DNA of 37,389 nt from Opitutaceae bacterium (GTDB lineage Bacteria; Verrucomicrobiota; Verrucomicrobiia; Opitutales; Opitutaceae). The stretch covers positions 1-37,389 of the forward strand of contig JAGNQV010000008.1 in the NCBI GenBank assembly GCA_017988885.1, in the 5' to 3' direction. Below the pieces are notes generated by a model that worked only from the letters and a program-made list of their open reading frames with translations, searched no databases and was not told the origin of the DNA. Position numbers and translations under genes: made by a program. The number at the start of each line of letters is the position of its first letter. Within the stretch, counting starts at the first letter, position 1. Positions 1 to 37,389 of this stretch are shown here, in pieces.

Positions 1-2
1 GC

Positions 3-845
3 GCCCTCGCCCTGGTATTGGCCAACGATGGGCGCGCCGTGATACAGGACGAGGCGGGCGGCTGGTGGCGGATTTATGATTTCGTCGAGGGTGCCCACAC
101 CGTGGACCGCGTTACCAACGAGGCCGAGGCCCGCGAAGCCGCCATGGCCTTCGGCCAATTTCAAGCGCAGCTCGCCGACCTGCCCGGCGGCCGCCTGCAG
201 GAAACCATTCCTAATTTCCATCACACCCGCAGCCGCTTCGAAAACTTTCGCCGCGCCGTGCAGGAGGACAAGGCCGGCCGCGCGGGTGAAGTGCGGGCCG
301 ACATCGATTTTGCGTTTACGCGCGAGGCCGACGCCGATGTGTTGCTCAAGCTCCTCGCCGAGGGCAAGGTTTCCGAGCGCGTCACGCACAACGACACCAA
401 GATCAACAACGTGATGCTCGACGACGCGACACACCGCGCCGTCGCCGTCATCGATCTCGACACCGTGATGCCCGGCCTGCCGCTCTACGACTTCGGCGAG
501 ATGATGCGCACCTCCGCCAGCTCCACCGCCGAGGATGATCCCGTCGCGGAGAACATGCGCCTCATCGTGCCTTATTTCCGCGTGCTGGTGAACGGTTATC
601 TCGATTCCGCCGTGGGTGCGGTCCTCAACGCCACCGAGCGCGCGCACCTTGGCTTCGCCGGCAAGCTCATGACCTACGAGAACGGCCTGCGCTTCCTCAC
701 CGACTACCTGCAGGGCGACACCTACTACAAGATCAAGCACCCGCGCCACAATCTCGACCGCTGCCGCACGCAGTTCGCCCTCGTCCGCAGCATCGAGGCG
801 AACCAGGGCGAGATGAATCGCATCCTCGAGACGTTGAACACCTGA
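3..845 (+). CDS. APH-fold sugar kinase, NahK-like (5' end outside window)
   Basis: The reading frame is open from the first bases of the window, so the N-terminal part is missing; the TTG at 18 is only an internal codon. The visible 280 or so residues contain the catalytic core of the aminoglycoside-phosphotransferase/choline-kinase fold: a catalytic loop THNDTKINNVML (about 15 kb-independent family motif HxDxxxxN) followed by the metal-binding VIDLDTVMPG and the trailing DFGEMMR. The combination HNDTK...IDLDT is typical of the N-acetylhexosamine 1-kinase (NahK) branch, which phosphorylates GlcNAc/GalNAc at C1 in the cytoplasm. It is followed, after a palindromic repeat, by a PIG-L deacetylase, which also fits amino-sugar metabolism. 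The family call is firm; the substrate is inferred. Confidence 0.8.
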   Translation, partial: ALALVLANDGRAVIQDEAGGWWRIYDFVEGAHTVDRVTNEAEAREAAMAFGQFQAQLADLPGGRLQETIPNFHHTRSRFENFRRAVQEDKAGRAGEVRADIDFAFTREADADVLLKLLAEGKVSERVTHNDTKINNVMLDDATHRAVAVIDLDTVMPGLPLYDFGEMMRTSASSTAEDDPVAENMRLIVPYFRVLVNGYLDSAVGAVLNATERAHLGFAGKLMTYENGLRFLTDYLQGDTYYKIKHPRHNLDRCRTQFALVRSIEANQGEMNRILETLNT

Positions 846-850
846 TTTTC

Positions 851-936
851 TTAACCACGAATGGATCCAAATTCATCCGAATGTCTGTCTTGGCCCCGGA
901 TTTGATTCGTGTCCATACGTGTCCATTCGTGGTTAA
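851..936. repeat. TTAACCACGAAT palindromic intergenic repeat, copy 1
   Basis: The stretch has perfect 15-bp inverted arms (TTAACCACGAATGGA at 851-865 and its complement at 922-936). The interior carries degenerate restatements of the short word CGTGTCCAT/ATTCGTG. It fills the gap between the sugar-kinase and deacetylase genes and could fold into a long hairpin in the transcript. The same type occurs at 25920-26026 and, degenerate, at 9875-9979. Confidence 0.85.
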
Positions 937-945
937 CTTTCTCCC

Positions 946-1794
946 ATGAAATTCTCCCGTCCTGAAGCCGATGTTTTTGTGCCCGCCGGTGGCGATGCCG
1001 ACACCGCTCTCGCCCGGACCACGCACCTGTGCGTCATCGCCCATCAGGACGACATCGAGATCAATGCCTATCCGGCCGTCGCCGAGTGCTACGACCGGAC
1101 CGATCGTTTTTTCACCGGTGTCGTCGTGACCAACGGCGCCGGCTCCCCGCGCAGCGGTGTTTTCGCCAACCACACCGACGAGCAGATGAAACGGGTGCGC
1201 ATCGAGGAGCAGCGCACCGCCGCCCGCTTGGGCAAATATAACCTGCAGCTCCAGCTCGCGCACCCCAGCGTCGATGTCAAAAAATCCGGCCACGTCGGTG
1301 TGCAGTCCGACCTGCGCGCGATTTTTTCCGCCTGCCGGCCGCAGACCGTCTATCTGCACCAGCCCCTCGACAAACACGACACGCACGTTGCCGTGCTGCT
1401 GCGCTCGCTCGAGGCGATTCGCTCCCTGCCCAAGGCTCACCGCCCGGCCCGCGTGCTCGGCGTCGAGGCATGGCGCGGACTCGACTGGCTCATGGATGAT
1501 GAAAAAGTCGCGATGGATTGCAGCGCCCATCCCGAACTCGCGCTCAAGCTCATCCAGGTCTTCGCCTCCCAGGTCGTCGGTGGCAAACGCTACGACACCG
1601 CCTCGCTCGGCCGTCGCCAGGCCAACGCCACCTTCCACTCCTCGCACTCTACGGACAAATTCACCGAAGTCGCGTGGGCGGTTGATCTCACCCCGCTTGT
1701 CGCGGATGACACCCTCTCCGTCGAAGCCTTCACCCTTGCCCGTATCGAGAAGCTTCGCGCCGATGTCGCCGCCCGGTTAAAAAACCTGCTCTGA
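946..1794 (+). CDS. PIG-L family deacetylase
   Basis: The 282-residue product begins at ATG 946. It has the zinc-binding signature near residues 32-37 (AHQDDIE, a variant of the usual [AP]HPDD), a following NGAGSPRSG segment, and a HQPLDKHDTHVAV block near 140-150 that supplies the second HxxH-type metal site. PIG-L/LmbE enzymes remove N-acetyl groups from GlcNAc-containing small molecules or glycoconjugates. There is no signal peptide, so it is cytoplasmic. The upstream neighbour is an N-acetylhexosamine-kinase-like gene on the same strand, consistent with amino-sugar salvage. The exact substrate cannot be read from the sequence. Confidence 0.85.
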   Translation: MKFSRPEADVFVPAGGDADTALARTTHLCVIAHQDDIEINAYPAVAECYDRTDRFFTGVVVTNGAGSPRSGVFANHTDEQMKRVRIEEQRTAARLGKYNLQLQLAHPSVDVKKSGHVGVQSDLRAIFSACRPQTVYLHQPLDKHDTHVAVLLRSLEAIRSLPKAHRPARVLGVEAWRGLDWLMDDEKVAMDCSAHPELALKLIQVFASQVVGGKRYDTASLGRRQANATFHSSHSTDKFTEVAWAVDLTPLVADDTLSVEAFTLARIEKLRADVAARLKNLL

Positions 1795-1803
1795 GTCGAA
1801 CTC

Positions 1804-1980
1804 ATACCAAGCGCCCGTTGATTTTGTTCATTTAAACGAGTGCTGGCGGTTTAAGGCATTAGGTGGACCGTCACGTCCCTGTGCCGGTGGGTAGGTTCGC
1901 CGCGCAGTGGGATCTGCGCCATCACAGAGAGATGGGATTGAATCCGTGCCAATCCGTGTGATCCGTGGATAAAGTCCGAA
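1804..1980. repeat. ATACCAA-type dispersed element, copy 1
   Basis: The left end at 1804-1825 (ATACCAAGCGCCCGTTG...) matches the ends of elements at 16899-17070 and 21980-22001. The interior has a small hairpin (GCGCAG tgggat CTGCGC near 1901-1919), also found at 13149-13170. The right part (1931-1980, GGGATTGAATCCGTGCC...) is nearly identical to 22062-22110. No gene is visible in the element body. It lies between the deacetylase and a toxin-antitoxin pair. Confidence 0.7.
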
Positions 1981-2045
1981 AATATGAGGGAATTGGTGGC
2001 CCAAGCCAACCTTGCAACCTTACGGCAAGACTCTATCCTGTGACC

Positions 2046-2261
2046 ATGAGCATCGCTGAACTTCGCAAGTTATCGCCGGCCGAAAAACTTGAGATCATCG
2101 AGACGCTTTGGAGCGACCTCGCCGCCGCCGATGAATCGTTTCCCAGCCCCGTCTGGCATGAAACTGAACTGCGGAAAACCGAGACCGAGTTCGCTAATGG
2201 TCAGGTCGAAGCCATCGACTGGGAGACCGCCAAGCTGGAGCTCAAAAAACGCTGTGAATGA
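2046..2261 (+). CDS. Antitoxin of addiction-module (ParE-partner) family
   Basis: A 71-residue acidic protein starting MSIAELRKLSPAEKLEIIETLW. The LSxxEKLxIIExLW opening, the central P.SP.WHE..L segment and the WETAK..L end are the hallmark layout of the putative addiction-module antitoxins (Unstab_antitox type). An in-frame TTG/ATG extension upstream would begin in the repeat at 1965; I chose ATG 2046 because conserved sequence starts there. The stop overlaps the toxin start (ATGA), so translation is coupled. The expected role is to bind and neutralise the downstream toxin and to autoregulate. Confidence 0.85.
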   Translation: MSIAELRKLSPAEKLEIIETLWSDLAAADESFPSPVWHETELRKTETEFANGQVEAIDWETAKLELKKRCE

Positions 2262-2548
2262 AAATTCGTATCCTCAAGTCCGCGCTAGAAGATTTGGTCG
2301 CGGCCCGGGGGTTTTACGACCAACAACAAGCCGGTGTGGGCAGCTACTTTTTTGCCAGCCTGTTTTCCGAAATAGATTCGCTCGCGATTAATGCGGGCAT
2401 TCACCCGATCCGGCTGGGCTATCATCGCCTCTTGGCGAGGCGATTTCCCTACGCCGTTTATTACCGGCTATCCGGCTCCGAAGTCCTCGTCTATCGCGTC
2501 CTCGATTGCCGGCGGGATCCAAACTGGATTCGCCGCGCACTGCGGTAA
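2258..2548 (+). CDS. ParE/RelE-superfamily toxin
   Basis: A basic 96-residue protein with the ParE/RelE layout: an N-terminal strand, then a helix (ALEDLVAARGFYDQQQAGVGSYF), a long second helix, the R-x-GYHRLLARRFPYAVYYRL strand block, and a C-terminal VLVYRVLDCRRDPNWIRRAL. The RRFPYAVYY core is typical of ParE-like toxins, which act on gyrase or on translation depending on subgroup. The start overlaps the antitoxin stop by 4 nt. The pair sits in a repeat-rich accessory patch. The specific target is not deducible. Confidence 0.87.
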   Translation: MKIRILKSALEDLVAARGFYDQQQAGVGSYFFASLFSEIDSLAINAGIHPIRLGYHRLLARRFPYAVYYRLSGSEVLVYRVLDCRRDPNWIRRALR

Positions 2549-2700
2549 AACCTCACGAAAGCCGGCACGGCCACTTATTATCGGCAACGAGCTGCTCAGC
2601 CCAACATGGGCGCCTTTCTAAACTGGATTAATCCGAGCGTTCTCGGCAACACTGACTAAATCCGCGAATCTCCATTTCGAAGTTTCAGCATTCTAAAAAA

Positions 2701-3609
2701 ATGATTCCTTCCGCACCGGCGTCGAAGACCACGCTCTTTCTCACGTGGTTTTCAGTGCTTATCGGTTCAGCTCTACCGGAACTAGCTTTGGGTTTTCGAT
2801 ACCCTTTGGATGCACTGCACTGGCTGGCGTTAAGCAAAGCCGCTTTGTTAATCGGTGCTCTATTTCTAACTTTCCCAATGCGGAATTTTCGCCCGCTAAG
2901 GCTACTTTTAATTGTCCTGCTTACGATTCACGCCGCGACCGGTGTATTTGGGTCCGTCGTATCTTCCGGATATTGGAAGGAGCTGATGCGTGGAATTGAA
3001 AATCCTTTCATTCGCACCCTGCTGAACGTGCAGTTTGTTCGGGTTGGTGTTGCCTTGATCGTAGTCGCCGCACTCTTGGTTATTTTCCGGTCTCCATCCC
3101 GCTTCTTTCTCGTTCGCGGACATATGGGGGCGACGGCATCGCGTGTCGCTTGGCTTGGAATTTCCGGTGCGGGTGGTTGGAACCGCCTTGGGCTTATCCT
3201 TACAGCCATACTTAGTCTTGGCACACTTGCATTCCTCGCCAGCGCGATGCGTCCGGCCTTTGTCGCGCTGCCCAACCTTATTTCGATGCTGCCGGCTATC
3301 ATCTTATTCGCCGCCACTAACGCCCTCGGTGAAGAGATTATCTACCGTCTCGCGCTGCTTGCACCTATGGCCAATTTGGCCCCCACCGGACAGGCTATGA
3401 TAATGAGTGCGACCTACTTTGGATTAGCACACTACTACGGAATACCTTCAGGATCACTCGGCGTCGTAATGGCGGGATTTCTGGGATGGCTGGCTTGTCG
3501 ATCTGTAGTAGACACAAAGGGAGTCGCTTGGGCGTTCATCCTGCATTTCGTGCAGGATATTTGGATCTTCTGGTTCATGGCCGCCATGTTCTCGCTGCAT
3601 AAAGCCTGA
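2701..3609 (+). CDS. CPBP family intramembrane glutamic protease
   Basis: A 302-residue polytopic membrane protein with about eight hydrophobic segments. The C-terminal half holds the three CPBP (Abi/CAAX-protease) motifs in order: GEEIIYRL (EExxxR), the FGLAHYYG histidine motif, and HFVQD near the C-terminus. Family members are membrane proteases involved in prenyl-protein processing, bacteriocin self-immunity or unknown tasks. The gene has visibly lower GC and more A/T-ending codons than its neighbours and follows a toxin-antitoxin pair, which suggests lateral acquisition. The 150-nt gap upstream shows no gene. The substrate is unknown. Confidence 0.85.
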   Translation: MIPSAPASKTTLFLTWFSVLIGSALPELALGFRYPLDALHWLALSKAALLIGALFLTFPMRNFRPLRLLLIVLLTIHAATGVFGSVVSSGYWKELMRGIENPFIRTLLNVQFVRVGVALIVVAALLVIFRSPSRFFLVRGHMGATASRVAWLGISGAGGWNRLGLILTAILSLGTLAFLASAMRPAFVALPNLISMLPAIILFAATNALGEEIIYRLALLAPMANLAPTGQAMIMSATYFGLAHYYGIPSGSLGVVMAGFLGWLACRSVVDTKGVAWAFILHFVQDIWIFWFMAAMFSLHKA

Positions 3610-3745
3610 AGCATCGAACTGACAGCGAAGCCAATTCCAAGAGTGTCTCCGCACCAGTCTATTTTAGCTCATCCAGTATGGGTGTAGTGCAGTCAAAACG
3701 CCGTTTCTCACAGTGGCGTGAAAACTCCGTCCGATAATACACGCC

Positions 3746-5224
3746 TTAGCCTGCGCATGTTTTCTCCGCGGCGTAAGCACGGGCGAGCAAAACTACCGGG
3801 TGGACAACCTCCGTGGTGGCATCGCCACTCTGTCGCAGTCCGTTTTGGATCTGCAGATGGCAGCCGGGATTGCCTGTCGCAACAATCGTCGCGCCAGTTG
3901 CCTTAAGGTGACCCACCTTGCGCTCCTGCAACCAGCCCGCTGTCTTCGGTTGCGTGATATTATAAATGCCCGCGCTGCCGCAGCACCAAGTCGCCTCGGC
4001 GCATTCGCGCAGCTCCACCCCCGGCAGGGCTTTCAGGATTTCCCGCGGCTGCGCGCTGATTTTCTGCCCGTGGCAGAGGTGGCAGGCCTCGTGATACGTC
4101 AGCGCCACGGGCGCTGACGTATCACGAACGCCCAACGCTGAACACCCAACGCCCAACGTCGAAGTTCCGAACTCCGCCTGCGGCGCCTTATCCTTGGAAG
4201 TTGGAAGTTCGGCGTTGGATGTTGGACGTTCTGCGACAGCAGCAGGGTGGCGGAAGCCGATTTCGACGAGCCACTGCGAAATATCCTTCACCTTGCGCGA
4301 CCATTCGACCGCACGGCCGGCATAGACCGGATCGTCCGCCAACACATGGTCATAATGCTTCAGGTGCGAGCCGCAGCCGGCGGCGTTGGTGATGATGGCG
4401 TCGAACTCCGCCGGATTGATCGCATCGAGCTGGCGGCGCGCCATCTCCTTCGCGGTCACCTGGTCGCCGTTGTGCGCGTGCAGCGAACCGCAACAGTGCT
4501 GGGCCCGCGGCGTGACCACCTCGCAGCCGTTTTCCACGAGCACATCAACGGTCGCGCGGTTCACATCCGAAAACACGAGATCCTGCACGCACCCCGTCAG
4601 CATGGCCACGCGATGGCGCCGCTCACCGCGCGCCGGTTCGACGGGCGCGATCAACGCGTCGGAAAAATGCCGCTGCACCGTCGGCGCCGAGGGTTCCAGT
4701 TCGCGCAAGCGGCGTGGCAGCAACGCGGTGAGCTTGAGCTTTCGCACCAAGGTTTGAAACCCGCTGGCCTGATGCAACCACAGCAGCCGGCCCGCGGCGC
4801 GCAACAGCCGCGGGTGCACAAACAACCAGCGCAGGGTGAGCGCGCGCACGGTATCTCGCACCGGCGCATCATTGATTCCGCTTTGTTCGACGTGCGCCCG
4901 GGCGGTTTCAAAAAGCTCCGTGTAATTCACGCCTGCCGGACACGCCGTCGTGCAAGCCAGGCAGCCGAGGCAGTAGCTCATCTCGTCGGCAAACGCCCGC
5001 GAAGTCTCCAGCTCACCATCCGCCACCGCCCGCATCAATGCGATGCGTCCACGCGGCGAATTCCGTTCCCTGCCCGTTTCCATGTAGGTCGGGCACGTCG
5101 GCAGGCACATCCCGCAGTGCATGCACTGCTGGAGGACGGAATAATCCAGTGCGGCCAGCAGGCCGCCTGAATTACTCCGTCCTCCAGAACGCTCAACATT
5201 TAACGCTGAACTTTTAACGCTCAA
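3746..5224 (-). CDS. glcF: Glycolate oxidase iron-sulfur subunit GlcF, carrying element-derived segments
   Basis: The 492-residue protein has two [4Fe-4S] motifs (Cys34/37/40/44 in CMHCGMCLPTCP and Cys85/88/91/95 in CLGCLACTTACP) and two CCG domains (CCGSLHAHNGD with GCGSHLKHYDHV; YHEACHLCHGQ with CCGSAGIYNI). It passes electrons from the GlcD flavoprotein to the membrane quinone pool. The only usable start is TTG 5224, which overlaps the four-helix-bundle stop (TTGA) and lies in repeat DNA, so residues 1-26 are encoded by the repeat and an adjacent palindrome. Residues of about 332-373 are a second insertion, absent from typical GlcF as I remember it, just before the second CCG domain. The core cysteines remain intact, so the protein may be functional. 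No glcE is seen in the window. Confidence 0.88.
   Translation of the reverse strand: MSVKSSALNVERSGGRSNSGGLLAALDYSVLQQCMHCGMCLPTCPTYMETGRERNSPRGRIALMRAVADGELETSRAFADEMSYCLGCLACTTACPAGVNYTELFETARAHVEQSGINDAPVRDTVRALTLRWLFVHPRLLRAAGRLLWLHQASGFQTLVRKLKLTALLPRRLRELEPSAPTVQRHFSDALIAPVEPARGERRHRVAMLTGCVQDLVFSDVNRATVDVLVENGCEVVTPRAQHCCGSLHAHNGDQVTAKEMARRQLDAINPAEFDAIITNAAGCGSHLKHYDHVLADDPVYAGRAVEWSRKVKDISQWLVEIGFRHPAAVAERPTSNAELPTSKDKAPQAEFGTSTLGVGCSALGVRDTSAPVALTYHEACHLCHGQKISAQPREILKALPGVELRECAEATWCCGSAGIYNITQPKTAGWLQERKVGHLKATGATIVATGNPGCHLQIQNGLRQSGDATTEVVHPVVLLARAYAAEKTCAG
4090..4230. repeat. Gene-less heptad element plus fold-back of host sequence inside glcF
   Basis: Positions 4127-4175 consist of consecutive 7-nt words (AACGCCC, AACGCTG, AACACCC, AACGCCC, AACGTCG and decayed ones). 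Positions 4194-4230 hold the inverse words (TTGGAAG twice, TTCGGCG, TTGGATG, TTGGACG), giving a miniature terminal-inverted-repeat element of about 104 nt with a short GC-rich centre. Directly abutting its left end is an inverted copy (4110-4126) of glcF positions 4090-4106, a perfect 17-bp hairpin with a 3-nt loop. The whole insertion is translated in the glcF frame. Confidence 0.85.
5129..5187. repeat. 59-nt palindrome: inverted duplicate of the glcF 5' coding region
   Basis: Outer arms 5129-5145 and 5171-5187 match at 16 of 17 positions, inner arms GCGGCC/GGCCGC (5151-5156, 5161-5166) are perfect, and the loop is AGCA. The arm nearer glcF encodes DYSVLQQ, just before the first cysteine motif, so it is host sequence. 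The distal arm is its inverted copy and ends exactly where the heptad array begins at 5188. Confidence 0.85.
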
Positions 5225-5636
5225 GTGCTGGCGCCTCCACGATTGCGGTTCGCCGTGCGAATGCTGCTGGCAAAAATTTTAACCAATTCCTCCGCTTCCG
5301 TAAGCAAGCCGGTTAAGAGTCCCGGCTTGGCCACCAGCTCCGCGCGCTGCACCAATCGCAGCCAGCGGCGGCTCTCGCGCAGTTCCTTGTAGCATACCTT
5401 GAGTTTGTGAACGAAGTCAGCACGCGACTCGGCACCTTCAGCTTCTCCGTGATGACCATAAGGCGAAGTGCCCGAGCGCAGCAATTGGTCGGCAACATGA
5501 TTGGCTGCACGCGACCGTTTCATTGATTCCGTAACTCGGATAATCCGCACGGCGAATTCCAACAAACGTTCCTCCAAATCGAATTTCGCAGCATTCATAA
5601 CTTAAGTGTTAAAAGTTAAGCGTTGAGCGTTAAATG
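5188..5636. mobile_element. Heptad-TIR element carrying a four-helix-bundle gene
   Basis: The left end is an array of 7-nt words from 5188 (AACGCTC, AACATTT, AACGCTG, AACTTTT, AACGCTC, then AAG). The right end at 5602-5636 is the inverse array (TTAAGTG, TTAAAAG, TTAAGCG, TTGAGCG, TTAAATG). Read as complements, the two ends align word by word, so they are terminal inverted repeats. The only gene inside starts within 10 nt of the right array, and its stop overlaps the left array. The element sits between glcD and glcF; the glcD stop (TAA, 5637-5639) abuts it. No transposase is present. The mobility mechanism is unknown. Confidence 0.72.
5221..5598 (-). CDS. Four-helix-bundle protein (23S rRNA intervening-sequence protein family)
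   Basis: The 125-residue, helix-rich protein (FDLEERLLEFAVRIIRVTESM, ANHVADQLLRSGTSPYGHHGEAEGAESRADFVHKLKVCYKELRE..., then a long C-terminal helix) matches the S23/four-helix-bundle family in length and in the signature QLLRSGTSPxxxxxEAxxAxSxxDFxxKLxxxxKELxExxxWL. Family members were first recognised in open frames of intervening sequences inserted in 23S rRNA genes of Leptospira and others; bAvd of retroelements is a distant relative. The molecular role is unknown, and nucleic-acid binding is likely from basic surfaces in relatives. The gene is co-directional with glcD and glcF and exactly fills a heptad-flanked element. No reverse transcriptase is nearby. Confidence 0.85.
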   Translation of the reverse strand: MNAAKFDLEERLLEFAVRIIRVTESMKRSRAANHVADQLLRSGTSPYGHHGEAEGAESRADFVHKLKVCYKELRESRRWLRLVQRAELVAKPGLLTGLLTEAEELVKIFASSIRTANRNRGGAST

Positions 5637-7007
5637 TTATCCCTGATCGAATATTTTGCCGGGATTCAGCAGGTTTTCCGGATCCAGCGTTCGCTTGATC
5701 GCCTTCAGCAACTGGTAGCTCGCGTTACCCAGCTGCTGTTTGAGAAACGCCTTCTTCGCCAAACCCACTCCATGCTCGCCAGTGATGGTGCCGCCAAGCG
5801 ACAGCGCGTAGTCAAAGATCTCCTTCATCGCCGTCTCCACCCGGTGCATCTCCGCGGTGTCCCGTTCATTGGTCAGAAAGGTCGGATGCAGGTTGCCATC
5901 GCCGAAATGGCCGAATGTCGCGATGTCGAGCCGGTGCTTCGCCGCGGTTTGCTCGATGAAGCGGATCATTTTTGCGAGTTCGCTGCGCGGCACCGTGGCA
6001 TCCTCCAAGATTGTGGTCGGCTTGAGTCGCGCGAGCGCCGAAAAAGCACTGCGGCGCGCGGTCGCCAGCTTGGCTGCCTCGGCGGCATCCGCGGCGCGTT
6101 TCACCGAGGTCGCCCCATGACTGCGCGCGAGCGCCTCGATTTTTACCGCTTCATCTTCCGCCGCCGCCGGATGGCCGTCGGTCTCGATCAGCAACACGGC
6201 CTCGGCGTCGAGCGGCAGGTCGACATGCGCGTAATCCTCCACGCAGCGGATGGTCTTGCGGTCGAGAAACTCCAGGGTGCACGGAATGATCTTTGCCGCG
6301 ATGATGGCGGAAACGGTTTCGGCCGCTGCATCCATCTGGGCATAGGTCGCGAGCAGGGTCTGCCGCGCGGCCGGCTTCGGGAGCAGCTTGAGCAACACCT
6401 TCGTCACCACGCCGAGCGTGCCTTCGCTGCCGATGAACAGGTCGCGCAAGTTGTAACCGGCGACATCCTTCACGCACTTGTTGCCCAGCCAGCAGATCGA
6501 ACCGTCGGCGAGCACCACTTCCAGGCCCATGACGTAGTCGCGCGTGACGCCGTATTTCAGCCCGCGCAGTCCGCCGGAGTTTTCGGCGACATTGCCGCCG
6601 ATGGTGCTGATCTTCATCGAGCCGGGATCGGGCGGGTAAAACAAACCGGCCGCGTCGGCGGTCTCAAAAATCTTCTGTGTGATGACTCCGGTCTCCACCA
6701 GCAGCGTAAGATTCTTGGTGTCCAGCTCGAGGATGCGGTCCATCTTCAGCACGCACATCACCAGCGCATCCGCCACCGGCACGCTGCCGCCGCTCAACCC
6801 CGTGCCCGAGCCGCGGGTCACGACCGGGGTGCGATGTTCCTTCGCCAAGCGCAGGACCGTCGCGACTTCCTCGGGGTTGCGGGGAAACACCACGGCCCGC
6901 GGCAATTGTTTCAGCGTCGCCGTGCCGTCGAAACCGTAGGGAATCAGGTCCTCGCGCGCAGTGAGGACGTTTTCGGAACCGAGCAGGCGGGTCAGGGCTT
7001 CGATCAT
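5637..7007 (-). CDS. glcD: Glycolate oxidase FAD subunit GlcD (FAD-linked 2-hydroxyacid dehydrogenase)
   Basis: A 456-residue flavoprotein of usual family length. The N-terminal FAD_binding_4 domain contains the PP loop RGSGTGLSGG (65-74) and GGNVAENSGGLRGLKYGVTRDYV (138-160). The C-terminal FAD-oxidase domain has GHFGDGNLHPTF (366-377) and GEHGVGLAKK (410-419), the metal and substrate histidine motifs. It oxidises glycolate, D-lactate or another D-2-hydroxyacid and hands electrons to the iron-sulfur partner encoded downstream. The sequence cannot separate these substrates. ATG 7007 is the first start. The original glcD-glcF junction is interrupted by the four-helix-bundle element. The 189 nt upstream show no gene. 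Confidence 0.9.
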   Translation of the reverse strand: MIEALTRLLGSENVLTAREDLIPYGFDGTATLKQLPRAVVFPRNPEEVATVLRLAKEHRTPVVTRGSGTGLSGGSVPVADALVMCVLKMDRILELDTKNLTLLVETGVITQKIFETADAAGLFYPPDPGSMKISTIGGNVAENSGGLRGLKYGVTRDYVMGLEVVLADGSICWLGNKCVKDVAGYNLRDLFIGSEGTLGVVTKVLLKLLPKPAARQTLLATYAQMDAAAETVSAIIAAKIIPCTLEFLDRKTIRCVEDYAHVDLPLDAEAVLLIETDGHPAAAEDEAVKIEALARSHGATSVKRAADAAEAAKLATARRSAFSALARLKPTTILEDATVPRSELAKMIRFIEQTAAKHRLDIATFGHFGDGNLHPTFLTNERDTAEMHRVETAMKEIFDYALSLGGTITGEHGVGLAKKAFLKQQLGNASYQLLKAIKRTLDPENLLNPGKIFDQG

Positions 7008-7196
7008 GATGGGGCAGGCCGTAGTGTGCCGCGCCCACCGCGACCGCGTAAAGTGCGATATCCGTCACCCGCGGATTAAACCCGTGGCTTATCCCCTTAT
7101 GGGCTGACCTTCTCACTCGCCGACGTCACGCTCGGGCCGACTGAAAACCTGCAGGTCGCTACGCCGGCCCGCCGGGTGGATTTGCACTGCTGGCGG

Positions 7197-9212
7197 CTAC
7201 GGTTTCCGCTGGTAGGTGATGACTGCCGCACCGGGCTGGTCTTTTATCACCACCCGCAGGCCGGTTTCGCTCAACTCCTGGCCGGTCAGCTCGGTCGTGC
7301 CGGGTTCGTCCAGGTTGGCCACGAGGTAAACCCCCGACCGATCCAAGCCGCGCAGTTTCAACCACACCGATTCGTCCGGGCACTCCGCACGGCGGAAGGC
7401 CTGCACCATGCCACTATCAGCCTCGGGCCGGGCAAATTGCCACGCGATCCAACTGGCTTCGCTCAAAGAATAGGGCGTCAGCGGATAGTAGTCGCCGAGG
7501 AAACAATCCGCGACCTGCCGCCACTCCGCCACCAGGCGCCGATACAAATCCCAGTCGATCCCGGGCTTTCGCACATCGATGCAGATGCAGAATGACGGAC
7601 TCATATGGCTGCGCACGGAGTAGACGTAGTGCGACGGATTCGCGTAAACGCCCTGGCCGTAGAAGGGAATCCACGACGAAAGACCGTAAGTGTGGCACTG
7701 GTTGCCCAGCGCATAGGCCGGGTTGCCGTCAAAGGCCTGATAGTCGCTGCGCAGCAGCGGCACGGCGCGGCGCAGCGTCTCAAGATCATTGCGCCGGCCG
7801 CCGCCGGCGCAGGAGTCGATGAGCATGTCCGGGTGCCGCCGCCGCAGTTCGTCCCAATAAGCGAGGTAACCCTGGACGTGGAGATTCTCGGTGATGCCCT
7901 GCCGGTCGGGCGCGTCGTTGGTCCGCCAGGATTCGAGCGGGCTCATGTTGAAATCCTGCCGATAGAGATCGATCCCCTGCTCCGTGATCAGTTGGTCAAC
8001 ATGATCGGTCATCCACTGCCGCGCCGCCGGGTCGCCGAAATTAAACAACTTCCCGCCGATCAGCCACTCGGGGTGGTTTTGGGCCAGCCAAGAACCGTCA
8101 GTCGCGCGCTCGGGCTCGAACCAGACGATCAGCTTCGTGCCTCGGCCGTGCACGTAGTCGCTGACCGCCTTGAGGCCATTGGGGAAGCGCGCGGCGTCGG
8201 GCTCCCAAGTGCCGACATTCCACCACTTGGGGCAGGGATACCAGCCGGCATCCATCCACCAATAATCCAGTTTGATTCCTTCGCGCTCCAATACATCGAT
8301 GAACTCCTTCTCGCTGGCCTCGCTCACCTTCAAGCCCTCGAAATAACCGCCACTGCAGAAATTATACATCGGGCGCAGCGGCTGGCCCCCGGGCCTCGGC
8401 AGGTTGTCGGCCAGCATCCAGCGCCGCCAAATATTCTGGGCCCGCTCGACATCTGCTCCCCGCCAAAAAAGCAGCGCGATGAGCGGCGTGCGAATCTCCT
8501 CCCCCGGCTCCAGCCGGAGGTGCGTCAACTCCTGCCCGGCGACGATGCGCAGGCCATCGGCCGCGTCGCGCGTAAACGAGGCCGCCCATTGCCCCGGCCA
8601 GCCGACGGCCATCATCATGCCACCGCCGGGCTCGCTCAGGTTGAAGTAGGGAAAGACCACCTCCGAAGGTTTGCCGCGTGGCGGAGCAATCGTGCGGGTC
8701 GAGTTTGTCGCCAGGACATGCTCATACGGTTGGTAGCTGTCGGCCCGGCAGTCGTCGCCCGTGATGCCGCGCAGGACAAACTCACCCGCCTGCGAACGCC
8801 GCAATTGCACATCGATCGCTTGAATCCCTTCCAGCAGCGGCGTGCGGACGCTGCCCGGGTTGCGAAAATAACCCGTCCACTCGACGGCGGGAAACCCAAC
8901 ATGCTCAACCGTCACGCAGCGCACTTCGAGGCCCGAGGTGGGATCAGTCCAAGTCCACGTGTGCTGGACGCGCCCGTCGGCGAGTTTCGTGGTGGTGGTC
9001 TGGCCGGGTGACTTGGCCAGCAATTCGGCCGAAGTCCTGCCATCCAAGGTGAACGCCAGCGGCGGATGGCCCGCGAGCAGATGCCGTTGGACCCAAGCAT
9101 CCCGCTCCTGAAACTCCGCAGGCGTAGGTTCAGGCGCAGCCCAGCTGAGGCTCGCGCCGAAAAGACTAGACCAGACCGCCAACCGCCAAAGCAGGGAACG
9201 AAAGAGTTTCAT
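7197..9212 (-). CDS. Secreted GH36-like alpha-galactosidase
   Basis: The 671-residue product starts with a signal peptide (MKLFRSLLWRLAVWSSLFGASLSWAA, cleavage after about 26). An N-terminal beta-sandwich region is followed by a TIM barrel with LDYWWMDAGWYP, the KLIVWFEPERAT strand, the likely nucleophile Asp in DLYRQDFNM and the likely acid/base Asp in DSCAGGGRRNDLE...PLLRSDYQA. GH36 enzymes hydrolyse alpha-galactosides (raffinose, melibiose, galactomannan side chains) by a retaining mechanism. Here the usual K-W-D before the nucleophile is R-Q-D, so specificity may differ. It follows the lyxose isomerase gene by 41 nt on the same strand, probably one operon, and would act in the periplasm. 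Confidence 0.85.
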   Translation of the reverse strand: MKLFRSLLWRLAVWSSLFGASLSWAAPEPTPAEFQERDAWVQRHLLAGHPPLAFTLDGRTSAELLAKSPGQTTTTKLADGRVQHTWTWTDPTSGLEVRCVTVEHVGFPAVEWTGYFRNPGSVRTPLLEGIQAIDVQLRRSQAGEFVLRGITGDDCRADSYQPYEHVLATNSTRTIAPPRGKPSEVVFPYFNLSEPGGGMMMAVGWPGQWAASFTRDAADGLRIVAGQELTHLRLEPGEEIRTPLIALLFWRGADVERAQNIWRRWMLADNLPRPGGQPLRPMYNFCSGGYFEGLKVSEASEKEFIDVLEREGIKLDYWWMDAGWYPCPKWWNVGTWEPDAARFPNGLKAVSDYVHGRGTKLIVWFEPERATDGSWLAQNHPEWLIGGKLFNFGDPAARQWMTDHVDQLITEQGIDLYRQDFNMSPLESWRTNDAPDRQGITENLHVQGYLAYWDELRRRHPDMLIDSCAGGGRRNDLETLRRAVPLLRSDYQAFDGNPAYALGNQCHTYGLSSWIPFYGQGVYANPSHYVYSVRSHMSPSFCICIDVRKPGIDWDLYRRLVAEWRQVADCFLGDYYPLTPYSLSEASWIAWQFARPEADSGMVQAFRRAECPDESVWLKLRGLDRSGVYLVANLDEPGTTELTGQELSETGLRVVIKDQPGAAVITYQRKP

Positions 9213-9253
9213 ATAGGTAGTCTCGGCGGGCGCCCGCGGTTCGCGTGGCCGGC

Positions 9254-9829
9254 TTACTTCTCCGAAACGAGTTTCACCAGCGCGGGCTCGTCCTCGACGA
9301 GTTCGGGGAAACGGCCGATGTCGGGGTTGAGGAAAAAATTATCGCGCAGGTCGTCGTTAGCCGTGGAGACCTCGCCGATGATGCATTCTTCGGTCGTCGG
9401 ATAAAATTCGTGCCAGATGCCCGGCACCAGCGTGACCCGCGAACCGGCCGCCAAGAGCAAGGGCTCACCCGGGCGCACCGTGGTCTTCGCCCCATTCACC
9501 GGCACTTCAAACGTGGCCGGTTGCACCGCTCCGGCGGCGGGTTTTTTTGCCCAGAGCTTCACCGCGAGTTCGCCGCTGCGACAGATGATGTCTTCCTTTT
9601 TTTTCGCATGCGTGTGGCAGGGTGTCGTCTGGCCGCGGCGGGCATACATGAGTTTTTCGCAGTATTCGATCTCAGTCGCGAGGTTCACGACCGTGAGCCC
9701 GAACTTCGGAAAATCCCGCAGCCCAAAGTCGGTGATATCCCAGCGAGGCGCCGGCGGCAGGGCCCAGTGGTGACGGGTGAAGCAGGCCAGGGCGGCGCGG
9801 TGGGCGGCGTTAATTTCGGAGCGTTTCAT
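9254..9829 (-). CDS. D-lyxose ketol-isomerase
   Basis: The 191-residue single-domain cupin has the family opening MKRSEINAAHRAAL, the metal-ligand cluster TPCHTHAKKKEDI (two His and a Glu) and the later ligand His in PGIWHEFYPTTEECIIGEVST. This is the YdaE-type D-lyxose isomerase family, which interconverts D-lyxose and D-xylulose (and D-mannose/D-fructose) with Mn2+ in the cytoplasm. ATG 9829 matches the conserved N-terminus. It probably heads a transcription unit with the GH36 gene. The next gene upstream is an oxidoreductase 155 nt away, across a degenerate repeat. Confidence 0.88.
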   Translation of the reverse strand: MKRSEINAAHRAALACFTRHHWALPPAPRWDITDFGLRDFPKFGLTVVNLATEIEYCEKLMYARRGQTTPCHTHAKKKEDIICRSGELAVKLWAKKPAAGAVQPATFEVPVNGAKTTVRPGEPLLLAAGSRVTLVPGIWHEFYPTTEECIIGEVSTANDDLRDNFFLNPDIGRFPELVEDEPALVKLVSEK

Positions 9830-9874
9830 GAGGTGGGGTAAGGAAAACTATACACCATCAGTTCGGACGGTTTT

Positions 9875-9979
9875 ACGAAGATTACAGGGATGAGCCCGGA
9901 TCAAAGGCGAAAAATGCAAGACCATCGTGCCTTCGCCGAAAATCACAAATCCGTGATCATCCGTGTAATCCGTGGTTAA
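9875..9979. repeat. ATCCGTG/ACGGAT palindromic repeat, degenerate copy
   Basis: The right part (about 9949-9979) reads ATCCGTGATCATCCGTGTAATCC...GGTTAA. The left part (9875-9902) is a decayed inverted version (GATTACAGGGATGAGC..GGAT). It is related to the palindromes at 851-936 and 25920-26026 by the terminal GGTTAA and by the repeated 9-12-nt words. It lies in the gap between the lyxose isomerase gene and the oxidoreductase gene. Confidence 0.7.
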
Positions 9980-9983
9980 AGCT

Positions 9984-11123
9984 TCAAAGCGTGACAACGC
10001 GTTGCTCGAGATGCGAAGCGAGCGCCGCCGCCCAGATCTCATGGTGCGCCACCGCTTCATCCGGCGTCGCGCAACCGAAACGATCACCGAGCAGGCCGGC
10101 GCGCTCGGCGATGAACGCCGCCCACATTTGCTGCAGGATGTCCGGAAACCCCGGCTCGAAGATGCCGCCGGTGATGGTCTTGAACGGCGTGCCAAAGCCG
10201 AGGTCGGTTTTTTCCCACCACTGCTCCTTGTCGCGACGGTAGGTCCAGAAAGTCTTCGGCTCCTTGGTCGAAAAACGCACGCCCCGGTCGGTGCCGAGCA
10301 CCTCGAAGATCCACGTGTTGGTCTCGGTCGGCGCGAGGCGTTTCATTTCCAGGGTCAGCGGCGTCGCATGCCCGGCGATGGGCGCGGTGCAGTGCAGCAT
10401 CGCGTTGTCCCAGGTATCACAGGCAGCCATGCCGCCCTTGCCGTCGGGCCGGGTCGGATAAATTTTCTGGAGCTGCGCGTAAACGCTGGCGGGCTTCCAA
10501 CCCAGCCGCAGCGGCACATGCGCCACGTGCAGCCCGAGGTCACCCATGACGCCAATCTCGCCGCAGAACTTCGTCTGCCGTTTCCAATTGATGGGCTTGG
10601 TCGGATCCAGGTCGCTGGAATGCAGGAAAGAGCAACGCGCCTCGAGGATGCGGCCGAGCGAACCGCTCGCCGCGAGCGACCAAGCGCGATTCACCCCGGG
10701 TAGGAAGGGAAATTCCGACGACACGCGCACAAAGCGGCCGAGTCTTTTGGCCTCATCGCGGATGCGGCGCGCGGCCCCGAGGTCGATGCCGAAGGGTTTC
10801 TCCGCAAACAAATCCTTCCCCGCCCGCAGCACATCGAAATAAATCGACTCGTGCAGGTGATGCGGCACCGCCGCGTAAACGACATCAATGTCATCCCGCG
10901 CGAGCAGCTCGCGGTGATCAGTGACGAGATGCTTCACTCCCGGCACCTGCCGGAACCAGTCGAGCAAGCCCGGCTGGAGATCGCACACCGCCACGAGCTC
11001 GGCGCGAACGGGAAAATCCACGAGGGCAAACCAGCGCGCGAGGGCACTCGCGGCCTCGCGGCCCATGAGGCCGCCGCCGATGATACCGATGCGGACGACA
11101 GGGTGGATAGCGGTAGAGGACAT
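9984..11123 (-). CDS. Gfo/Idh/MocA family oxidoreductase
   Basis: The 379-residue enzyme has the N-terminal Rossmann motif GIIGGGLMGREAA (residues 13-25), the acidic strand end VAVCDLQ, and the family signature AEKPFGID around residue 130, whose Lys belongs to the catalytic site, followed by the alpha/beta C-terminal domain with GDLGLHVAHV. Members are NAD(P)-dependent sugar or inositol dehydrogenases acting on a pyranose or polyol hydroxyl. It starts 7 nt after the stop of the class I aldolase gene, so the two are almost certainly co-transcribed and translationally linked. The sugar substrate is unknown. Confidence 0.88.
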   Translation of the reverse strand: MSSTAIHPVVRIGIIGGGLMGREAASALARWFALVDFPVRAELVAVCDLQPGLLDWFRQVPGVKHLVTDHRELLARDDIDVVYAAVPHHLHESIYFDVLRAGKDLFAEKPFGIDLGAARRIRDEAKRLGRFVRVSSEFPFLPGVNRAWSLAASGSLGRILEARCSFLHSSDLDPTKPINWKRQTKFCGEIGVMGDLGLHVAHVPLRLGWKPASVYAQLQKIYPTRPDGKGGMAACDTWDNAMLHCTAPIAGHATPLTLEMKRLAPTETNTWIFEVLGTDRGVRFSTKEPKTFWTYRRDKEQWWEKTDLGFGTPFKTITGGIFEPGFPDILQQMWAAFIAERAGLLGDRFGCATPDEAVAHHEIWAAALASHLEQRVVTL

Positions 11124-11130
11124 GGGGAAA

Positions 11131-11961
11131 TCAGGCCAAATATTTCATCGCGTCCGCCGCGGACACGCCGTCGTGCACCACCGCCATCAGCGCGCGGGTG
11201 ATGGCCGCGGGTTTGGGGTGCTGGATGATGTTGCGGCCATAGACGATGCCCGCCGCGCCCTGCTGGAGCAGCGCTTGCGTGCGGGCGAGGATCTCGGCCT
11301 CGGGCGCCTTGCTGCCGCCGCGCACCAACACGGGCACGCCACCGGCAGTCTCGATGACCTTGTGGTAAATCGCGACGTCATCCGTCGGGTCGGCCTTGAT
11401 GATGTCGGCGCCGAGTTCCACGGCTTGACGCACCAGCGGGATGATTTTCACCGGGTCGCCGTCCACCATGTAGCCGCCCGCCTTCGCATTGGGCTGAAAC
11501 ACCAGCGGCTCAATCATGAGCGGCATGCCGTAATGATCGCACTGCGGTTTCAGGCGCAGGATATTCTGGATACACTGGTCGGCCACCTCGGGCTGGTCCG
11601 GGATGCGGAAGAGATTGACCACGACGCAGGCCGCATCGAGCCGCACCGCCTGCAACACCGCTTCTTCTATGATGCGGGAAAACAACGCACGCGGGAGTTG
11701 CGTGCCGTAGACATTGGCCACGTCGGTCCGCAGCACGAGCGCCGGCTTCGGCCGCTGCGGGACCTGCTGGAGATGCGGCGCCTGGCCGATGGTGAGCTGG
11801 ATGGCATCAGGCGCGGCGGCCACGAGCGTGGCGATGGCCTGCGGCAGATTCTCGATGCCGGCGAGAAACCCGCCCTCGTTGAAAAAACCGTGGTCCAGCG
11901 CGACATCGAAGCAACGGCGGGTCTTGGGATTGAAGAGACGGTTGAGGCGGGCGGTTTTCAT
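11131..11961 (-). CDS. Class I aldolase, DhnA/LsrF/FbaB type
   Basis: The 276-residue TIM barrel starts at ATG 11961; a TTG start 33 nt upstream is possible but adds a non-conserved tail. The visible family features are FDVALDHGFFN near the N-terminus, VVVNLF, the MPLMIEPL strand, ADIIKADPTDD (Schiff-base Lys in IIKAD) and the phosphate-binding VLVRGGSK...GAAGIVYGRNI at the C-terminal end. The family covers archaeal-type class I fructose-bisphosphate aldolase, LsrF and related ketose-phosphate aldolases. Its coupling with a sugar dehydrogenase, and the nearby lyxose isomerase and glycolate oxidase genes, suggest a dedicated sugar pathway rather than glycolysis; that is inference. Confidence 0.87.
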   Translation of the reverse strand: MKTARLNRLFNPKTRRCFDVALDHGFFNEGGFLAGIENLPQAIATLVAAAPDAIQLTIGQAPHLQQVPQRPKPALVLRTDVANVYGTQLPRALFSRIIEEAVLQAVRLDAACVVVNLFRIPDQPEVADQCIQNILRLKPQCDHYGMPLMIEPLVFQPNAKAGGYMVDGDPVKIIPLVRQAVELGADIIKADPTDDVAIYHKVIETAGGVPVLVRGGSKAPEAEILARTQALLQQGAAGIVYGRNIIQHPKPAAITRALMAVVHDGVSAADAMKYLA

Positions 11962-12143
11962 CGGAAGGGGTGTGGCCGGGCGAGATTTCGGCAAAGTTGC
12001 CGGGCAGGCCAGTCAAACCGGTGGACCCCGCTTGCCAACCAAAAGCCGCGTCATCGCGGCCTATTTCCGTTCCTTTCCGCCTGCGAATAAAATGTTGGCA
12101 AAAACCCTTTGCCTTCCCCGCCCTGCATGACGACCTTCCGCCC

Positions 12144-12356
12144 ATGGCGGACCCATGCAAGACCTCTTCACCGACCAACCCACCCTCCTCCGCGGGCGGC
12201 TCCTCCCGGGGCCGGTCGAAAGACGCGCTCTTCAAGACGATCACGAGCGACGACTGGGGGCGCTCGCTCGCCTCGGCGCGGCGGCAGAAAAATGCGATCT
12301 CCGAGCGCATTCAGACCCGGACCGCGATCTCGTCCTCCTCGAAGAAGACGAAGTAA
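12144..12356 (+). CDS. Small basic hypothetical protein overlapping the kinase-like gene
   Basis: ATG 12144 opens a 70-codon frame ending at TAA 12354-12356. The Ser/Arg/Lys-rich product has a central SKDALFKTITSDDWGRSLASARRQK, which looks like an amphipathic helix, and a basic tail (SSSSKKTK). Third codon positions are overwhelmingly G or C in this frame, clearly more so than in the kinase frame over the same DNA. I therefore think this frame is coding here. It overlaps the kinase-like gene out of frame for about 200 nt. I do not recognise the family. No clear ribosome-binding site is seen. Confidence 0.5.
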   Translation: MADPCKTSSPTNPPSSAGGSSRGRSKDALFKTITSDDWGRSLASARRQKNAISERIQTRTAISSSSKKTK

Positions 12357-13090
12357 GCCTGCTCGAGGCCACCGGCGGCGAATGGGCCGAACTCGGCGAT
12401 GCCATCCGCGCCTTTCGCGCCCTCCTGCCGCTGCGGCCGCTCGAAGCCTTCGGATTTTCCGCCACGGCGGAAAATCCGCTCGAGGAAGCCAACGCGCGCC
12501 TGCACCGCATCGGTGGCGGCGTCGAGGCCTGGGCCTTTGCCGCGGACGACGGCTCGGTTTATAAATTCTACCTGCCGCGGGAGGAGAAGCGCATCGGCAG
12601 CGCCTTCGGTTTTCGTCCCGGCGAGGAAACCCTGCTGCTGGCCGAGGCGGGCTTGGGCGATTACCGTGCGCTCCTCGAAAAACTGCTGTTGATCCACGCC
12701 CTCGGCGGCATGGCCACCGAAGTCATCGCCGTCACGCCGGAAGGCATCCTCGTCGCGAAACAGGCTCTCGGCGAACCGCTGCCGCAAGGCGATGACATGT
12801 CCCAACGCCTGCCCGATGGCCTCATCGAAATCCCCTCGCGCTTCCTGCGCGCCAACCGCGACCACCCCCGGCTGCATTTTCTCAATGAGCACGCGTGGCT
12901 CGTCGCCGACCTGCATGCGCGCAACTTTGTGCGTTGCACGGACGGACAACTGCGCGTGATCGACCTCGTCGCCGCGGCTTGGCCGGTGGATGCAACCGCA
13001 GCGAATCCGCTCATCGCCGACTGGCTCGCACGCGTGCGTCACGATCCTGCAGCCTCCGCCCTGCCCTCGGCCCGCGACGAAGAGTTGTAG
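12155..13090 (+). CDS. Kinase-fold protein (polyvalent-protein kinase type)
   Basis: From about residue 70 the product reads as a compact protein-kinase-like domain: a Gly-containing start (RIGGGVEAWAFAADDGSVYKFYLPR, with the Lys of YKF in the beta-3 position), a hinge region, the catalytic loop VADLHARNFVR (HxxN) and a metal motif RVIDLVAAAWP. This resembles the small kinases found as domains of phage and plasmid polyvalent proteins. The first 65 residues have poor codon bias and overlap a better-looking frame. However, no other ATG, GTG or TTG exists in frame upstream of the domain, so ATG 12155 is the only standard start. The end falls into a repeat that supplies the TAG stop. Substrate unknown. 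Confidence 0.65.
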   Translation: MQDLFTDQPTLLRGRLLPGPVERRALQDDHERRLGALARLGAAAEKCDLRAHSDPDRDLVLLEEDEVSLLEATGGEWAELGDAIRAFRALLPLRPLEAFGFSATAENPLEEANARLHRIGGGVEAWAFAADDGSVYKFYLPREEKRIGSAFGFRPGEETLLLAEAGLGDYRALLEKLLLIHALGGMATEVIAVTPEGILVAKQALGEPLPQGDDMSQRLPDGLIEIPSRFLRANRDHPRLHFLNEHAWLVADLHARNFVRCTDGQLRVIDLVAAAWPVDATAANPLIADWLARVRHDPAASALPSARDEEL

Positions 13091-13262
13091 GGCGAGCTCC
13101 TGCAATCAGGGTGGGCCGGCAGGTCCCTCTGCCGGCTGGAGCGCTTCGACGCGCAGCGGAATCTGCGCGTCCAGCCTGGTGGCAATAGCCAAAGGCGATT
13201 GGCGAAGGTGGGGCGCCGCGCCATCTCGCAACGCACGTGGTGATGTCGGCGGCAGGCCTGCA
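13083..13262. repeat. Composite GC-rich hairpin repeats downstream of the kinase gene
   Basis: There are three parts. First, TTGTAGGGCG...GGGTGGGCCGGCAGG (13085-13136) with a perfect 8-bp hairpin GCCGGCAG gtccct CTGCCGGC, nearly identical to 21782-21833. Second, a hairpin ACGCGCAG cggaat CTGCGCGT (13149-13170), related to 1901-1919. Third, GCGCCATCTCGCAACGCA (13218-13235), which is identical to 24193-24210. The kinase-gene stop lies inside the first part. No gene is visible in this 214-nt gap. Confidence 0.8.
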
Positions 13263-13304
13263 AAAAATCTTGCGAGTGCTGGGTGTCCGTCTAGGGCGCG
13301 AACC

Positions 13305-16016
13305 TCATGAGACCGGCCAGGCCGCCAGATGCGCCTCGACTTTGGCGAGCAGCGCGGGCGCATCCGTCACTGCAGCGGCGCCGAGCTGTTTGCTTAGTTT
13401 CACCAGCGCCTCGTCATGGATGAGCAGGGCCGTGGAACACAGATAATGGCCCAAGCGGCGCAGGGCCGTGGGATCGCCTGCCGCGAGCGCCGCTTCGGTC
13501 TCGGTGCGGAGGCGGGTCCATTCCTCCCGTTGCAATTCCCGGGCACGGGTGGCCGTGGCGGGCTGACCCAGCCGGTCGAAGATGTTGTCCGAGATCGGCG
13601 GGGAGAGCGCCGCCGCCAGTGCCGCCAACGCTACCGGTTTTTGCAGGAACTCATCCATGCCGGCGGCCAGCGCCGCGTCACGGACATGGTCAAACGCCTC
13701 CGCGGAACAGCCGACCAGCCGCGGACAACCGGGTTGGGCGCGCAACCGCCGGGCGACTTCGATCCCGTCCACGCCGGGTAAATTCACATCGAGCACGACC
13801 ACGTCAAACTGCGCGCGGTCGCAGGCCGCGAGCGCCGCCGGTCCATCCACCGCGGTCGTGACTTCATGCCCGAGCTCGCGCAGGGCTTCGGCCAGCACTT
13901 CGCGCGCCGGCGTGTTGTCCTCGGCGATGAGGATCCGGCGCGGGGCGCCCGACGCCACCGCGCTGGGCGAGACCATCTCCGGCAGGACGGCGCGGGCAAA
14001 GGGCAGTTGCACGGTGAACTCGGCCCCGCCACCGACCCGGTTGCCCGCCGTGACGCCACCGCCCATCAGTCCGCAGAGGCGACGCACCAGCGCCAGACCT
14101 ACGCCCGTGCCCTCGCGCGTGAAAGTGTCGCCCGCATCAAGCCGGGTAAAAAGCGTGAAGAGCAGGGGAATTTTATCCTTCGGCAGACCGGGGCCAGTGT
14201 CGCGCACCCGGAAGGTGAGCACCGACGATTCCGCCGACGCCGAGATCTCGAGCCGCACCTCGCCATGCGGCGTGTATTTGACGGCGTTCGCGAGCAGGTT
14301 GCCGAGGATTTGCCGCAGCCGCGCCTCATCACCCAGCAGGCCGTCCGGCACATCCGGCGCGACCGTGAAATGCAGGGCCAGACCTTTTGCTTCCGCCAAT
14401 GGCCGGACGAGATCCTCGGTGTGCACCAGCGCCGTCCGCAGCGAGAAGGGCTGGGTATGTAATACAAAGTGCCCGGCCTCGATCGTGCCGAGGTCGAGCA
14501 GGTCGTTGACCAGGCGCAGCAGCAGCCGGCCTTGCCCCTCGATGGCGCTGGCGTGTCGGGCTGAGGCAGGGGCGGCGCGCAACAGTTCCGCCCGACTGAG
14601 AATCGTCTGAAGTGGCGTGCGCAATTCGTGACCGAGGAAAGCCAGAAATTCCGTCTTCGCCCGATCCGAGTTCTGGACCTTGAGCAACTGCTCCAGCCGG
14701 CGGCGCTCGGTGGCGCGGCGCCAGGACAGGATGGCGACGGCATTGAGATAGGGGCCGAAGCAGTCAAAGAAAACGACCAGCACCACGAAGCTGGAGGTAA
14801 TCGCCCGCCAATACGGCCGCGAGTTGGCTTCGATCGTGACCCAGGCGACCACCGCGCCGCCGGGCTGGGCCCGCAGCGGCAGGGTCAGGTCAATCAACTC
14901 GCCATCATGCGCATCGTAGGGTGACTCAAAAATCCGCTGGCCGGCCGCGAGCGCCGCTTGATCTGGCAGCTCATGCCAATACGTCGGCCCGACGGCATGC
15001 ATGGTCCACGGGCGCCCGGGTCCGAGACCTGCGAACACCCGACGCCGGCCGTTTTCCGGCCGCCACAGATAGACCCGCCGCACAAAAGCCGAGCTCGTCA
15101 TCACGCGTCGTAATTCGGCCTCGATCGCCGGCCGGTCCGCCGCTTCAGTGGTGCCACTGGCCAAGCGGCCGACCGCATCCATGGGCAGGGCCGAGATCAT
15201 GCCTTCGCCCCAGCCCAACAGTTGCTCCTTGGTGCGGGCGACGGTCGGCGGCATCACCACGCCATAGGTGATCGCCAGCCAGACCGGATAGAGAAACAGC
15301 ACGAGAAAGAATGTTAAGGCCAGCCGGCTAAACGTGCGGTAATGCCGCAGCACCGCCCAACCAATACCCGCCGCCACCAGCCAGCCACCCGCGCCCACCA
15401 GATGCAGGAACAGGTCAAGCCAGGCCGAGCCCAAGGCGCCGGCCAAGGCAGAAAAGGAAGTCGCGCAGGCAAACAGCCCGAAGCCGAAACCCGCCAACCG
15501 CATCCCGGGCGCCTCCTCGCGCGGCCCGTGGCGCCACCACACCGTCGCCAGCAAAAAACCCGTTGGCGCCATGACGGCCGCCTCGATCACTCCCGCCCAA
15601 TCCAGACCACCGACCAAACCGCCCGCGAGCAATCCGGCCCAGCCCGCGCGTGCGAGCCAATGGGACCAGGGCCGCCGGCCGCCCTCGGCCCGCAGACTGG
15701 TGATCATTTCCCAAAGCAGCCAGGCACAGACAATCCCCAGTAACCGGCTGAGCCACGCCGTGGGCTCCAGCAATTCGAAGGGTGAGTTGATCAGGCTGGA
15801 GAAGAGATACTCCCGCGCCACGATGAGCTGACGCACGAGACAGAATACCGTCAGCCAGCCCATCATCCGCCGCGGGATCACCGCCAACGGCGCCAGCCAG
15901 CCCACGATGATGACCGTCATCCAGCCGTGTCCGCTCCAGAACTGGATGTTCTCGCTGAGCTGAAAATCCTGCACGAAGAAATTCAGCAGGACAGCGGAAT
16001 GGGGAAAAATGGACAC
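13305..16016 (-). CDS. Hybrid sensor histidine kinase with receiver and HPt-like domains
   Basis: A 903-residue membrane protein with a GTG start. About eight N-terminal transmembrane segments (1-250) precede a periplasmic-looking loop and another membrane segment near 410-430. Then come HisKA (FLGHELRTPLQ, His about 463), HATPase_c with N box (ILGNLLANAVKYTP), G1 (DTGPGLP) and G2 (GTGVGLALV), a receiver domain with phospho-acceptor Asp near 741 (VVVLDVNLPG) and Lys in LQKPV, and a C-terminal helical HPt-like domain with a candidate His near 856 (RLGHYLCS). The layout supports an internal phosphorelay that could pass phosphate to the response regulator encoded just upstream on the same strand. 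The signal sensed is unknown. Confidence 0.9.
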   Translation of the reverse strand: MSIFPHSAVLLNFFVQDFQLSENIQFWSGHGWMTVIIVGWLAPLAVIPRRMMGWLTVFCLVRQLIVAREYLFSSLINSPFELLEPTAWLSRLLGIVCAWLLWEMITSLRAEGGRRPWSHWLARAGWAGLLAGGLVGGLDWAGVIEAAVMAPTGFLLATVWWRHGPREEAPGMRLAGFGFGLFACATSFSALAGALGSAWLDLFLHLVGAGGWLVAAGIGWAVLRHYRTFSRLALTFFLVLFLYPVWLAITYGVVMPPTVARTKEQLLGWGEGMISALPMDAVGRLASGTTEAADRPAIEAELRRVMTSSAFVRRVYLWRPENGRRRVFAGLGPGRPWTMHAVGPTYWHELPDQAALAAGQRIFESPYDAHDGELIDLTLPLRAQPGGAVVAWVTIEANSRPYWRAITSSFVVLVVFFDCFGPYLNAVAILSWRRATERRRLEQLLKVQNSDRAKTEFLAFLGHELRTPLQTILSRAELLRAAPASARHASAIEGQGRLLLRLVNDLLDLGTIEAGHFVLHTQPFSLRTALVHTEDLVRPLAEAKGLALHFTVAPDVPDGLLGDEARLRQILGNLLANAVKYTPHGEVRLEISASAESSVLTFRVRDTGPGLPKDKIPLLFTLFTRLDAGDTFTREGTGVGLALVRRLCGLMGGGVTAGNRVGGGAEFTVQLPFARAVLPEMVSPSAVASGAPRRILIAEDNTPAREVLAEALRELGHEVTTAVDGPAALAACDRAQFDVVVLDVNLPGVDGIEVARRLRAQPGCPRLVGCSAEAFDHVRDAALAAGMDEFLQKPVALAALAAALSPPISDNIFDRLGQPATATRARELQREEWTRLRTETEAALAAGDPTALRRLGHYLCSTALLIHDEALVKLSKQLGAAAVTDAPALLAKVEAHLAAWPVS

Positions 16017-16097
16017 AGGGAAAATAGTCGTATCAGGCGGCGCGGCCGGGCTGGGCCGACACTCTTATCATGGATTTGGACCTTGGCTCATTTGGGT

Positions 16098-16165
16098 AGG
16101 ATAGCGCATTTGGCTGATTCGCGCGTCAGGCGGAAACCCTGAGACAAGCCTAGGGGCAAACCCTA
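16098..16165 (-). promoter_or_regulatory. Putative activator site and promoter of the hybrid kinase gene
   Basis: The palindrome TAGGG-N5-CCCTA lies at 16151-16165, overlapping the end of the response-regulator gene. Reading toward the kinase gene, exactly 47 nt separate it from a -10-like TATCCT (complement of 16098-16103). No good -35 is present, as expected for an activated promoter. The same arrangement, with the same 47-nt spacing, precedes the giant secreted protein at 17121-17188. Confidence 0.6.
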
Positions 16166-16837
16166 ACCCGCCCCTTGCTCCTGGACCCAGTTGGCAGCCC
16201 GCACGACGAGCGCGGCGTGGGTCTGGAGACTGAGCTTGTTTTTGATGTTTTCACGATGCGCTTCGATCGTCTTCACGCTGACACCGAGCTTTTCGGCGAT
16301 GTCCCGCGTGGCGAGCGCGAGGCCGATGAGGCGGAAAACCTGCAGCTCGCGATCGGTGAGCCGGGACTCCGCGGCCCCCGCAGACTGGCGGGCGTGCCCA
16401 GCCAGGCCGCCCAACACGGCGGCGGAGACGCGGGGCGAGACGGCGATGCCGCCGGCCGCCACGGTGCGGACCGACGCGAGCAAGTGCGCGACCGGCTCGC
16501 GTTTCATCACGTAGCCATGCGCTCCCGCCCGCAGGCAACGCTCGGCATAAACCTCCTCGGGATGCAGTGAGAATACCACGATGCGCAACGCCGGCGCGAG
16601 TGCGACCAAGTCCTTGATCAGCGCCAAGCCGTCGTCCTCGCCGAGCATCAGGTCCATCACGAGGACCTGTGGCGGTGCACGTTCGACCAGCAGCCGCACC
16701 TCGCGCACGGTCGCGGCCGAGCCTGTGACGGTAAAGCCGCCTTCGTGTTGCAGCAACCCCACCAAGCCCTCGCGCACCACGGGATGATCCTCCGCCACTG
16801 CAACACTGAGCGGCGCAGCGCGGGGGGCTTTCGGCAT
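16163..16837 (-). CDS. NarL/FixJ-type response regulator
   Basis: The 224-residue regulator has an N-terminal receiver domain (acidic pair in VAEDHPV, phospho-acceptor Asp62 in VLVMDLMLG, conserved Ser in VVFSLHPEE, Lys in GYVMKREP) and a C-terminal LuxR-type helix-turn-helix (LTDRELQVFRLIGLALATRDIAEKLGVSVKTIEAHRENIKNKL). I start at ATG 16837; a TTG four codons upstream is possible. It is 146 nt upstream of the hybrid histidine kinase on the same strand and is its probable partner. TAGGG-N5-CCCTA palindromes in front of the kinase gene and of the divergent giant secreted-protein gene are candidate targets for it. Confidence 0.9.
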   Translation of the reverse strand: MPKAPRAAPLSVAVAEDHPVVREGLVGLLQHEGGFTVTGSAATVREVRLLVERAPPQVLVMDLMLGEDDGLALIKDLVALAPALRIVVFSLHPEEVYAERCLRAGAHGYVMKREPVAHLLASVRTVAAGGIAVSPRVSAAVLGGLAGHARQSAGAAESRLTDRELQVFRLIGLALATRDIAEKLGVSVKTIEAHRENIKNKLSLQTHAALVVRAANWVQEQGAG

Positions 16838-16898
16838 GCGGGGACGCAAGCATCACCCCACCCAAGCGCAAGCGTGAAGCCGACCCCCTCGTCGCCAG

Positions 16899-17070
16899 AT
16901 ACCCATCACCCGTAGCTTTTGCCCATGGCGCGGTAGCGCCGGTAGGGTCGGACCGCCGGGCCGACCGCGAAAGTCGCTCGGGCTACGCTACATGACGGCG
17001 CGCCCAGCGGTCGCGCCCTACCTGCCGCCAGTTGCTTCATCATATTATAAAAGCTACGGGCGATTGGTAT
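16899..17070. repeat. ATACCAA-type element with both terminal inverted repeats
   Basis: The ends are 22-bp inverted repeats matching at 20 of 22 positions (16899-16920 and 17049-17070; each begins ATACC.ATC.CCCGTAG). The interior is GC-rich, with GTAGGG near 16933 and the inverse CCCTAC near 17017, and smaller hairpins. It resembles a miniature inverted-repeat element with no coding capacity. It occupies most of the gap between the response regulator and the giant secreted-protein gene. Related ends occur at 1804 and 21980, and a more distant relative at 24145-24280. Confidence 0.78.
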
Positions 17071-17120
17071 GAACCGTATTTGGCTTCTCGGCACACTCCA
17101 GCATTGGCGTTCGCCCCGCC

Positions 17121-17188
17121 TAGGGGCACCCCCTAGGCCCGATTCAGGGGCCGCGCCTGATGCCAACCCCAACCGGCCCCGCTATACT
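17121..17188 (+). promoter_or_regulatory. Putative activator site and promoter of the giant secreted-protein gene
   Basis: TAGGG-N5-CCCTA at 17121-17135 sits within a longer perfect palindrome CCTAGGGG-CAC-CCCCTAGG (17119-17137). Exactly 47 nt later comes a -10-like TATACT (17183-17188), about 35 nt before the ATG at 17224. The predicted transcription start near 17195 would put the site centre at about -67, a usual activator position. It matches the arrangement upstream of the hybrid kinase gene. Confidence 0.62.
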
Positions 17189-17223
17189 GCGCCCGTTTTA
17201 TTTCTCCCGCCTGATTCTCTCCC

Positions 17224-20200
17224 ATGAAAAATTTACCCCGCTTGCTGTTGGCCGCCGCGCTGTGCACTACGCTCTGCTCCGCTCTCCACGCCGACGTCGT
17301 CATCACCACCGACAGCCGCACTGACGGGCAGCCGTATGCGATCTCCAACACCGACCTGTTCCAGACGCATCTGGCCGGATTAACCCTCACCGGTAATTTA
17401 TACTTCCCCAATATGCCGCTCAGCCGACTGGTCGATGGTCAGTTCGGGCCGGCGGGGCCGGATAACAGTTTTGAAGGCATTTTATCCGTGCTCGACGGCG
17501 GATCCCTGACTTTCTCGCTGGACCTCACCGTGAGTCCAACGGGCTACAATCTGACGGAGCTGCGCACCTATGCCAGTTGGGACACCTACCGTGACGGGCA
17601 GGAATACACCGTGGAATACTCCACTGCGGCCGATCCTAACGACTTCCTGTTGTTGAAGGTGGTGCCCCAGTTCAACCCAGTGCCAGGTCAAAGCACCCTG
17701 GTCTCCCTCACGGGCTCGGATGGAATGCTGGTGCGCAACGCAGCCAAGATCCGGATCACGTTCACCGCCTTTGAAAGCGGTGGCACCTTTTACCGGGAAA
17801 TCGATGCCCTCGGCGCGCCGGCCGACACCTCCCCGGGCGCCCAGGTGCCGCAGCTCATCAACTACCAAGGCCGCGTCGCGGTCGGCACGACGAACTTTAA
17901 CGGCACCGGCCAGTTCAAGTTCGCCCTCGTGGATGGCGCGGGCACCACCACCTACTGGAGCAACGACGGCAGCAGCGTTTCGGGCAGCCAGCCGACCGGC
18001 GCCGTCGCCCTCAATGTGGTGAACGGCCTCTACTCGGTGCTCCTCGGCGAAACGCCGCAGCCCAATATGACGGCCGTCCCGGCCGCGGTCTTCGCCCATC
18101 CCCACGTGCGGCTGCGCGTGTGGTTCAACGACGGCGTCAACGGCTCGCAACTCCTCACGCCCGATCAGCGCATCGCCGCCGTCGGCTACGCGATGATGGC
18201 GGCCGACGTGCCCGATGGCGTGATCACCGCGGCGAAACTCGCCCCCGGCGCCATTGCAGCGGGCATCACCGACGGATCCATTACCGCCGACAAACTCGCG
18301 CCCGGGGCAATCACGGCCGACAAGCTGGCGGCCGGCCAGGCGGTCAAGGGCATCAATGGTCTCAACGACCAAGTTACCTTTACGGCAGGCTCCGGAGTGA
18401 GCATCGCCGCCAACGGCAATGAACTCACCATCTCCGCCACCGGCGGGGGCGGCGGAGGCAGCGGCTGGGGGCTGACCGGCAACGCGGTCGGCGCCACCGG
18501 CAGCTTCATCGGCACGACCGACAATCAGCCGCTCGATTTCAAGGTCAACGGCCTGCGCGGCCTCCGCATTGAAAACCCGGGTGACTCCGAGGACTCCGAC
18601 TCGGAGCCCGACGGCGCGCCCAACTTGATCGGCGGCGCTCCCGGTAATTCCGTGGCGGCGGGCACCGTTGGCGCAGTCATCGCCGGCGGTGGCGCCGAAA
18701 GTTATTTCGGCACGGCGTTCCCGCAGAGCATCGCGGCGGATTTTTCGATGATCGGCGGCGGTTACAATAACGGCATCCAGGCCGGCGCACGTTTCGGCTT
18801 CATCGGCGCAGGTCGTTTTAATTCGATCCAGGCCGACGCCATCGAAAGCGTCATCGGTGGCGGCGTCAGCAACGTGATTCAGGCGAATGCTTTTCGCGCC
18901 GTGATCAGTGGCGGCGAGGGCAATAGCATCCAGACTGGCTCGATCTACTCCGCGATCGCCGGCGGCTACCTCAATTCAATCTCCGGCGGCTATGCCTTCA
19001 TTGCTGGCGGCGAAAGCAACGCCGCGGGCCCAGGGAGCTTCGCGGCCGGGCATCGCGCCAAGGCCACGAATTTCGGCAGTTTCGTCTGGGCGGATTTCGC
19101 CAACGCGGATTTCGCCTCCACCGCCGACAACCAGTTCAGCGTCCGCGCCGCCGGCGGTGCGCGCTTCGAGACCGCGGGGGCGGGACTCACCGTGGACGGC
19201 TCGAAAGTCCTGACCGAAGGGGCGACGCTGGCCAGTCTGCCTGACGGCTCCGTCACGGCGGCCAAGCTGGCCGTTGCCGCCGTAACGAGCCCGGGCCTGG
19301 CGGACGCCGCGGTCACGACGGTGAAACTAGCTGCGGGCGCAGTAACGGCCGGGAAACTGGCCAGTAACGCCGTGACGACCGCCAGTCTCGCCGACGGATC
19401 GGTGACGGCGGCCAAGCTGGCGAACGACGCCCTCACTTTGACGACTATCAATGACGGTGCGATCACCGCGGCGAAACTCGCCGACGGGGCGGTGACAACC
19501 GCCAAGCTGGCTGTGGGTGCGGTGAACACACCGGCGATTCTGGATGGCTCAATCACGGCGGCCAAGTTTGCTCCCGGCGCGGTCGGGTCCGCCAGTATTC
19601 CCGACGGTTCGATCACCGCCGCCAAACTGGCGCCTGGAGCGATCGACGCCATCCTCTCCGCCTCCACTCAGGCGGGGGTGCCCAGCGGAGGGCTCATTCT
19701 CTCGGCCACGGATAATCCTGCCCTGGTGGCCGCCGGCTACATCAAGCTCGGCACGACGCAGACAGCAGACGTCTGGCAATCGCTTGGCAATGGCACCATT
19801 CCCGTCGGCAGGTCCGAACACACGGCCGTGTGGACGGGCACCGACATGATTATCTGGGGAGGAAAGAACACGGGCCAACTGAACGAACACCTTGCCGGCG
19901 GAATTTTCAACCGCGCGACGACTAACTGGTCGACGATGGTCACGAGCGGCGCTCCTAGCAGTGGGTTTGGTCACGTCGCCGTCTGGACGGGCCAGGAAAT
20001 GATCGTCGTAGGTGGCAGCGGCGGCGACGGGCGCTACGAGCCAAACTTCAAAGGAGACAAGTGGAACCCTTTGAGCGGGGCCTATGGCGGTGGCACCGCC
20101 GTGTGGACTGGATATGAAATGATCGTCTGGGGCGGCCGCGACAGCTCATATTCAAATGGCGGCGCTGCCTATAATCCTACAACTGACACCTGGAGGACGA

Positions 20201-20820
20201 TCAGTGTGGCCAATGCTCCGTCCGCTCGCAGCGGTCACACCGCCGTGTGGACGGGCACAGAGATGATCATTTGGGGTGGCGTCGATGGTAGCGGAAATCC
20301 ACTCGAGGGCGGGCGCTACTATCCTGATGCCGACCATTGGGCACCAGTGCCAACTTACAAGACAACCAATGATCCGAGCGTAGTGGACCAGCCGACTCCG
20401 CGCTCCAATCATACCGCCGTGTGGACGGGGACAGAGATGATCATTTGGGGCGGCGTAATCAACCATACCGGTCACCCTGATTCTGATTATGAGATCAATA
20501 CTGGCGGTCGCTATGATCCGGTAGCAAATGTTTGGAGGGCTGTGTCCGCCAGTGGCGCTCCCGCGGCTCGAAGCAAGCATGTCAGCGTGTGGACCGGCAG
20601 CGAGATGATCGTCTGGGGCGGCAACGAGTCGGCTGGCGGCCGCTACAATCCAGCCGACAATAGCTGGACGACAATTTCTGGCGTCGGTGGTTATACGTAT
20701 TCCTCAGACAAAACGGCAGTTTGGACGGGCAGCGAGATGCTGCTCTTCGGCAACAGAGATGATAATCAAACCTTCAGCTACACGCCCGGCCGCACGCTTT
20801 ATCTCTACCTGCGGCCGTGA
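17224..20820 (+). CDS. Giant secreted fibre-like protein with a seven-bladed kelch-type propeller
   Basis: The 1198-residue product has a signal peptide (MKNLPRLLLAAALCTTLCSALHAD). In order it shows: a beta-sandwich region (about 25-200); a fibre-base-like domain beginning INYQGRV (about 210-320); short solenoid repeats of the DGSITAAKLAPGAI type (about 335-375); a region with six 17-residue repeats (IGGGYNNGIQAG, IGAGRFNSIQAD and so on, about 510-610) resembling trimeric adhesin heads; a second DGSxTAAKLAxGAV solenoid (about 675-805); and seven kelch-like units with core HTAVWTGTEMIIWGG (about 860-1190), enough for a complete propeller. It is probably extracellular or surface-bound. The function is unknown. 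The gene overlaps no other gene and is followed at once by a second secreted protein. Confidence 0.85.
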   Translation: MKNLPRLLLAAALCTTLCSALHADVVITTDSRTDGQPYAISNTDLFQTHLAGLTLTGNLYFPNMPLSRLVDGQFGPAGPDNSFEGILSVLDGGSLTFSLDLTVSPTGYNLTELRTYASWDTYRDGQEYTVEYSTAADPNDFLLLKVVPQFNPVPGQSTLVSLTGSDGMLVRNAAKIRITFTAFESGGTFYREIDALGAPADTSPGAQVPQLINYQGRVAVGTTNFNGTGQFKFALVDGAGTTTYWSNDGSSVSGSQPTGAVALNVVNGLYSVLLGETPQPNMTAVPAAVFAHPHVRLRVWFNDGVNGSQLLTPDQRIAAVGYAMMAADVPDGVITAAKLAPGAIAAGITDGSITADKLAPGAITADKLAAGQAVKGINGLNDQVTFTAGSGVSIAANGNELTISATGGGGGGSGWGLTGNAVGATGSFIGTTDNQPLDFKVNGLRGLRIENPGDSEDSDSEPDGAPNLIGGAPGNSVAAGTVGAVIAGGGAESYFGTAFPQSIAADFSMIGGGYNNGIQAGARFGFIGAGRFNSIQADAIESVIGGGVSNVIQANAFRAVISGGEGNSIQTGSIYSAIAGGYLNSISGGYAFIAGGESNAAGPGSFAAGHRAKATNFGSFVWADFANADFASTADNQFSVRAAGGARFETAGAGLTVDGSKVLTEGATLASLPDGSVTAAKLAVAAVTSPGLADAAVTTVKLAAGAVTAGKLASNAVTTASLADGSVTAAKLANDALTLTTINDGAITAAKLADGAVTTAKLAVGAVNTPAILDGSITAAKFAPGAVGSASIPDGSITAAKLAPGAIDAILSASTQAGVPSGGLILSATDNPALVAAGYIKLGTTQTADVWQSLGNGTIPVGRSEHTAVWTGTDMIIWGGKNTGQLNEHLAGGIFNRATTNWSTMVTSGAPSSGFGHVAVWTGQEMIVVGGSGGDGRYEPNFKGDKWNPLSGAYGGGTAVWTGYEMIVWGGRDSSYSNGGAAYNPTTDTWRTISVANAPSARSGHTAVWTGTEMIIWGGVDGSGNPLEGGRYYPDADHWAPVPTYKTTNDPSVVDQPTPRSNHTAVWTGTEMIIWGGVINHTGHPDSDYEINTGGRYDPVANVWRAVSASGAPAARSKHVSVWTGSEMIVWGGNESAGGRYNPADNSWTTISGVGGYTYSSDKTAVWTGSEMLLFGNRDDNQTFSYTPGRTLYLYLRP

Positions 20821-20840
20821 TCGGACGGGTTGCCAACCAA

Positions 20841-21767
20841 ATGACCCGAAAAGAAATTTGCGCCCGCGGTCTGGTCATACTGTCCGTTGCGTTTGGCGTG
20901 ATTGCTCACGCCGGACCTCGCACCAGCGCCAGCTACTCAAGCGCCGCCGACAGCACGGATAGCGCCGGTCGCCGCAGCGCCAGCGCCAGCTACACCCACG
21001 ATGGCAGCGCCGGCGGGATCACCGGGATTTCAACCTTCGCCGCTCCGGCGACCACCGCGAAGGCCGGCTACATCAGCCAGCTTTCCGCGACTGCGGTCGG
21101 GCTCATGCTGTCCGCGGTATCTGGCACCGTGAACGAGGCCGGCACCCTGCAGTTGAGCGCCGCCTTGCTCTATGATGATGCCACCACCCTCGCGGTCGAG
21201 ACGACGGCCGTGGCCTGGAGTGTGGTGTCGGGTCCGGTGGTCGGCATCTCCGCCAGCGGCGTGATCACGGCCGGTCTGGTTTATCAAAACACCAGCGCCA
21301 CCGTGCAGGGCGTGCATGCGGGCTTCACCAGCTCCATTGACCTGAATGTCCTCAACGTCACCACCGATGACCTCGGCAGCTACGCCGGCGACGGCCTGCC
21401 GGATGAGTGGCAGGTGCTGCACTACGGTCTCGACAACCCTGATGCCGCCCCCAACGCCGCCCCCGACGGCACAGGCGAGACCAATCTATACAAATACGCC
21501 GCCGGCCTGATCCCTTTTGATCCGACTTCCCGCTTCACGACCACACTCGAACCCGTCAGCGGCCAACCGGGAAATTTCGCCGTCGTCTTCGGTCCGCTGG
21601 TCGCGGGCCGCACCTATGTCGTGCAATCCACCGACAACCTCGTCACCGGCACGTGGACCAACCTGACTGGCGGGACGACCACCGACACCGGCAATGTCCG
21701 CACCGTGACCGACCCGACCGCACTTGGCACCGCCCGCTTCTACCGCGTGCAGATCACCCTGCCGTAG
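20841..21767 (+). CDS. Secreted protein with Ig-like and calcium-type loop segments
   Basis: I start at ATG 20841 because it leads straight into a signal peptide (MTRKEICARGLVILSVAFGVIAHA); a GTG at 20817 overlapping the previous stop (GTGA) would add eight residues. The 308-residue product has a low-complexity Ser/Ala segment (SASYSSAADSTDSAGRRSASASY), a bacterial Ig-like stretch (ISASGVITAGLVYQNTSATVQGVH), a DxDG-type loop region (YAGDGLPDEWQVLHYGL...APDGTGETNLYKYAAGL) common in verrucomicrobial secreted proteins, and a C-terminal beta domain (YVVQSTDNLVTGTWTNLTGG). It is probably co-expressed with the fibre/propeller protein and may help to anchor or assemble it; that is inference. Confidence 0.72.
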   Translation: MTRKEICARGLVILSVAFGVIAHAGPRTSASYSSAADSTDSAGRRSASASYTHDGSAGGITGISTFAAPATTAKAGYISQLSATAVGLMLSAVSGTVNEAGTLQLSAALLYDDATTLAVETTAVAWSVVSGPVVGISASGVITAGLVYQNTSATVQGVHAGFTSSIDLNVLNVTTDDLGSYAGDGLPDEWQVLHYGLDNPDAAPNAAPDGTGETNLYKYAAGLIPFDPTSRFTTTLEPVSGQPGNFAVVFGPLVAGRTYVVQSTDNLVTGTWTNLTGGTTTDTGNVRTVTDPTALGTARFYRVQITLP

Positions 21768-21779
21768 CCGCGACGACAA

Positions 21780-21834
21780 ATTGTAGGGCGGGAACCTTGC
21801 AATCGGGGTGGGCCGGCAGGTCCCTCTGCCGGCT
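21780..21834. repeat. GTAGGGCG...GCCGGCAG hairpin repeat, second copy
   Basis: It starts TTGTAGGGCG and contains the perfect 8-bp hairpin GCCGGCAG gtccct CTGCCGGC (21812-21833). It is nearly identical to 13085-13137. Both copies begin within about 15 nt of a gene end, so they may serve as transcript 3' ends, but no U-tract follows. The 360-nt gap to the next gene contains only repeats. Confidence 0.8.
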
Positions 21835-21863
21835 AAGGAAGCACTGACCAATGCAGCCAGAGA

Positions 21864-21950
21864 AATGTGGAAATCAGGAAAAAAAACCAAGTAAGACTAA
21901 GTTTACCCTGCGCTTCAGGGCTTTATTCCAGAGTTCCTGATTTCCACATT
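21864..21950. repeat. Palindrome with perfect 17-bp arms
   Basis: AATGTGGAAATCAGGAA at 21864-21880 is repeated in inverse at 21934-21950, enclosing 53 nt with an A-rich tract and a small CCCTG..CAGGG hairpin. The A/T-rich stem contrasts with the GC-rich neighbourhood. It could be a terminator-like structure or a miniature mobile element. No coding potential was seen. Confidence 0.8.
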
Positions 21951-21979
21951 AATAAATCAGCGTTTCCCTAAAGCGTATG

Positions 21980-22110
21980 ACACCAATCACCCTTTGATTT
22001 TAGCCTATTCACCCAACCTGAAGCCCTGTTTTACCATGGATTTTAGGGAGGATCAGAGAGGGATGGGATTGAATCCGTGCCGATCCGTGAGATCCGTGGT
22101 AAAGTCCGAA
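21980..22110. repeat. ATACCAA-type dispersed element, truncated copy
   Basis: The left end (21980-22001, ACACCAATCACCC...) resembles 1804-1825. The right part (22062-22110, GGGATGGGATTGAATCC followed by GTGCCGATCCGTG) is nearly identical to 1931-1980. The two copies thus share both ends with a diverged interior. Confidence 0.7.
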
Positions 22111-22127
22111 AGCTTGGGATAATTGGC

Positions 22128-22637
22128 TTACTGCGCCGCGATCACGTTCAGCACGTCGTCCGCCTGCTGCTTCGTCGAAGCACTGTAATCGGCCCAGATG
22201 ATCTTGCCGCCCTTGATCAGGAAAGCCTGGCGCTTGGCAAAACCCATCGTGGTCGGCACGCCGAAGGCCTTGACCACGGTCTTGCTGTCATCCGCGATGA
22301 GCGTGAAAGGCAGGGAGTATTTTTCCTTGAACGCCTTTTGCGCCTCGGGCTTGTCGGTGCTCACGCCGATGACGGCCACGCCGTCCTTGAGCAGTGTCTC
22401 GTAAGCGTCCCGCAGCGAGCAACCCTGCGCGGTGCAGCCGGGCGTATCCGCCTTCGGAAAAAAATAAACCAGCGTGTAGGGCTGCTGGGCATAGACATCG
22501 GCCAGCGCCAGCGAAGCGCCGGTTTCAGTGATGCCGGTGACTTGCGGCGCGGTGGCGCCGACGGCGAGAGGTTCGGCAGAGGCGAAAAGCGACATGGTGA
22601 GAAAAGCGGTGAGGGCGAGGAGGGAGCGAAGCTGCAT
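22128..22637 (-). CDS. Exported PrxQ/Bcp-type peroxiredoxin
   Basis: I start at ATG 22637, which gives a 169-residue protein with a signal peptide (MQLRSLLALTAFLTMSLFASA); in-frame codons upstream lack conservation and run into the divergent gene's promoter. The thioredoxin-fold body has VYFFPKADTPGCTAQGCSLRD with peroxidatic Cys68 and, five residues later, Cys73, the resolving position of the PrxQ class. It also has DGVAVIGVSTDKPEAQKAF and LIADDSKTVVKAFGVP. It would reduce peroxides in the periplasm. It is divergent from the dioxygenase-like gene, with about 110 nt between starts. Confidence 0.9.
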   Translation of the reverse strand: MQLRSLLALTAFLTMSLFASAEPLAVGATAPQVTGITETGASLALADVYAQQPYTLVYFFPKADTPGCTAQGCSLRDAYETLLKDGVAVIGVSTDKPEAQKAFKEKYSLPFTLIADDSKTVVKAFGVPTTMGFAKRQAFLIKGGKIIWADYSASTKQQADDVLNVIAAQ

Positions 22638-22746
22638 ACGGCTCACACCAAAACCACCTGCCGTTTTTTCGCAAGCGCCAGACCGCACGGGCGCGGTGAT
22701 TTCCGGCTGGAGCAGCCGGTCGCCCGGGCTAGTCTGCGCGGGCTTT

Positions 22747-23595
22747 ATGCCTTCCCCGCTTTTCCCCGCCACCCCGGATCGCACCACGCTGAGTGCCGAT
22801 GACCTCGCACGCTTCCACGAGCGCGGCTACCACATTCAGCACGGCGTTTTCTCCGACGCCGAGATCGCCGTCATCAACGCCGCCGCCGACAAAGTCATCG
22901 CCCAGGACTACGACAAAGGCGCGCCGCCGGACAACCGCATGATGGATCGCGACCTCGATCCCATGTCCGTCATCAAAATCGACAACACTTGGAAGGCCGA
23001 CACCACGATGGCGGCCGCCGCGCTCAGCCCCCGCATCGGTCACATCGCCGCGCAGCTCATCGGCGCTCCCGGCATCCGCATGTGGCACGACCAACTCCTC
23101 GACAAACCCGCCCTCGGCGGCCGCGTCATCACCTGGCACCAGGATTGGGCCTATTGGCAGATGATCGCCGAATGCGAAACCGTCACCTGCTGGATCGCCC
23201 TCGACGATGTGCGCCCCGATTCCGGCCCGATGGTTTTCCTCGAGGGCTCGCAAAAGCTCGGCATCTGGTCGCTCCCCGTCGGCATCACCGGCGATGACGC
23301 GCAAAAGCCCGGCTTGCCGGCGGATTTCAAAACCCGCGAAGTGCCGGTCATCATCCCGAAAGGCAGCGTCTCATTTCACCACGGCCTGCTGTTGCACGGC
23401 AGTGATCGCAATTTCTCCACCAGCCGCCGCCGTGCCTTCGTCTCGCACGTGATGTCCACCGAGTGCAGCTACAAGCCCGGCCAGATCCACATGAACGAGT
23501 GGAAAATGAAGGAGCAGCCCGACTGCCCCCGGCCCGGCGAAAAATTCCACGGTCCGCAGTTCCCGGTCATGTGGCCGGCGGGCCAATCCAATTGA
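22747..23595 (+). CDS. Phytanoyl-CoA dioxygenase (PhyH) family protein
   Basis: ATG 22747 gives 282 residues; a longer open frame upstream would run through the peroxiredoxin gene on the other strand and is not conserved-looking. The double-stranded beta-helix carries the Fe(II) facial triad HxD in ITWHQDWAYW (His about 131, Asp about 133) and the distal His in LLLHGSDRN (about 218). An Arg about ten residues later (STSRRRAF) is suited to bind 2-oxoglutarate. Family members hydroxylate or halogenate diverse small molecules and, in bacteria, often act in osmolyte, phosphonate or secondary metabolism. The substrate is unknown. Confidence 0.87.
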   Translation: MPSPLFPATPDRTTLSADDLARFHERGYHIQHGVFSDAEIAVINAAADKVIAQDYDKGAPPDNRMMDRDLDPMSVIKIDNTWKADTTMAAAALSPRIGHIAAQLIGAPGIRMWHDQLLDKPALGGRVITWHQDWAYWQMIAECETVTCWIALDDVRPDSGPMVFLEGSQKLGIWSLPVGITGDDAQKPGLPADFKTREVPVIIPKGSVSFHHGLLLHGSDRNFSTSRRRAFVSHVMSTECSYKPGQIHMNEWKMKEQPDCPRPGEKFHGPQFPVMWPAGQSN

Positions 23596-23633
23596 AAGTT
23601 GCCATAAAATCCGAACGAGGTTTGTTTCTGTTC

Positions 23634-23843
23634 ATGAAAGCCGCTGAGATCATATCGGAAATTAAAGGGCTCCCTCCCGGTGATTATGCGGAGGTTTCGG
23701 CCTACATGCTCCGCGCCGAGCACGAGGATCCGGCCTTGCAGACGGCCTTGCAACGGAAGCGAGAGTCAGGGGCCCGCGATGCGCAGAGCGTGCCCTACGC
23801 CCAAAGCCGTGCCCAAGCCTTGGCCGCGCTGCGTGCCCCGTGA
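23634..23843 (+). CDS. Putative antitoxin of a ParE-type module
   Basis: The 69-residue product starts at ATG 23634 (MKAAEIISEIKGLPPGDYAEVSAYMLRAEHEDPALQTAL). The opening helix followed by GLPP.....V..Y.. is typical of small antitoxins preceding RelE/ParE genes. Its stop (TGA) shares a base with the toxin ATG (TGATG). It is unlike the first antitoxin of the window in sequence, so the two modules are not recent duplicates. The DNA-binding fold is not evident by eye; the call rests mostly on size, position and coupling. Confidence 0.75.
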   Translation: MKAAEIISEIKGLPPGDYAEVSAYMLRAEHEDPALQTALQRKRESGARDAQSVPYAQSRAQALAALRAP

Positions 23844-24145
23844 TGAGAGTCGTCCTCCATCGTGAGGCCGACAGGGAGTTCACCGAGGCGGCACAGTATT
23901 ACGAACGCCAGCGGTCCGGCTTGGGTGCTGATTTCATTGCCGCCGTGGACGAAGCGATGGTCGATCTTGAACAATTCCCTTTGCGCTGGCGCGTGATCGC
24001 TGACGGCGTCCGGCGGGGGCTGTTGCGCCGCTTTCCCTATGCGTTTTATTATTGGGAGAAACCCCCCGGCGAGGAATTGGAGATATTGTCCATCGTGCAC
24101 AGCAAACGCCACCCCCTTCACTGGCGGTCCGGTCGCAGGGATTAA
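23843..24145 (+). CDS. ParE/RelE-superfamily toxin
   Basis: The 100-residue product begins at ATG 23843, with a GTG one codon earlier as an alternative. It has the ParE layout: READREFTEAAQYYERQRSGLGADFIAAVDEAM, a V...LEQFPLRWRVIADGVRRGLLRRFPYAFYYWE strand block and an EILSIVHSKRHPLHW end. The RRFPYAFYY core is shared with the toxin at 2258-2548, so both belong to the same superfamily. The gene ends at the left end of an inverted-repeat element. The cellular target is not deducible. Confidence 0.88.
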   Translation: MRVVLHREADREFTEAAQYYERQRSGLGADFIAAVDEAMVDLEQFPLRWRVIADGVRRGLLRRFPYAFYYWEKPPGEELEILSIVHSKRHPLHWRSGRRD

Positions 24146-24280
24146 TACCAACGCCTCGTGATGTTTGGACTGTAGGGCCGCCGCTTGTCGGCGCGCCATC
24201 TCGCAACGCATAGGTGATCACGGTGGCATGCCGACAAGCGGCGACCCCACAAAAATCCAAATCTTAAGAGCCGTTGGTAT
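24145..24280. repeat. Inverted-repeat element after the second toxin gene
   Basis: The outer inverted ends are ATACCAACG (24145-24153) and CGTTGGTAT (24272-24280), then TTTGGA/TCCAAA further in. An inner perfect 13-bp pair GCCGCTTGTCGGC (24180-24192) and its inverse (24230-24242) encloses the word GCGCCATCTCGCAACGCA, also present at 13218. It is a nested palindrome with no coding potential and has ends reminiscent of the 16899-17070 element. Confidence 0.78.
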
Positions 24281-24303
24281 AAAGCTTGGGTTGTGCCACT
24301 CGC

Positions 24304-24663
24304 TTATGGAGCTTCGCGAGTTTTGCCTATCGTCATTGCGTTGTTCTTGGCCTCTGCCACCTTGGCTTCCCAATCGTTCGGACACATATCCTTTATCTCA
24401 TTCGTAACCCGCTGAATGAATTGCTCTACAGACTGCACCAATTCTGTGGGGTCGGACGATTGCAAGAGTGACCGTAATTTATCCCGGTAATAGTCCCCCA
24501 GACGTTCGGCCACGATAGCCTGATCCTCCTTGGTAAACCGTCCTGCGTGTAAAATTCTCTCTGCGCAAAACCAGAACTCCAGCATCCGCGATGATTTCAC
24601 AATAGCCGAGGCCCTGCCGGGCTCGGTAAAGCGCGTGAGATCGTTGATGATCCTCTTATCCAT
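24304..24663 (-). CDS. Low-GC hypothetical protein, possibly 5'-truncated
   Basis: The 119-residue product (MDKRIINDLTRFTEPGRASAIVKSSRMLEFWFCAERI...) is helix-rich, with no transmembrane segment or motif I recognise. Its GC content is clearly below that of the surrounding metabolic genes. The frame stays open about 100 nt further upstream (LRPYADLLQANEAERRQTIRNR before the Met), reads like protein, but has no start codon before it meets the end of the next gene. So either ATG 24663 is the true start or this is the remnant of a longer gene whose 5' end was lost. It lies between an inverted-repeat element and an oxidoreductase gene. Confidence 0.5.
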   Translation of the reverse strand: MDKRIINDLTRFTEPGRASAIVKSSRMLEFWFCAERILHAGRFTKEDQAIVAERLGDYYRDKLRSLLQSSDPTELVQSVEQFIQRVTNEIKDMCPNDWEAKVAEAKNNAMTIGKTREAP

Positions 24664-24766
24664 GCGATTCCGGATGGTTTGGCGGCGCTCCGCCTCATTC
24701 GCTTGCAGCAGATCCGCATATGGCCGCAGCCTCGGTGACAGGTAAAGCGCTAACCCGCCAACCTCA

Positions 24767-25873
24767 TTAGAATTTATCCTTACATGTCAGCACCTGCGCC
24801 GCCGCCTGCGCCTTCAGGCAGAGCTCCGCGGCCTTGAAGGCGTGCGCCTGCGTCATCGCCTTCTCGGTGCGGTGCAAACAATCGAGGATGAGTTCGCCGA
24901 AGAAACGGAATCCGACCTGCCCTGCGACGGTGATGAGCTGCTCGCCCTTGCCATCCACGAGGATGATGTTGTCGCCCGTCGCGCTGTGGCCCACGTCGAG
25001 GTATTTGCGCATCTCGATGTAACCCTGCGTGCCAAGGATCAGCGTGCGGCCGTCGCCCCACGTGCTGAGTCCATCGGGCGTAAACCAGTCCACGCGGAAA
25101 TAGTCCGTGCTGCCGTTGTTGCCGATGAGCGAGGTTTCACCGAAGTCTTCCAGCTCGGGCGTGTCGGGATTGGCGTAGTTGCCCACCGCCGCGTGGCTCA
25201 CGGTCGCATCGGTCGCGCCGCTGTAATACAGATACTGCTCGCACTGGTGGCTGCCGATGTCGCAGAGGATGCCGCCGTATTTGGCCTTTTCGAAAAACCA
25301 CGCCGGGCGCGAGGGCTTGTTCAGCCGGTGCGGCCCGAGGCCCAGCACCTGCACCACCCGGCCAATCGCCCCGCCGTGGACCAGGTCGCCCGCGTGCATG
25401 CCGGCTTCGGAATGCAGCCGCTCGCTGTAATACACCATGTATTTGCGTCCCGTCGCCTGGACGACCTGCCGCGCCTGCGCCAGTTGGTCGAACGTCGTGA
25501 ACGGCGTCTTGTCGGTGAAATAATCCTTCCCCGCCAGCATCACGCGGCAGCCGAGCGCACCGCGCTCATTCGGCACGGCCGCCGCCGCGACCAGTTGCAC
25601 CGCCGGATCAGCCAGAATCTCGTCCAAGCTCCGCGCCACCTGCGCTTGCGGATACGTTTTCTTGAAAGCCGCGACCTTGGCGGCATCGGGATCGTAAACC
25701 CATTTCAGCGTGCCGCCGGCCTCGAGCAGTCCGTTGCACATCCCGTAAATGTGCCCGTGGTCCAGATGGGCCGCGGCGAAGACAAGCTCCCCGGATTTCA
25801 CCACCGGTTGCGCCTTGCCCTGCGGGGCGTAGTTCATGCCGTCGGATTTTTGCGCCATGCGATCAAGAGGCAT
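24767..25873 (-). CDS. Gfo/Idh/MocA family oxidoreductase, divergent member
   Basis: The 368-residue product has the family's two-domain plan: a Rossmann-like N-terminal half (ELVFAAAHLDHGHIYGMCNGL, then LKWVYDPDAAKVAAFKKTYP) and DKTPFTTFDQL in place of the usual EKPxxxx signature (Lys retained). The C-terminal half has GGILCDIGSHQCEQYLYYSG and WFTPDGLSTWGDGRTLILGTQGYIEMR. The glycine loop is replaced by a His-rich H-L-D-H-G-H-I-Y-G segment, so nucleotide binding may be altered. Probable role: dehydrogenation or epimerisation of a sugar derivative. It is transcribed divergently from another oxidoreductase gene across a palindromic repeat. Confidence 0.83.
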   Translation of the reverse strand: MPLDRMAQKSDGMNYAPQGKAQPVVKSGELVFAAAHLDHGHIYGMCNGLLEAGGTLKWVYDPDAAKVAAFKKTYPQAQVARSLDEILADPAVQLVAAAAVPNERGALGCRVMLAGKDYFTDKTPFTTFDQLAQARQVVQATGRKYMVYYSERLHSEAGMHAGDLVHGGAIGRVVQVLGLGPHRLNKPSRPAWFFEKAKYGGILCDIGSHQCEQYLYYSGATDATVSHAAVGNYANPDTPELEDFGETSLIGNNGSTDYFRVDWFTPDGLSTWGDGRTLILGTQGYIEMRKYLDVGHSATGDNIILVDGKGEQLITVAGQVGFRFFGELILDCLHRTEKAMTQAHAFKAAELCLKAQAAAQVLTCKDKF

Positions 25874-25919
25874 GTCACAGCAGCAGAGTCAAATACTGCC
25901 CAGCTGGCCTCGCCTAATG

Positions 25920-26026
25920 TTAACCACGAATAGACACGAATTCACACGAATGCCGACCTCGCGGAATTGGTTCATATCATCTGAATCCGTTCATATTCGT
26001 GTGAATTCGTGTCCATTCGTGGTTAA
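25920..26026. repeat. TTAACCACGAAT palindromic intergenic repeat, copy 2
   Basis: The arms at 25920-25951 and 25995-26026 match over 31 of 32 positions when one is inverted, making this the best preserved copy. Each arm contains a tandem of the word ACGAATtcAC. The element fills most of the gap between two divergent oxidoreductase genes, so their promoters must lie in or beside it. Confidence 0.88.
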
Positions 26027-26090
26027 AACAGATTGAACCTCCAATGGTAAAGACATCGACGCTCGCCTGCATTTTTTCAAACTACACTTC

Positions 26091-27134
26091 ATGGTCTCTT
26101 CCACAGAACTTGGTTTCGGCATCATCGGCACCGGCATGATCGCCGATTACCATGCCCGCGCCATCACCGAGGCCACCGGCGCCCGGCTTGTCGGCATATG
26201 CGGACGCACCGAGGCCAAGGTCCGGCCGTTGGCCGAGAAACATCACGCGCCATTCTGGACGACGGACGTCGCCGCGCTCGTGGCACGGCCGGATATCCAC
26301 ATCGTCTGCATCACCACGCCGAGCGGCGCGCATCTTGAGCCGGCCCTTGCTGCTATCCGCGCCGGCAAACACGTCGTCGTTGAAAAACCACTCGAGATCA
26401 CCCCGGCGCGCGTCGATGCGCTATTGGCGGCGGCCGCCGCGGCCGGCGTGATTGTCGCGCCCATTTTCCAATCGCGTTTCGGCGCCGGCGCCCAGCGCGT
26501 GAAAGCAGCCGTGGCCGCCGGTCGGCTCGGCCGCCTCGTTCTCGCCAGCGTTTACATCAAGTGGCACCGCCAAGCCTCCTACTATCAGGGTTGGAAGGGC
26601 ACGCGCGCCCTCGACGGTGGCGGTGCAGTGATGAACCAGGGCATTCACGGCATCGACCTGCTGCAATGGTTCGCCGGGTTGCCCGCTGAAATCTTCGCGT
26701 GGAAAACCCGGCGCGTGCACACCGGCATTGAGTCGGAGGACACCGCCTGCGCCGCCCTGCGTTTTGCGAATGGCGCCCTCGGCACCATCGAGGCCAGCAC
26801 GGCGCTTTACCCCGGCTGGGCCCGTCGCATCGAACTCTGCGGCGAAAACGGCTCCATCACCTTGGAGGACGACCGCATCACCCAGTGGAATTTCCGCGAA
26901 CCCCAGCCCGGTGATGAAACGGCCACCGCCGCCGCGGACAATGCGTTGGGTTCCGGTGCGAGTGCGCCCAACGCCATCAGTCATCAGGGCCACTTGCGGC
27001 AGATTCAAAACCTCGTCGATCATCTCCGCTCCGGCGCGCCCTTGCTCATCGACGGACCCGAGGCGCGCAAGGCCGTCGCCCTGATCTGCGCGCTTTACGC
27101 CTCGGCTGAGTCCGGCGTGCCGGTAAAAATTTAA
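26091..27134 (+). CDS. Gfo/Idh/MocA family oxidoreductase
   Basis: The 347-residue enzyme has a clear GFGIIGTGMIADYHARAI nucleotide-binding loop near the N-terminus, LVGICGRTEAK, and the signature VVEKPLEI about residue 100. Its C-terminal domain includes the conserved GGGAVMNQGIHGIDLLQWF (catalytic Asp/His cluster, about 180-198). It is a canonical NAD(P)-dependent sugar dehydrogenase of the UDP-sugar/inositol type. It leads a plus-strand run with the amidohydrolase, a short-chain dehydrogenase and the D-threonine-aldolase-like gene, which are tightly packed. It probably oxidises the sugar or cyclitol that enters this pathway; the substrate is unknown. Confidence 0.9.
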   Translation: MVSSTELGFGIIGTGMIADYHARAITEATGARLVGICGRTEAKVRPLAEKHHAPFWTTDVAALVARPDIHIVCITTPSGAHLEPALAAIRAGKHVVVEKPLEITPARVDALLAAAAAAGVIVAPIFQSRFGAGAQRVKAAVAAGRLGRLVLASVYIKWHRQASYYQGWKGTRALDGGGAVMNQGIHGIDLLQWFAGLPAEIFAWKTRRVHTGIESEDTACAALRFANGALGTIEASTALYPGWARRIELCGENGSITLEDDRITQWNFREPQPGDETATAAADNALGSGASAPNAISHQGHLRQIQNLVDHLRSGAPLLIDGPEARKAVALICALYASAESGVPVKI

Positions 27135-27239
27135 GACGGCGGTTGCGTGCTGTCATGACTCGCCACTCTTTTTGATTTACCCCGGCCCTCCGGAAATCCC
27201 ACCCTGTGCCGTCCGCCTTTCGCCATCCCAACCCACCCG

Positions 27240-28199
27240 ATGCTCATCGACTGCCATAATCACCTCGGGGTTGATTTGTTTTTTTACCTCAACGGCTACC
27301 ATCCCTATGCGCAGGATCTGCCGCAGCTGGTGACCGAGGGCCGGCACTGCGGCATCGACCGCTGGGTCGTGTTCCCAATGGTGACCAATCTCACCTTCGA
27401 CGTGCCCGCGATGCGCGCGGCCAAATTTGTCTACGGCGGCTGCGAAACGGTGCCCTACGCCTTCGAGAATGAGCGGATGCTGCGCGAGGTCTATGAACTC
27501 TATCCCGACCTCGGCAAACTCACCCTGCCCTTCGCCATCCTCGATCCGTTGCGCGAGCCGGCGGCCCAACTCAAGAAACTCCGCGAACTCCATGCGCAGT
27601 TTCCTTTCTACGGGTTAAAAATCCAAGCCACGGTCATCCAGTCCGACGTCAACGCCCTGCTCACGGTCGGGCGCGGATTTCTGGATTTCGCCGCCGAGTT
27701 CGATCTGCCTTTTCTCATCCACTCCAGCGTGGCACCCGCAGACGTCTGGTCGCAGGCGAAGGACATCTTGAAGGTCGCCGAAGCCACGCCGGGCGTGCGC
27801 TTCTGCCTCGCCCACTCCTGCCGCTTCGACCGCGAATGCCTCGACCGCGTGGCGCAATTGCCCAACACGTGGTTCGACTGCTCCGCCCACCGCATTCATT
27901 GCGAATCGGTGACGCTGGGGTTGCCCAATATCGCGCCCAAGCCCCGCCGGTTCGACGCCGACTACCGCGATCCCACCGCTGTGATGCAGGCGCTCGCCGC
28001 GGCTTATCCCACCAAGTTCATCTGGGGCTCGGACACGCCTTTTCAGAGCTACGTGGACAAGGACTACTCGCTGCGTAGCACCTACGCCGAGGAAGTCGCC
28101 TGCCTCAACGCCCTACCCGACCAACTGCGCACCGCGGTCGCCCAAAACAACCTGCTCGCCCTGCTCAAATTAAAAGATGCAAGCGTTCTCACTCGCTGA
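27240..28199 (+). CDS. Amidohydrolase-2 family hydrolase (lactonase-like)
   Basis: The 319-residue TIM barrel has the metal-binding HxH at the very N-terminus (LIDCHNHLG), later His positions in PFLIHSSV and CLAHSC, and the catalytic Asp in FIWGSDTPF. This is the Amidohydro_2 (PF04909) layout, which covers sugar-acid lactonases (L-fuconolactonase, rhamnonolactonase) and decarboxylases. A lactonase would follow naturally on a sugar dehydrogenase encoded just upstream. Its 3' end overlaps the next gene by 23 nt. ATG 27240 gives the usual start for the family. Activity on a lactone is inference. Confidence 0.82.
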   Translation: MLIDCHNHLGVDLFFYLNGYHPYAQDLPQLVTEGRHCGIDRWVVFPMVTNLTFDVPAMRAAKFVYGGCETVPYAFENERMLREVYELYPDLGKLTLPFAILDPLREPAAQLKKLRELHAQFPFYGLKIQATVIQSDVNALLTVGRGFLDFAAEFDLPFLIHSSVAPADVWSQAKDILKVAEATPGVRFCLAHSCRFDRECLDRVAQLPNTWFDCSAHRIHCESVTLGLPNIAPKPRRFDADYRDPTAVMQALAAAYPTKFIWGSDTPFQSYVDKDYSLRSTYAEEVACLNALPDQLRTAVAQNNLLALLKLKDASVLTR

Positions 28200-28926
28200 T
28201 CACGCCGCCCTCGTCACCGGCTCCTCGCAAGGCATCGGCCTCGCCATTGCGCGCGGCATTCATGCCGCCGGGGGCGCGGTCGCGCTGCACGGCAAGACGG
28301 GCCCCGCCCCGGATTTCCCCACACTCGCGCCCTTTCTCGTCGAGGATTTGCTCCAGCCCGAAGGCCCCGCGCGTCTCGTGACGGCCGCTTTTCAGGCGCG
28401 GCCGGCGCTCGATTTGCTGGTGGCCAACGCCGGCAGTTTTTTTGACCGGCCGTTTTTGGAGATGGATGCCACGACCTGGGACCAGACGATCAACCTCAAC
28501 GTCCGCGCCACTTATTTTCTCTGTCAGGCTTTTGCCAAGGAACTCATCGCCCGGAAACGTCCCGGCGCGATGGTGCTCATTTCCTCGACCAACGGATTTC
28601 AGCCGGAGGAAGACTCGACCGCCTACGACAGCTCCAAGGGCGCCCTCGTGATGATGACGCGCACCCTTTCGCAGGCGCTCGTCGGGCACGGCATCCGCGT
28701 CAACGGCATCGCGCCCGGCCTGATTCGCACGCCGCTGACTTCCGCGCTCGGTTTCGGCGAGCGCGCGCAACACTACGAGAAAAAGATTCTGCTCAAGCGC
28801 CTCGGCGAACCCGAGGACTGTGCCGGCGCCGCGGTGTTTTTGCTTTCATCGGCGTCCGCCTACATCGTCGGCCAGATCGTGGTGGTGGATGGCGGGTTGA
28901 CCGTCGGCCAGATCGGCCGGATGTAA
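28177..28926 (+). CDS. Short-chain dehydrogenase/reductase
   Basis: The 249-residue classical SDR has the TGSSQGIGLAIA cofactor loop (residues 14-25), the NAG motif (LLVANAGSF), catalytic Ser in VLISSTNGF, and YxxxK in TAYDSSKGAL, followed by GIRVNGIAPGLIRTPLT and the C-terminal VVVDGGLTVGQIG. The Gly-rich loop and a non-acidic strand end (GGAVALHGKTG) suggest NADP preference. The start overlaps the amidohydrolase end and only 4 nt separate its stop from the next ATG, so it belongs to the same operon. The likely role is oxidation or reduction of a sugar or sugar acid. Confidence 0.9.
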   Translation: MQAFSLADHAALVTGSSQGIGLAIARGIHAAGGAVALHGKTGPAPDFPTLAPFLVEDLLQPEGPARLVTAAFQARPALDLLVANAGSFFDRPFLEMDATTWDQTINLNVRATYFLCQAFAKELIARKRPGAMVLISSTNGFQPEEDSTAYDSSKGALVMMTRTLSQALVGHGIRVNGIAPGLIRTPLTSALGFGERAQHYEKKILLKRLGEPEDCAGAAVFLLSSASAYIVGQIVVVDGGLTVGQIGRM

Positions 28927-28930
28927 GCCC

Positions 28931-30019
28931 ATGCCGACTCTCGCTACCCTCGCCACTCCCGTCGTGCTCGTGGACCGCGGACGGCTCGCGGCCAACATCC
29001 GCAGCATGCAGACCGTGTGCGATGCCCACGGCGTCGAACTGCGCCCGCACATCAAGACCCACAAGATGGTCGCCGTCGCCCGCCAGCAACTTGCCGCCGG
29101 TGCCCGCGGCCTGACTTGCGCCAAACTCGGCGAGGCCGAGGCGATGCTGCCTTCGGGCGTGCGCAGTATTTTTATCGCCCATTCGCTGGTGGATCCCAAT
29201 CAGGCCCCGCGCCTCGCCGCGCTCGCCGACCGGTTGGATGATTTTCGCGTGGCCGTCACCAGCGAGGCGCATTTGCCCGCCCTTGCTCAATTAGCCGCGG
29301 CGGTCGGGCGGAAACTGGCGGTGATGATGGCCGTGGACACCGGACTCGGCCGCGAAGGCGCGCGCGACGACGCCAGTGCCCATCGCCTGGCGGCCCAGCT
29401 CGCACAACACCGCGGGCTCGAACTCCGTGGTTTCTATACGCACGAAGGCTATCTCTATGGCGTCCCTCCCGCGGAGCAAAAGTCGCGAATCAACGAGGTC
29501 ATCGATCGGCTCTGCGCCGTGCGCGACAGCATCGACCGCACCCTGCCCATCTGGCCGGGTTGCAGTGTGAGCGCCCGCCTCATCGCCGAGGCTAGCGCCG
29601 GCCGAGTGCAGGCCGTGCGGCCGGGCGCCTACATGTTTGGCGATCTCGCGCTCTCGCGCGGCACGGGCGTGATGACCACGGCCGACGTCGCCGTGCACGT
29701 GCTGGCGACCGTCGTAGACAAACCGGAGCCGGGCCTCGCGCTTATCGATGCCGGTTCAAAGACTTTTTCCTCCGACCGCACCGCCGACAATATCTTCGCG
29801 CTCGCCGCCGATGGACGCGACCTCGCCGTGTTGCGCGTCAACGAGGAGCACGGCTATGTGCGCGGCGCGGCGGTCGATGCACTCCGCGTGGGTGAACGCA
29901 TCGCCTTTATTCCGGCCCACATCTGTCCGGTCATCAATCTCACCGACGAAGTCACCGTCACCGACGCCGGCAAGATCGTGGACACCTGGCAGGTTGAGGC
30001 GCGCGGCCAGACCCGCTGA
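28931..30019 (+). CDS. D-threonine aldolase-family (alanine racemase fold) PLP enzyme
   Basis: The 362-residue enzyme starts TPVVLVDRGRLAANIRSMQ. It has the PLP lysine motif RPHIKTHK (Lys42), a barrel with VDTGLGREG and FYTHEGYLYG, and the C-terminal VNEEHGYV...IPAHICPVINL, whose His and Cys form the divalent-metal site of the D-threonine aldolase/D-serine dehydratase group. Such enzymes cleave or dehydrate D-beta-hydroxy amino acids. It begins 4 nt after the SDR gene. An amino acid-cleaving enzyme within a sugar-type operon is uncommon and hints at an amino-sugar-acid or hydroxy-amino-acid substrate. Confidence 0.87.
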   Translation: MPTLATLATPVVLVDRGRLAANIRSMQTVCDAHGVELRPHIKTHKMVAVARQQLAAGARGLTCAKLGEAEAMLPSGVRSIFIAHSLVDPNQAPRLAALADRLDDFRVAVTSEAHLPALAQLAAAVGRKLAVMMAVDTGLGREGARDDASAHRLAAQLAQHRGLELRGFYTHEGYLYGVPPAEQKSRINEVIDRLCAVRDSIDRTLPIWPGCSVSARLIAEASAGRVQAVRPGAYMFGDLALSRGTGVMTTADVAVHVLATVVDKPEPGLALIDAGSKTFSSDRTADNIFALAADGRDLAVLRVNEEHGYVRGAAVDALRVGERIAFIPAHICPVINLTDEVTVTDAGKIVDTWQVEARGQTR

Positions 30020-30026
30020 AGGTTTC

Positions 30027-30258
30027 TCAGGCCGGCCCGCGCCGGAAGTGTTCCTCCAGCCACGGCCGGGTAAGATTATAGAAATCGAGGCACACCGTCC
30101 AGGCGGCGCAAGGTAAGCGCGCATTTTTTATAAGGCAGCGGCGCCAGCACCGGCTCGACCTGAGCCTCCATCGGTTCGCGGGCCAGACGCTCGCGCGTCG
30201 CACGCCAAAATTCCGTCCGCGCCGCCGCGGCTTCCTTTTCGATTTCAGGCGCGCTCAT
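30027..30258 (-). pseudogene. Remnant of an acetylxylan esterase-like gene with internal deletion
   Basis: From ATG 30258 the frame gives MSAPEIEKEAAAARTEFWR...LAREPMEAQVEPVLAP, then LPYKKCALTLRRLDGV, which looks like the N-terminus of AXE1/cephalosporin-C-deacetylase-type esterases (pattern LPYxKYxVTxxxLxGVxIR). It then hits a stop. In the next frame the DNA continues CLDFYNLTRPWLEEHFRRGPA and a stop at 30027, which looks like the C-terminal end of the same family. The central alpha/beta-hydrolase core (roughly 250 residues) is missing. The start overlaps the end of the SGNH hydrolase gene by 14 nt, as in a former operon. Family assignment is from memory of the pattern. Confidence 0.5.
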
Positions 30259-31477
30259 GTGCTTTGAGTCCTTTGAAAACCTGCACCGCCGCCGCTGCAA
30301 TCCGCACGTGGCCGGCGCGCGTGATGTGAATGCCATCGGCCTGACAAAATTCGGGCCGCAGGTGCCGCGGGTCCGCGACATCGCAGACCAAGGCATGTCG
30401 GTCCACGAACGGCCGGCCGCTTTCGCGAATGAAGCGGTTGAGTCGTTCCAGTTCCGCGTAATGTGTTGCGGACGGAAGCACCCGCGGCGGCACGGTGGAA
30501 AACACCGCGTAGCCACCCCAGGTAATGAGCGCGGCCTGGCGTTGCATGTTTTGCCACGCCGCATCGGCCCCCAGGCCGGTGCCAATGTCATTGGTGCCGC
30601 CCTCGATCCACACCCGCTCCGGACGGAAAGGCGCGATCTCATGGGGGAAACGCTCCGCATCGAGCGCAGTCATCGAGCCACCGCTGCCGGTGTTGAGCAC
30701 GAGCTCCTGGCCCAGTGCCCGCGTGGCGAGGTGCACATAACTCTCCGCTTCCGGTTCACCGTCGTTGCCCGCGGTAATCGAGTCGCCGATGGCGGCGAGC
30801 CGGCAATTTTGGGCCGGACTGACCGGCGTCACGCTCCAGTCAAAAATCCGCAGCTCCCCGCCTGTCGCGCTCGCGTCCGGCTGCAGCCCAAAACCCGGCC
30901 GGCCCGGAATGAAGCGCCGCCGATCCGGGATGACCAGCTCCACCGCACCGCCCGGCACATCGGGACCGGTCAATTTTGCGAGCACCGCCTTTTGAAACAA
31001 CAGCACCGTGAGTGTATAGATCGTGCCAGCCGTCATCGTGAAGACTGGCGTCCCGCGTTCGCCGGCCAGCACGAGGTCGGTATTGAGTCCGAGAATATAA
31101 AATGCGCCATGCTCCACGCGGATGCGGAGGGGCAGGTCGTCGGGGGTCGTGCCGCGGCACAGGCGCATTTCCACCAATCCGTGTCGGCCCGGCGGCCCGC
31201 CGGTTTGCGTGCTGCAAAATGAAAACTGTGCGAGTTGCGAACGGTTGCCCAGCATGGGCCGGTTACGCAGCACCGCATGCGTGTAGGCCTCCGGCACCCC
31301 GGCTTGCACGCTCCAGCCGTGCGCGCGCCGGCCGCATTGCGCCGGATCGGCGAGCTGCGTGTGCACCGTGAGCGCCTCGCGCTGCGGCGCATCCGCAGTC
31401 AGTGCGTCGCACACATAGGGCACGCCCAGCTCCGCCGCGGTCTTCAATCCGGCCAGCAGTTCATCCAGTTGGGCCAT
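30245..31477 (-). CDS. SGNH/GDSL-type hydrolase
   Basis: I start at ATG 31477 (MAQLDELLAGLKTAAELGVPYVCD), giving 410 residues; the longer open frame above it is read through the preceding gene. An N-terminal beta-rich domain of about 220 residues (ending in GELRIFDWSVTPV) precedes the SGNH domain: block I CRLAAIGDSITAGNDG, block II around NTGSGGSM, block III GGTNDIG, and block V DGIHITRAGH (catalytic Asp and His). Such enzymes are sugar esterases, often carbohydrate acetylesterases. No signal peptide is visible. It lies 35 nt downstream of a GH-like gene and upstream of an esterase remnant, so the group suits trimming of acylated sugars. Confidence 0.87.
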   Translation of the reverse strand: MAQLDELLAGLKTAAELGVPYVCDALTADAPQREALTVHTQLADPAQCGRRAHGWSVQAGVPEAYTHAVLRNRPMLGNRSQLAQFSFCSTQTGGPPGRHGLVEMRLCRGTTPDDLPLRIRVEHGAFYILGLNTDLVLAGERGTPVFTMTAGTIYTLTVLLFQKAVLAKLTGPDVPGGAVELVIPDRRRFIPGRPGFGLQPDASATGGELRIFDWSVTPVSPAQNCRLAAIGDSITAGNDGEPEAESYVHLATRALGQELVLNTGSGGSMTALDAERFPHEIAPFRPERVWIEGGTNDIGTGLGADAAWQNMQRQAALITWGGYAVFSTVPPRVLPSATHYAELERLNRFIRESGRPFVDRHALVCDVADPRHLRPEFCQADGIHITRAGHVRIAAAAVQVFKGLKAHERA

Positions 31478-31512
31478 CGGCGGAAAAAATGACGCGGGCG
31501 CTTGGCGGGGTC

Positions 31513-33207
31513 TTACGTTTTTTCGGCGATTGGCCGGACGGCGAGTTCGATGCACACGACCGTGATCGGTTGCTCGCCTCCATTCTCGACGGTGATTTCG
31601 TTCCAGCCGTCCCGCACGAGGGAAACCGGAAAGTAAAAATTCCACCCGGTGTGCTCGGCCGTGAGATGCGTGAGCGGACCGCAGGGGAAAAGCAGCCGGT
31701 CCGTCGGTGTGCCGTCCAACTTCGGCCAGGAACCGTTGAACGCCACCGGCAGCGCCGCGGGCTTTTCCCCGGCCTTGAGCACAAGCTGGATCACCAGTTC
31801 CAGTCCGCGGTCGGCCGGCTCGGCGCACATCGGCAGCCGGAAGGAGCGGTTCCACCATTTCTCCAAAACGGTCGGCAGTTGCGGCGTGACTTCAAACGGC
31901 GGCAGCACCAGCCCATGGCCACTCAGGGAAAACGTGTAATGCTTCGGCTGGCCGCGCAGCTGATCGAGCCGGTGGATGTCGCGCAACGCCGTGTAATCGG
32001 AAATCAGTCCCGGCACCCGCCCCTGGTCCGTGCAGTAGAAATTGAACCATTCAATGCCGTCCGCCCCGAGCACCAGTTTGCCCGCGGCATTGGCCCGCAA
32101 CATTTCATGACTGGAGGAGATGTAGCGAATCCCCTGCGTGTGCTTGAGCGCCGGGGCGTATGTAGGCAAAGGGTTGGCCCCGTCCTCGATTACGCCGTAA
32201 ATCCGCACGCGATCACCGAGCTTTTGCCGCAGGGTGTCGTGTGGCATTTCCCACGCGGTGCACCAAAAGCCCGAGGGCGCGATGAAGTCGAGCGTGCCGT
32301 CCTGACAAAGTCCCGCGACATCCAGTCCGATGCTTTTCAAAGTTTCCAACTGACCGGGGATGCGCATGCCCAGCGGATAAGGCCGGCCGGTCAACCGCGC
32401 GCGCTTTTCGGTGAGTGCCCGGATTTCGCGAATCCAATCGCTGATCATCGCCACCGTGGCCGCGCTCGCATTCGGTTCGCAGCACAACGGCTGCCGCCAC
32501 CAGTCGAGTTCCAGTCCCTCGTAGTCGTAGTCTTCCACCACTTCCTTGATCTGCGCCATCATCAGGTCGCGCACTTCCTTCCGCTCATAGTTGAGTCCGT
32601 CGCGGTAGCCGGGCTCGAACTGTGTGGGCGAATACGCGCTGTGCTTCAGGCGCATCGCCGGGTCCTTGAGCAGCGGCACATTGAAAAAGCTGCCCTGCAG
32701 ATTTTTATGTCCGTGATAATCATTCATCCGGATCGTGACCCACGGGGAAACTCCGCGCCGCCGGCAGGCTTTCGCGGCTTCGGCCAACCAGTCCACTCCG
32801 GCGTCCAGCAGGTCCTGGTAAAGGTTCATGAACGCCATAATGCGGTCAATGAACCGCTCCACCTCCTCCGGCTCTGTCACGCCCAGACAAATCGCGTGGC
32901 CGCGGAAATATTCCCGATCACCCCGCTGGTAGCCGTCGAGAATGGTCGGGATCACTTTGCTTGGATACCAAGCCCGCGAAGCGTTGGCGTTAACCAGAAA
33001 CGTATCGACGCCGCTGTCGGCCAGCAGATCCACGTAACGGTGAATCGCACTCGCTTTGAACGGTCCCCCCACCGGTCGGCTGCCCGGATCAAGAATCCCG
33101 CTGCGGGCATTGACGACCTGCTGCAGCTTGAAATCCTCAGGCTGCCATTTTTCCGGATTGTAGAAAAAAACGCAGGAGTCGCCGTTGAAGAGATTATCGT
33201 GGGGCAT
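31513..33207 (-). CDS. Putative glycoside-hydrolase-like TIM-barrel protein, uncharacterised
   Basis: The 564-residue protein has no signal peptide. The N-terminal two thirds read as a TIM barrel (YVDLLADSGVDTFLVNANASRAWYPSKV; WVTIRMNDYHGHKN; EDYDYEGLELDWWRQP with an acidic pair at a strand end; LDFIAPSGFWCTAW). The last third is beta-rich (ending WNFYFPVSLVRDGWNEITVENG). The pattern recalls the GHL10/family-10-like uncharacterised hydrolases common in Planctomycetes and Verrucomicrobia. Candidate catalytic acids are Glu and Asp in YEGLELDWW, which is inference. It is first in a minus-strand group with the SGNH hydrolase and is divergent from an oxidoreductase gene. Confidence 0.65.
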   Translation of the reverse strand: MPHDNLFNGDSCVFFYNPEKWQPEDFKLQQVVNARSGILDPGSRPVGGPFKASAIHRYVDLLADSGVDTFLVNANASRAWYPSKVIPTILDGYQRGDREYFRGHAICLGVTEPEEVERFIDRIMAFMNLYQDLLDAGVDWLAEAAKACRRRGVSPWVTIRMNDYHGHKNLQGSFFNVPLLKDPAMRLKHSAYSPTQFEPGYRDGLNYERKEVRDLMMAQIKEVVEDYDYEGLELDWWRQPLCCEPNASAATVAMISDWIREIRALTEKRARLTGRPYPLGMRIPGQLETLKSIGLDVAGLCQDGTLDFIAPSGFWCTAWEMPHDTLRQKLGDRVRIYGVIEDGANPLPTYAPALKHTQGIRYISSSHEMLRANAAGKLVLGADGIEWFNFYCTDQGRVPGLISDYTALRDIHRLDQLRGQPKHYTFSLSGHGLVLPPFEVTPQLPTVLEKWWNRSFRLPMCAEPADRGLELVIQLVLKAGEKPAALPVAFNGSWPKLDGTPTDRLLFPCGPLTHLTAEHTGWNFYFPVSLVRDGWNEITVENGGEQPITVVCIELAVRPIAEKT

Positions 33208-33390
33208 GGTCGTGGGGTGGGGTGCGTGGCAGATTCGGCCAAATCCGCCGCTGAGCCATGCTAAAATGCACCCATTGCTTTGTCATATAGATGCCGCCGC
33301 GCAGGTTTTTGGGATGCAATCCGGCCGCACATCTGGATTGATGGGCCGTATCCCCTGCGGACGGGCCTCCGTCCCACCCCTGCTTTCCTC

Positions 33391-34404
33391 ATGCATTCCG
33401 TCCTTATCATTGGCTGCGGCAGTATCGGCGAACGCCACCTGCGCTGCTTTCAACAAACCGGTCGCGCCCAAGTCATCGCCTGCGACGCCAGCCCCGCCTT
33501 GCTGCAAAAGATGGCGGACACCTACCAGGTTCCCGTTTTCGCCGATTCCACCGTCGCATTGCAAGAAGCCGTCGATGCGGTCGTCATCTGCACTCCCGCC
33601 CACCTGCATGTGCCGATGGCGCTGCAGGCGCTGCAAGGCGGCAGGCACGTCCTCATCGAGAAGCCGCTCTCCCAATCGTTTCAGGGCATCGATGAACTCC
33701 TGCGCGTGCAGGCTGCCTCCGGTCGCCAGGTCGCCGTGGCCTATGTGCTGCACGTTTTCCCCTTTCTCGTGCAGGCCCGCGACTTCCTGCGCAGCGGCGC
33801 ACTCGGCCCGGTAAAGCACGTCACACTGACCAGCGGCCAGCCCTTTCATCGCATGCGGCCGGCGCACACGGTGCATTATTCCAAAACCTATTATCGCGAT
33901 CGCCGGACCGGCGGCGGGGCCATTCAGGATGCGCTCACCCACACGGTCAACTGGGTGGAGAGCGTCCTCGGCCCGACCGACAGCGTGCTCTGTGACTGCG
34001 CCCATCAAGCCCTCGCCGACGTCACCGTTGAGGACACCGTGAACATCAGCGCGCGCAACGGCGGCGCGCTCGTCAATTACACGCTCAACCAGTTCCAGGC
34101 GCCCAATGAAAGCACTCTGCAGTTCAACACCGCCACCGGCAGCGTGAAGATCGAGCTGCACCGTCAGCGCTGGGGCGTTCTGCACGAAGGGGACAACGAC
34201 TGGACTTGGCACGAATCCGCGGTGCCCGAACGCGACACTCATTTCATCGCGCAGGCCAATGCCTTTCTCGACCAGATCGAGGGCCGGCCCTCGCGGCTCT
34301 GTTCGCTTGAGGCCGCCGCCCAGACCCTGCGTTTCAATCTCGCCGCGCTCGCCTCGGGCGACGCTGACGGCCAACGCGTCACCTGCGCCTCGATCCATGC
34401 CTGA
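33391..34404 (+). CDS. Gfo/Idh/MocA family oxidoreductase
   Basis: I start at ATG 33391 (MHSVLIIGCGSIGERHLRCF), giving 337 residues with the nucleotide-binding loop at the N-terminus, as the family requires; the frame is open further upstream but without conserved sequence. The signature LIEKPLSQSF is near residue 90, and the C-terminal domain contains RTGGGAIQDALTHTVNWVES. It is a canonical NAD(P)-dependent sugar dehydrogenase. Its stop overlaps the next gene's start by 8 nt. It begins the plus-strand operon of oxidoreductases, aldolase and SDRs that runs to the window end. Confidence 0.9.
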   Translation: MHSVLIIGCGSIGERHLRCFQQTGRAQVIACDASPALLQKMADTYQVPVFADSTVALQEAVDAVVICTPAHLHVPMALQALQGGRHVLIEKPLSQSFQGIDELLRVQAASGRQVAVAYVLHVFPFLVQARDFLRSGALGPVKHVTLTSGQPFHRMRPAHTVHYSKTYYRDRRTGGGAIQDALTHTVNWVESVLGPTDSVLCDCAHQALADVTVEDTVNISARNGGALVNYTLNQFQAPNESTLQFNTATGSVKIELHRQRWGVLHEGDNDWTWHESAVPERDTHFIAQANAFLDQIEGRPSRLCSLEAAAQTLRFNLAALASGDADGQRVTCASIHA

Positions 34405-35353
34405 GCAACCGCTGCGCCTCGCGATGCTCGGCATGATCCCGGGCAACGGTCATCCGTTTTCGTGGTCGTCCATCATTAACAGCTACGATCCCGCCGCGCT
34501 CGCGCAGTGCCCCTATCCCGGCATCACCAAATACATGAGCGCGCATGCGCCGGACACGGTGCAGATTCCCGGCGCGCGCGTGACCCATGTGTGGACCGAT
34601 AATCCCGCCGAGGCACCGCTGGTCGCCGCGACCGCCCTTATTCCCCACGTCGTGCAAAAACCCGAAGACGTCATCGGCCACGTGGATGCCGTGCTGATTT
34701 CCACCGACGACGGTTTCGATCACGTCCGCCGCGCCCGCCCCTTCGTCGAGGCCGGCCTGCCGGTCTTCGTGGACAAGCCCCTCGCGACCAGCGTCGCGGA
34801 CCTCCGCACTTTCATCGCGTGGGAAAAAGCCGGTGCGCGCATTCTCTCCTCCAGCGGCATGCGCTACGCTCCGGAAATCGATGACTACATCGGCGGCAAC
34901 TCCACGCTCGGGCCGTTGCGCTGGATTTCCAGCATCGGGGCCAAGGCTTGGGAAAACTACGGCATTCACGCGCTTGAACCGGTCTTCCGTATCCTCGGTC
35001 CCGGTTTCATCTCCATCCGGCTCGAAACCGCCCCCGGCCTCGAAATCGCCCACCTCACCCACCGCTCCGGCACGCAGGTCACGCTGCCCATGATCTACGA
35101 TGGCGGCACCAGCTTCGGCACGATCCATCTCTGCGGTGCGGCCGGTCAGACCACGATCCGCTGCGCGGACACCTACACGACCTTCCGCCGCCAGCTCGTC
35201 GCCTACGTGGATTTTCTCCGCCACGGAAAATCCGCCTATCCCTTCGCCGACACGGTCGAGCTCATGGCTATTATTATCGCCGGTCTGCGCAGCCGTGCGG
35301 AAGGCTCGCGTCGCATCACCGTCGCTGAAATTCTCTCTGAACTCACCCCATGA
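34397..35353 (+). CDS. Gfo/Idh/MocA-like oxidoreductase, divergent member
   Basis: ATG 34397 gives 318 residues. The N-terminus (LRLAMLGMIPGNGHPFSWSSIIN) replaces the usual glycine loop, but the later FVDKPLATSVADLRTFIAWEK is the family signature, with Lys at the expected place. SSSGMRYAPEIDDYIGG, the GIHALEPVF block and the end IAGLRSRAEGSRRITVAEIL fit the family's C-terminal domain. The dinucleotide fold may be altered, so catalysis could differ from ordinary sugar dehydrogenases. It overlaps both neighbours (8 nt upstream, ATGA downstream), so it is translationally coupled within the operon. Confidence 0.82.
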   Translation: MPEQPLRLAMLGMIPGNGHPFSWSSIINSYDPAALAQCPYPGITKYMSAHAPDTVQIPGARVTHVWTDNPAEAPLVAATALIPHVVQKPEDVIGHVDAVLISTDDGFDHVRRARPFVEAGLPVFVDKPLATSVADLRTFIAWEKAGARILSSSGMRYAPEIDDYIGGNSTLGPLRWISSIGAKAWENYGIHALEPVFRILGPGFISIRLETAPGLEIAHLTHRSGTQVTLPMIYDGGTSFGTIHLCGAAGQTTIRCADTYTTFRRQLVAYVDFLRHGKSAYPFADTVELMAIIIAGLRSRAEGSRRITVAEILSELTP

Positions 35354-36165
35354 AACTTCCCCCCAGCCGCATTCTCCAACTGCTCCGCGAAAATCGCTAC
35401 CCCGCGATCCTCAAGCTCAACCTCGTCGATCCGCGCGTGCCCGAAATCGCGGGTGCCAGCGGCATCGATGGACTTTGGTTGTGTCAGGAACACGTGCCCA
35501 ACGACTGGCTCATGTTGGAAAACATGATCCGCGCAGCGCGCCTGCACGGCATCGACTCGCTCGTGCGTGTTTCGAAGGGCGGCTACAGCGACTATGTGCG
35601 CCCGCTCGAGGCCGGCGCAACCGGCATCATCGTGCCGCACGTGGCCACCGCCGCGGAGGCGCGCCAAATCGTGGAGTGGACCCGCTTTCATCCCCTCGGC
35701 AAACGCGCGCTCGATGGCGGCAACATCGACGGCCAGTTCTGTCTCGCGCCGCAGGATGAATATCTCCGCCACAGCAACGCCGAGAAAATCATCATCCTGC
35801 AAATCGAGTCGCCCGAAGCACTGGAACACGTCGAGGCCATGGCCGCCGTGCCCGGCTTCAACGGCTTTCTCTTCGGCCCCGGCGATTTCAGCCACCGCCT
35901 TGGCAAGGCCGGCCAGATCACCGCGCCCGAGGTTGTCGCCGCCCGCCAGCGCGTGGCCCAGGCCGCCCGCGCGCACGGCAAGTTCGCGATGTCCGCCGGC
36001 CTTTTTGCGCCCGTCGCCGATCTCGTCGCCGAGGGTCACTCCGTCTTCAGCATCGGCGCCGATGTCATCGGCCTTAGCAGCTATGTCACGCAGCGCCTGG
36101 AGCTGCTGCGCGGTCAGGTTGAAAAACTTCCGCCGCTGCCCGCGGGCAAATCCCTTTATGGCTGA
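35350..36165 (+). CDS. HpcH/HpaI family aldolase (2-keto-3-deoxy sugar acid type)
   Basis: The 271-residue TIM barrel has GIDGLWLCQEHVPNDW, RVSKGGYSDYVRPLEAGATGIIVPHVATAAEAR (with the conserved Arg), metal ligands Glu in ILQIESPEA and Asp in LFGPGDFSHRLG, and the C-terminal HSVFSIGADVIGL. This is the class II pyruvate-dependent aldolase family that cleaves 2-keto-3-deoxy-rhamnonate, -glucarate or 4-hydroxy-2-oxo-heptanedioate into pyruvate and an aldehyde. The usual R-x-N-x-x segment and loop lengths do not settle the substrate. It begins in the ATGA overlap and gives the operon a plausible final cleavage step. Confidence 0.88.
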   Translation: MKLPPSRILQLLRENRYPAILKLNLVDPRVPEIAGASGIDGLWLCQEHVPNDWLMLENMIRAARLHGIDSLVRVSKGGYSDYVRPLEAGATGIIVPHVATAAEARQIVEWTRFHPLGKRALDGGNIDGQFCLAPQDEYLRHSNAEKIIILQIESPEALEHVEAMAAVPGFNGFLFGPGDFSHRLGKAGQITAPEVVAARQRVAQAARAHGKFAMSAGLFAPVADLVAEGHSVFSIGADVIGLSSYVTQRLELLRGQVEKLPPLPAGKSLYG

Positions 36166-36946
36166 TTCCTCCCTTTTCTCCCTCGCCGGCAAAGTCGTCG
36201 TGCAGGTCGGCGGCACCGGCCTCCTCGGCCGCGAGCTCGTCAAAGCCCTCGGCCAAGCCGGCGCCACGCTCGTTGTCGGCACGCGCGATCCGGCCAGCTT
36301 CGCCGCCGATCGGGAATTCGCCCGCGCGGCCGGCGTCGAAGTGCAGGTCGAGCCGCTCATCGTCAGTGCGGAGGAGTCCGTCCTCGCGTTTCGCGACGCC
36401 ATCCTCGCCGCCCACGGCCGGGTGGATGGTTTGGTTTACAACACGGTCAGCCGCCCGATGAAGGGGATCAAGCCACACGCCGAAGAGTGGCGCGACTCGA
36501 TGGAAACCAACGCCACCGGGTATTACCTCACGTTGAACGCGTTTGCCGAAACCATGGCGAAACAGCCCAACGGCGGCAGCATCGTGAGTATCTCCTCCAT
36601 GATGGGCATGGTCGGCCCCAACCCCCACAATTACACCGGCACCGCGATGTCCGCGATGCCCGACTATTTTTTCCACAAGGCCGGCATGATTAACATGACG
36701 CGCTTCTACGCGTCCTACTTCGGCCTGAAAAAAGTGCGCTGCAACGCGGTCTCGCCCGGCGGTATCTACAATCCTGCCAGCCCGCAGGCCGATGCGTTTC
36801 TCGAACGCTACAATAAAATGACGATGCTCGGCCGCATGGCCAATCCCGACGAGATCAACGGCGCGGTCATCTTCCTCCTGAGCGATGCTTCCGCCTACAT
36901 CACCGGCGTCAACCTGCCCGTGGACGGCGGCTACACGGCAAAATAA
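36158..36946 (+). CDS. Short-chain dehydrogenase/reductase, atypical motifs
   Basis: ATG 36158 overlaps the aldolase stop by 8 nt; the product is 262 residues. The cofactor loop is VQVGGTGLLGREL (GGTGxxG rather than TGxxxGIG) and NNAG is replaced by YNTVS. The catalytic Ser (VSISSMMGM) and YxxxK (DYFFHKAGM) are intact, as are the VRCNAVSPGGI and NLPVDGGYTAK ends. A 20-residue insertion with MVGPNPHNYTGTAMSAMPD lies before the catalytic Tyr. It is probably a sugar or sugar-acid dehydrogenase acting before the aldolase. The missing Asn of NNAG might affect the proton relay. Confidence 0.85.
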   Translation: MADSSLFSLAGKVVVQVGGTGLLGRELVKALGQAGATLVVGTRDPASFAADREFARAAGVEVQVEPLIVSAEESVLAFRDAILAAHGRVDGLVYNTVSRPMKGIKPHAEEWRDSMETNATGYYLTLNAFAETMAKQPNGGSIVSISSMMGMVGPNPHNYTGTAMSAMPDYFFHKAGMINMTRFYASYFGLKKVRCNAVSPGGIYNPASPQADAFLERYNKMTMLGRMANPDEINGAVIFLLSDASAYITGVNLPVDGGYTAK

Positions 36947-36973
36947 TCCGTCCCCCGCCGGGTCTGCCAACCC

Positions 36974-37389
36974 ATGAATAATACCGCACGGATGCAGGGT
37001 CTTGTGGCCGTCGTGACCGGCGGCGGCTCAGGCTTTGGTGAAAGCATCTGTCGGGTTTTTGCCGCGCACGGTGCCCTAATTGTGGTAGCCGACCTCCATG
37101 CGGACAACGGCCGCCGCGTCGTCCGTGATCTGGAGCAGGCCGGCCACGCCGCGTTATTCTGCCCGGTTGATGTCAGCCAGTCCGCGGCGATGGCCGCGCT
37201 CGTGCAGGCCGCGCTCACCCGTTTTGGCCGCATCGATGTCATGGTTAACAACGCCGGCATGAGCCACCCGAACCAGCCGATGTTGGAAGTGACCGAGGAA
37301 TTTTTCGACCGCCTGTATGCCGTCAACGTGAAGAGCCTCTACCACGCCGCGGTGCACTGCGTGCCGGTCTTTCGCCGGCAGGGCGGTGG
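36974..37389 (+). CDS. Short-chain dehydrogenase/reductase (3' end outside window)
   Basis: The frame opens at ATG 36974, 27 nt after the previous SDR gene, and stays open to the end of the window (138 codons). It has the classical cofactor loop VTGGGSGFGESI (residues 15-26), the acidic VVADLHADN strand end that points to NAD, a PVDVS motif, and NNAG in DVMVNNAGMSH. The sequence ends before the catalytic Ser and Tyr. It is a second SDR of the same operon but of a different subgroup from the atypical one upstream. Its product probably acts in the same pathway. Confidence 0.88.
   Translation, partial: MNNTARMQGLVAVVTGGGSGFGESICRVFAAHGALIVVADLHADNGRRVVRDLEQAGHAALFCPVDVSQSAAMAALVQAALTRFGRIDVMVNNAGMSHPNQPMLEVTEEFFDRLYAVNVKSLYHAAVHCVPVFRRQGG

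Follow-up and report, generated by a model that had tools for sequence, protein, structure and literature searches.

Heptad-flanked elements with PF05635 four-helix-bundle genes in Opitutaceae and beyond can abut inverted copies of the adjoining host sequence

Genes of the PF05635 family are very common, and their role has been unclear since their discovery in rRNA intervening sequences. The 23S rRNA intervening sequences (IVS) of Coxiella and Leptospira, which carry an S23/IVP ORF, are small selfish elements with inverted-repeat ends that are found at hairpins. They are situated in helices 9/25/45 of the rRNA, from which RNase III excises them (PMC4990558). That study calls the function and origin of the Coxiella IVS unclear, and gives a mobile element with a mobility ORF as a hypothesis. 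According to PMC10053308, PF05635 is homologous to the DGR protein Avd (4DWL), and the structure of Xcc0516 (2gsc) is cited there as five four-helix bundles. Bacterial heptanucleotide repeats, such as TAACTGA of Beggiatoaceae (PMC4679880) and the cyanobacterial STRR, are degenerate 7-mers in short, mostly intergenic arrays. PMC4679880 proposes regulation for the TAACTGA repeats and cites polymerase slippage, and a search of it found no mention of S23, intervening sequence or four helix. MITEs and REPINs are short, gene-less, inverted-repeat elements present in many copies, and group IIC introns insert beside (terminator) hairpins. To our knowledge, no transposon leaves a mirror-image copy of neighbouring host DNA.

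We analyzed a 37,389-nt stretch of DNA (the window) from an Opitutaceae bacterium. The window's own genome (G000) is 82% complete, G002 is a same-genus relative, and most genomes used are MAGs; the sequence examined comprises stretches around matches plus samples of one genome. Two insertions are located in and between the minus-strand genes glcF (3746–5224), a glycolate oxidase gene, and glcD (5637–7007). Element 1 (4127–4230) is gene-less and MITE-like, consisting of a heptad array (AACGCCC AACGCTG AACACCC AACGCCC AACGTCG..), a centre and an inverted array (..GGCGTTGGATGTTGGACGTT), and is held by glcF in frame. Element 2 has a plus-strand terminal array of five heptads (5188–5222; AACGCTC AACATTT AACGCTG AACTTTT AACGCTC) and, on the minus strand, an inverted terminal array of five heptads (5604–5638). 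These arrays flank a minus-strand gene (5221–5598), whose 125-amino acid four-helix-bundle (4HB) product matches PF05635 (23S_rRNA_IVP) and TIGR02436 with E values of 1e-11 and 5e-21. The TTG start codon of glcF lies inside element 2, and the TAA stop codon of glcD is created at the junction with this element. A 4HB-bearing element is found at the glcD-glcF junction in three genomes (G000, G002 and L152, an Opitutus sp. GAS368 MAG), with the glcD stop codon at the element's junction or close by. Elements of this family measure about 100–450 bp, with a 4HB ORF or none. The 4HB element and the gene-less one have the same kind of ends; element 1 appears to be a gene-less derivative or relative of the kind of element 2, presumably moved in trans.

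As with the IVS, these are small elements with inverted-repeat ends at hairpins whose mobility is suspected but unexplained, and a PF05635/S23 protein is encoded, by element 2 only. Unlike the IVS, the window elements sit in or between protein genes, in the glcF/glcD context and not in a 23S rRNA helix, and they have heptad-array ends and host-derived inverted copies. They differ from DGRs in having no reverse transcriptase, template or variable repeat. The inverted heptad arrays are terminal inverted repeats as in MITEs, but compared with MITEs and REPINs we see no target duplication, identify no transposase partner and find degenerate tandem repeats at the ends; the 4HB element codes for no transposase, nor does the element encode any enzyme to cut, join or polymerize. 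None of the known families that we tested shares all its defining features with these elements, and their mechanism is something we infer.

A genome scan with the element 2 protein returned loci in Opitutaceae, two archaeal MAGs, Bacteroidota, Syntrophaceae and Planctomycetota, and most of these 4HB genes are, as judged by eye, flanked by inverted short-repeat arrays with a lineage-specific unit. By Pfam search, PF05635 occurs in 78 of 115 Verrucomicrobiota genomes, with up to 18 copies, and in none of 14 control genomes. In most of the 30 best PF05635 loci, alignment of the upstream and downstream flanks as inverted repeats exceeds the 95% level obtained with mismatched pairs, and the repeat period is 7 in about 25 loci and 8 in about 5; 20 further loci are much alike, with a few weak ones (50 Verrucomicrobiota loci in all; the UP and DN flank labels in these scans denote the genome strand, not the ORF, for minus-strand loci). 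The repeats differ among 4HB copies within G254, and L271, a further 4HB gene from the genome of the window, has GAGGCGT-like heptads rather than AACGCYC, as is expected if each protein recognizes its own repeat. The family profile matches 2gsc and 2rld, with five chains in each entry, and five repeats together with five subunits may be more than coincidence. The element family is widespread and apparently undescribed: in the open-licence literature we found no published account of PF05635/4HB genes with inverted heptads, mobile elements, tandem repeats or MITEs. The original prediction had overlooked both the PF05635 gene in element 2 and the nature of the heptads as terminal arrays of a widespread element family. 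We also considered 4HB as a PADLOC defence family, and the 4HB protein has no PADLOC match.

Of 252 Opitutaceae genomes, 93 contain the heptad pattern AACRYYNAACRYYNAACRYY; in the partial genome of the window it occurs 34 times at ∼13 places, and not once when read backwards. The strict pattern AACGCYCNNNAACGCYC, which has the wrong spacing, gave no matches. Exactly five heptads are found in 73 of 118 arrays from seven Opitutaceae genomes. Their variation consists mainly of transitions at positions 4–6, with position 7 free and AAC kept, an outcome that the search pattern favours. L084 and L091 of G002 carry another palindromic repeat (GTAGCTACGAGCGTGAGCGAGTGG ... CCACTCGCTCACGCTCGTAGCTAC), placed within heptad elements or next to them. 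G164 has 17 solo five-heptad arrays (L204–L220) on one 4.73-Mb contig, nearly all without an inverted partner and none with a hairpin, and no PF05635 match. These arrays lie on the minus strand at 0.17–1.75 Mb, on the plus strand at 3.08–4.02 Mb and again on the minus strand at 4.48–4.66 Mb, tracking a very strong GC skew (G-rich strand).

Both window elements abut a hairpin built from glcF sequence. At hairpin 1 (4090–4126), within glcF, the plus strand reads CGTGATACGTCAGCGCC-ACG-GGCGCTGACGTATCACG and continues immediately with AACGCCCAACGCTG... The left arm (4090–4106) is host coding sequence, antisense of ..ALTYHE.., and the right arm (4110–4126) is its inverted copy; the 3-nt loop ACG (4107–4109) forms with the adjoining GCGCC/GGCGC, from A-P-V-A-L codons, a probable native fold-back seed. 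Hairpin 2 (5129–5187, 59 nt), close to the glcF start, reads CTGGAGGACGGAATAATCCAGTGCGGCC-AGCA-GGCCGCCTGAATTACTCCGTCCTCCAG on the plus strand and runs immediately into AACGCTCAACATTT... Its left arm (5129–5156, 28 nt) is 5' coding sequence of glcF, antisense of LAALDYSVLQ, followed by the 4-nt loop AGCA (5157–5160) and by a right arm (5161–5187, 27 nt) that is an inverted copy up to the first heptad, one base shorter than the host arm and differing from it by two substitutions. The original prediction of a perfect 17-bp hairpin with a 3-nt loop and of a 59-nt palindrome with a 4-nt loop placed both correctly. Hairpin 1 is paired at 17 of 17 positions (18 when the T at 4089 is counted as partner of the array's first A), whereas the palindrome of hairpin 2 is not perfect because it contains a one-base bulge and two mismatches. 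The distal arms stop exactly at the first heptads, at 4127 and 5188, as had been proposed. The longest perfect stem with a loop of 3–8 nt is 17–18 bp in the real window versus 7–12 bp in 60 dinucleotide shuffles. The sole other perfect stem of at least 10 bp in the window is found at 12451–12478 (12 bp, loop 4) and has no adjoining heptads.

Comparison of filled and empty sites bears on the origin of the second arm. The element 1 site in glcF is filled in four genomes from three genera (G000, G002, G129, and G220) and empty in 25. The insertion is in frame in all four, and the stem base is the same host nucleotide in each. Complementarity to the 13-nt host arm amounts to 13, 12, 11 and 13 nt in the filled genomes, compared with 7–9 nt, by chance, in the 25 empty alleles, which contain no partial arms. 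The copy arm is closest to its own host in G000, G002 and G220, with a tie in G129. The in-frame length of the window sequence (FRHPAAVA+SAPVALTYHE), compared with the empty FRKPAANPNAPTTLTYHE of G035, fits the element plus about 12 nt of copy; reconstructed in this way, the insertion would have involved no duplication and no loss, and we see no target-site duplication at the glcF junctions. At a second locus, the L107 gene of G002 ends ..AIAR|EAR + GATCGC.. before the array, whereas in same-genus empties it ends ..ELAR(TV/AG)R* and has no arm. Because only filled sites have it, at glcF and at L107, the inverted arm arrives with the element. The hairpins are host and not element sequence, as predicted, and the empty glcF alleles do not already contain both arms.

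These sites argue against a choice of pre-existing hairpins as targets, in the manner of group IIC introns at terminator hairpins. Such a preference would fit the terminator-like position of many G002 hairpins, which begin directly after a stop codon, but the absence of the second arm from the 25 empty glcF alleles and the same-genus L107 empties contradicts it at two loci. Hairpins also lie inside coding sequence and, in L036/L091, immediately ahead of an ATG, and array-less G002 genes are generally without the stop-plus-hairpin layout (by eye; a crude count, 15/25 versus 23/53, is not decisive). By their size and ORF content, the elements differ from group IIC introns in having no reverse transcriptase and, presumably, no intron RNA. 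We consider target choice improbable. Assembly or amplification artefacts, namely fold-back chimeras, might be suspected as many genomes are MAGs, but the same architecture is seen at one glcF nucleotide in four assemblies with an open frame in each, and strong hairpins are enriched at array edges and not elsewhere in the flanks. We give this explanation hardly any credence.

In a GlcF tree the filled sites are polyphyletic and at least three state changes are forced at well-supported branches; therefore the same site has been hit repeatedly or the element has been precisely lost several times, and horizontal spread of the glcF element may be an alternative. The glcF linker of another genome (L124, G226) contains different heptads (AAAATCG AAAATCT AAAATCC AAAATC), which marks this linker as a hot spot for unrelated repeats.

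We next turn to array edges across genomes, at which the best stem ending exactly at each position was scored, with a loop of at least 3 required. Among the 118 arrays of seven Opitutaceae genomes, stems scoring at least 8 are located exactly at the edge in 23, compared with an average of about 2 at distant offsets, and stems scoring at least 6 in 37, compared with about 4 in the more distant flank; this excess does not extend beyond one base into the array. The 30 PF05635 loci, whose repeats are unrelated, behave similarly: at least 6 points are reached exactly at 6 of 57 usable edges (control mean 0.4 over nine offsets) and at least 8 points at 3 of 57 (0/513 controls). Allowing a tolerance of 6 bases weakens the excess (11 versus 5–13 for at least 6 points, 5 versus 0–3 for at least 8), and the signal is therefore carried by exact abutment. 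The scan of heptad boundaries thus reveals a clear excess of hairpins. A strong hairpin is present at only ∼1/3 of edges, with hardly any in G022 and G023. Edge hairpins in PF05635 loci include stems of 14–15 bp (L248), 11 bp (L243) and 8 bp (L241). That of L248 takes in the last codons of the neighbour (MVKASA) and its stop codon and borders unrelated heptads, and in archaeal L165 the sequence GAGC-TATA-GCTC encloses the stop codon of the neighbouring gene and abuts AATGCAA. The left arm corresponds to the last codons and stop of the adjoining gene in L035, L085, L087, L094, L101, L248, and L165.

The hairpin is always found outside the array, preceding AAC on the strand that reads AAC.., which is the position where a host 3' end meets the element 5' end. 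By this symmetry both junctions can have a hairpin. Most paired elements have one strong hairpin, but L085, L087, L095, and L105, which lie between convergent gene ends, have hairpins at both edges. A location on the same side of the element therefore holds for the two window hairpins read on the plus strand and fails as a rule, and the proposed one-sidedness of the inverted duplication is not universal. Relative to the reading direction of the 4HB gene both hairpin sides occur, so orientation is not fixed.

The frequent location at gene 3' ends, and on both sides at convergent genes, could be taken to indicate that hairpin and array are under selection as a native signal for transcription termination or 3' processing, rather than being left by a mobile element. 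A T tract is missing, however, and hairpins occur midway through glcF, in frame, and ahead of start codons; the presence and absence at orthologous sites and the 4HB gene within paired arrays likewise speak against such a signal, which we regard as quite improbable.

Of 44 hairpin edges in G000 and G002, 40 have a G immediately before the array and 35 a C as the outermost host base, which may reflect a one-base microhomology or a fixed element end. Hairpin-assisted single-stranded DNA transposition by a Y1 enzyme (IS200/IS605, RAYT-type) acting in trans, with 4HB as an accessory, would call for a fixed short target sequence 5' of the left end; we see no conserved target tetranucleotide at the stem base, and what is common there is a C, with a G in front of the array. 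The Y1 transposase family PF01797 is present in 15 of 15 element-bearing genomes but is common anyway (5 of 14 controls), and hairpin edges have no replication-strand bias in G000 and G002. We know of no Y1 element that leaves an inverted flank copy, and rate this route as rather unlikely. A reverse transcriptase as universal trans factor was rejected, RVT_1 being missing from 10 of 15 element-bearing genomes, including G002, the single-contig G178 and the 82% complete G000. G216 has about 31 RVT_1 matches, many with near-identical scores, resembling a burst of one retroelement. Hairpin-opening palindromes (V(D)J-like P nucleotides) are disfavoured because most stems enclose unpaired loops of 3–5 nt, in a scan that itself required a loop of at least 3.

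From the observed anatomy of the elements, the filled and empty sites, the exact abutment and the absence of the arm from empty sites, we infer an order of events, the use of a polymerase and a role for 4HB. On balance we lean slightly toward the view that both insertions are mobile elements belonging to a single family, which inserted by a fold-back copy. A host strand with a free 3' end would snap back on a short native inverted repeat (3–6 bp, 3–5 nt loop) and would then be extended by a polymerase along its own strand. Template switching or ligation would link the extended end to the element's 5' end, in most cases behind a G copied from a host C. The insertion would then comprise the element and, at one junction or both, 7–20 nt of host sequence in inverted form; we see no target duplication. 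The 4HB pentamer would probably hold the five heptads of each end, a model suggested by the five subunits, the five repeats and the different repeat per 4HB copy within one genome. Fold-back, extension and jump would explain the 3–5-nt loop and the variable arm length, and also why target duplications are lacking and why hairpins can occur on either side.

The original prediction had likewise envisaged a fold-back of the target that is copied before joining. The first part gains from the codons at two sites, which lead one to expect native seeds of 5–6 bp with a 3-nt loop (GCGCC-CGT-GGCGC in glcF, GCGCGC-GAG-GCGCGC in L107). Copying before joining fares less well, as later upkeep or perfecting is also allowed by the covariation of palindromes at orthologous sites. 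Two features do not follow from fold-back: in all four filled glcF sites the copy stops at one and the same host base, a common stem base which random fold-backs would not predict, and about eight hairpins of G002 and G000 begin precisely behind a stop codon.

The main rival holds that the palindrome began short and was kept or perfected after insertion, by selection on RNA or DNA structure or by arm-to-arm correction (quasipalindrome template switching), and is not a scar of insertion. Because the arms covary at orthologous sites, palindromes may indeed be kept or perfected later: G000 and G002 show compensatory differences at glcF, and the 12-bp stems of L036 and L091, which lie at the same place upstream of the same start codon, stay paired despite ∼5 differences per arm. 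In addition, G002 has not retained hairpin 2 of G000. On the other hand, the G129 copy and hairpin 2 of the window differ from the host, including at synonymous third positions, as a drifting copy would, which seems to argue for an ageing scar, and the empty sites show no partial arms. We consider post-insertion upkeep a serious though unlikely account on its own; a fold-back scar at insertion and later perfecting may both be at work.

If PF05635 genes belong to heptad-flanked mobile elements, this would provide a context for them and an origin for scattered heptanucleotide repeats, and the movement of intervening sequences would become testable; the inverted host copy would be a readable scar of the insertion chemistry. 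Tentatively, and with more doubt than conviction, we propose that these are mobile elements of a new class, occurring in both bacteria and archaea and encoding no nuclease, transposase or reverse transcriptase, in which a pentameric 4HB protein would hold five ∼7-nt repeats per end and the element would be captured at self-copied, folded host 3' ends, with bacterial heptanucleotide repeats and the 23S rRNA IVS as possible products of the same process.

Two further sets of edges were seen in this analysis. In L103 of G002 (∼1455–1490), two successive fold-backs are apparently stacked before the array, CGGATTGGC-AGATCTA-GCCAATCCG and then CCGCGC-TCAG-GCGCGG, sharing CCG. In L241 and L244, from two genera (G303 and G328), 4HB elements terminate at one and the same position in a related gene (..NQGET.AD..), and each has its own 8-bp edge hairpin.
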